A stretch of 37,168 bases of DNA from contig CAJAXK010000374.1 in assembly GCA_903946925.1 (NCBI GenBank), forward strand, positions 1 to 37,168, written 5' to 3'. How positions within the stretch are numbered: the stretch's first letter is position 1; each line of letters begins with the position of its first letter. Position numbers and translations under genes: made by a program. The DNA is from an uncultured Bacteroidales bacterium. GTDB taxonomy: Bacteria > Bacteroidota > Bacteroidia > Bacteroidales > UBA4417. Positions 1 to 37,168 of this stretch are shown here, in pieces. The notes under the pieces were generated by a model. That model was not told where the DNA came from. It searched no databases and was given only the letters and a program-made list of their open reading frames with translations.

Positions 1-2
1 AA

Positions 3-1289
3 CTGTTTGGCCAAATTATTGGCAATCAGGAAAACAGGAATTGGGCAATTTTAGAAACTGGCCATAATGTACCTATCCATGTTTTTATAGTCAATGACGA
101 ATCGGTAAAGAACGCGGTGAACAAATTTTTACCCGGAGCCCAGGTTTTGGACAACAATATAAGCTTTGGCTCAAAAGAGCAAGTGGTTGAAGCCATTCAA
201 AAGGATGTTTTTGCAATAGGTTTTTGCAAAATCTCCGACATCCTTGCTCCCGAAAATATGAGTATGGTCGAAAACATCAGCCTGTTACCAATTGATAAAA
301 ACGGGAATGGTGCGATTGATTATATGGAGGATATTTATGGCAATGCCAACGATTTCATGCGTGGGGTTTGGATTGGGAAATACCCAAAGTCCTTGTACAG
401 CAATATTTATGCTGTGAGCAACACGCAGCCTGCCAACGATGCAGAATTGGCTTTTTTAACCTGGGTGCTTACCGATGGACAGCAATTAATGGCCACTTAT
501 GGTTATAGCGACCTGGCAAGCAACGAGTCACAATCGCAAATCAATAAACTTACAGCAACAAGTTTAATGGTTGCGCCGGTACAGGATGCATCGCAAGGTG
601 GCTTGTGGTTGGTGATAGTGGTCGGGTTAATTGCCCTGACTTTGATTATAACAGCCGTTGTGAGGAGTTACCGTAATCAGGATAGTGTAGTGCCTGACTT
701 TAGCAATGCAGCATCAAGTTTTGCCCAAGATTCGGTTAATACTCCCAATGGGCTGTATTATGATAAATCACATACCTGGGCATTTATGGAAAAGAACGGG
801 AATGTAACGGTGGGCCTCGACGATTTTATGCAACATATAACAGGCGCTATTACACGGGTTGAACTGAAGAAAACAGGGGACAAAATCAAAAAAGGTGATT
901 TGCTTTTCTCTATCATACAATCGGGGAAACACCTCAACCTGTATGCACCTGTGAGCGGGATTATTAAAACGCAAAACGAAGCCCTGTTAACGGATTCATC
1001 CCTTTTAAATACTTCCCCTTACATAAATGGTTGGGTATATACAATTGAGCCAACAAATTGGATCAGGGAAATACAATTTATGGATATGGCCGAAAAGTAT
1101 AAAATCTGGATCAACACCGAATTTTCGAGGGTAAAGGATTTCCTTGCTTCGGCATTAAAGCCCGAAAGCCTTGAATACTCGCATGTTGTGCTCCAGGATG
1201 GAGGTTTGTTGAAAGAAGGGATACTTGCTGATTTTGGCCCGGAAGTGTGGGAAGATTTTCAATCCAATTTTCTCGACAGCTACAAATAG
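3..1289 (+). CDS. PstS-like periplasmic domain / TM / GcvH-like domain fusion, 5'-truncated
   Basis: The reading frame is open to the left edge, so this is the 3' part (428 codons) of a longer gene; the GTG at 117 is probably internal. The first ~185 visible residues resemble the C-terminal half of a PstS/phosphate-type substrate-binding protein (segments VFAIGFCKISDI and GKYPKSLYSNIYAVS). A clear membrane helix follows at about residues 199-219 (GGLWLVIVVGLIALTLIITA), then a glycine-cleavage-H-like domain (SHTWAFMEKNGNVTVGLDD ... YAPVSGII ... NGWVYTIEP). Inferred topology: binding domain outside, H-like domain in the cytoplasm. The usual lipoyl-lysine position appears shifted by one residue (QSGKHLNLYAPVSG). 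The last ~70 residues, with HVVLQDGG, are shared with the protein at 4042-4755. The gene precedes ferredoxin and NrfD-type genes, which suggests a membrane redox or sensing role; the ligand is unknown. Confidence 0.72.
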   Translation: MFGQIIGNQENRNWAILETGHNVPIHVFIVNDESVKNAVNKFLPGAQVLDNNISFGSKEQVVEAIQKDVFAIGFCKISDILAPENMSMVENISLLPIDKNGNGAIDYMEDIYGNANDFMRGVWIGKYPKSLYSNIYAVSNTQPANDAELAFLTWVLTDGQQLMATYGYSDLASNESQSQINKLTATSLMVAPVQDASQGGLWLVIVVGLIALTLIITAVVRSYRNQDSVVPDFSNAASSFAQDSVNTPNGLYYDKSHTWAFMEKNGNVTVGLDDFMQHITGAITRVELKKTGDKIKKGDLLFSIIQSGKHLNLYAPVSGIIKTQNEALLTDSSLLNTSPYINGWVYTIEPTNWIREIQFMDMAEKYKIWINTEFSRVKDFLASALKPESLEYSHVVLQDGGLLKEGILADFGPEVWEDFQSNFLDSYK

Positions 1290-1324
1290 GGAAAAGCAAT
1301 AGGATTCTGCAATCTTTTTGGGAA

Positions 1325-1487
1325 GGTTTTAGGGGTTGGGTTTTAGGGGTTAGGGAGCACACAATCCGCAATCCGCAATCCGCAATCAAAAATCCACAAT
1401 CCACAATCCGCAATCCGCAATCCGCAATCCGATATCTGCAATCCGCAATCCGCAATCCGCAATCCGCAATCCGCAATCCGCAATCAC
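1325..1487. repeat. 7-bp-period tandem repeats
   Basis: Bases 1325-1352 are two copies of a 14-mer (GGTTTTAGGGGTTG/A). Bases 1362-1487 are 18 exactly phased heptamers with consensus CAATCCG; variants include CAATCAA, AAATCCA, CAATCCA and ATATCTG, with no insertions or deletions. The array fills the space between the H-like fusion gene and the ferredoxin gene. Open frames reading through it on both strands are repeat artefacts. Confidence 0.95.
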
Positions 1488-1515
1488 AAATAATATTACT
1501 CTAAAAACAAAGGCC

Positions 1516-2385
1516 ATGCAATTACACCGGCGCGATTTCTTTAAAGTTATGGGTGCAACAGGAATTACCCTTGCTCTTGGAAAAGAGTTGAAAGCAGCTC
1601 CTGATGCGATATCAAAAAACGAGTTTCATGGCATATTGTACGATTCTTCACGTTGTACTGGTTGCCGGGGCTGTGAGTACGATTGTTCCGAAGCCAATAA
1701 TTTGCCGGAACCAATTCCAAGCAAGGAAATAAAAGGTCCGAGAAAAACTGATGAAACCAGGCGGACAGTTGTAAACGAATACAACACATCGAAGGGGAAA
1801 GTGTATTCAAAGTTCCAATGTATGCACTGCAACCAACCTGCCTGTGGTTCGGCTTGCTTGACCCAGGCAATGACCAAAACGGAAGAAGGCCCTGTTATCT
1901 GGAGAGCCGATAAATGCATGGGATGCCGGTATTGTATGGTTTCGTGCCCTTTCGATATTCCAAAGTTCGAGTATCACAGTGCCAACCCAAAAATTGAAAA
2001 ATGTACCATGTGTTTCGATACAAGGGTACAGAAAGGGGAACTTCCGGCCTGTGTTGAAAACTGCCCGAATGAAGCACTTACTTTTGGGACACGCAGGGAA
2101 TTGATACACGAAGCAAGGCGCAGGATTTACGAAAAACCCGATGTTTATGTTGACCAGATTTACGGCGAGCATGAAGCTGGCGGTACTTGTTGGTTGTATA
2201 TTTCTCCAGTTCCGTTTAAAGAAATCGGGTTGAATACTTCCATACAAAAAGCTTCCTATCCCGAATTGACCAAGGGGTTCCTGTACAGTGTGCCATCCGT
2301 TTTTGTACTTGTCCCGGCCCTGCTTTTAGGTATTCAGCAAGCAACTTCCAAAGATAAACCTGCAAACACAAGCAACCATGAATAG
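1516..2385 (+). CDS. Tat-exported 4Fe-4S dicluster ferredoxin subunit, HybA type
   Basis: This 289-residue protein starts with a twin-arginine signal (HRRDFFKVMGATG, residues 4-16). It has sixteen cysteines in four groups: C47/50/53/57, C102/105/110/114, C134/137/140/144 and C163/166/179/183. This is the arrangement of four-cluster electron-transfer subunits such as HybA, DmsB, PsrB and NrfC. A hydrophobic C-terminal segment (about 255-275, VPSVFVLVPALLLGI) would anchor it, as in HybA. Inferred role: periplasmic electron transfer to or from the quinone-reactive membrane protein encoded next; the two frames overlap by 8 bp, implying translational coupling. No catalytic molybdopterin or NiFe subunit lies in the window, so the electron donor or acceptor is unknown. 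Confidence 0.9.
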   Translation: MQLHRRDFFKVMGATGITLALGKELKAAPDAISKNEFHGILYDSSRCTGCRGCEYDCSEANNLPEPIPSKEIKGPRKTDETRRTVVNEYNTSKGKVYSKFQCMHCNQPACGSACLTQAMTKTEEGPVIWRADKCMGCRYCMVSCPFDIPKFEYHSANPKIEKCTMCFDTRVQKGELPACVENCPNEALTFGTRRELIHEARRRIYEKPDVYVDQIYGEHEAGGTCWLYISPVPFKEIGLNTSIQKASYPELTKGFLYSVPSVFVLVPALLLGIQQATSKDKPANTSNHE

Positions 2386-3604
2386 TTCAAGGATAATTTC
2401 AGCCGATAATGATGGCAAACATATTTGGAGGTTCATTTTTTCGGAATTAAAGCCAAAAGGCAAATGGCTTACCCCTTTCAATATCATTTCAATCCCGATA
2501 ATACTGCTTGGCATTGTTTTAATCGTGATCCGTTTCTGGAAAGGGATTGGGGCTGTAACCAACCTTTCGCAGGAAATTCCATGGGGTTTATGGATTGGTT
2601 TTGATGTGGTTACAGGCGTAGCTTTTGCCGGTGGGGCTTATGTTATCACTTTCATGGTGTATATCCTGAACATGAAAAAATATCATTCCATAGTTCGGGT
2701 TACGGTTTTAAACGGGTTTCTTGCTTACCTGTTTTACGCCGGTGCTTTATTGCTAGATCTTGGTCGCCCGTGGAACGTGATAAACCCAATTATTGGGAAT
2801 AATTTCGGAGTGAGCTCGGTGCTTTTCCTCGTTGCCTGGCATTTCCTTTTATACATGATTGCACAGTTAATCGAGTTTTCACCAGCTATTGCTGAATGGC
2901 TCGGGGCAAAGCGTGCGCACAAAATCCTTTCGGGAATGACCTTGGCTGCCGTAATTTTCGGGATTACTTTGTCAATGCTCCACCAATCGGGATTAGGGGC
3001 TTTATACCTGATGGCTAAGGAAAAAATACATCCGCTCTGGTATTCGGAATTTATCCCGATTATGTTTTTTGTTTCAAGCATTTTTGCCGGGCTTTCGATG
3101 GTGATTTTCGAGGGATCCATCAGCCATAAGGTTTTTTCTGATCAAATCAGCGACAAAGACCACAAAGCCCAGCGCGGGATTGTGCATGGGCTGGCCAAAA
3201 TTTGTACCGGAACCATGTTCGTTTATTTTTTCCTGCAATTGTTGGTTTTTATCCACCAAAAACACTGGGGCCTCATCAATACCCCAATGGGTTATTGGTA
3301 TCTGCTCGAAATGATTGGTTTTGTGTTCCTGCCAATGGTTCTGTTCTTTTACAGCTACAGGTCGAACAATTTGTTTTTGATACGACTTGCGGCCATCCTT
3401 ACCATGCTTGGCGTTGTGCTGAACAGGCTGAATGTTACCATTATTGGTTTCAGGTGGGATATGGCCATCCGTTATGTGCCTTCGTGGATGGAAATAGTGG
3501 TAACATTAACCGTGTTGTTTACCGAAATCTGGATTTTCAGATGGGTCATCAACCGTTTGCCTGTTTTGCGGGAGTCAACAAGTTTTGCTAAAGTTAAAGA
3601 ATAA
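2378..3604 (+). CDS. NrfD/PsrC-family membrane subunit, HybB type
   Basis: A 408-residue polytopic protein with about ten hydrophobic helices. The N-terminal region (PWGLWIGFDVVTGVAFAGGA) and LLDLGRPW near residue 125 are typical of the HybB branch of the NrfD family, integral membrane partners of periplasmic ferredoxins that exchange electrons with the quinone pool and bind no haem themselves. The ATG overlaps the stop of the ferredoxin gene (ATGAATAG), a strong operon sign. Together the two genes form a HybAB-like module without hydrogenase subunits. Direction of electron flow and the physiological partner cannot be read from the sequence; the linked GcvH-like proteins and haem-type sensor kinase suggest redox sensing or an uncharacterised respiratory step. 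Confidence 0.9.
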   Translation: MNSSRIISADNDGKHIWRFIFSELKPKGKWLTPFNIISIPIILLGIVLIVIRFWKGIGAVTNLSQEIPWGLWIGFDVVTGVAFAGGAYVITFMVYILNMKKYHSIVRVTVLNGFLAYLFYAGALLLDLGRPWNVINPIIGNNFGVSSVLFLVAWHFLLYMIAQLIEFSPAIAEWLGAKRAHKILSGMTLAAVIFGITLSMLHQSGLGALYLMAKEKIHPLWYSEFIPIMFFVSSIFAGLSMVIFEGSISHKVFSDQISDKDHKAQRGIVHGLAKICTGTMFVYFFLQLLVFIHQKHWGLINTPMGYWYLLEMIGFVFLPMVLFFYSYRSNNLFLIRLAAILTMLGVVLNRLNVTIIGFRWDMAIRYVPSWMEIVVTLTVLFTEIWIFRWVINRLPVLRESTSFAKVKE

Positions 3605-3662
3605 AATGCAATGTCGTTTAGTTAACATTTCTCAAAAAAAGGCAATAGAATCTACGAATATT

Positions 3663-3788
3663 GTACCCTCCCCAGCCCTCCCTAGAAAATAGGGAGGGAG
3701 TATTTCGCAACAAAACTTCATATTTTGAGAAAGGTAAAGCCTTATTAATAAGTCCTCCCCCTTTCTAAGGGGGAGACAGAGGGGGTAC
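3663..3788. repeat. Long imperfect palindrome with two nested hairpins
   Basis: The left end, GTACCCTCCCCAGCCCTCCC, is roughly the reverse complement of the right end, GGGGGAGACAGAGGGGGTAC. Each end folds alone: CCCTCCCTA-GAAAA-TAGGGAGGG and CTCCCCCTT-TCT-AAGGGGGAG. It looks like a paired REP/BIME-type element and may also stop transcription after the NrfD-type gene. The rest of the 437-bp gap (3605-4041) is AT-rich with no gene I can support. Confidence 0.85.
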
Positions 3789-4041
3789 GAATGGAATAAA
3801 AGAGCACATTAATTGGAACAAAAAAATGAATCCTTTAATTAGCGACATTGGAATAAAATGAATCATTCAGTAAAATCTCACCTTTTGGGATTGGTAGGGA
3901 TAAATCTAATATGGAAGGATTTTGAAGATTTATGATAACCTAAACTTATCCTTTAACAACCAATCCTTTGTCATCAGATTATTGATTGAACAAACTTAAT
4001 ACAGACTAAATAATTTTAAAACACATTTAAACCAAATAACA

Positions 4042-4755
4042 ATGGACGATTTTAGCTACATCAACATTTTCGACACAAAAGGCATTGAATACCTGGCCAT
4101 TATAGCCTTTCTGCTTATGCTCATCCCTTTTTGGCTGGTTTTAAACAAGCGCGTTGAAATAAAAGAGCAGTTCCAAAAAGTAATGAATGTTTTTTCATCA
4201 GGTACGCCAAATATCCCACAAGGGATTTTTTACAGCAAGAACCATACATGGGCTTTCCTCGAAAAATCAGGAGTTGCTACTGTTGGCCTCGACGATCTGA
4301 TCCTCCATATTACTGGAGATATCAGCGTGCGTAGCCTTAAATCGCCGGGCGAAAATATCCGTAAAGGGGAATTGTTGGCCGAAATCAATCAGGAAGGAAA
4401 AACGCTTTCTGTTATTTCCCCTATTTCGGGGGAATTCTTGGGCGCAAAACCTGTAATAGGTGCAAATTACGGAATCGCAGATGTACCTTCCCTCGAAAAT
4501 TCATGGGTTTGTACTATAAAACCCTCCCATTGGGTCGAAGAAATCCCATCATGCTACCTGGCCGGTGATGCTACCGAGTGGCTAAAAAATGAGTTTAGCC
4601 GGTATAAGGATTTTTTATCGGTACATGCAGTAAAATATTCGCCCGAACTTTCGACTGTAGTTTTGCAGGATGGAGGCGAATTGTCGGAGAATTCTCTTGG
4701 TAATTTCCCTAATGCAATGTGGCAGGATTTTGAGAAAGAATTCTTAAACGCTTAA
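4042..4755 (+). CDS. Membrane-anchored GcvH-like (barrel-sandwich) protein
   Basis: 237 residues. One N-terminal membrane helix (about 15-34, YLAIIAFLLMLIPFWLVL) is followed by a glycine-cleavage-H-like domain (NHTWAFLEKSGVATVGLDD, about 72-90, through SWVCTIKPSHW). It is a paralogue of the C-terminal half of the truncated first gene, including the shared tail motif VVLQDGG and the ending W-x-DF-x(3)-FL. In GcvH the lipoylated lysine lies eight residues before the proline of the PVSG loop; here QEGKTLSVISPISG puts Lys seven before Pro, with Gly in the usual place, so lipoylation is doubtful. No P, T or L protein of the glycine cleavage system is nearby. I infer a structural or docking role in the redox locus, on the inner face of the membrane. 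Confidence 0.78.
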   Translation: MDDFSYINIFDTKGIEYLAIIAFLLMLIPFWLVLNKRVEIKEQFQKVMNVFSSGTPNIPQGIFYSKNHTWAFLEKSGVATVGLDDLILHITGDISVRSLKSPGENIRKGELLAEINQEGKTLSVISPISGEFLGAKPVIGANYGIADVPSLENSWVCTIKPSHWVEEIPSCYLAGDATEWLKNEFSRYKDFLSVHAVKYSPELSTVVLQDGGELSENSLGNFPNAMWQDFEKEFLNA

Positions 4756-4865
4756 ATCGTGGTTGGGTTGCCTGAAAACTTCAAGAAGGAGTACATGCTG
4801 AAAAGTTTTTTTTTTGCCACAAAGTGATACACTGAGCCTGTCGAAGTGGCACAAAAGCTCTAAGG

Positions 4866-5022
4866 TTGAATCCACGCCGAAAAGACTTTTTTTCGCCACA
4901 AAGGCACAAAGTCTCAAAGAATCACGAAGTTTATAATGTTAAATAACAATGCTTTGTGAACCTTTGTATCATAGTGTCTTAGTGGCGTTTCTTAATTCTT
5001 AGGTTATCGGAGTTGTCTCAAG
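4866..5022. repeat. Fold-back repeat element, copy 1
   Basis: Starts TTGAATCCACGCCGAAAA and ends TTATCGGAGTTGTCTCAA, which are near reverse complements. The interior reads CGCCACAAAGGCACAAAG on the left and CTTAGTGGCG on the right. A left-half fragment of the same family lies directly upstream (about 4789-4864: GCCACAAAGTGATACACTGAG). Five full copies occur in the window. The rest of the 485-bp gap (5023-5240) is AT-rich leader for the kinase gene with no other feature I can support. Confidence 0.85.
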
Positions 5023-5240
5023 GTTCACGAAGTTGGTATTAGGTTGGCAATTTCCATTGTTAATTCAACAAAAGAAAGAGGGTTACACAAACCAACTTGT
5101 GGAAAATTCCATTTTTTTCGAAAATAATTGCAATAACTGGTGAATAATTCATCAGTTATTGTTATATTGCGCTATTATATATATGAAATGATATGTATAA
5201 GGATACAGGCGGCAACATCGAATGTTAAAAACATGGTTTT

Positions 5241-6911
5241 ATGGGAATTTTTCGAAAATCGGAGGATAGAAAAAGTTTAGGCAACTTGTTTTTGGTCAAA
5301 TACCTAAAATTCGGAAGATCTATTTACGGTCGGGTCGTTTTGATTATAGCTATTTTATCTGTATTTCTTTTTGTGTCGTTTGGCTTTATTTTCCGCTCAG
5401 TTTACGAAAAATACCTCAACACGGTTATACTGCAAAGCGGTAACAACGTTGGCTCGCTTGTGGAAGGGGCGTTATATCATTCGATGCTTGAAAACGATGA
5501 AAGCGCACTCCGCAATACATTGGATGTAATACACACCTTGCCAGGCATTGAAGATGTGAATATGTACGATAATAAGGATAGCCTTATTTATACATCGTTT
5601 CCGGGCGACACGCTTGGCAGCATCAACCCCAATTGCAAGTCGTGCCACAAAAATATCGCACAAATGTTTCCCCGGAAGGAAAAATCGTACAAGATTATCA
5701 CCACCGAAAGCAAGTGTAGGGTAAATACAGCCAACAACAACCAAAGGTTTTTACTAATCAGGTCGCCAATTCTAAATGCAAAATCCTGCTACCAGAGTTC
5801 CTGCCATGCGCACAAATCAACCGATGATGTTTTGGGTTCACTAATTATTCAGGTCCCATTAAAGGAATTTGATTCCGCAGTCGAAAAATCCTCATTCGAA
5901 TTTTACATTTTGGCAATTGCAGCCACATTGCTACTTGCCTCATTTTTAATGCTTTTTACCCGCCGCGAAATCAAAAAACCATTGCATAAACTCATTCAAG
6001 CTAGCATAGCCGTTGCAAGTGGCGATAAAAACATGAGGTTGGAGGTAAAATCGAACCAATTGGATGATATGCGCATGGTTTCGAGTGCGTTTAACGAAAT
6101 GCTTGATAACTTACAGGCTGCCACAACCGAATTGGAAAACTGGTCGCAACAGCTTGAATATAAAATCCAAAAAAAATCGGAGGAACTTGGTACCGCACAA
6201 AGCGAACTTATGCATATTGAACGGCTCGCTTCATTGGGCAAATTATCATCATCGGTTGCTCACGAAATCAACAACCCACTTTCGGGCATATTGGTTTATA
6301 CAAAGCTGGTCTATAAACTATTGAGCAACCCTGACCTTACAAACGAAAAAAAGGAAGTAATGCTCAAACATTTGAAAATGATAGAATCGGAAACCAAGCG
6401 GTGTGGCGACATCGTAAAAGGCTTACTCGATTTTACCAAGAAAGATCAGGAAGGTTTTGAACCAGTACACCTCCACGAAATTTTGCTCGAAACAAATGAT
6501 TTAATGGCCCATCAGATTAAAATTGCGAGCATAAACCTGCTGACCGATTTTTCGGCAAAATCGGATTTGGTATATTGCAGCCCTAACCAGATAAAACAGG
6601 CTTGTGTTGCTATGCTTGTAAATGCAAGGGAAGCCGTTACCGAAAACGGGGAAATACTTGTTAAAACATCAAATCCTGACCGTGATACAATAAAATTTGA
6701 AATCTGCGATAATGGGATCGGAATACCAACTGAAGCCTTACCGCATATCTTCGAACCTTTTTTTTCGACTAAACAGGAGGCACGAGGAATTGGTCTGGGG
6801 CTTCCGATAGTGCATGGGATTATACTGAGCCATAACGGGAAGATACAGGTAAAATCGGAGCCAGGAAGAGGAACTACCTTTTCGGTATTTTTACCTTTAA
6901 TCAAAAAATAG
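5241..6911 (+). CDS. Sensor histidine kinase with periplasmic c-type haem motifs
   Basis: 556 residues. Helices at about 31-51 and 221-239 bracket a ~170-residue periplasmic domain. That domain contains CKSCH (132-136), a canonical c-type haem site, and CYQSSCHAH (183-191), a CX4CH variant; I recognise this pairing from sensor kinases of anaerobic bacteria. HAMP follows (about 240-293), then a coiled coil (295-325), the HisKA H-box with phospho-acceptor H341 (VAHEINNPLSG), the ATPase N box at N461, DNGIGI (490-495) and GIGLGLPIVHG. Likely function: sensing redox state or a haem ligand and phosphorylating the NtrC-type regulator downstream. Linkage to the ferredoxin/NrfD genes suggests it controls, or reads, their electron flow. 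Confidence 0.9.
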   Translation: MGIFRKSEDRKSLGNLFLVKYLKFGRSIYGRVVLIIAILSVFLFVSFGFIFRSVYEKYLNTVILQSGNNVGSLVEGALYHSMLENDESALRNTLDVIHTLPGIEDVNMYDNKDSLIYTSFPGDTLGSINPNCKSCHKNIAQMFPRKEKSYKIITTESKCRVNTANNNQRFLLIRSPILNAKSCYQSSCHAHKSTDDVLGSLIIQVPLKEFDSAVEKSSFEFYILAIAATLLLASFLMLFTRREIKKPLHKLIQASIAVASGDKNMRLEVKSNQLDDMRMVSSAFNEMLDNLQAATTELENWSQQLEYKIQKKSEELGTAQSELMHIERLASLGKLSSSVAHEINNPLSGILVYTKLVYKLLSNPDLTNEKKEVMLKHLKMIESETKRCGDIVKGLLDFTKKDQEGFEPVHLHEILLETNDLMAHQIKIASINLLTDFSAKSDLVYCSPNQIKQACVAMLVNAREAVTENGEILVKTSNPDRDTIKFEICDNGIGIPTEALPHIFEPFFSTKQEARGIGLGLPIVHGIILSHNGKIQVKSEPGRGTTFSVFLPLIKK

Positions 6912-6959
6912 TAAGTAGTTACCGTGTTAAATTTTACTGTTTTGAGGGTTTTGGAAGTA

Positions 6960-7197
6960 CCTTGAATGCCTAAAGTGCCTTGAATGCCTAAAGCGCCTTG
7001 AATGCCTAAAGTGCCTTGATTGCCTAAAGTTGATGCCTATAACGCTTTTAACCTTAAAATTCGGTAAAATGGCATTAACGTTATTTTCCAAAACTTAAAA
7101 ACTCTTAATACTATTTGAGTTTAGACCCTTGTTTATAAAGCAAATAAAATTAGCAAGAAACTTTAGGCATTTTAGGCACTCATAACTTTAGGCACTT
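6960..7197. repeat. Four 18-bp direct repeats with inverted copies downstream
   Basis: Bases 6960-7031 are four 18-mers (consensus CCTTGAATGCCTAAAGTG). Bases 7160-7197 carry the reverse complement of the core twice (ACTTTAGGCATTTTAGGCAC and AACTTTAGGCACTT). The block separates the kinase and regulator genes and can fold back on itself. The 312-bp gap holds no gene. Confidence 0.85.
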
Positions 7198-7223
7198 AAT
7201 TGAAAAATAATAATGCTATCGCC

Positions 7224-8558
7224 ATGGAAAAAAAAATATCAATACTGATTGTTGACGATGAAGATTCAGTTCGCGATTCGTTGAACCTTTGGTTTACAGA
7301 GGATGGCTACCGAGTGGAATGCGCCGAAAACGCGAAAAAAGCCCTGTCAATCCTCGAATCCGGTTCCTTCGATATAATCCTCACCGATTTAAAAATGCCC
7401 GGGATGGACGGCTTGGAATTGTTGCGTCGCATCAGGGCACTAAATAAAGAATCAATAATTATTGTGATGACAGCATTTGCATCGGTTGATACCGCCGTAA
7501 AAGCGCTAAAGGATGGGGCTTTCGATTATGTTACAAAACCCTTCGACCCCGACGACCTTTCGCATTTGATACGCAACGCAACAAAACAAATTTCGCTGAC
7601 CCACGAAAATGAAACCCTGAAGAAAAGAGTTGATTCACTGGAAAATGTTGAGGATTTGATTGGAAAAAGCGAAGCTATAAAACGGGTGTTAAAGGAAATA
7701 GAAAGCGTGGCACCGACCAATTCATCGGTTATAATTACTGGCGAAAGCGGCACTGGAAAGGAATTGGTTGCCAGGGCAATACATGCCAATTCGTTGCGGA
7801 AATTCTACCCGATGGTAAGTGTGCATTGTGGAGCCTTGACCGAAAGTTTGTTGGAAAGCGAGTTGTTCGGCCACGAAAAGGGCGCATTTACAGGCGCATT
7901 GTACAATCGTAAAGGAAGGTTTGAGATGGCAGATAGTGGCACAATATTCCTGGATGAAATTGCCACCATTTCGCAGAAAATGCAAATAGAATTATTGCGC
8001 GTGCTCGAATCCAAAAGTTTTATGCGCGTGGGCGGAAACAAGGAAATATCTTCCGATTTCAGGGTGATTTGCGCCACAAACCGCGATTTGAAAAGCATGG
8101 TCGAAAAAGGGGCTTTCCGTGAGGATTTGTATTACAGGCTAAACGTAATGAACATCCATGTGCCACCTTTGCGGGAAAGGGTTGAAGACATTCCCTTGCT
8201 CACCGATTACTTTATAAAAAAGTATTGCACCTCGATGAACAAACCGAAGATTACGATGGAACCAACAGCCTTAAAACGAATATTGGGCTATCAATTCCCG
8301 GGCAACATCCGCGAACTGGAAAATATGATCGAACGAGCCATTGTAGTCGGAAACGGCAAGAAAATAAGCCTCAAGGATCTGCCTTTTGGTAAAGATGCAA
8401 TTGACAGTTCGGTCGAAAGCCTTGACGAATTCGAGAAAACATTTATACTCCAAATCCTGAATAAATACAATTGGAATATTTCGCGCACTGCCCAAGCTTT
8501 AAAGGTTGATAGGGTTACGCTCTACAATAAAATTAAAAAATACGGGCTAAAATCTTAA
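7224..8558 (+). CDS. NtrC-family sigma-54-dependent response regulator
   Basis: 444 residues from the ATG at 7224. A TTG at 7200 is also in frame but lies against the upstream repeat and adds eight unconvincing residues. Receiver domain about 4-118 with phospho-acceptor D55 (LTDLKMPG). AAA+ domain about 145-370: Walker A GESGTGKE (173-180), the sigma-54 contact loop GAFTGA (220-225) and Walker B TIFLDE. A Fis-type helix-turn-helix lies at the C-terminus (WNISRTAQALKVDRVTLYNK). Partner of the haem-motif kinase upstream. Its targets should carry -24/-12 promoters; I saw no convincing one here, so the regulated operon may start left of the window. Confidence 0.93.
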   Translation: MEKKISILIVDDEDSVRDSLNLWFTEDGYRVECAENAKKALSILESGSFDIILTDLKMPGMDGLELLRRIRALNKESIIIVMTAFASVDTAVKALKDGAFDYVTKPFDPDDLSHLIRNATKQISLTHENETLKKRVDSLENVEDLIGKSEAIKRVLKEIESVAPTNSSVIITGESGTGKELVARAIHANSLRKFYPMVSVHCGALTESLLESELFGHEKGAFTGALYNRKGRFEMADSGTIFLDEIATISQKMQIELLRVLESKSFMRVGGNKEISSDFRVICATNRDLKSMVEKGAFREDLYYRLNVMNIHVPPLRERVEDIPLLTDYFIKKYCTSMNKPKITMEPTALKRILGYQFPGNIRELENMIERAIVVGNGKKISLKDLPFGKDAIDSSVESLDEFEKTFILQILNKYNWNISRTAQALKVDRVTLYNKIKKYGLKS

Positions 8559-8647
8559 TCAACTGAAAATATGCATTTAGGATAAGAAAACCCGATAACA
8601 CTTTAGTTTTAAGGCAGTAGAGCATCGCAAATTTATACCCAGCCTGA

Positions 8648-9172
8648 ATGGATTCCCGAACCATAACTTTGTTGTCATTTGGCCATTTTGATCGCGCTTT
8701 GCTTGAGAAAATTTCTGAGGCGGTTGCGCATGAATTCAATTGTATGGTCACGGTAAAAGAAGTAAGGCTCGATTTGACAGCATTTTTCGACCCAAGCAGA
8801 AGGCAATATAATGGAAATCTATTACTTAAAGAGGTGGAGGCAATGAGTTTACCAACATCCACAAAAACCATAGGATTATTCAATGTTGATCTTTTTATCC
8901 CAATATTAACCTACATTTTCGGGCAGGCACAATTAGGCGGTCCCACAGCCATTGCTTCCATATATAGGCTAAGCAACGAGAAATATGGGATGCTACCCGA
9001 TGAAAATTTAGTTTTTGAACGTTTCAAAAAAGAAATTATACACGAACTTGGTCATACCTTCAAATTATTGCACTGTCATTCAACATCATGCGTTATGCAC
9101 TCAAGCACTTATGTTGAGGACATTGATCAAAAGGAAGCCGGTTTCTGCCCAAAGTGCCGCAACTTGATTTAA
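8648..9172 (+). CDS. Archaemetzincin-type zinc metalloprotease
   Basis: 174 residues, the usual family length. The motif HELGHTFKLLHC (132-143) matches the archaemetzincin zinc site HExxHxxGxxHC except that the conserved glycine is Lys139. It is followed by C148-x-M150 and a C-terminal CPKC (167-170), giving the family's second, four-cysteine zinc site. Probably cytoplasmic, since no signal peptide is seen. Physiological substrates of bacterial archaemetzincins are not established. It follows the regulator gene by 89 bp on the same strand, with no evidence of a functional link. Confidence 0.85.
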   Translation: MDSRTITLLSFGHFDRALLEKISEAVAHEFNCMVTVKEVRLDLTAFFDPSRRQYNGNLLLKEVEAMSLPTSTKTIGLFNVDLFIPILTYIFGQAQLGGPTAIASIYRLSNEKYGMLPDENLVFERFKKEIIHELGHTFKLLHCHSTSCVMHSSTYVEDIDQKEAGFCPKCRNLI

Positions 9173-9231
9173 GCAGCTTGCTTTGCTACACACAATGATT
9201 ACGAAAAGGTAATTTGCTATTTTTCCTACTA

Positions 9232-9384
9232 TTGAGTCCGCTCCGAAAACCTAAAGATGAAAAATCGCCACAAAGACACTACGACTCAAAGGTTCACAAA
9301 GCATTGTTATTCTGTGTTATAGACTTATTGAAACGTAGAGGCTTCGTGCTTTTGTGGAGAAAACACTTTTCGGTATGGACTCAA
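9232..9384. repeat. Fold-back repeat element, copy 2
   Basis: The 18-bp ends TTGAGTCCGCTCCGAAAA and TTTTCGGTATGGACTCAA are inverted repeats (16 of 18 bases pair). The interior is CGCCACAAAGACACTACGAC ... GTGCTTTTGTGG. An open frame covering it (9214-9492) is not a gene. Confidence 0.9.
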
Positions 9385-9789
9385 AATTTAAAAATTCCAG
9401 GCTTGGTGAGGTATTTTTATACAACCACGCAAAGGGATTCGCACGGTAGCTTGGTAGCTGGTTTTTTCAGTTTTGCAAAGCTGGTAAACTAACATTATTT
9501 GATTGGTTGGCATAAAGCGCGGACTGCTTATTAATAACTGCTATAAATTGCGATGGGTTTGTAGGGAAAGCGGTATTAAAATGTACTTTTGGTTTGCTAT
9601 TCAAAACATAGTTTGAAGCCCACAGATACTATCCGTTTGCACCCGCTTATAATTGTTTGCTACCGTTTAATTTATTGTTTTGGATGTATGGAAACAAAAT
9701 ACTACAAACCACTGAATTACGGATACAAAAGGAATACCCCAGTTACAGATAAAGCCGAAATAAACACAAGTGGTTAGGTATACACAGAT
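9385..9789. other. Non-coding stretch left of the cassette array
   Basis: Between the fold-back element and the first cassette I see no gene. A 62-codon open frame (9589-9777) has no family features and no initiation signal. A small inverted pair AACCACT (about 9708) and AGTGGTT (about 9770) is present, but no full attC or attI partner could be recognised, so the left border of the array is unresolved. Confidence 0.4.
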
Positions 9790-9827
9790 GTTATAGGGCA
9801 TTGTAAGACGACACCAAACTGACAAAT

Positions 9828-10436
9828 ATGAACGTTGAAAATAACTTTTTAGTAATCCGACATTCTATCCGTGAAAAAATTACGGATGTGAATGATAGTT
9901 ACCGCCAACGACTGACGGAAGAAGGAATTGAACTCGCCATTCAGTTGGGCAAAACTCTTTCAAAACATTCTGACAATTTTACTTTCTATCACAGTCCAGT
10001 TCCGAGATGTGAAGAAACAGCAGTTTCAATTAAAGAAGGAATTGAAAGCCAGAACAAAAATGTTTTCAAGGTAACAGCATTTGAGCCTTTAGGCGGCTTT
10101 TTCAATAGAGACTTTAAAACAATTGCGGACTTGTGCCATCAAGCGGGACACGAAAAATATTTACAAGACTGGTATGGAAATAAAGTATCTCCCGAAATTG
10201 TTATGCCTTGCTTCGAAGCCGCAAACTTTATGTTTAAAGAAATTACAAATACAAATCACGAGAACACTACAAAAGTATTCATAACACACGACTGGAATTT
10301 ATTTAGCTTACAATCACTTTTTAAGCAATCGGTGGCAGAAATGGAAATCCCCAATTATCTTGAGGGCATAATTATTTCCAGCGACAAGAAAACTTTTAAT
10401 TCATTTAAACAAGAACACTTTATAAATAACTTCTAA
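9828..10436 (+). CDS. Histidine phosphatase family protein
   Basis: 202 residues. The N-terminal VIRHSIRE (9-16) is the phosphatase-superfamily RHG-type motif with catalytic H12 and Ser in place of Gly. HSPVPRCEETA (55-65) supplies the second arginine region, and ITHDW (152-156) supplies H154, the proton-donor side. No signal peptide, so cytoplasmic. First gene of cassette 1, starting 37 bp after the cassette border and 21 bp before the radical SAM gene. It may remove phosphate from a small metabolite made or used by the other two enzymes; that is inference from linkage only. Substrate unknown. Confidence 0.82.
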   Translation: MNVENNFLVIRHSIREKITDVNDSYRQRLTEEGIELAIQLGKTLSKHSDNFTFYHSPVPRCEETAVSIKEGIESQNKNVFKVTAFEPLGGFFNRDFKTIADLCHQAGHEKYLQDWYGNKVSPEIVMPCFEAANFMFKEITNTNHENTTKVFITHDWNLFSLQSLFKQSVAEMEIPNYLEGIIISSDKKTFNSFKQEHFINNF

Positions 10437-10457
10437 ATCCCATTACAATTATTTACT

Positions 10458-11411
10458 TTGAACTTAATAGACCAACAAAATTCATTAGTCATAGATGTTA
10501 CATACAACTGTAACGCAAAGTGCCATTATTGTCAATGGGGCAACAGTAAAACACCTGGACGAGTTAGTCAACCTGACGAATACATCTACATTTCAAACGA
10601 CACTTTAAACCATTTACAAACCGACAGAATAGTTTTTTCAGGCGGAGAGCCACTTTTACGACATGACTTAGAAAAAATAATTGCTCATTACAAACAGACA
10701 ACCGTTTCTTCAATCGTTACAATTACAAATGGCTTTCTTCTTACACAGCAAAGAATAGAAAGTTTAGTAAATGCAGGTTTAACTGGCATTGCATTTTCTA
10801 TAGACAGCTTTGAAACAACGACTGCATTTGAAACAAGAGCATATAATCAAACTCAAATTGAAAAAGTAAACTCAAATTTTATTCTTGCTCTTTCACTAAA
10901 AGAAAAATATAAACTTGAAATTGGAATTAATGTTGTTCTTTCCTCAGCCAACATTAGGAACAAACAAATTGAGAATTTAATTTCTTTCGCAAATAACTTT
11001 CCGCTTGACTGGATAAAGTTTCAACCAATATTTGATGACGGTTATGTAGGCGCAAATGCTTCGCATTTGCTCTTAACTTCCGTTCATTCTGGACTTATCA
11101 GAGAAATCGGAAAAAACATTTTAGCAATAGCTAAAGCCGAAACAAATCCTGTTTCATTTTGGAACAGTTTAGCCGACATCTTGGAAGGTAAAAAACTAAT
11201 AGGAAAAACTTGCGGACTTGATACAAGACAGGCAATAGCGCAAAAAGGAATAATGAAAATTTGTTCTTGGATAGATTACCCAACTTATGATTTAACAAAG
11301 AAAACATTTACCGAAACACAAATAGAATTTACAACAATTAAACCCAACTGTAAAACAGGAACATTTTGTTATTGCTTACAAAAGTTATCACATAGTTGGA
11401 CAACAGAATAA
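10458..11411 (+). CDS. Radical SAM protein with C-terminal cysteine cluster
   Basis: 317 residues from a TTG start, 21 bp after the phosphatase stop; no ATG lies before the cluster motif. The radical SAM motif is C18-x3-C22-x2-C25 (CNAKCHYC), and GGEP at 62-65 is the SAM-binding motif. Further cysteines at 252, 269, 298, 304 and 306 (KTCGLD, ICSW, NCKTGTFCYC) resemble a SPASM/twitch auxiliary iron-sulfur site. Such enzymes often modify peptides or sugars; with a glycosyltransferase and phosphatase as neighbours, a sugar-linked metabolite or modified peptide is possible, but no precursor peptide gene was seen. Middle gene of cassette 1. Confidence 0.85.
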   Translation: MNLIDQQNSLVIDVTYNCNAKCHYCQWGNSKTPGRVSQPDEYIYISNDTLNHLQTDRIVFSGGEPLLRHDLEKIIAHYKQTTVSSIVTITNGFLLTQQRIESLVNAGLTGIAFSIDSFETTTAFETRAYNQTQIEKVNSNFILALSLKEKYKLEIGINVVLSSANIRNKQIENLISFANNFPLDWIKFQPIFDDGYVGANASHLLLTSVHSGLIREIGKNILAIAKAETNPVSFWNSLADILEGKKLIGKTCGLDTRQAIAQKGIMKICSWIDYPTYDLTKKTFTETQIEFTTIKPNCKTGTFCYCLQKLSHSWTTE

Positions 11412-11413
11412 AT

Positions 11414-12520
11414 ATGATTTCAATAGATGTAATAATACCTTCTTATCGTTTACAAAGCGAATATCTTTTACCGACTGTTCAGATGGAAATTCCTTCTGAA
11501 ACAAAAGTTCGTTATCTAATAATTGCGGACAATCCGCAATCGGAAATTCCGAGTGACTTCAAGGATTTCATAGACAATGAAAAGGTAATTCTATTTCGAA
11601 ACAAAGAAAATCACGGTGCACATAAAAGCAGAAATGTGGGTATAGATAATTCCACAGCCGACTGGATTCTATTCATTGACGATGATGTAAAGCCATCAAA
11701 AAATCTTTTGCAGACTTATGTAAATGAAATAAAAGAAAGGCCAAATGAAGTAGGCTTTTTCGGAGAAACGCTATTTCCCGAACCTATAAATAAATTTACA
11801 AGAGGTTTAATCGCTTGTGACATTCTAACTTTTTTCTTCATTGCTGGTTATTACAAAGAATTAAAATGGGCACCGACAGCAAATGTCTTAATCAAGCGTT
11901 CGGCAATTGGAGACATACGTTTCAAAGAAATATTTCCTAAAAACGGTGGTGGCGAAGATATTGACTTCTTCTTACAAATTTATGAAGTAACAAAACAAGA
12001 ATTACAATGCTTGACAAATGCAAAAGTTTTTCATAGTTGGTGGTATAACGGAAAAAGAAATTATACAAGGTTTATTCGTTGGTCATACGGAGACGCATTA
12101 CTTCATACGATTTTTCCGCAATACACATATTACAATTTTCCGAACGTAATTGAAAGTTTAGTTTTTGGAATTGCTTTTAGTTTGACTGCTTGTTTTTATT
12201 TAGGCTCTATTCTTCCTTTGCTTTGCGTTCTGACAGGAATTGTAATCGGAGAATTTTTAATTGAGTTTATACGAATGGTTGTAAATAAAAAACTTAAACA
12301 AAGTCAATATGCTTTTGAAGGTGCATTAGTAAGAGCATCCAACGACACGGGGCGACTTTATATGCAGTTAATAAAATTGAAAAGAATAAAAGGAATTTGC
12401 GAACGTGCCGACCATTTTTGTGATGGTAGACACATAGCATATCAACGACTTTGGGCAGGACTAAAATTCACTACATATTTATTAATTTCGGCAGGACTTT
12501 TTTACTTAATACGAAAATGA
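11414..12520 (+). CDS. Glycosyltransferase family 2, membrane-associated
   Basis: 368 residues from the ATG at 11414, three bases after the radical SAM stop; an in-frame TTG at 11396 would overlap that gene and is less likely. GT-A fold motifs: IDVIIPSY (4-11), the metal-binding DDD at 89-91 (FIDDDVKP) and the acceptor-side GGGED (178-182). Two or three hydrophobic segments near 245-290 and a final helix at about 350-366 suggest attachment to the inner membrane. Donor and acceptor are unknown. Last gene of cassette 1; its stop is 28 bp before the start of attC-1. Confidence 0.86.
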   Translation: MISIDVIIPSYRLQSEYLLPTVQMEIPSETKVRYLIIADNPQSEIPSDFKDFIDNEKVILFRNKENHGAHKSRNVGIDNSTADWILFIDDDVKPSKNLLQTYVNEIKERPNEVGFFGETLFPEPINKFTRGLIACDILTFFFIAGYYKELKWAPTANVLIKRSAIGDIRFKEIFPKNGGGEDIDFFLQIYEVTKQELQCLTNAKVFHSWWYNGKRNYTRFIRWSYGDALLHTIFPQYTYYNFPNVIESLVFGIAFSLTACFYLGSILPLLCVLTGIVIGEFLIEFIRMVVNKKLKQSQYAFEGALVRASNDTGRLYMQLIKLKRIKGICERADHFCDGRHIAYQRLWAGLKFTTYLLISAGLFYLIRK

Positions 12521-12548
12521 TTAACTTGACGGACAGAAAAACCACGCC

Positions 12549-12680
12549 CTATAACAGCACCTACAAAAAATTGGCGGTTCAGTGGTTAAATGAAGCTTTG
12601 AGCTTCGTATCAAGTTCAGTGGTGGCAGACAGTTTAGAGCTTCGAAATCGCCAACTTCTTGTAGCTGCAAAACGTTAGAG
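12549..12680 (+). other. attC-like recombination site 1
   Basis: 132-bp imperfect palindrome: CTATAAC at the left end, GTTAGAG at the right. The inner arms GCACCTACAAAAAATTGGCG and CGCCAACTTCTTGTAGCTGC pair at 17 of 20 positions. The AAC/GTT termini and the long variable centre are the layout of integron attC sites. The next cassette starts with the TTAGAG of this site. Confidence 0.75.
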
Positions 12681-13537
12681 GTTATTTTTTGAGACCGCAG
12701 TGAAATCAACACTTTCAAAGAAATAACGGCATTTGAAAAATGGAAAAATCTATATTCGAAAAGCATCCGTCAAAATTACTAAATGAACTTTATTCTAAAA
12801 GGAATTACCAAGGTGCAAATCCTGTGGAAGCGCAAATTTTATTTGTAGGACGAGATCCAAATTGGGCATTTGAGGTGGAAACTAAAGAAATGTTTAATTA
12901 CGTTTCTGAATATTTAACTGACGGAGTAACTTTTTGGGAAACTTACAATATTCATCATCCTTTTTTATTGCCAAATTATAAAGGAGACGGAAAACGTTAT
13001 CATAAAATTTTCTCTAAACTAAATATTGAAAGTAGTTTGGCAAGCAAAATTTCATTTGTTGAACTTATTGGTTTTCCAACTACTGGAATGGCAAAAACGA
13101 ACAACAAAATCTTTTTAGAATATTTAATTTCCGCAGAAAACAGAAAGCACTTAATAGAATTGGACAAGCTATTAAATGACTTTGAAAAAGCAATATTCGT
13201 AGCGTGGGGTTTACTTGAAGATTTTAAATTTTTAAATAGAGAAACTGGATTATTCAGAAAATTAGCAGAAATAGACAAAAGCGGAATGAATATTAGCGAA
13301 TTAAATCAACACGAAAACATTTATGTTCATCGTCATTTTTCTGATGCGATTAGTAATGCAACACTTGAAAAAATGAAAACAGAAATAAAACGGAACATAA
13401 AATAAAACAACCGCTAACTGCCGTTTGGAAAGATTGCGAATTTTGTGGTAAATTCACGTTTACTTTCCGCAATAAATTTTATCTTTAGTGGAAAATAAAC
13501 GGTTACGAAGTTCGCAACCTCGCCAAGCGGCGGAACA
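12675..13537 (+). mobile_element. Integron-like cassette 2 (one gene)
   Basis: 863 bp. The opening 12674-12690 (GTTAGAGGTTATTTTTT) matches the reverse complement of 13402-13418, the left end of its own attC, at 14 of 17 positions. It holds one gene on the + strand, the typical cassette content. Confidence 0.75.
12740..13405 (+). CDS. Uncharacterised cassette protein, weakly UDG-fold-like
   Basis: 221 residues, no signal peptide or membrane helix. I cannot assign a family with confidence. The layout resembles the uracil-DNA-glycosylase fold: a strand followed by GRDPNWAF (37-44; compare GxDPY, the catalytic-water motif), a central ISFVELIGFPTTG, a strand AIFVAWG, and a late HRHFSDA (compare the HPSP-type loop). 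The conserved catalytic details differ, so enzymatic activity on DNA is unproven; it could also be a relative with another base- or nucleotide-related role. Sole gene of cassette 2. Confidence 0.6.
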   Translation: MEKSIFEKHPSKLLNELYSKRNYQGANPVEAQILFVGRDPNWAFEVETKEMFNYVSEYLTDGVTFWETYNIHHPFLLPNYKGDGKRYHKIFSKLNIESSLASKISFVELIGFPTTGMAKTNNKIFLEYLISAENRKHLIELDKLLNDFEKAIFVAWGLLEDFKFLNRETGLFRKLAEIDKSGMNISELNQHENIYVHRHFSDAISNATLEKMKTEIKRNIK

Positions 13538-13543
13538 TTAGCA
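13412..13543 (+). other. attC-like recombination site 2
   Basis: 132 bp, the same length as site 1. Left end CGCTAAC; right end ATTAGCA, where the usual G before TT is A. Inner arms CTGCCGTTTGG...GATTGCGAA and TTCGCAACCTCGCCAAGCGGCGG pair over about 17 of 23 positions. Confidence 0.7.
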
Positions 13544-15202
13544 GTAATTGTAGCAAGACAGCAGATAACAAACAAAAAATGACAAGACAAATAATTTTTT
13601 TCCTTTTGGTAATATCAAGTTTGACAACATTTGGTCAAGTTGATAAAACAACAGCCTTGTATAAAACTATCAAAGAAAAAGACAGCCTACTGTTTAATCT
13701 TGGGTTTAACAACTGCGACATCAAGCAATTTGAAAATCTTGTCAGTGAGAATTTTGAATTCTATCACGACCAATCAGGAATTACAAATTCAAAAACCGAT
13801 TTTATTACTAGCATTAAAAACGGACTTTGCAAATTAGCCTACAAGCCCAAAAGAGAATTAGCCGAAAATAAAATGGAAGTTTATCCTTTAGAAAAAAATG
13901 GTGTTTTGTATGGTGCTATTCAAACAGGTATTCATAACTTTTATGCAATTGAAGATGATAAATCTGAATACCTCACCAGCATTGCTAAATATATACACGT
14001 CTGGATCCTGGAAAATGGAAATTTTAAACTATCAAGAGGTTTAAGCTACGACCATAGAGATTTTGAGAAGCCTTTTAATCAAGAACTTTTGTTTACTGAC
14101 AAAAACGAAACGGAAAGATGGCTAAAACAAAAACATATTCCTGCATTAGGCATTGGTTTCGTTAAAGATGGTAAAATTGAACAAATGAGTGTGTTTGGAG
14201 AGTTACAGACAAACAAACCTGCACCCATTAATACAATATGGAATGTTGCATCAATGACAAAGCCCATTACAGCCATTGTTGCCCTAAAATTAGTAAATGC
14301 AGGGAAATGGGATTTAGACGAACCTATTTATAAATATTTTACCGACCCTGATGTTGCGAACGACCCAAGAGCAAAATTATTAACTACGAGAATAATTTTA
14401 AGCCATCAAACTGGTTTTTCAAATTGGCGTGGTAACAATGCAGACGAAAAGTTATCTTTTGAATTTGAGCCTGGAACAAAGTACCAATATTCGGGTGAAG
14501 GATATGAATACTTACGAAAAGCATTAGAAAAGAAGTTTAAGAAGTCATTAGAGCAATTAGCAAGTGAATTGATTTTTAAACCTCTAAAAATGAAAGACAC
14601 CAAATTTATTTGGGACGACAAAATGGACACAACAAGATTTGCAAAGTGGCACAATGATAAAGGGGAGCTTTATGAAATCCAGAAAAACAAAACTGCCAAT
14701 GCAGCAGACAATTTGCTGACTACAGTTGAAGACTATTGTAAATTTTTGGTTCATATATTAAATGGTGCTGGCTTATCTGACAAATTATATAAAGAGATGA
14801 TAGCTGACCAAGTTAGGATTAATGATTACAAACATTTCGGCTTAGGGTGGTGGGTAGATGAAAACATAAACGAAAATAAAGACTTTGCTCTTGTTCACGG
14901 AGGTGACGATATTGGTGTTCATACAATAACCTTTGTTATTCCAAACACAAAACAAGCACTATTAATTTTTACCAACAGCGACAACGGTACTGATGCCTTT
15001 GCAGAAGTACTTGTAAAATTTTTAGGAAAAGATGGAGAAGGAATATTGAATATAGAAATGAAATAACAACTACTGCCAACAGCGGTTTGGCGTAGTGGCG
15101 GGTTCAGTGCTTCGTATGACAGTTTTGTAGTTGGTTCAAGTTGCAAGTTCTTCGATTTAACTTTTGTGCTAACAATCCGCCACTACGCCAAGCCTCAAGA
15201 CG
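13538..15202 (+). mobile_element. Integron-like cassette 3 (one gene)
   Basis: 1665 bp. The opening ATTAGCAGTAATTG (13537-13550) matches the reverse complement of 15067-15080, at the left end of its own attC, at 11 of 14 positions; the three differences are all A/G. Contains one secreted hydrolase gene. Confidence 0.72.
13579..15066 (+). CDS. Secreted serine hydrolase (class C beta-lactamase fold) with N-terminal NTF2-like domain
   Basis: 495 residues. A signal peptide (about 1-19, ending FGQ) implies export. Residues ~25-155 look like an NTF2/SnoaL-type domain (DUF4440-like: LVSENFEFYHDQSG ... VWILENGNFKLSRG). Residues ~180-490 form a penicillin-binding-protein-like hydrolase with nucleophile S225 in SMTK (225-228), YSG at 304-306 where beta-lactamases have YxN, and HGG near the end. 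The missing Asn suggests an esterase or peptidase rather than a true beta-lactamase. Sole gene of cassette 3. An antibiotic-resistance role should not be assumed. Confidence 0.87.
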   Translation: MTRQIIFFLLVISSLTTFGQVDKTTALYKTIKEKDSLLFNLGFNNCDIKQFENLVSENFEFYHDQSGITNSKTDFITSIKNGLCKLAYKPKRELAENKMEVYPLEKNGVLYGAIQTGIHNFYAIEDDKSEYLTSIAKYIHVWILENGNFKLSRGLSYDHRDFEKPFNQELLFTDKNETERWLKQKHIPALGIGFVKDGKIEQMSVFGELQTNKPAPINTIWNVASMTKPITAIVALKLVNAGKWDLDEPIYKYFTDPDVANDPRAKLLTTRIILSHQTGFSNWRGNNADEKLSFEFEPGTKYQYSGEGYEYLRKALEKKFKKSLEQLASELIFKPLKMKDTKFIWDDKMDTTRFAKWHNDKGELYEIQKNKTANAADNLLTTVEDYCKFLVHILNGAGLSDKLYKEMIADQVRINDYKHFGLGWWVDENINENKDFALVHGGDDIGVHTITFVIPNTKQALLIFTNSDNGTDAFAEVLVKFLGKDGEGILNIEMK

Positions 15203-15208
15203 TTAACA
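15074..15208 (+). other. attC-like recombination site 3
   Basis: 135 bp with left end TGCCAAC and right end GTTAACA. The inner arms GGCGTAGTGGCGG and CCGCCACTACGCC are a perfect 13-bp inverted pair. It shares GGTTCAGTG and GCTTCGTAT in its variable centre with site 1. The array ends here: no further attC is seen to the right. Confidence 0.78.
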
Positions 15209-15336
15209 ACTATGTTTTTACAACCGCCAAAATTTGACATATAAAGTGTACTATATAGCACTTTTTAATAAGAATCTTGTACTTATAAGAATTAGCCGAA
15301 TAATTGGCTGATTAGTGCCTTAAAACGCACTATTGG

Positions 15337-15366
15337 TTGTATTTCACATTTTATATCGTATATTTG
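15337..15366 (+). promoter_or_regulatory. Bacteroidota-type promoter of the hip operon
   Basis: The -7 box TATATTTG (15359-15366) fits TAnnTTTG exactly. A TTG at 15337-15339 lies 19 bp upstream, the usual -33 spacing. The hipB ATG follows 19 bp later. The inverted pair AAAGTG/CACTTT (15243-15264) further upstream is a possible operator for the autoregulating antitoxin, unproven. Confidence 0.65.
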
Positions 15367-15385
15367 CATAAAAAAGAGCTGTAAA

Positions 15386-15625
15386 ATGCACCATGAAAAG
15401 CTTATTAAAACCATAAAAGAACGCAGGGATGTTATGCAAGTAACGCAAGAAACCTTAGCAGAACTATCGGGGGTTGGCTTAAGAACCTTAAAACAGTTTG
15501 AAAGTGGCAAAGGCAATCCAACGTTGATTACTTTGCAAAAGTTGTCCGATGTGCTTGGTTTGGAGGTTTGCCTACAACTTAAAAATATAACCAAAGCAAA
15601 TGAGACAGGCGAAAATACTATATAA
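15386..15625 (+). CDS. hipB: HipB-type antitoxin, XRE-family DNA-binding protein
   Basis: 79 residues with one Xre/Cro helix-turn-helix (about 10-62: TQETLAELSGVGLRTLKQFE). First gene of a three-gene operon; it overlaps the next frame by 26 bp. In HipBA and HipBST systems HipB binds the operon's operators and represses it together with the toxin. Cytoplasmic. Function is assigned from domain and order; the operator was not identified. Confidence 0.85.
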   Translation: MHHEKLIKTIKERRDVMQVTQETLAELSGVGLRTLKQFESGKGNPTLITLQKLSDVLGLEVCLQLKNITKANETGENTI

Positions 15626-15929
15626 GGACGAAGATGCAGGCGTGTTAACACAGAACGATGATGGTTCGTTTGTGTTCCGGTACAATGCTGCTTGGATGGC
15701 CGACAGTAAAAAACCAGGAATATGTCTTGGTTTCCCCAAAAGTGAGAAAGAATATTATTCAAAATTCTTGTTTCCGTTTTTCTACAACATGTTACCCGAA
15801 GGATCCAACAAACAAATAGTTTGCAAATATAACCGCATTGACAAAAATGATTATTTCGGATTGCTGCTCACTACTGCCAAATATGATAGCATAGGTGCGG
15901 TAAGAGTGATTAAAATAGAAAAGATATGA
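15600..15929 (+). CDS. hipS: HipS-like protein (separate HipA N-terminal subdomain)
   Basis: 109 residues resembling only the N-terminal subdomain of HipA (LTQNDDGSFVFRY ... GFPKSEKEYYSKFLFPFFYNMLPEG), followed by a stop and then the kinase gene. A natural gene split rather than a frameshift is likely because it has its own ATG, stop and 4-bp overlap (ATGA) with the next gene. In the E. coli O127 HipBST system the separate HipS neutralises the HipT kinase; I infer the same role here. Confidence 0.8.
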   Translation: MRQAKILYKDEDAGVLTQNDDGSFVFRYNAAWMADSKKPGICLGFPKSEKEYYSKFLFPFFYNMLPEGSNKQIVCKYNRIDKNDYFGLLLTTAKYDSIGAVRVIKIEKI

Positions 15930-16909
15930 GTTTACCCGAAATAAAATATTGCCCAGGTACATTAGCCGAGGGATTTGATACCTACAGCAGAACTTGCTTA
16001 AATAGGGTATTTCGGGGCAAAGCGGTGTATCATGTATTGCCTTATGATTCACCTGCTTCTAATCCTGAGACAGATGAATTATTCGAAGAAAACCGAAGAA
16101 ATATGTCTATCTCAGGAGTTCAGGAAAAATTTTCGGTTTTGCTTGAGAAGAACAAGTTGAGACTTATCAATGAGGGTGAGCGCGGTACTTATATACTAAA
16201 ACCAATTCCTAACGCAGGTAAAAATACAGATCAAATGCCGGCCAATGAGCACCTTACAATGCAAATTGCCCGTCAGGTTTATGGTATAGAAACTGCTGAA
16301 AATGCACTGATGTTTTTTAAAAATGGGGCTAAGGCATATATCACCAAGCGTTTTGATATAAATGAAAATGGCATTAAATTGGCTCAGGAAGATTTCGCAT
16401 CCCTTGCAGGCAGGACTCCTCAAACCCATGGAGAGCATTATAAGTATTTGGGGAATTATTTGGAGCTATTTCAATTAATGCAAACAAATGTACCTGCTTA
16501 CAAATTGGAAGCTACCAAGCTCTTGAAAGTACTGCTATTTAACTACCTGTTTTCAAATGGCGATGCTCACTTTAAAAACTTTTCGTTGCTCGAAACCTCG
16601 ATGGGAGATTTTCGTTTAAGTCCGGCTTATGACCTTTTAAATAGTCGTATTCATATTGACGATAAAGACTTTGCACTGGAAGACGGACTTTTACATAAAA
16701 GTTTAGCTCAAGGGAAAATTGGCAGACAATTTGCCATTCTTGCCGAGCAAGCAGGAATCGGTGAAAAGGTTTTTAATGGTATTTTTTCTATGATGCTTTC
16801 TCATTCAGAGGTTGTTAGGAAAATGACATCTTCATCATTCTTAAACGAAAACACAAAAAGCAACTACTTTCAGTCTTACCAATGGCGTTTAAAACAATTG
16901 ATGAAATAG
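15926..16909 (+). CDS. hipT: HipT-like serine/threonine kinase toxin
   Basis: 327 residues. MSISGVQEKF (60-69) is the Gly-rich-loop segment with the S61-I-S63 pair that is autophosphorylated in HipT. Catalytic D213 and N218 lie in NGDAHFKN, and the metal-binding D236 in SPAYDLL. All key kinase residues are present, so the toxin should be active. It lacks the N-terminal subdomain of full-length HipA, supplied here by the preceding gene. HipT of E. coli phosphorylates tryptophanyl-tRNA synthetase; the target here is unknown. The operon sits directly right of the cassette array. Confidence 0.87.
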   Translation: MSLPEIKYCPGTLAEGFDTYSRTCLNRVFRGKAVYHVLPYDSPASNPETDELFEENRRNMSISGVQEKFSVLLEKNKLRLINEGERGTYILKPIPNAGKNTDQMPANEHLTMQIARQVYGIETAENALMFFKNGAKAYITKRFDINENGIKLAQEDFASLAGRTPQTHGEHYKYLGNYLELFQLMQTNVPAYKLEATKLLKVLLFNYLFSNGDAHFKNFSLLETSMGDFRLSPAYDLLNSRIHIDDKDFALEDGLLHKSLAQGKIGRQFAILAEQAGIGEKVFNGIFSMMLSHSEVVRKMTSSSFLNENTKSNYFQSYQWRLKQLMK

Positions 16910-16929
16910 TGAGTTAAAAACTATAGGCC

Positions 16930-16984
16930 AACATCTGTGCCTCCGTAGTTTTGTTTTTTATAGGGTTACAGGAGTGGACTCATC
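16930..16984. repeat. Right-end fragment of the fold-back repeat family
   Basis: TGTGCCTCCGTAGTTTTG followed by ACAGGAGTGGACTCA matches the right half of the family (compare CTCCGTGGTTTTC ... AGACTCA at 20275-20321). No left half is seen, so this is a truncated copy between hipT and the tmRNA. Confidence 0.65.
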
Positions 16985-17113
16985 ATTATTTGCAAAAACA
17001 CGTAATATGCTTTACATCAATGTGCTACATAAGTTTGTGGATAAATCGGATAGGGTATTTAGATATGATTATCTGTTTTTTTAAAAAGTGGGAAAACCAA
17101 TTGGAATTGGCAC

Positions 17114-17121
17114 TATCTTTG
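17114..17121 (+). promoter_or_regulatory. -7 box of the tmRNA promoter
   Basis: TATCTTTG fits TAnnTTTG and lies 22 bp before the mature tmRNA 5' end. No clear -33 TTG at the expected spacing. Confidence 0.5.
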
Positions 17122-17143
17122 CAGTCCTTTAGAAGCACAATCA

Positions 17144-17520
17144 GGGGCTGACCGGTTTTGACAGCAAGGACAGTGGGATTGTAAGCATGCCGGGACTTTG
17201 AGTGAATGGCCCGTTAAAACCAAACACCCGCGCCAACTAAATGGCAACAATTACGATTACGCATTAGCCGCTTAATCACAGAATTAACCTGCTAATTGTC
17301 CTCCGGGAAGCCTCGCCATCCGGCGTCCCGCTCAAGGGCATCGAAAAGGGAAGGATAAGGTTGCCGGAGTCCTGACGGCAGCTCGAAAACCAAAGGGAAT
17401 AAGGCATGGATTGGGTGGCTTTTTGCCGGTTTATGCACGACAATCAACTAAAAGCTAAGCATGTAGAAAGCGGTTTTGCTGCTTGTTTGGACCCGGGTTC
17501 GACTCCCGGCAGCTCCACCA
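17144..17520 (+). ncRNA. ssrA: Transfer-messenger RNA (tmRNA)
   Basis: 377 nt. The 5' end GGGGCUG pairs with the 3' CAGCUCC (one G-U), followed by ACCA with an encoded CCA; the T-arm GGGTTCGACTCCC is intact. The tag reading frame at 17243-17275 reads GNNYDYALAA then TAA, close to tags of other Bacteroidota (GETNYALAA type). It rescues stalled ribosomes and marks the nascent chain for proteolysis; SmpB is not in this window. A strong hairpin follows. Confidence 0.97.
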
Positions 17521-17540
17521 GAAAGTAAAAATATGTAAGA

Positions 17541-17575
17541 CAAAGCATTGTATATGTTGCATATACGATGCTTTG
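17541..17575 (+). terminator. Hairpin terminator after ssrA
   Basis: CAAAGCATTGTATATG - TTG - CATATACGATGCTTTG is a 16-bp stem with one G-U pair and a 3-nt loop, 20 bp after the tmRNA CCA. The T-tract is weak. Confidence 0.75.
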
Positions 17576-17712
17576 TGCTTTAATTCCAACAGCTTTTAAA
17601 TGTATTTTGATCTAAAAATGAAGTGCCTTGAAATTATCCTACCATAAACAATGATGGTACAAGCCCTCGATAAACAGTAATTCTAAGTTTGACCAACAGC
17701 TTTTCTGCAACA

Positions 17713-18633
17713 TTAATCCTTTATACACCTGACAGATAATCCCATATAACAGTCAATAAAACCCCGATATAAATTGTATTCATATCCATTTGTTCTCCGG
17801 GTCCAGGCCCCATTTCCAGGAAACTCTGATGAAGTCCACCAGTCACCGAAATAATCAAGATAAAAAAAAACACCATCACCATATCCACGATTTCCACCCG
17901 GAAGGGCAGTAAACCCAACTTCGTTGGTTGCACCAGAATTATTTGGCCAATGTGACATACCAGTTTCCCGAAGTTTACTTCCGGCAAAATATTCGCCACC
18001 TAAATAAGTTGTCAGTACCTTCCATTCTGCATCTGTTGGAACATGCCAACCTGCAGGGGCAAGTTTCCCTGTATTCACTGCATACCAGTTATACATGCCT
18101 CCATAAATATTTTTATTATTGATTGAATCATTATTGTACCAGCAATAAGCAGGCGTGGTCAGATTCAACCATGTATTGTTATCAATTATTAAAGGTATCT
18201 GTGTGCCATCATTAAACCTGGTTACCTTTAAATTCGCACCCATCCATACCTGATTACCTATGACAATTTCATTATACACATTGCCATCAATGTCAGTTAC
18301 AGTGTTTAGTGTAAGTATATTTATCCGAACTGTCTTGCTTATGGATTTATATGTTATAGAATCCGCGGGTTTAAAATCCACCTTTAATTCCTGATTTGCC
18401 CCAACACTTAAAATTGTGCCTTTTGGGGGTGAATAACGAAAAATACCTGCTACATCCGCCGTAGCATTTAATTGTAAAGCACTTAGTGGTACGACAAAAC
18501 TAATATCTGCCGGATTTGACCAGGTTATTGCTGGATTTAATTTAGAAGGGGCTTCGTCTTTCTTACAGCTAAATGCCAGTATGAATAATAAGGGAGTAAT
18601 TATTAAAGAAAAAAGACATGTTTTAGTTTTCAT
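17713..18633 (-). CDS. FISUMP-domain lipoprotein
   Basis: 306 residues from the ATG at 18633 (MKTKTCLF); an in-frame ATG at 18645 lies four codons upstream. A lipoprotein signal ends at a Cys in LAFSCKK, so the protein is probably on the cell surface or outer membrane. An Ig-like region (about 35-110) is followed by the Fibrobacter succinogenes major paralogous (FISUMP) domain: VTDIDGNVYNEIVIGNQVWM, AGWHVPTDAEW, VGFTALPGGNRG, GLSVRCIKD. Function of this domain is unknown. Paralogous to the next gene upstream (18784-19758), same strand. Confidence 0.85.
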   Translation of the reverse strand: MKTKTCLFSLIITPLLFILAFSCKKDEAPSKLNPAITWSNPADISFVVPLSALQLNATADVAGIFRYSPPKGTILSVGANQELKVDFKPADSITYKSISKTVRINILTLNTVTDIDGNVYNEIVIGNQVWMGANLKVTRFNDGTQIPLIIDNNTWLNLTTPAYCWYNNDSINNKNIYGGMYNWYAVNTGKLAPAGWHVPTDAEWKVLTTYLGGEYFAGSKLRETGMSHWPNNSGATNEVGFTALPGGNRGYGDGVFFYLDYFGDWWTSSEFPGNGAWTRRTNGYEYNLYRGFIDCYMGLSVRCIKD

Positions 18634-18758
18634 TCTATTACACATATTGATATTTATCTAATTTTTATACGATGCTAATCCTTGAAAAATTCTACATTAC
18701 CTCTCCCTTTGGTTCTCACTTGTATGTTTCATTAAATTTAATCCTTCACTAGAAAGCT

Positions 18759-18793
18759 AAAAGAATAATTTCTTGTAAAGAAATTATTCTTTT
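18759..18793 (-). terminator. Perfect 16-bp hairpin overlapping the stop of the type IX-sorted FISUMP gene
   Basis: AAAAGAATAATTTCTT - GTA - AAGAAATTATTCTTTT, all 16 pairs perfect. It includes the stop codon (18784-18786) of the upstream minus-strand gene and gives a short run of U on that strand, so it probably ends that transcript. Confidence 0.75.
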
Positions 18794-19758
18794 ATTAGTT
18801 TCCTGTATAACAACCAATCTATTCCTTTTAGTTTGATTATATAAATCCCTTTACCTAAATCACTTATATCAATTTCATTTGTGCCGCTTGTTAGGTCTCT
18901 CTGATAAACGCAATTCCCCAGGCTACTATATATTGAAACCTTAAAGCCCGACCTTTCAGAACAGTTAATAAAAAATCTGTCGCTGGCAGGATTAGGATAA
19001 ATCCTCATTTCATTTTGATTAATTATCTCATTTGTTTGTTGTGCCGTTGAATCTTTTATACAACGAATGCTGTACCCATCCCGCTTTGTATTAAAGTAGC
19101 TTCTGTTTAGAGTAGATTTGTTAGCTTGCAAATATCGAATCCATGATGACTCCGCATTATAATCGGTAGAACTCCACCAAAAGCCTGAGTAATGTATGTA
19201 TTGTGGATAATTTTGCATAACTCGGAAGCCACCGGGAAGGGCTGTAAAGCCACTACTGTTATTACTTGCCTGGTCATTACCAATATTCCCGGGATCCCAG
19301 GATTTTGTCCATTCCGACGTAGATGCCAATGATTTTCCGATATCTTCAGCAATACCCATAAAAGCATACCCATTATTTATAAGGTAATCGGAGAGGGCAG
19401 TCCATTCTGCATCACTGGGTACATGCCAACCTACCGGACTGATTATTCGGGCATCGGAAACAGCAAAATAATTATATAACCTTCCGTAATTTGCAATAAA
19501 GGTGGGTGAAATTAAATACTCATCATAAGCCCCGGTTGTAAGAGTATCCCATTCTGAGGGTTTAAAGATATAAGGAATTGGCACACCATTCCGGTAATGC
19601 GTTACTCTTAAATTTTCTTTCATCCAAACTTGTGTACCAATTGTTACGGTATTATAAACATTACCGTCGTAATCAGTAACTGTTTGTGCTTGATTTCTAA
19701 TTGCTAATGATGTAATCCCTACAATAAGCAGAAATATTTTTTTTAGGATTGCTTTCAT
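18784..19758 (-). CDS. FISUMP-domain protein with type IX secretion sorting domain
   Basis: 324 residues. Signal peptide about 1-24 (ending NQAQ). FISUMP domain about 26-235: VTDYDGNVYNTVTIGTQVWM, VGWHVPSDAEW, SGFTALPGGFR, GYSIRCIKD. The C-terminal ~75 residues are a Por/T9SS type A sorting domain (EMRIYPNPASDRFFIN ... DISDLGKGIYIIKLK), so the product is expected to be exported across the outer membrane and attached or released. Tandem paralogue of the lipoprotein gene that follows on the minus strand; the two use different routes to the surface. Confidence 0.87.
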   Translation of the reverse strand: MKAILKKIFLLIVGITSLAIRNQAQTVTDYDGNVYNTVTIGTQVWMKENLRVTHYRNGVPIPYIFKPSEWDTLTTGAYDEYLISPTFIANYGRLYNYFAVSDARIISPVGWHVPSDAEWTALSDYLINNGYAFMGIAEDIGKSLASTSEWTKSWDPGNIGNDQASNNSSGFTALPGGFRVMQNYPQYIHYSGFWWSSTDYNAESSWIRYLQANKSTLNRSYFNTKRDGYSIRCIKDSTAQQTNEIINQNEMRIYPNPASDRFFINCSERSGFKVSIYSSLGNCVYQRDLTSGTNEIDISDLGKGIYIIKLKGIDWLLYRKLIKE

Positions 19759-19823
19759 TTATGCTTTCAATTTTTATACAGTTGTCAAGCTTTTAGTCAA
19801 AATCATTTTAACTATGCCAACTA

Positions 19824-20003
19824 TTATCCCATCCCACTACTTCTCAAAAAAAGCTGATGTTGTTTTTCAATTTCTATGATTTCATCTTCTGTCAAATCCT
19901 TGAATTCTTTTTCCTGTGCCTTTCTGGATAATGTACTGTTGTTTTGATCCAGGAAACTAATAAGCAGCACATTTCTCAGTCGGGATAAATCAGTGAAAAT
20001 TAG
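19824..20003 (-). pseudogene. Possible 3' gene remnant
   Basis: On the minus strand about 59 codons read FTDLSRLRNVLLISFLD ... KEFKDLTEDEIIEIEKQH and stop at 19824-19826. The composition is protein-like but there is no ATG and a stop lies just upstream. I recognise no family. It could be a short GTG-started gene or the end of a lost gene. Confidence 0.3.
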
Positions 20004-20118
20004 TTATTAACCAACTTGTTTTATGAAAAACGGGTATCGCAAAGGTATGAGAAAAATGATTAATGTTTGTGAAAGTACTTATAACAAGAGGTAATATGGA
20101 ATTATATTTATTTTGAGA

Positions 20119-20321
20119 TTGACTCCACTCCGAAAAGTCTTTTTTGCCACTAAGCCACTGAATCTCTAAGATTACTCACAATTGCTTATTCTTTAGGTGT
20201 TCGAGATATCGCTTCGCTAAGTTCACCAAGTTTATAGTGCTGATTAACAATACTTAGTGTACCCTGTGTCCTCCGAGCCTCCGTGGTTTTCTTTTTTTTA
20301 GGTTTTTCGGAATAGACTCAA
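20119..20321. repeat. Fold-back repeat element, copy 3 (long form)
   Basis: Ends TTGACTCCACTCCGAAAA and TTTTCGGAATAGACTCAA are inverted repeats. About 50 bp longer than the short copies, with extra sequence inside (TTCGAGATATCGCTTCG). Confidence 0.88.
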
Positions 20322-20759
20322 GATTAAGGTGGATTAAGATTGTATCTGAAAATGAATTTCAATCCCTCATTTGTGCGTAGAATGGATTTATGCACATTCG
20401 GAAAGGTAAATGGTGATTTATTGTTTAAACGATTTGTAAAGTGTTAAATCATAATTCTTCACAAGAGCTAACGATTCAAATATCTTGATCCAACTATTCG
20501 ATATGAAACTTTAGTTTTCGCTCATTCCGAAGTAATTTGCACTTTTGGGCTACCATGCATTTTTGTTAACTACCCTCAGGATTCATGCTATAACACTATC
20601 AATTTCTTCCCTTAAAACAAGAATTTTAAGAAAAAATCAAAATTGCCTATCAAAAATGTATTACCTTTTGTAACTTTTTCCGATTAATTTGTTTATCATT
20701 GTATTTAGTTTCTTAAATATGATGTAACCTTAACCTAATCTTAAACCAAATCCAAACCT
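20322..20759. other. Intergenic leader, nothing recognised
   Basis: 438 bp, AT-rich. No open frame, RNA gene or repeat that I can support. It precedes the large CARDB protein gene and should hold its promoter, but no clean TAnnTTTG box was found. Confidence 0.4.
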
Positions 20760-23717
20760 ATGAAAAAGAATTACTTTTTACTTTTATTGCTATTTGCAGC
20801 AGCTTTCTCGTTAAAAGCTCAAGACAAAGCTATCAGCCCTTCGTATGTAGGGGTTGGGCAATACCATGGACTTTCTTTGCCTTTGCGCGATATTCCGGCT
20901 TTAACTGCTGATGAATACGAAAAAATGGAGATTGATGCCGCGAAACCTCGCAACGAAGAAATCCGTGAAAGGCTATATCCTTTTGAATCAACCGCTTTGC
21001 CAAAAGGCGACGACCCAGCCTGGCAGCGCGACTTGGGGAAAGTGCAGCCTCCTAAAGCGCCGATCGTTTCATTCGACGGACAAACTTCCCCTTATTTCCC
21101 TCCCGATTGTAACGGAGCTACCGGCCCAAACCATTTTATGCAAACCATCAATTCGGTTTATGCTATTTATTCAAAAACGGGTACCTTGGTTGCAGGCCCA
21201 ACAAACCTAAACTTGCTTTTTGGAAGTGTTACAGGTGCAACCTGCAACGATGGCGACCCTGTTGTGCTTTACGACGAACAAGCCGACAGATGGTTGGTTG
21301 TTGAATTCTCGATTTGCGGGGCAAATGATTATATGCTTTTTGCCGTTTCGCAAACCAACGACCCAACAGGAGCCTGGCATCGCTATTCCTTTGATGTTGA
21401 CGATATGCCCGATTACGAAAAAATCGGTATCTGGGGCGATGGCTATTACATGGGGACAAATAACGCCGCTGCCGGCAAAAAAGACATTTATGTAGTTGAA
21501 AGGAACAAGATGCTCAGCGGCCTTACCGCCCAAATGGTTGGTTTCGATAATGCTTGGAGGCCAACAACCATCGATGGTTTTATGTGCGTTCCGCCAGTTG
21601 ATAATGATGGGACTTTGGCACCTGCCGGAAGCCCAGGATTGTTTATTACAATAAATGATGATGCTATTGCCGGAGGAGCCGACCAATTGTGGATTTATGA
21701 ACTTGCAGTCAACTGGACAACTCCAACCTCATCAACTTTCAACAGGGTTCAACAATTAGGAGTACCAGCATTCGACAGCAATTTTGGCAATAACTGGACA
21801 AATATCAAGCAGCCGGGAACTACCCAGGAATTGGATGCCATACCACAAGTTGTTATGAATGCACCTCAATACCGCAATTTTGGAACTTATCAAACCCTGG
21901 TTTGTTGCCATACCGTTGATGTTGATGCCACCGATCATGCTGGTGTGCGCTGGTACGAATTGCGCAAAACAACCGGAACTTGGAGTTTGCGCCAATCAGG
22001 CACGTATGCACCGGATGCACATTCGCGCTGGATGGGAAGCATCAGGCTCAATGGCCAAAACGAACTTGGTTTAGGTTACTCTATTTCGAGCAGCACCGTT
22101 TATCCCGGAATCCGCTATACAGGTCAATCAGCAACTGCTTATGCTGCCGGTACAGGAACACTCGACCTTGCCGAACAAACAATAACTACCGGTGCTTATT
22201 CGCAATCCACTTATGAGCGCTGGGGCGATTATGCTTCAATTAGCATTGATCCAGTTGACGACAAAACATTTTGGTTCACAACTGAATATATTGGTGCAAG
22301 CAATGCCCGCAAAACGCGTATTGCATCATTTCAGGTAGGTTCGGCCCCTGCTGGGATTGACCTAACAACATTAACCCAGTCAGTAAGCCCTGCTTCTGTT
22401 TTGGTTGGTCAAACCACAACAGCTTCTTGTACCGTTAAAAACCAAGGAACTGCAGCTTCAGGTGCTTCAAACTTGAAATATTACCTCTCAACAGACAATA
22501 CATATAGTGCGGGGGATGTTCTTTTAGCTCCTGATGCGGTTGCTGCACTTGCAGCAGGTGCTTCTGCGGCTGTTAGCGAAATTGTTACAATTCCTGCTAG
22601 CACGGTTATTGGCACATATTACATTTTGTTTTTCGCCGATGCCGATGCTCAAGTAACCGAAACCAACGAAACCAATAACGTTGGAAGTTTTCAGATTACG
22701 GTTACATCCTCTGCCGGTGCGCCCGATCTTATTGTACAAAGCCCCGCCACAACCCCAACAACCGTTAGTGCAGGCGCAACAACCTCTGCTTCAGCAATTG
22801 TTAAAAACCAAGGTACAGCAGTTGCAGTTGCTTCTTCGTTAAAATATTACTTATCGGCAGATAACGCTTATGGTACCGGTGATGTTTACCTTGCCACTTC
22901 CGCTGTAGCATCGCTTGCCATAAACGCAACAGCAAATGTTAGTGGAGTACTCACGGTGCCTGCCAATACAGCAGCAGGCAATTGGTACATTTTGTTCTTC
23001 GCCGATGCCGATGCACAAGTTGTTGAAAGCAACGAAACCAATAATGTTGGTTCAGTGGTTATTACAGTCCCTTCAACAAGCCAAGGTTGCAACAGCACAA
23101 CACAGTATCCGAGCAAAGCACTTTCGCCAACAACTGCTTGGAAGAGCCAAACTGCAATCTATGCCGGTGAATTTACAGTTTTTAATGTCGTATTGGGCAG
23201 GGTTTACAATTTCTCCTATTGTTCCGCCGATGGTGCAACAGCTTCTTACAATTCGGAAATGACATTGAGGAACAAAACCACAAATGCGTTTATTGCATAT
23301 TCAAATGATTATTGTGGCGATGATGCCAAAATAATCTGGACCGCTACATTCACCGGTACGGTTAAACTTGTTACCACGGTTTCAGGATGCGGCACCAATA
23401 CCACCAATACCACGTTAAGGTATAAATATACAACCGCAAAAGCTGCTGAAGGTATTGAAGAAGTAGAGCCTGAATATTTGGTTTACCCTAACCCAACCAA
23501 TGGCAAAATTAGCGTTGAGGCCAGCAGCGGTTTCCAAAACACGAAACAAATCACTGTATATGATGTTTCGGGAAAACCTGTAAGATCAATCAATGTTCCT
23601 GAAAAGGCAGATAACATTTACAATTTTGACCTTAGCGATTGCGCTTCGGGCATGTACCTTGTGAAAATTATTGGCGCCGAAAAAACCGAACAATTTAAAG
23701 TAATGCTCAAAAAGTAA
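20760..23717 (+). CDS. Large secreted CARDB-repeat protein with type IX sorting domain
   Basis: 985 residues. Signal peptide 1-20 (LKAQ). Residues ~80-540 form a large region, probably beta-propeller-like, with SFDGQTSPYFPPDCNGATGPNH near the start; no catalytic motif recognised. Two CARDB-type Ig repeats follow (about 545-655 and 660-770), each with the pattern VKNQGTA ... LKYYLS ... YYILFFADADAQ, ending NETNNVGS. Then comes a pre-peptidase-like beta domain (about 775-895), and the C-terminal ~75 residues are a T9SS type A sorting domain (YLVYPNPTNGKISVE ... CASGMYLVKI). Expected on the cell surface or released, perhaps for adhesion or substrate binding; no enzyme activity can be assigned. 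Confidence 0.88.
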   Translation: MKKNYFLLLLLFAAAFSLKAQDKAISPSYVGVGQYHGLSLPLRDIPALTADEYEKMEIDAAKPRNEEIRERLYPFESTALPKGDDPAWQRDLGKVQPPKAPIVSFDGQTSPYFPPDCNGATGPNHFMQTINSVYAIYSKTGTLVAGPTNLNLLFGSVTGATCNDGDPVVLYDEQADRWLVVEFSICGANDYMLFAVSQTNDPTGAWHRYSFDVDDMPDYEKIGIWGDGYYMGTNNAAAGKKDIYVVERNKMLSGLTAQMVGFDNAWRPTTIDGFMCVPPVDNDGTLAPAGSPGLFITINDDAIAGGADQLWIYELAVNWTTPTSSTFNRVQQLGVPAFDSNFGNNWTNIKQPGTTQELDAIPQVVMNAPQYRNFGTYQTLVCCHTVDVDATDHAGVRWYELRKTTGTWSLRQSGTYAPDAHSRWMGSIRLNGQNELGLGYSISSSTVYPGIRYTGQSATAYAAGTGTLDLAEQTITTGAYSQSTYERWGDYASISIDPVDDKTFWFTTEYIGASNARKTRIASFQVGSAPAGIDLTTLTQSVSPASVLVGQTTTASCTVKNQGTAASGASNLKYYLSTDNTYSAGDVLLAPDAVAALAAGASAAVSEIVTIPASTVIGTYYILFFADADAQVTETNETNNVGSFQITVTSSAGAPDLIVQSPATTPTTVSAGATTSASAIVKNQGTAVAVASSLKYYLSADNAYGTGDVYLATSAVASLAINATANVSGVLTVPANTAAGNWYILFFADADAQVVESNETNNVGSVVITVPSTSQGCNSTTQYPSKALSPTTAWKSQTAIYAGEFTVFNVVLGRVYNFSYCSADGATASYNSEMTLRNKTTNAFIAYSNDYCGDDAKIIWTATFTGTVKLVTTVSGCGTNTTNTTLRYKYTTAKAAEGIEEVEPEYLVYPNPTNGKISVEASSGFQNTKQITVYDVSGKPVRSINVPEKADNIYNFDLSDCASGMYLVKIIGAEKTEQFKVMLKK

Positions 23718-23726
23718 ACTGAAAAA

Positions 23727-23880
23727 TTGAGTCCACTCCGATAACCTTTAAAATAAAGAATCGCCACTAAGACACTAGAAACAAAGGTTCACAAAGCATC
23801 GTTATTCAATGCTATATACTTAGTGAAACTTAGAGGCTGTGTGCCTTTGTGGCGAAAAAAGAATTATCGGAACAGACTAA
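23727..23880. repeat. Fold-back repeat element, copy 4
   Basis: Ends TTGAGTCCACTCCGATAA and TTATCGGAACAGACTAA are inverted repeats. The interior is CGCCACTAAGACACTAG ... TGCCTTTGTGGCG. It lies 9 bp after the CARDB gene stop and before its likely terminator. Confidence 0.9.
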
Positions 23881-23896
23881 AAATTAAAATTATAAA

Positions 23897-23934
23897 AGCT
23901 GTCCTGTTCAATGCAGGGCGGCTTTTTCTTTTTT
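23897..23934 (+). terminator. Rho-independent-type terminator
   Basis: AGCTGTCCTG - TTCAATG - CAGGGCGGCT forms a 10-bp stem (two G-U), followed directly by TTTTCTTTTTT. Confidence 0.85.
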
Positions 23935-23962
23935 AGGAGAGCCTACATTCAATTTTCTGTTT

Positions 23963-23970
23963 TACCTTCG
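23963..23970 (+). promoter_or_regulatory. Probable -7 box of the mpl gene
   Basis: TACCTTCG is one base from TAnnTTTG and lies 27 bp before the mpl ATG. Confidence 0.4.
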
Positions 23971-23997
23971 CACATCGAATAAAAACGCTTTTTTGCC

Positions 23998-25365
23998 ATG
24001 ACCAAAAATAGGATACATTTTATAGCCATTGGCGGAAGCGCCATGCACAACCTCGCTATTGCACTGCACCTCAAAGGATATGAGGTTACAGGATCGGATG
24101 ATGAAATTTTTGATCCGGCCCGTGGCAGATTGGATTCGTATGGATTATTACCTGAAACTTTTGGCTGGTTTCCAGAAAAATTGGATTCAAGCATTGATTC
24201 CATTATTCTTGGGATGCATGCCAGGGGCGACAATCCCGAATTGGCCAAAGCTAAACAACTCGGGTTAAAAATCTATTCTTATCCTGAGTTTTTATATGAA
24301 CAGAGCAAGGACAAACTATGTGTTGTAATTGGTGGCAGCCATGGCAAAACTACCATAACGGCCATGATACTGCATGTTTTGCACCATTGCGATGTGGATA
24401 CCGATTACATGGTCGGAGCCAAACTCGAAGGCTTTGATGTGATGGTAAGGTTGACAGAAGCTGCAAAAATTATGGTTTTCGAGGGCGACGAATACCTTAC
24501 ATCTGCACTCGACCCCAGACCAAAATTCCATCTTTACAAGCCTGATATTGCTTTGGTGAGCGGTATTGCCTGGGACCATATAAATGTTTTCCCCGCATTC
24601 GATATGTATATAGATCAGTTCAGGATTTTTATGCAAATGGTGCCTGATTCCGGAGCTTTGATCTTTTGCAACGATGATAAGGAAGTGCAAAAAGTAGCCG
24701 GATCAATTACCAGGGAAATGAAAAAATTCCCTTATTCGGTACCTGAGCATAAAGTTGTGGAAGGGAAAACTATTCTTGTAACCAACGAAGGGGAATTCCA
24801 ACTAAAGATTTTTGGCAAACATAACCTAATGAACCTTGAGGGGGCACGATTGGTTTGTAATCAATTAAATATCAGTAATCTCGATTTTTATAATGCTATT
24901 TCTTCTTTCAGCGGCGCATCCAACAGGCTGGAACTTATTGCCCAAAAAGCAGGTTTTAATGCGTATCGCGATTTCGCCCATGCACCTTCAAAATTAACAG
25001 CTACAATTAGCGCGGTAAAAGAACAATTCCCAAAACGCAGGTTGGTGTCTTGTTTCGAATTGCACACTTTTAGCAGCCTGAACAAGGATTTTCTGAACCA
25101 ATATGCAGGTTGCATGGAAAAAGCGGATTTGGCAATTGTTTACTTCTCCACACATGCACTGGAATTGAAAAAGCTTCCAATGCTAGTATCCACCGATATA
25201 GAACAAGCTTTTCAGAAGCCGGGGATGTTGGTTTTTTCAAACACAAAAGAGTTTCAAGAATTTCTGATGAATGAAAAATGGGGAGGTTCAAACCTGCTTT
25301 TGATGAGTTCGGGTAATTTTGATGGCCTTCAGGTGAAAGCTTTTGCCGAGGGTTTAAACCTTTGA
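23998..25365 (+). CDS. mpl: UDP-N-acetylmuramate:tripeptide ligase (Mpl), Mur ligase family
   Basis: 455 residues, the normal size for Mpl. N-terminal UDP-binding fold (FIAIGGSAMHNLA, 8-20), ATP P-loop GGSHGKTT (112-119), the central EGDEY (Mpl/MurC-like EADEY), and a late FAHAPSKL matching the Mur ligase DY/FAHHP motif. Mpl joins the recycled tripeptide L-Ala-D-Glu-meso-DAP to UDP-MurNAc, returning wall fragments to peptidoglycan synthesis in the cytoplasm. A specialised MurC cannot be fully excluded, but the GDEY and HINVF details favour Mpl. Single gene between a terminator and a convergent lipoprotein gene 8 bp away. Confidence 0.85.
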   Translation: MTKNRIHFIAIGGSAMHNLAIALHLKGYEVTGSDDEIFDPARGRLDSYGLLPETFGWFPEKLDSSIDSIILGMHARGDNPELAKAKQLGLKIYSYPEFLYEQSKDKLCVVIGGSHGKTTITAMILHVLHHCDVDTDYMVGAKLEGFDVMVRLTEAAKIMVFEGDEYLTSALDPRPKFHLYKPDIALVSGIAWDHINVFPAFDMYIDQFRIFMQMVPDSGALIFCNDDKEVQKVAGSITREMKKFPYSVPEHKVVEGKTILVTNEGEFQLKIFGKHNLMNLEGARLVCNQLNISNLDFYNAISSFSGASNRLELIAQKAGFNAYRDFAHAPSKLTATISAVKEQFPKRRLVSCFELHTFSSLNKDFLNQYAGCMEKADLAIVYFSTHALELKKLPMLVSTDIEQAFQKPGMLVFSNTKEFQEFLMNEKWGGSNLLLMSSGNFDGLQVKAFAEGLNL

Positions 25366-25373
25366 CTTTGAAA

Positions 25374-26027
25374 TTATTTTGGATTTTTCTGAAATGTTTC
25401 TTTCAACTGCTGCCAATCGGGAAATGTTATTAGCTGCTTTAAATCCCGTTTCTGGTAAGCCTCTTGCCTGGTTTCCCATTGTTGGAGCATACTCACGCAA
25501 CTGGTATCAGGTTCTGCTATTTTTGTGCTAAAGCGCAGTGATTGAACATCTTCGTTCCAAAATATTACAGGCATTTTTTCACCACCAAACTCGCCGTTGG
25601 TCTGTAGAAAGGATTCTCCATCATCGTTTACACCTGACAAACTAAACATATAAGGGCCGTTGTTCCGGAACCTGTAAAGGTTAACGTTTGATAGATCGTC
25701 AAATTCCATTATCACCTCGCCACATAAAACACCATCCTCTGCAAAAAGGCGTTTCTTGAAATTTTTGGCATGAGGGAAATCTTTTTCAAGCTTTTCGCCT
25801 TTGAGCCACAGGTTTACCATTTCGTCATAATCTGCTGACAATTCACCTGTTGAATCAATAAGGCTCGAAAATATATTTACATATTTTATGGTAAGTTTCC
25901 CTGAATTTTCGCCCGTAAGTTGGAACGTGTATTCCTTCCTTTCGCATGTCAGGCATCCCGAAAGACCCAAACCAACAAACAGTAAGAGGATGAAATAAAA
26001 TACTTTTTTAACGTTCGGTTCAGGCAT
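25374..26027 (-). CDS. Uncharacterised lipoprotein
   Basis: 217 residues. A basic N-terminus, a hydrophobic stretch and the lipobox LSGC (about 22-25) show a lipoprotein. The rest is soluble, with pattern YTFQLTGENSGKLTIKYVNIFSS; no known family recognised. It converges on the mpl gene and diverges from pnuC. A clean -7 box precedes it on the minus strand. Confidence 0.75.
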   Translation of the reverse strand: MPEPNVKKVFYFILLLFVGLGLSGCLTCERKEYTFQLTGENSGKLTIKYVNIFSSLIDSTGELSADYDEMVNLWLKGEKLEKDFPHAKNFKKRLFAEDGVLCGEVIMEFDDLSNVNLYRFRNNGPYMFSLSGVNDDGESFLQTNGEFGGEKMPVIFWNEDVQSLRFSTKIAEPDTSCVSMLQQWETRQEAYQKRDLKQLITFPDWQQLKETFQKNPK

Positions 26028-26049
26028 TTTTAGTCTATCATTTAGGAAA

Positions 26050-26057
26050 CAAAAGTA
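26050..26057 (-). promoter_or_regulatory. -7 box for the lipoprotein gene
   Basis: Minus strand TACTTTTG, an exact TAnnTTTG, 23 bp before the ATG. No -33 TTG recognised. Confidence 0.6.
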
Positions 26058-26147
26058 AGAAAATTTAGGGTTGGGGATTGTACTTCCTCAAATGCAGGCT
26101 TTGGAATAGCAGACCTTCAGTCCTGCTTTACCGCTCAATCATTTCAC

Positions 26148-26155
26148 TATATTTG
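26148..26155 (+). promoter_or_regulatory. -7 box for pnuC
   Basis: TATATTTG is an exact TAnnTTTG. It lies inside the longest possible pnuC frame and 19 bp before the ATG at 26174, so it favours that later start. Confidence 0.6.
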
Positions 26156-26173
26156 CTCCCTTATAAAAATGGC

Positions 26174-26785
26174 ATGGGTGAAATATTGAACCAACTATAT
26201 TCCAACATGATAGCTACTTCCTGGTTGGAAGCGGCTGCAGTTATTTTTGGGATTTTGAGTGTATGGTTTGCGCGAAAAGAGAATATTTGGGTTTATCCAA
26301 CCGGGATTGTGAATGTTTTAATCTATGTTTACCTCTGTTTTTTTGCCGGTCTATATGCCGATATGGCAATCAACGGTTTCTACTTTGTGATGAGTGTTTT
26401 TGGTTGGTACAACTGGACAAGGCGCGACGAATTGCAGAACCATAAGCCAATCAGCGCATTAAGCCTTAAAGAATGGGTGTTCTACCTAATAATCGTTATC
26501 GTTTCATTCGGACTAATTTATTTTATCCTATCCCGCTACACCAATAGTACCGTTCCCATTTTCGACGGTTTTACTACTTCATTGTTTATTGTAGGAATGT
26601 GGCTAATGGCCATAAAAAAGATTGAAAACTGGATTTTTTGGATTATTGGCGATTTGCTGGTGATCCCGCTATTTGCTTCTAAAGGATTGGTTTTTACCAG
26701 TGTGCAATATATAGTTTTCTTAGTTTTGGCGGTAATGGGTTATGTGGAATGGCGCAGGCGATTGACAGATAAAAATATTTCATGA
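26174..26785 (+). CDS. pnuC: Nicotinamide riboside transporter PnuC
   Basis: 203 residues from the ATG at 26174. An upstream in-frame ATG (26078) would add 32 non-conserved residues and place the promoter inside the gene, so I reject it. About seven hydrophobic helices; the family segment YFVMSVFGWYNWTRR and a conserved WLEAAAVIFGILSVWFARKEN are visible. PnuC proteins move nicotinamide riboside by facilitated diffusion, and phosphorylation inside the cell traps it. The 4-bp overlap with a NadR-type kinase gene supports this substrate over thiamine, which related PnuT proteins carry. Confidence 0.9.
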   Translation: MGEILNQLYSNMIATSWLEAAAVIFGILSVWFARKENIWVYPTGIVNVLIYVYLCFFAGLYADMAINGFYFVMSVFGWYNWTRRDELQNHKPISALSLKEWVFYLIIVIVSFGLIYFILSRYTNSTVPIFDGFTTSLFIVGMWLMAIKKIENWIFWIIGDLLVIPLFASKGLVFTSVQYIVFLVLAVMGYVEWRRRLTDKNIS

Positions 26786-27312
26786 TAAAAATTTCGATAA
26801 CCGGTCCGGAATCAACAGGTAAATCATGGCTTGCACAGCATTTGGCCGAATACTATAAAACGGTTTGGGTTGCCGAATATGCCCGCCAATATCTTGCTGG
26901 AATCAAGCGTGCTTATACTTTCGATGACATTCTTGTAATTGCCCAAAAACAGTTTGAGAATGAAAATATGGCCATAAAATCGAACAACCTTGTTTTTTGC
27001 GATACCGATTTTTGTGTAACAAGTATTTGGGCAACAGTTAAATACAACCAAAAACACGATTGGATCGAAAACAAACTCAACGAAAACACTTACAACCTAT
27101 ATCTTCTTTGCAATATTGACCTGCCCTGGGAATTTGACCCCTTGCGCGAACACCCTGAAATGCGATCAGAACTGTTCGGGAAATATGAAGAACTATTGAA
27201 AAACAATCACTTTAATTTCCGCATTGTAAGCGGCATTGGTGATGATCGGCTACAAAATGCGATAGCCTTTGTTGATGAATTCCTAAATCAGACCAAAACC
27301 GCATTTTTATAA
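26782..27312 (+). CDS. NadR-like ribosylnicotinamide kinase (P-loop ATPase)
   Basis: 176 residues, matching only the C-terminal kinase part of NadR. P-loop GPESTGKS (8-15), followed by WVAEYARQYL, typical of NadR kinases; FCDTDFCVTSIW (about 73-84) contributes acidic metal-binding residues. The adenylyltransferase and regulator domains of enterobacterial NadR are absent. Predicted to phosphorylate incoming nicotinamide riboside to NMN, pulling transport through PnuC. Translationally coupled to pnuC by ATGA. Confidence 0.88.
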   Translation: MIKISITGPESTGKSWLAQHLAEYYKTVWVAEYARQYLAGIKRAYTFDDILVIAQKQFENENMAIKSNNLVFCDTDFCVTSIWATVKYNQKHDWIENKLNENTYNLYLLCNIDLPWEFDPLREHPEMRSELFGKYEELLKNNHFNFRIVSGIGDDRLQNAIAFVDEFLNQTKTAFL

Positions 27313-27343
27313 CCGTTAATCAACAAATTATAAGATATATACA

Positions 27344-27399
27344 ACTTTTGACTTTCGACCTTTGCCCTTTAACTTTTGACTTTTTCCCTTTGACTTTTT
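27344..27399. repeat. 7-bp tandem repeat (ACTTTTG type)
   Basis: Eight phased heptamers: ACTTTTG, ACTTTCG, ACCTTTG, CCCTTTA, ACTTTTG, ACTTTTT, CCCTTTG, ACTTTTT. The array fills the space between two convergent genes. Confidence 0.9.
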
Positions 27400-27401
27400 C
27401 A

Positions 27402-28475
27402 CTACTTCACGGCTGGTTCCCCATTCGGATGTTCCCTGGGCACAATATCATTGAATTCGAACTTAAACGTCTTCATAAAATCTGCGAAGGGTTTTGTTTT
27501 GTACGATTGGCTTACAACATAGTTTGAAAGCAAGTAAAGTGCCTCGGGACTAAGATAGGAGTTTTCGGTAAGTATCAACTTATTGTTCCCATCGAAGTAG
27601 AAAATTGCCGGAAACTGCATATTGTCTTTCATCATGGTTTTGACTAATTGATGGTATTTACTAGGCTCGCCGGAATTAAAATATTGTTTATCCCAAATCA
27701 GGGTGTCGGTGGTTTGTGCATCAATACGTACGCAATAAAAATTTTCGTTCAAATAAGCCGCCATTTTGTTGTGGCTGAATGCATTGACTAACATCACCGA
27801 AGACGAAGCACTGTTTTTGGTATAAAATGTCAGGAAAATCCCTTTGGGGTTAGATTTGTTCAAAGTCAAAGCTTCTTTTAAAGGCAACCAATTTACAACC
27901 AATGGAATATGGTTCGCTTTCTTGTCGGCAGGGAATGTGCGGAAATAAGCAGGCTGCCAAATTTCGTAACGTGTGGTTTTTTGAACATTTTCAGCAATGT
28001 AAACCAACATGCAAAGCATTTCAGGGTATGCTTTATAGCCTTTAAAAGTAAGGCCTTTATTTTGATCGTCATAAATCAAAACGGTTGGCACTGATGGTTT
28101 GTCGCCCAAAAGCAACTTTGCAAGCTCGTGGTAAGGTTGAGTCAAATGCCTTTTATACACCTTGCCATCCATAAATGTAACATCCGTTTTGCTGCTAACA
28201 TCAAACTTGACGGCATAAAATTTCGAATTGGTATAATTGATCACTTCCTTGCGGGTGAAAGTATTCTTCAACATCAATTCTGAGGAATCGTTCCCGGATT
28301 TATAGAAAAAAACCATGATGGGCTTTGGTTTTGACTCGTTCAGTGTTTTAATCTGATCGAAAGAGAGCCAATTCAGTGCAGGCAAAATTTCTGTTTGCGC
28401 AAAAAGTAAAGCCGGAAAGAGCGAAACTATAACGGGAATTACAACTTTAATCAATGCTAATTTAATGATTTTCAT
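27402..28475 (-). CDS. Exported protein with two thioredoxin-like domains lacking CxxC
   Basis: 357 residues with a signal peptide (about 1-26, ending LFAQ). Two repeats of a thioredoxin_7/DUF255-like fold, about 35-170 and 195-335, each starting WL-(x)n-KPIMVFFYKSG or GIFLTFYTKNS and each with a later cis-Pro-type strand (SVPTVLIYD; QFPAIFYFD). Where redox-active members have CxxC, these have GNDSS and NSASS, so disulfide chemistry is not expected. Periplasmic; role unknown, perhaps binding or chaperone-like. Convergent with the nadR-like gene. Confidence 0.75.
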   Translation of the reverse strand: MKIIKLALIKVVIPVIVSLFPALLFAQTEILPALNWLSFDQIKTLNESKPKPIMVFFYKSGNDSSELMLKNTFTRKEVINYTNSKFYAVKFDVSSKTDVTFMDGKVYKRHLTQPYHELAKLLLGDKPSVPTVLIYDDQNKGLTFKGYKAYPEMLCMLVYIAENVQKTTRYEIWQPAYFRTFPADKKANHIPLVVNWLPLKEALTLNKSNPKGIFLTFYTKNSASSSVMLVNAFSHNKMAAYLNENFYCVRIDAQTTDTLIWDKQYFNSGEPSKYHQLVKTMMKDNMQFPAIFYFDGNNKLILTENSYLSPEALYLLSNYVVSQSYKTKPFADFMKTFKFEFNDIVPREHPNGEPAVK

Positions 28476-28572
28476 ACCTTAACGATTCAAAATTTATACC
28501 ATTTTTTGGATTCGTAAAAGTAGCAAGTATTTTATCGCAGATTTTAATCTACTTTGATATTGTACTAATTTT

Positions 28573-28580
28573 TACTTTTG
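28573..28580 (+). promoter_or_regulatory. -7 box for the glycosyltransferase operon
   Basis: TACTTTTG fits TAnnTTTG exactly. A TTG at 28578 overlaps it, so translation more likely starts at the TTG at 28605. Confidence 0.55.
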
Positions 28581-28604
28581 ATAACATTTTTTAACAATCG
28601 GTTA

Positions 28605-29789
28605 TTGAAAACCCTCCCGAAAGTACTTTTCCTTGCACGCTGGTATCCTGACCGTTACGACCCAATGACTGGCTTATTCATAAAGCGCCATGCCGAAGTT
28701 GCTACCCGGATAGCCGATGTAGCCGTGCTCTATTTGCGGGCGGCACCTGATAAATCTTATAGCTTTCAAATTGAGCATAGCATAGAAAATGAAGTAGTTA
28801 CAACCTTGGTTTATTACGGTACCAAGAATCCATTGCCTTCCTTTCTGTCAAAATTACTTTCAGGGTTTATGTTTGTGGTTTCTTTTGCCAAAGGATACAA
28901 GTTTATATCCGAATCCTGGGGCAAACCAGACGTTATCCATGTAAACGTACTCACCCGTTTGGGCGTTTTTGCACTTTGGATACGCATTTTTAGAAATATA
29001 CCTTATGTGATTACCGAACATTGGTCAAGGTACTTACCAATAACCGGAACTTATCAAGGGATTTTCAGGAAGTTTATCACAAAAATTGTGGTCCACAAAG
29101 CCTCAGCGGTAAGCACTGTTTCCCAAAACCTATCTGCAGCCATGCAAAGCCATGGGTTAACCAATAAAAATTACATGGTTTTGCCCAATGTGGTTGATAC
29201 AGTTGCCTATAGTATTGATAACCAAAAAACTAATAGCAACGTCAAGAGGTTTATCCATATTTCGTGCTTCGAAGACCGTTCCAAAAACATAAGCGGGATT
29301 TTGAGGGCTTTAAGCAAATTATCACAGATCAGACAGGATTTCGAATGTATAATGGTGGGCGAAGGGATGGATTTGGATAAAATGAAATCGCTTGCTCAGG
29401 ACCTTCAGTTGAAGGAAAACATCCTCAAATTTACGGGCTTGCTTGAAAATGAAAACCTGATAAGAGAATACCAACAAGCTGATTTTATGGTAATGTTCAG
29501 CAACTACGAAAACATGCCTGTTGTGATCAGCGAGGGTTTTTCGTGCGGATTGCCAATAATAGCAACTTCCGTTGGCGGGATTCCTGAATATGTAAAGCCA
29601 GAGAACGGAATTTTGGTTGCGGCAAGGGATGAATCCGCCTTTTTGGAAGCCATTTGCTATATGCTCGACCATTCTGTTGATTTTGATAAGAATAAAATCC
29701 GGCAGCAAGCTGTTGAAACATTTGGCAAACAAGCAGTTGCCGAAAAGCTGGAACGATTGTATGGTTTTGCCTTAAATAGAAAAAGTTAA
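28605..29789 (+). CDS. Glycosyltransferase family 4
   Basis: 394 residues from a TTG at 28605. No ATG is available near the N-terminus, and the alternative TTG at 28578 sits on the -7 box. The GT-B fold begins VLFLARWYPDRYDPMTGLF. The GT4 donor-binding motif is PVVISEGFSCGLPIIATSVGG, in which the two Glu-containing segments and GG bind the nucleotide sugar. A cytoplasmic or membrane-peripheral enzyme, probably adding a hexose to a glycan or lipid carrier. First of three genes spaced by 8-9 bp (with 29799 and 31475), so an operon. Confidence 0.86.
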   Translation: MKTLPKVLFLARWYPDRYDPMTGLFIKRHAEVATRIADVAVLYLRAAPDKSYSFQIEHSIENEVVTTLVYYGTKNPLPSFLSKLLSGFMFVVSFAKGYKFISESWGKPDVIHVNVLTRLGVFALWIRIFRNIPYVITEHWSRYLPITGTYQGIFRKFITKIVVHKASAVSTVSQNLSAAMQSHGLTNKNYMVLPNVVDTVAYSIDNQKTNSNVKRFIHISCFEDRSKNISGILRALSKLSQIRQDFECIMVGEGMDLDKMKSLAQDLQLKENILKFTGLLENENLIREYQQADFMVMFSNYENMPVVISEGFSCGLPIIATSVGGIPEYVKPENGILVAARDESAFLEAICYMLDHSVDFDKNKIRQQAVETFGKQAVAEKLERLYGFALNRKS

Positions 29790-29798
29790 TCCAATAAA

Positions 29799-31466
29799 AT
29801 GAAATTCGGAGTACTCTGCAACGGCAATATTTTTCAGCAATGGCAAGTCGAAACCATAAACCGGCTTGTTGGGGCAGGACATTCCTGTTCGTTGCTGATT
29901 GTTAATGCAAATGTTGTCGAGCATCCTGGTTTTCGCCAAAAGTTGCTGCACTATCCGTATTCAAAGGCTTTATACAGGGCATGGTTCAGGTTTATGGTGA
30001 GGCCGGAAGCGAAAAAAAGTGTTGACATTTCCGGATTGTTTCCTGAATCGGATGAAATTTCATGCCTCACCACAAAAAAAGGCTACGCCGAATATTTCGA
30101 TAAAAAAGATATCGAAAGCATTAAACCATATAACCTCGATTTTATTCTCCGTTTCGGGTTTGGGATTATAAAGGGCGAAATCCTGGATGCGGCAAAATAC
30201 GGTGTTTGGTCGTACCATCACGACGACGACAGGAAATATCGTGGTGTGCCAACGGGTTTTTGGGAAATCATGTTTGGCGATCCGGTGAACGCGGCCATTT
30301 TGCAACGCCTTACCAATAAACTCGACAGCGGTCTTATTTTGCGCAAAGCCTATTTTAAAACCATAAACCATTCCTGGGAAGCCAATATCAACAATTTATT
30401 CTTTGGTTCCACCGAATGGCCTTTGCAGGTTTGTACCGAAATAGAAAACGGAAATATTGCTTTTCTGTCGGTTGCCAATTCACCCGAATCGGTCATTTAT
30501 AAATTGCCTGGCAACCTCAAAATGTTACATTTTCTGATCCGGCTTGCAACAAATAAAATCATTTTCCAGTACCGCGATTTATTCCTTACCGAAAAATGGA
30601 ATGTGGGCATTATACCTGTTTCAATTGAAAAGTTGATAAAACCTGGCACTTTTTCCATTCAGGAGCCTACGTGGCTGAAAATCAACACAAAAAAATCAAT
30701 CTATCATGCCGACCCATTTGGGGTTTTAAAGAATGGCAAATTCAAGATTGTTTGCGAAGAGTACGATTACCGGACTGCAAAAGGGGTTTTGGTTTCCTTT
30801 CAGGTTGAACCGCAATCATTTAAAATTGAGAAAAAAACAATTGCCCTTGAGAGAGAATACCATCTTGCATTTCCATATCTATTTGAAAATGAAGGTAATT
30901 ACTACTGCATTCCCGAGAATTCGGAAGGCGGAAATGTTGATCTTTACCGTTTTGACCCACCAAGCGGAAAACTGTTTTTCGAGCAGGCTTTGGTCGAAAA
31001 CCTGAAAGCGGTTGATGCAACTTTATTCAACTATAATGGGTTTTGGTGGTTGTTTTTCACAGATAGGGTTTCAACAAATGAGCGTTTGCACATTTGGTAT
31101 TCAACTGATTTTCTGGGACCTTACTTACCTCATGCGAACAATCCTGTAAAAGTGGATGTGCGTTCATCACGGCCAGCCGGGAACCCGTTTTTATTGGATG
31201 GAAAGTTATTGCGGCCTTCTCAGGATTGTGCCAAACATTCAGGCAACAGGATTACTGTAAATGAAATACTTAGGCTTTCGCCAACTGAGTTTTCTGAAGC
31301 AGAATATGCAATACTTTGCCCATCCAAAACCTCAAAATATGCTGATGGAATGCATACCGTTTGCGTTGCTGATGGAGCGGTAATTGTTGATGGCAAACGC
31401 GAAGTATTTATCTGGCAGGCTTTTGTGCGGAAACTCACCACAAAATTTAAAAAGAAATTTAACTGA
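29799..31466 (+). CDS. Formyltransferase-like / GINT1-type propeller fusion protein
   Basis: 555 residues, two parts. Residues ~1-250 resemble the formyl-transferase fold of methionyl-tRNA formyltransferase and sugar formyltransferases (LDFILRFGFGIIKGEILD; YRGVPTGFW matching the PKYRGA region), but the usual N-x-H ... D site is altered (YHHDDD). Residues ~285-545 match the domain called glucosamine inositolphosphorylceramide transferase 1 N-terminal-like, a five-bladed propeller related to GH43/GH62-type folds (YHADPFG, EREYHLAFPYLF, DATLFNYNGFWWLFF, SRPAGNPFL). Between two envelope-type genes, so a role in modifying a glycan or its carrier is plausible. Neither domain's activity is certain. 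Confidence 0.75.
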   Translation: MKFGVLCNGNIFQQWQVETINRLVGAGHSCSLLIVNANVVEHPGFRQKLLHYPYSKALYRAWFRFMVRPEAKKSVDISGLFPESDEISCLTTKKGYAEYFDKKDIESIKPYNLDFILRFGFGIIKGEILDAAKYGVWSYHHDDDRKYRGVPTGFWEIMFGDPVNAAILQRLTNKLDSGLILRKAYFKTINHSWEANINNLFFGSTEWPLQVCTEIENGNIAFLSVANSPESVIYKLPGNLKMLHFLIRLATNKIIFQYRDLFLTEKWNVGIIPVSIEKLIKPGTFSIQEPTWLKINTKKSIYHADPFGVLKNGKFKIVCEEYDYRTAKGVLVSFQVEPQSFKIEKKTIALEREYHLAFPYLFENEGNYYCIPENSEGGNVDLYRFDPPSGKLFFEQALVENLKAVDATLFNYNGFWWLFFTDRVSTNERLHIWYSTDFLGPYLPHANNPVKVDVRSSRPAGNPFLLDGKLLRPSQDCAKHSGNRITVNEILRLSPTEFSEAEYAILCPSKTSKYADGMHTVCVADGAVIVDGKREVFIWQAFVRKLTTKFKKKFN

Positions 31467-31474
31467 TTTACAAA

Positions 31475-32908
31475 ATGATAAAATTCAAAATTTGCTTACT
31501 CTTCGTATTGTTGAATTTAATTTGCACACAATGGCTTTTTGCACAGAAAATAATTGATTTAAGCCCAACTTCTGCAAGGCTGTACCGTGATATGGCAGTG
31601 CTTGCATCCGATTCGCTCGAAGGCAGGGAAGCCGGGACACTTAGTGAGCGAAAAGCCGCGGATTATATTGCAAAACAAATGCAATCCATTGGTTTGTTGC
31701 CCAAAGGCGGGCACGAAGGTTCGTACCTGAGCGCTTTCCGGATTAATTTCCCGGTTATTTTTAAGGAAGCAAAACTGCGAATCAACTCAATTGATTTTAA
31801 ACACAAAGACGAATTTGGAGCAACCGATCTGTCATCAGCCGGTACGGTTGAAGGTGAATTGATTAAAATAGGAAATAGCTTCAACTTCATTGAACCCAAT
31901 GCTTTGAATAATAATCAAATAAATGGCAAAATCGTTCTTCTTGATATTGCTTCAAAAGTGAAACTGACTGAAAATGAAGCAATAACAAATGAAATTGTCT
32001 CAAAAGTAAAAGCAGTGGTGGAGAGTGGTGCAATTGGGGTTATCCTCTACAACAGTTCGCGTAAAACTACTGAGGATGTGCTGTTTGGATCGCCTTTCAC
32101 CGAGTCGGTAGGTGTTCCGGTGGTGTATATTGCCCGTTTGCCTTTCAACAAAATACGGAAAGTAAAGTCTGGCACTTGCTCCCTCACGGTTGAAATTAAC
32201 CGCACGGTTTCAAAACCCGAAAATGTGATTGGTTGGATCGACAACAAATCGGATAAAACCGTTGTGATAGGTGCCCATTTCGACCATGTTGGCATTACCC
32301 GTTCGCGCACCGGCGACGATAAATCGCTCCAAATCCATAACGGTGCCGACGACAATGCAAGCGGTACAACAACCCTGCTCGAACTCGCACGTTGGGCGGC
32401 AAACAACGAAACACTGAAATACAATTATATTTTTGCTGCTTTTAGTGCCGAAGAAAAAGGGCTTTTTGGGTCAAAAGCGTTTTGCAGTCGTGCTTGGGTA
32501 AACAACCAAAATATTGCTTACATGCTTAATCTGGATATGGTTGGACGTTTAGGCTGTCAGGGCGACACCATTTCGGCTTTGGGAGTGGCATCGTCGGAGG
32601 TTTGGGAGAATGTGCTCGATAAGTTGGAGCATCCCGACTTTTCGGTGAAAAAAATCAATGGCGCACCTCCTTTTTCCGATCATTCGCCTTTCCTTAAAAA
32701 GAATATTCCCATTATGTATTTTACTACTGGCTTACACCCCGATTATCATACACCTAATGATGATATAGAGTTTATAAATTTTAAAGGCATGGAAGAAATT
32801 TTGGCTTATATCAGGCAGTTTATAAGGTCGGCAGAGGCTTTGCCCGAAATTCCTTTTCATAACATTAACCCAATTCAGCAGACGAAAGCTTACCTGCAGA
32901 CATTTTGA
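31475..32908 (+). CDS. Exported M28-family zinc aminopeptidase
   Basis: 477 residues with a signal peptide (about 1-24, ending LFAQ). Zinc-site signatures in order: GAHFDHVG (first His), HNGADDNASG (bridging Asp), SAEEKGLFG (Glu pair), LNLDMVGR (Asp) and PFSDHSPF (last His). An inserted protease-associated (PA) domain around 100-235 contains GVILYNSSR. Likely a periplasmic or surface peptidase of the aminopeptidase S/Y group. Eight bp after the fusion gene, last in that operon. Confidence 0.9.
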   Translation: MIKFKICLLFVLLNLICTQWLFAQKIIDLSPTSARLYRDMAVLASDSLEGREAGTLSERKAADYIAKQMQSIGLLPKGGHEGSYLSAFRINFPVIFKEAKLRINSIDFKHKDEFGATDLSSAGTVEGELIKIGNSFNFIEPNALNNNQINGKIVLLDIASKVKLTENEAITNEIVSKVKAVVESGAIGVILYNSSRKTTEDVLFGSPFTESVGVPVVYIARLPFNKIRKVKSGTCSLTVEINRTVSKPENVIGWIDNKSDKTVVIGAHFDHVGITRSRTGDDKSLQIHNGADDNASGTTTLLELARWAANNETLKYNYIFAAFSAEEKGLFGSKAFCSRAWVNNQNIAYMLNLDMVGRLGCQGDTISALGVASSEVWENVLDKLEHPDFSVKKINGAPPFSDHSPFLKKNIPIMYFTTGLHPDYHTPNDDIEFINFKGMEEILAYIRQFIRSAEALPEIPFHNINPIQQTKAYLQTF

Positions 32909-33122
32909 TTATTAATTGCTGGTTATTTTTGAACCACAATAGGCACAATAGGGCACATAGTTCTGAAATTAAATGATGAGCCTTTAACGATTTTTTTATT
33001 TATATTTTCTTGCGAAACAAGCCCGGCCGTAATCCCATGGTTCAACAAGCCTGAGAAATAATAGCAGTTTTTTGATGTTAGTCTAATACACCTGATGGCG
33101 TAGCGGTTAAAAAAGTTTCCCT

Positions 33123-33929
33123 CTATTTGATGCCGTAATGTGGAGCTAAAATCTGCATAAACCATTTTGCAGGCAAGATATTTTTAAGCACAACTGCCAA
33201 CTTTTGTTCCGCAGTTGCTATAACATACCGTGGGCAGGGATTATCTTTTTCAATAATCTTTACAAGTTTTTTAGCCAGTATTTCGGGTGGCCAGCCTCCA
33301 TTTTCATCTTTCTCAATTATGGCAAGTGTTTTGCTAAATTGCGATGAATAGGGGTCGTTTTCAACTTCGGTAAGGAAATTTTGGCGGTTGGCAGTATTGT
33401 TTGTGTGGAAATCACCAGGATTTATCACAACTACCTGAATATTAAATTGTTTTACTTCCATACGCAACGATTCGCTGAGGCCTTCGATTGCAAATTTGCT
33501 TGCCGAATAATATGCCTGAAACGGCAACCCCATCAGACCACCAATGGAACTAAAATTAACAATTGTACCCTGGCGTTTTTCCCTCATTACAGGCAAAACG
33601 GCTTTCAGCATATATACCAAACCCATTACATTGGTATCCATTTGCATCCTGATATTTTCAACCGAAGTGGTTTCGATGGCGCCTCCGGTGTGCATTCCTG
33701 CATTGTTGATAAGTACATCAATTCGACCTTCGTTCCTAACCACAAAATCAACAGCCTTGTTGATTGATTCCGGATCCAGAAGATCCATTTTGAGTACATT
33801 AAAACTTTGTTTTTTTAGGGTTTCTTTACGGACTGTGCCATAAACGATATGGCCTTTTGCAGCAAGAAGTTCGGCGGTTTTTAGGCCAAAACCCGATGAA
33901 ACCCCAGTAATAAAAATGACTTTTTTCAT
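33123..33929 (-). CDS. Short-chain dehydrogenase/reductase (SDR)
   Basis: 268 residues of classical SDR build: cofactor motif TGVSSGFG (8-15), NNAG (75-78), Ser near 127-128 and the catalytic YSASK (Y141, K145). The lack of an acidic residue after beta-2 and the RK at 34-35 favour NADPH. Substrate cannot be read. Same strand as, and 291 bp downstream of, the serine palmitoyltransferase gene, so a 3-ketosphinganine reductase role is a possibility, but general SDRs are too numerous for confidence. Confidence 0.88.
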   Translation of the reverse strand: MKKVIFITGVSSGFGLKTAELLAAKGHIVYGTVRKETLKKQSFNVLKMDLLDPESINKAVDFVVRNEGRIDVLINNAGMHTGGAIETTSVENIRMQMDTNVMGLVYMLKAVLPVMREKRQGTIVNFSSIGGLMGLPFQAYYSASKFAIEGLSESLRMEVKQFNIQVVVINPGDFHTNNTANRQNFLTEVENDPYSSQFSKTLAIIEKDENGGWPPEILAKKLVKIIEKDNPCPRYVIATAEQKLAVVLKNILPAKWFMQILAPHYGIK

Positions 33930-34220
33930 AAAAAGCAGTTTGAGAAAACTTCCGGGAATTGCATGATCAAACTTTTGAGAAAGTGCTTGAAACTATGAAA
34001 TCAAAGGAGGATTTAGTGGGAAAGTTCAGGAAAGGACAATTAAAAGATTAAAGGCTAAAACCAAATTGTATAGCATCTCATCAAACACATACATTGATAA
34101 TTTTAGTCCGAACAAATGCCAATCGATTCTTCAACAACTACTCTAAGTGATTCGTTTTAAAAAATCAGCATATTGTATTTCAATCTCTTGAAATTAAGTC
34201 CCCAACCAAAAATACTCCAT

Positions 34221-35492
<1,272 letters not shown>

Positions 35493-35670
35493 TCAAAACA
35501 CAATCAAGTTTTTACATATTTTTAACATTTTTAAAACGGTTAGTTAGCATTGTAAATTACGTTGGCTTACTGCTTTTTACTCCCGGCTCAACTTGATAGT
35601 AAAGGGGATTAATTTCTGTGAACATTAAAGCGGATGTGCAACCAAATCGCAATCACTTTCTTTTTAAAAG

Positions 35671-35872
35671 TTGAGTCCGCTATGAAAACCCTAAAAATAG
35701 AAAACCCCGGAGCGATGTGCTGAGTGGCACACTGAGCATGCCGATGTGCCTGCCGAAGCAGCATAGTGGACACAGAGGCACACAGAGTGTTGTTAATCAG
35801 CACTATAGGTTTAGTGAAACTTAGAGATTTAGTGCTTTAGTGGCAAGAAACAACTTCTCAGAGTGGACTCAA
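35671..35872. repeat. Fold-back repeat element, copy 5 (long form)
   Basis: Ends TTGAGTCCGCTATGAAAA and TTCTCAGAGTGGACTCAA are inverted repeats with a degenerate inner part. It holds an internal GTGGCACACTGAGCATGCC segment not in the short copies. It occupies much of the 478-bp gap between spt and the acyltransferase gene; the rest shows nothing recognisable. Confidence 0.85.
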
Positions 35873-35904
35873 GTTTAGAAATCAGTTTTAGTGTCTTTAT
35901 TGTC

Positions 35905-36810
35905 TTATCCCTCATTTATTTGCCTCTGAGGCCGTTTATGTTTCCAGCGGCGGTGGGTCCAAAGCCAATATTCGGGAACATTTTGAATATCATTTTCGAG
36001 AAGCCTTGTATGGGTTTCGGTTATTTCGCCTGTTGCCGTTTTAGAAGCATCTTCGCAAATTAATTGTACACGAAAAATGTAATTCCCCCTTTTTACCCTT
36101 TGCATACTCCCATAAACAACAGCCATGTTAAGTTTTTGGGCAATTTTTTCAGGGCCGGTATATACTGGTGTTTCTTGGTTGAGGAATTGCAACCACGCAG
36201 CACCATTGGGGTTTGGGGCCTGGTCGCTGATAAAAAGGGTTGCATTAAGTTCGTGCCGGTTGGCTAACATGCCTTTTAGCGTTCCCGCCATAGGGTATAG
36301 TTTGCAGCCGGTATTTGTCCTAAAACGCAACATCCATTGGTTAAAAAAGGGGCTGCTAAGGGGATGGAATATTGCATACGTTTGATATGCAGGGTGTAAT
36401 GGGCTTCCCCAGGGGCAATATTCCCAATTGCCATAATGCCCCATTATCATCACAATACTTTTTTGTTTGGAATATAAATCCGCAAAAAGTGCAAGTGCCC
36501 CTTCATCCATTTTTCCATGTAAGTACCTTTGCCTCGAGCTGAGGGTAAACAACTTAAACGTTTCAAAAGTTAAATCGATAAAAAAGCGGTAGAAACGGAA
36601 TTCTATATCCTTAAGCTCTTTAACCGACTTTTCAGGAAATGAGTTTGAAAGGTTTGTGCGTACAATTTTTCGCCTATAAGCCATTATATAATAGATAATT
36701 ACGAAGAAAAAATCGGATACCAGGAACAAAATCGGCCATGGCAAAATAGAAATAATAAATATGGATGGTAAAGTAAGGTAAAATACTAAGGCCTGTGCAA
36801 ATTTCTTCAT
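35905..36810 (-). CDS. LpxL/HtrB-type lysophospholipid (lipid A) acyltransferase
   Basis: 301 residues. N-terminal membrane helix (about 8-42), then the acyltransferase H-x4-E motif as H125-YGNW-E130 (MGHYGNWE), ISDQAPN (about 195-201), and the C-terminal YWLWTHRRWKHK typical of LpxL/LpxM-family enzymes. These add secondary acyl chains to lipid A at the inner membrane. One copy is normal for Bacteroidota. An aminolipid acyl donor/acceptor role is an alternative for this family in the phylum. Same strand as spt. Confidence 0.88.
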   Translation of the reverse strand: MKKFAQALVFYLTLPSIFIISILPWPILFLVSDFFFVIIYYIMAYRRKIVRTNLSNSFPEKSVKELKDIEFRFYRFFIDLTFETFKLFTLSSRQRYLHGKMDEGALALFADLYSKQKSIVMIMGHYGNWEYCPWGSPLHPAYQTYAIFHPLSSPFFNQWMLRFRTNTGCKLYPMAGTLKGMLANRHELNATLFISDQAPNPNGAAWLQFLNQETPVYTGPEKIAQKLNMAVVYGSMQRVKRGNYIFRVQLICEDASKTATGEITETHTRLLENDIQNVPEYWLWTHRRWKHKRPQRQINEG

Positions 36811-36832
36811 AAAATGGAATTGTTCGAGGCTG

Positions 36833-36840
36833 CAAAATTA
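36833..36840 (-). promoter_or_regulatory. -7 box for the acyltransferase gene
   Basis: Minus strand TAATTTTG, exact TAnnTTTG, 22 bp before the ATG. Confidence 0.55.
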
Positions 36841-36874
36841 CAATTTTAGTGCGATTGGTAATGTTTAAAAGATG

Positions 36875-36965
36875 TTGGATGTGGGAAGTTGGATGTGGGA
36901 TGTTGGATGTTGGAGGTCGGATGTAGGAGGTCGGATGTAGAAGGTCGGATGTTGGAGGTGCGATG
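36875..36965. repeat. 7-bp tandem repeat (TTGGATG type)
   Basis: Thirteen phased heptamers with pattern TnGGAnG (TTGGATG, TGGGAAG, TCGGATG, TAGGAGG, TTGGAGG and others), no indels. A short further array at 37015-37035 (CCAATAC, CCAATAC, CTAATAA) has the same period. Confidence 0.92.
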
Positions 36966-37036
36966 TGGGTTTGACCCGAAAAACCATTATTGATAACACT
37001 TTGCTTCGTGTCCACCAATACCCAATACCTAATAAC

Positions 37037-37168
37037 TGTCCTATCATGAAATAGGTTGACAAGAAGTTTAGTTCATAACTTTACAATTTGTCAAAAATGG
37101 GACAGAACAAAGTGCGACGCACCTTCAGTGAACCTTTCAAGCGGGAGAAGGTTAAAATGCTTGAAGAT
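37037..37168 (+). mobile_element. Left end of an insertion sequence, cut by the window edge
   Basis: TGTCCTATCATGAAATAGG begins directly after the heptamer repeats and is followed 40 bp later by a transposase start. The exact terminal inverted repeat cannot be fixed without the right end. Confidence 0.55.
37097..37168 (+). CDS. Transposase OrfA-like N-terminus, 3'-truncated
   Basis: Twenty-four codons are visible: MGQNKVRRTFSEPFKREKV and on to the edge. RRTFSxxFKxExV is typical of the helix-turn-helix start of IS3-type OrfA transposases. The rest lies outside the window, so integrity and exact family are unknown. Confidence 0.65.
   Translation, partial: MGQNKVRRTFSEPFKREKVKMLED

Follow-up and report, generated by a model that had tools for sequence, protein, structure and literature searches.

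An integron-like cassette array in a Bacteroidales bacterium and its probable link to a non-IntI tyrosine recombinase

Integrons are the textbook gene-capture platform of bacteria and are thought to depend on the integrase IntI. Arrays of attC sites without an integrase (CALIN arrays) are also well known (PMC9024848 and PMC8618304, in part). Here we analyzed a stretch of 37,168 nucleotides (the window) from an uncultured Bacteroidales bacterium, in which an integron-type array without an integrase had been predicted. Sequence comparison makes it very probable that the array in the window belongs to an integron-like system found widely in Bacteroidota, whose enzyme is a tyrosine recombinase of its own, distinct from IntI; recombination itself we infer from that comparison. 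In many Bacteroidota, genes seem to be gathered and exchanged in small cassettes, as in the resistance integrons but with another recombinase and differently built sites. No account of such a system was found in the titles and abstracts of the open-licence PubMed Central papers that literature searches listed.

The array in the window

The array begins at G9790 and holds three palindromic sites of about 135 bp, one at the end of each cassette. Its parts and right flank are as follows (+, plus strand).

9461-9789, +: attI-like leader, conserved; left part of the array, up to the first G/TT
9559-9591, +: candidate cassette promoter, TTG - N22 - TACTTTTG, a pattern match only
9790-9806, +: start of cassette 1 at G/TT; mirrors the left end of site 1 (13/17)
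9791-12674, +: cassette 1, delimited by the boundary test; three genes
9828-10436, +: histidine-phosphatase-like protein, 202 aa (PF00300, 22.6 bits; cut-off, 21.7)
10458-11411, +: radical SAM protein, 317 aa, MoaA/viperin-like, under family cut-offs
11414-12520, +: glycosyltransferase family 2 protein, 368 aa (PF00535, E 3.5e-13)
12548-12682, +: site 1 (attC-like), crossover G12674, ends cassette 1; 139.6 bits with model R1, which was built partly from this site
12675-13537, +: cassette 2; boundary match 14/17
12740-13405, +: protein without known family, 221 aa, in cassette 2
13411-13545, +: site 2 (attC-like), crossover A13537; R1, 91.7 bits
13538-15202, +: cassette 3; boundary match 12/17
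13579-15066, +: serine beta-lactamase-fold hydrolase, 495 aa, in cassette 3 (PF00144, E 1.9e-42)
15073-15210, +: site 3 (attC-like), crossover G15202, right end of the array; R1, 119.7 bits
15600-16909, +: HipA-type genes of the right flank, beyond the array; synteny, common to genomes G002 and G003

The model matches agree with the original prediction of three palindromic sites spaced by gene-sized segments. All five cassette open reading frames lie on the plus strand, and the cassettes are more AT-rich than their neighbors (GC, 0.32 to 0.35 versus 0.40 to 0.41 in the flanks), again as predicted. The contents and extent of the segments needed two corrections: cassette 1 has three genes, and the conserved leader belongs on the left of the array. 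At its crossover, site 2 carries ATT in place of GTT. For the radical SAM protein, all PADLOC matches were viperin-like, and the 221-aa protein matched nothing in Pfam, NCBIfam, or PADLOC. The N-terminal part of the 495-aa hydrolase is DUF4440-like, under the cut-off. In the right flank, homology of contig C31 of G003 to the window restarts at 15212, just past site 3, and the open reading frame at 15926-16909 is of the HipA type (PF07804, E 5.5e-40). An Rfam search of the window at gathering scores returned only a tmRNA.

The predicted lack of an integrase was borne out: PF00589 had no match on the window's contig (C374), and matches lie on eight other contigs of the same genome. With three sites and no such match, the window has what defines a CALIN (at least two attC sites and no integrase) if its sites are counted as attC. 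The leader is about 80% identical to the stretch 3' of the stop codon of a recombinase gene in a sister species (G002, contig C453), and a related leader also adjoins recombinase remnants on contigs C406 and C405 of that genome. In the window, the leader is kept and no recombinase gene stands beside it; the window array has lost this gene. Elsewhere in the same genome, which has no full member of the array-recombinase family, contig C18 carries at least the contig-cut end (31 residues) of a 97%-identical recombinase, an enzyme that could act in trans on the window array. Bacteroidetes promoters are of the -33/-7 type, which the candidate in the leader resembles; this pattern, a pattern match only, occurs in the window and at the equivalent place in L038 and is aligned in 3 of 3 leaders.

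Boundaries, sites, and exchange between species

The original prediction rested above all on the first bases of each segment, which mirror the left end of that segment's site. The 17 bases from each crossover matched the reverse complement of that end at 13, 14, and 12 positions in cassettes 1, 2, and 3, respectively. When the 14 bases after every GTT or ATT in the window were scored, an equal or better match was found at just 2, 1, and 2 of 1944 positions, with the true starts counted. This mirroring is the pattern that a unit closing into a circle would leave. It extends beyond the window: in 67 pairs the mean match was 5.93 of 10 bases versus 3.28 for shuffled pairs, and in a further 75 pairs it was 7.29 versus 3.62, with weak matches (6/10 or fewer) in 19 of the 75 and in many of the first 67. 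Of 285 model hits (135 + 46 + 58 + 46), 250 entered the tests that gave the 75 further pairs; antisense echoes, contig-cut hits, some of the weakest hits, and duplicate contigs (L176, L200, L203, and L211, equal to L130, L110, L132, and L134, respectively) were left out.

The sites share an architecture. A canonical attC has heptanucleotide R boxes, extrahelical bases, and an unpaired central spacer. In the sites studied here, AAC and GTT ends and a hairpin are present, and the outer arm of about 15 bp is laid out as a 10-bp arm, an invariant unpaired A, and a 4-bp arm. This A, at position 11, was invariant in 56 of 56 pairs, these being the members of the 75 preselected at a match of at least 7/10 (positions 14 and 15 lie outside the selection). 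Across the 23 sites of set A2, 92.2% of stem cells were paired versus 67.6% in shuffles, and both sides changed in 17 of 19 pairs. Compared with shuffled DNA, folding energies alone were better for sites 2 and 3 (z, -3.97 and -2.88) but not for site 1 (z, -0.54). A first site pattern had no match in the window's own genome because it was too strict.

A region that was always intact in relatives would have counted against the prediction, and the reverse was found: the locus is not the same in three species of the genus, and their borders lie at the predicted points or no more than about 10 bp away. At the orthologous locus, one sister species has the leader followed by a different cassette, and another has no array. 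A search with both flanks within the genus turned up no locus that matched on both sides with the site fully empty. A 99.6%-identical block follows the leader in the genome of the window and a different site in a sister species, joined exactly at the predicted G/TT. Cassette content varies from species to species, with borders at G/TT.

Dispersed palindromic repeats, such as MITE-like elements or insertion-sequence ends, could give a similar picture if genes were swapped only by homologous recombination between them. Site sequences indeed agree at 71 to 94% from genome to genome although the intervening genes differ, and on two contigs of one genome (G030) the same 20 bases follow all listed sites, which fits a plain repeat. 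However, four observations are not predicted by a plain repeat: the outer 15 or so bases of each segment that mirror the left end of the site closing it, the invariant unpaired A, a head recombinase whose leader stops at this same point, and a block that follows a leader in one species but a site in another. We rejected plain repeats on the boundary signature and the exact-border exchange and give this explanation very little credence.

Distribution of the sites and the recombinase at the array head

A covariance model detects sites in 153 of the 295 genomes sampled from the order and in 171 of 395 from the phylum. The original remark that integron arrays have seldom been described from this phylum is in line with PMC9024848 (in part), but the sites themselves are common. 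Array carriers include the cultured, non-pathogenic species Arundinibacter roseus (L174) and Solitalea agri (L190). In the complete genome G237, all 14 sites found lie on one strand in a single 53-kb block (2,251,061-2,304,393), and a recombinase gene (2,306,652-2,307,458) lies just upstream of the block. Where recombinase loci had room, same-strand downstream sites were present at 14 of 15 (strong at 13), six of these loci having been chosen with prior knowledge of a site on the contig. For 80 loci picked by the recombinase alone, 54 of 58 site matches were downstream and on the recombinase strand; of the 35 named loci with 1.5 kb or more of downstream sequence, 12 had no site by the model. 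Sites were present in 87 of 110 genomes with the recombinase versus 66 of 185 without it, the latter defined by no match at E ≤ 1e-40 (Fisher P = 2e-13). The first cassette started 24 to 223 bp past the recombinase stop codon at 9 of 15 loci, where this point is the analogue of an attI beside an integrase gene; at the other six, the first start lay at 739 to 1107 bp in three and was not found in three. The gene order is the recombinase, a short attI-like leader ending at G/TT, and cassettes on the same strand, each ended by a palindrome of about 135 bp.

These data bear on whether the array is a remnant of a classical integron, in which a canonical IntI, lost here or acting from elsewhere, moves ordinary attC sites. 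The layout is integron-like, CALIN arrays have precedent, and four of the five genomes of the order with a true IntI also carry Bacteroidota-type sites somewhere. Against this, of the 295 genomes of the order, only 5 have an IntI above the TIGR02249 cut-off, compared with 153 that have sites; no model site was present on any of the five IntI contigs (3.0 to 19 kb read); a search of the window's genome for intI gave nothing above that cut-off; and a different recombinase heads the arrays. IntI was rejected as the array enzyme, and a classical remnant is very unlikely. The prediction had left a choice between a CALIN and an unfamiliar enzyme; the latter is the better option, since the arrays of relatives lie directly behind a non-IntI tyrosine recombinase.

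The array-head enzyme is a tyrosine recombinase encoded on the same strand as the downstream array, with R399, K424, H488, R491, H514, and Y523 (catalytic) invariant in 20 of 20 members. All six array recombinases tested scored below the cut-offs for both IntI (TIGR02249, 167 to 224 bits; cut-off, 265) and XerA (NF040815, 192 to 213 bits; cut-off, 220). The nearest solved structure, by sequence profile (192.5 bits) and by fold, is 2a3v, an IntI. Its residues 181-243, an IntI segment of about 60 residues, are unmatched, with 20 residues there instead, and matches to the IntI profile split at profile positions 180/238. In a tree that did not include one of the five IntI proteins (L102), the array recombinases fell outside the IntI clade and apart from the Xer proteins of the genome.

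The host XerC/XerD might instead recombine the sites, as in dif-flanked modules. The window's genome does encode two Xer-like recombinases and no full array-family member. However, dif sites are about 28 bp, whereas these sites are 135-bp hairpins, and the array-adjoining recombinase is distinct from the Xer proteins on the tree. We consider this explanation scarcely credible.

Array recombinases usually carry N-terminal repeats apparently related to the HARP domain, although 4 of 20 diverse members lack them. PF07443 (HARP) matched about half of the close members (25 of 48; E ≤ 0.1, with 1.3e-7 the best value) and only 1 of 20 diverse members, and PDB entry 4o66 matched the repeats at E 0.0014. 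A fold search with the N-terminal model gave nothing at E ≤ 0.001; XPB was among the matches listed (Z up to 6.3), and 4o66 was not among the best 50 listed. The HARP repeats of eukaryotic SMARCAL1 bind forked DNA. No open-licence PubMed Central paper was found that mentions "HARP domain" and "tyrosine recombinase" together.

Proposed mechanism and comparison with known systems

We propose that the recombinase would fold the site or recognize it as a hairpin of single-stranded DNA, that a cassette would be excised as a circle by joining G/TT to G/TT, and that the circle would be inserted at the leader or at another site. The first cassettes may be expressed from a promoter in the leader. The HARP-like repeats may recognize the folded site, replacing the IntI insertion in this role. 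The chances seem about even that this is a separately evolved second kind of integron across Bacteroidota, with a recombinase that reads folded DNA by means of HARP-like, fork-binding repeats and not by the IntI insertion, with sites of its own architecture, and with a presence in about half of the genomes sampled from one order. If so, a whole phylum that abounds in water, soil, and guts has a parallel platform that IntI-based searches miss, and much strain-specific gene content of Bacteroidota may move via cassettes. Two old questions then become testable: whether the integron principle has a single origin or several, and what a protein must have in order to recombine single-stranded sites in their folded form.

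Among known proteins, the HARP domain of SMARCAL1 (4o66) is similar in sequence to the N-terminal repeats, whereas the array recombinase has no helicase. The catalytic part resembles that of XerA (NF040815), yet neither XerA nor the "integron-like" subgroup shares the N-terminal repeats. Smyshlyaev et al. (2021) described the insertion as not fully conserved in that subgroup (PMC8138268, in part), so some array recombinases may belong to it; the excerpted text of that paper held no mention of a cassette system for insertion-less members.

Among known arrays, CALINs are attC clusters without IntI (PMC9024848, in part), and the window array likewise has sites without an integrase gene, but its relatives carry a head recombinase of another family. 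In the reverse integrons of Treponema, recombinase and cassettes run in the same direction, as here, but the enzyme is a true IntI (PMC7691350, in part). IntI integrons, such as the Vibrio cholerae chromosomal integron, share the recombinase, the attI-like point, the head-to-tail cassettes, the imperfect palindrome with AAC and GTT ends closing each cassette, and the G/TT junctions. The Bacteroidota enzyme differs in scoring below TIGR02249, in having 20 residues in place of 2a3v 181-243, in its N-terminal repeats, and in its position outside the IntI clade. Finally, IntI attC sites have heptanucleotide R boxes (PMC2727003, in part), whereas the Bacteroidota sites have an outer arm of about 15 bp with a conserved unpaired A.

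Cassettes and sites in the window

In the window, three palindromic sites set apart three cassettes holding five genes, all on the plus strand, as follows.

Cassette 1, + strand: histidine-phosphatase-like protein, radical SAM protein, glycosyltransferase
12548-12682: site 1
Cassette 2, + strand: one protein of unknown family
13411-13545: site 2
Cassette 3, + strand: beta-lactamase-fold hydrolase
15073-15210: site 3

The starts of cassettes 1, 2 and 3 mirror the left end of their own site at 13/17, 14/17 and 12/17 positions, and for each cassette at most 2 of the 1,944 GTT/ATT positions in the window equal the score of the true start. The radical SAM protein (10458-11411) is viperin- and MoaA-like, yet below both cut-offs. 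Immediately left of the leader, the attI-like region at 9461-9789, lies a stretch (9231-9389) that recurs in several genomes of the genus (e.g., G002, G011, and G013). HipB/HipA-type genes (15386-16909) lie right of the array, and beyond them a tmRNA gene (17144-17520; tag GNNYDYALAA).

When 60 genomes, the window's own among them, were searched with the DNA of the array, 20 had matches, to the sites and the leader and hardly to the genes. In the stronger matches the sites were 71 to 94% alike, and on either side conservation did not reach past the predicted border. Across 23 aligned sites, 17 of the 19 stem pairs vary on both sides, and 92.2% of cells are paired, versus 67.6% in shuffled and at most 48.5% in slid controls. 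A covariance model found sites in 41 of the 60 near genomes, with 30 sites in the window's own genome, in 153 of 295 genomes of the order (E ≤ 1e-6), and in 171 of 395 genomes of the phylum. One site of genome G009 (L015, contig C65, 1468-1602) has the left arm of one site type and the right arm of another, with an unpaired stem; it is perhaps a hybrid remaining after two sites recombined with each other. At two loci of genome G030 (L077 and L078, contigs C9 and C7), every site-like palindrome has the same or nearly the same 20 bases behind it (GATGATATAGCATTCGCCTG). This is unlike cassettes, and the palindromes are perhaps a dispersed repeat of site origin.

Inferred exchange at the predicted crossover

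A 2,909-bp block is 99.55% identical between the window's own genome (C40) and the sister species G002 (C155). It starts exactly at the predicted crossover, /GTTATAAGCC, and lies behind the leader in the former and behind another site in the latter. Loci L040 and L044 have the leader in common and diverge directly after G/TT, and L216 and L219 share recombinase and leader (97.7%) and diverge directly after. Among 150 ends of similar stretches, 10 were no more than 3 bp from a predicted crossover, versus 0.43 expected; 3 of the 10 stem from the odd G030 repeats. The orthologous locus in G002 (C405) has a recombinase remnant, the leader, and the hipA-type genes of the window; its single cassette, carrying a site of its own, is a different one. 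In the second sister species (G003, C31), the hip genes are present, homology with the window runs from 15212 onward, and no site was found within 12 kb.

The ten bases after GTT were compared with the mirrored left end of their own site in consecutive same-strand site pairs. The mean match was 5.93/10 in 67 pairs versus 3.28 when shuffled (maximum of 2,000 shuffles, 3.82), and 7.29/10 in 75 pairs from other loci versus 3.62 (maximum, 4.13). The signature is not universal, since 19 of these 75 pairs scored below 7. Among the 56 scoring at least 7/10, positions 4 to 9 are paired in 54 to 56, position 11 is A in 56/56 and paired in none, and positions 12 to 15 are paired in 45 to 51.

Recombinase and array side by side

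P0007 (G002:C453, 543 residues) is a tyrosine recombinase that directly precedes the leader type also heading the window's array. Of the 295 genomes searched in the order, 110 carry a match to it at E ≤ 1e-40, the weakest matches taking in ordinary Xer-like proteins; sites are present in 87 of these 110 versus 66 of the 185 without a match. A strong match was found in 13 of the 14 genomes of the genus searched. The window's own genome yielded no full family member; a 31-residue recombinase start, 97% identical, sits at the very end of its contig C18, and the gene may therefore have been cut by the assembly.

Twenty recombinase loci were fetched, 6 of them chosen with a site on the contig already known. 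Of the 15 with more than 1 kb remaining downstream, 14 have same-strand downstream sites (13 at E below 1e-7; L114 is weak), unlike G232, where no downstream site was found. In a second set of 80 loci, selected by recombinase alone from named records across Bacteroidota, 54 of 58 site matches lie downstream on the recombinase strand, with 512 kb of upstream and 216 kb of downstream DNA searched; of the 35 loci in which the downstream DNA ran to 1.5 kb or more, 23 have a site. Named strains with both recombinase and sites include Arundinibacter roseus, Algoriphagus antarcticus, Solitalea agri, Spirosoma sp. 48-14, and Breznakibacter xylanolyticus. The 14 sites found in the complete genome G237 all occupy the minus strand of a single 53-kb stretch, and the recombinase, also on that strand, lies 2.3 kb upstream of them. 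In G228, likewise complete, the recombinase is followed by 4 of the 15 sites, with the others scattered. G678:C2 carries 16 same-strand sites in 20 kb behind a recombinase.

An attI-like point was sought in 15 loci by scanning the DNA behind the recombinase for a mirror image of the left end of the first site. The scan placed the first-cassette start 24 to 223 bp past the stop codon in 9 (24 to 232 bp when counted from where the protein match ends) and at 739 to 1,107 bp in 3, where an earlier site may have been missed; no start was found behind the recombinase in the other 3. The leader is about 410 bp in the window's genus.

In L072 (G039:C3, 10783-15160), the first cassette after the recombinase seems to contain a restriction-modification set (two methyltransferase-like genes and one further gene). 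L075 (G042:C48, about 5900-14270) is a ten-site array with most genes opposed to the site direction, adjoining a short (266-aa) recombinase that points away from it, with phage-like genes and a TIR-like gene around; it would be an odd or inverted version of the system.

The recombinase family compared with IntI

HARP domains bind forked DNA. One to three N-terminal repeats were judged by eye to be present in 16 of 20 aligned family members. Pfam HARP matches 25 of 48 close members and 1 of 20 diverse members, and the SMARCAL1 HARP structure ranked first in a PDB profile search of the repeats (E = 0.0014). Structure models reached pLDDT values of 83 and 86.9. Foldseek with the modeled repeats gave no match at E ≤ 0.001, and a second fold search had XPB and MutS domains among the matches listed, at Z 4 to 6.

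Just 5 of the order's 295 genomes have an IntI above the TIGR02249 cut-off, and the window's own genome has none; many recombinases of the order, P0007 among them, align to the two outer parts of this profile only. The active-site residues are invariant in 20/20 family members, and all 6 members tested score below the TIGR02249 and NF040815 cut-offs. A 38-protein tree groups the four IntI in one clade (100/100), with all 31 family rows outside. Of these rows, 26 fall in a weakly supported group (85/86), and the whole family is not one clade, long branches leaving the deep joins unsure.

By sequence profile, the nearest solved structure is the integron integrase 2a3v (192.5 bits; XerA, 181.6; XerD, 124.9); the family has only 20 residues opposite 2a3v residues 181-243. 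Heptanucleotide R boxes are described for canonical attC sites (PMC2727003), from which the outer arm of the present sites therefore differs. Judged by layout and comparative evidence, the system appears to work like an integron; it is not an integron under the usual definition, because its integrase is not IntI.
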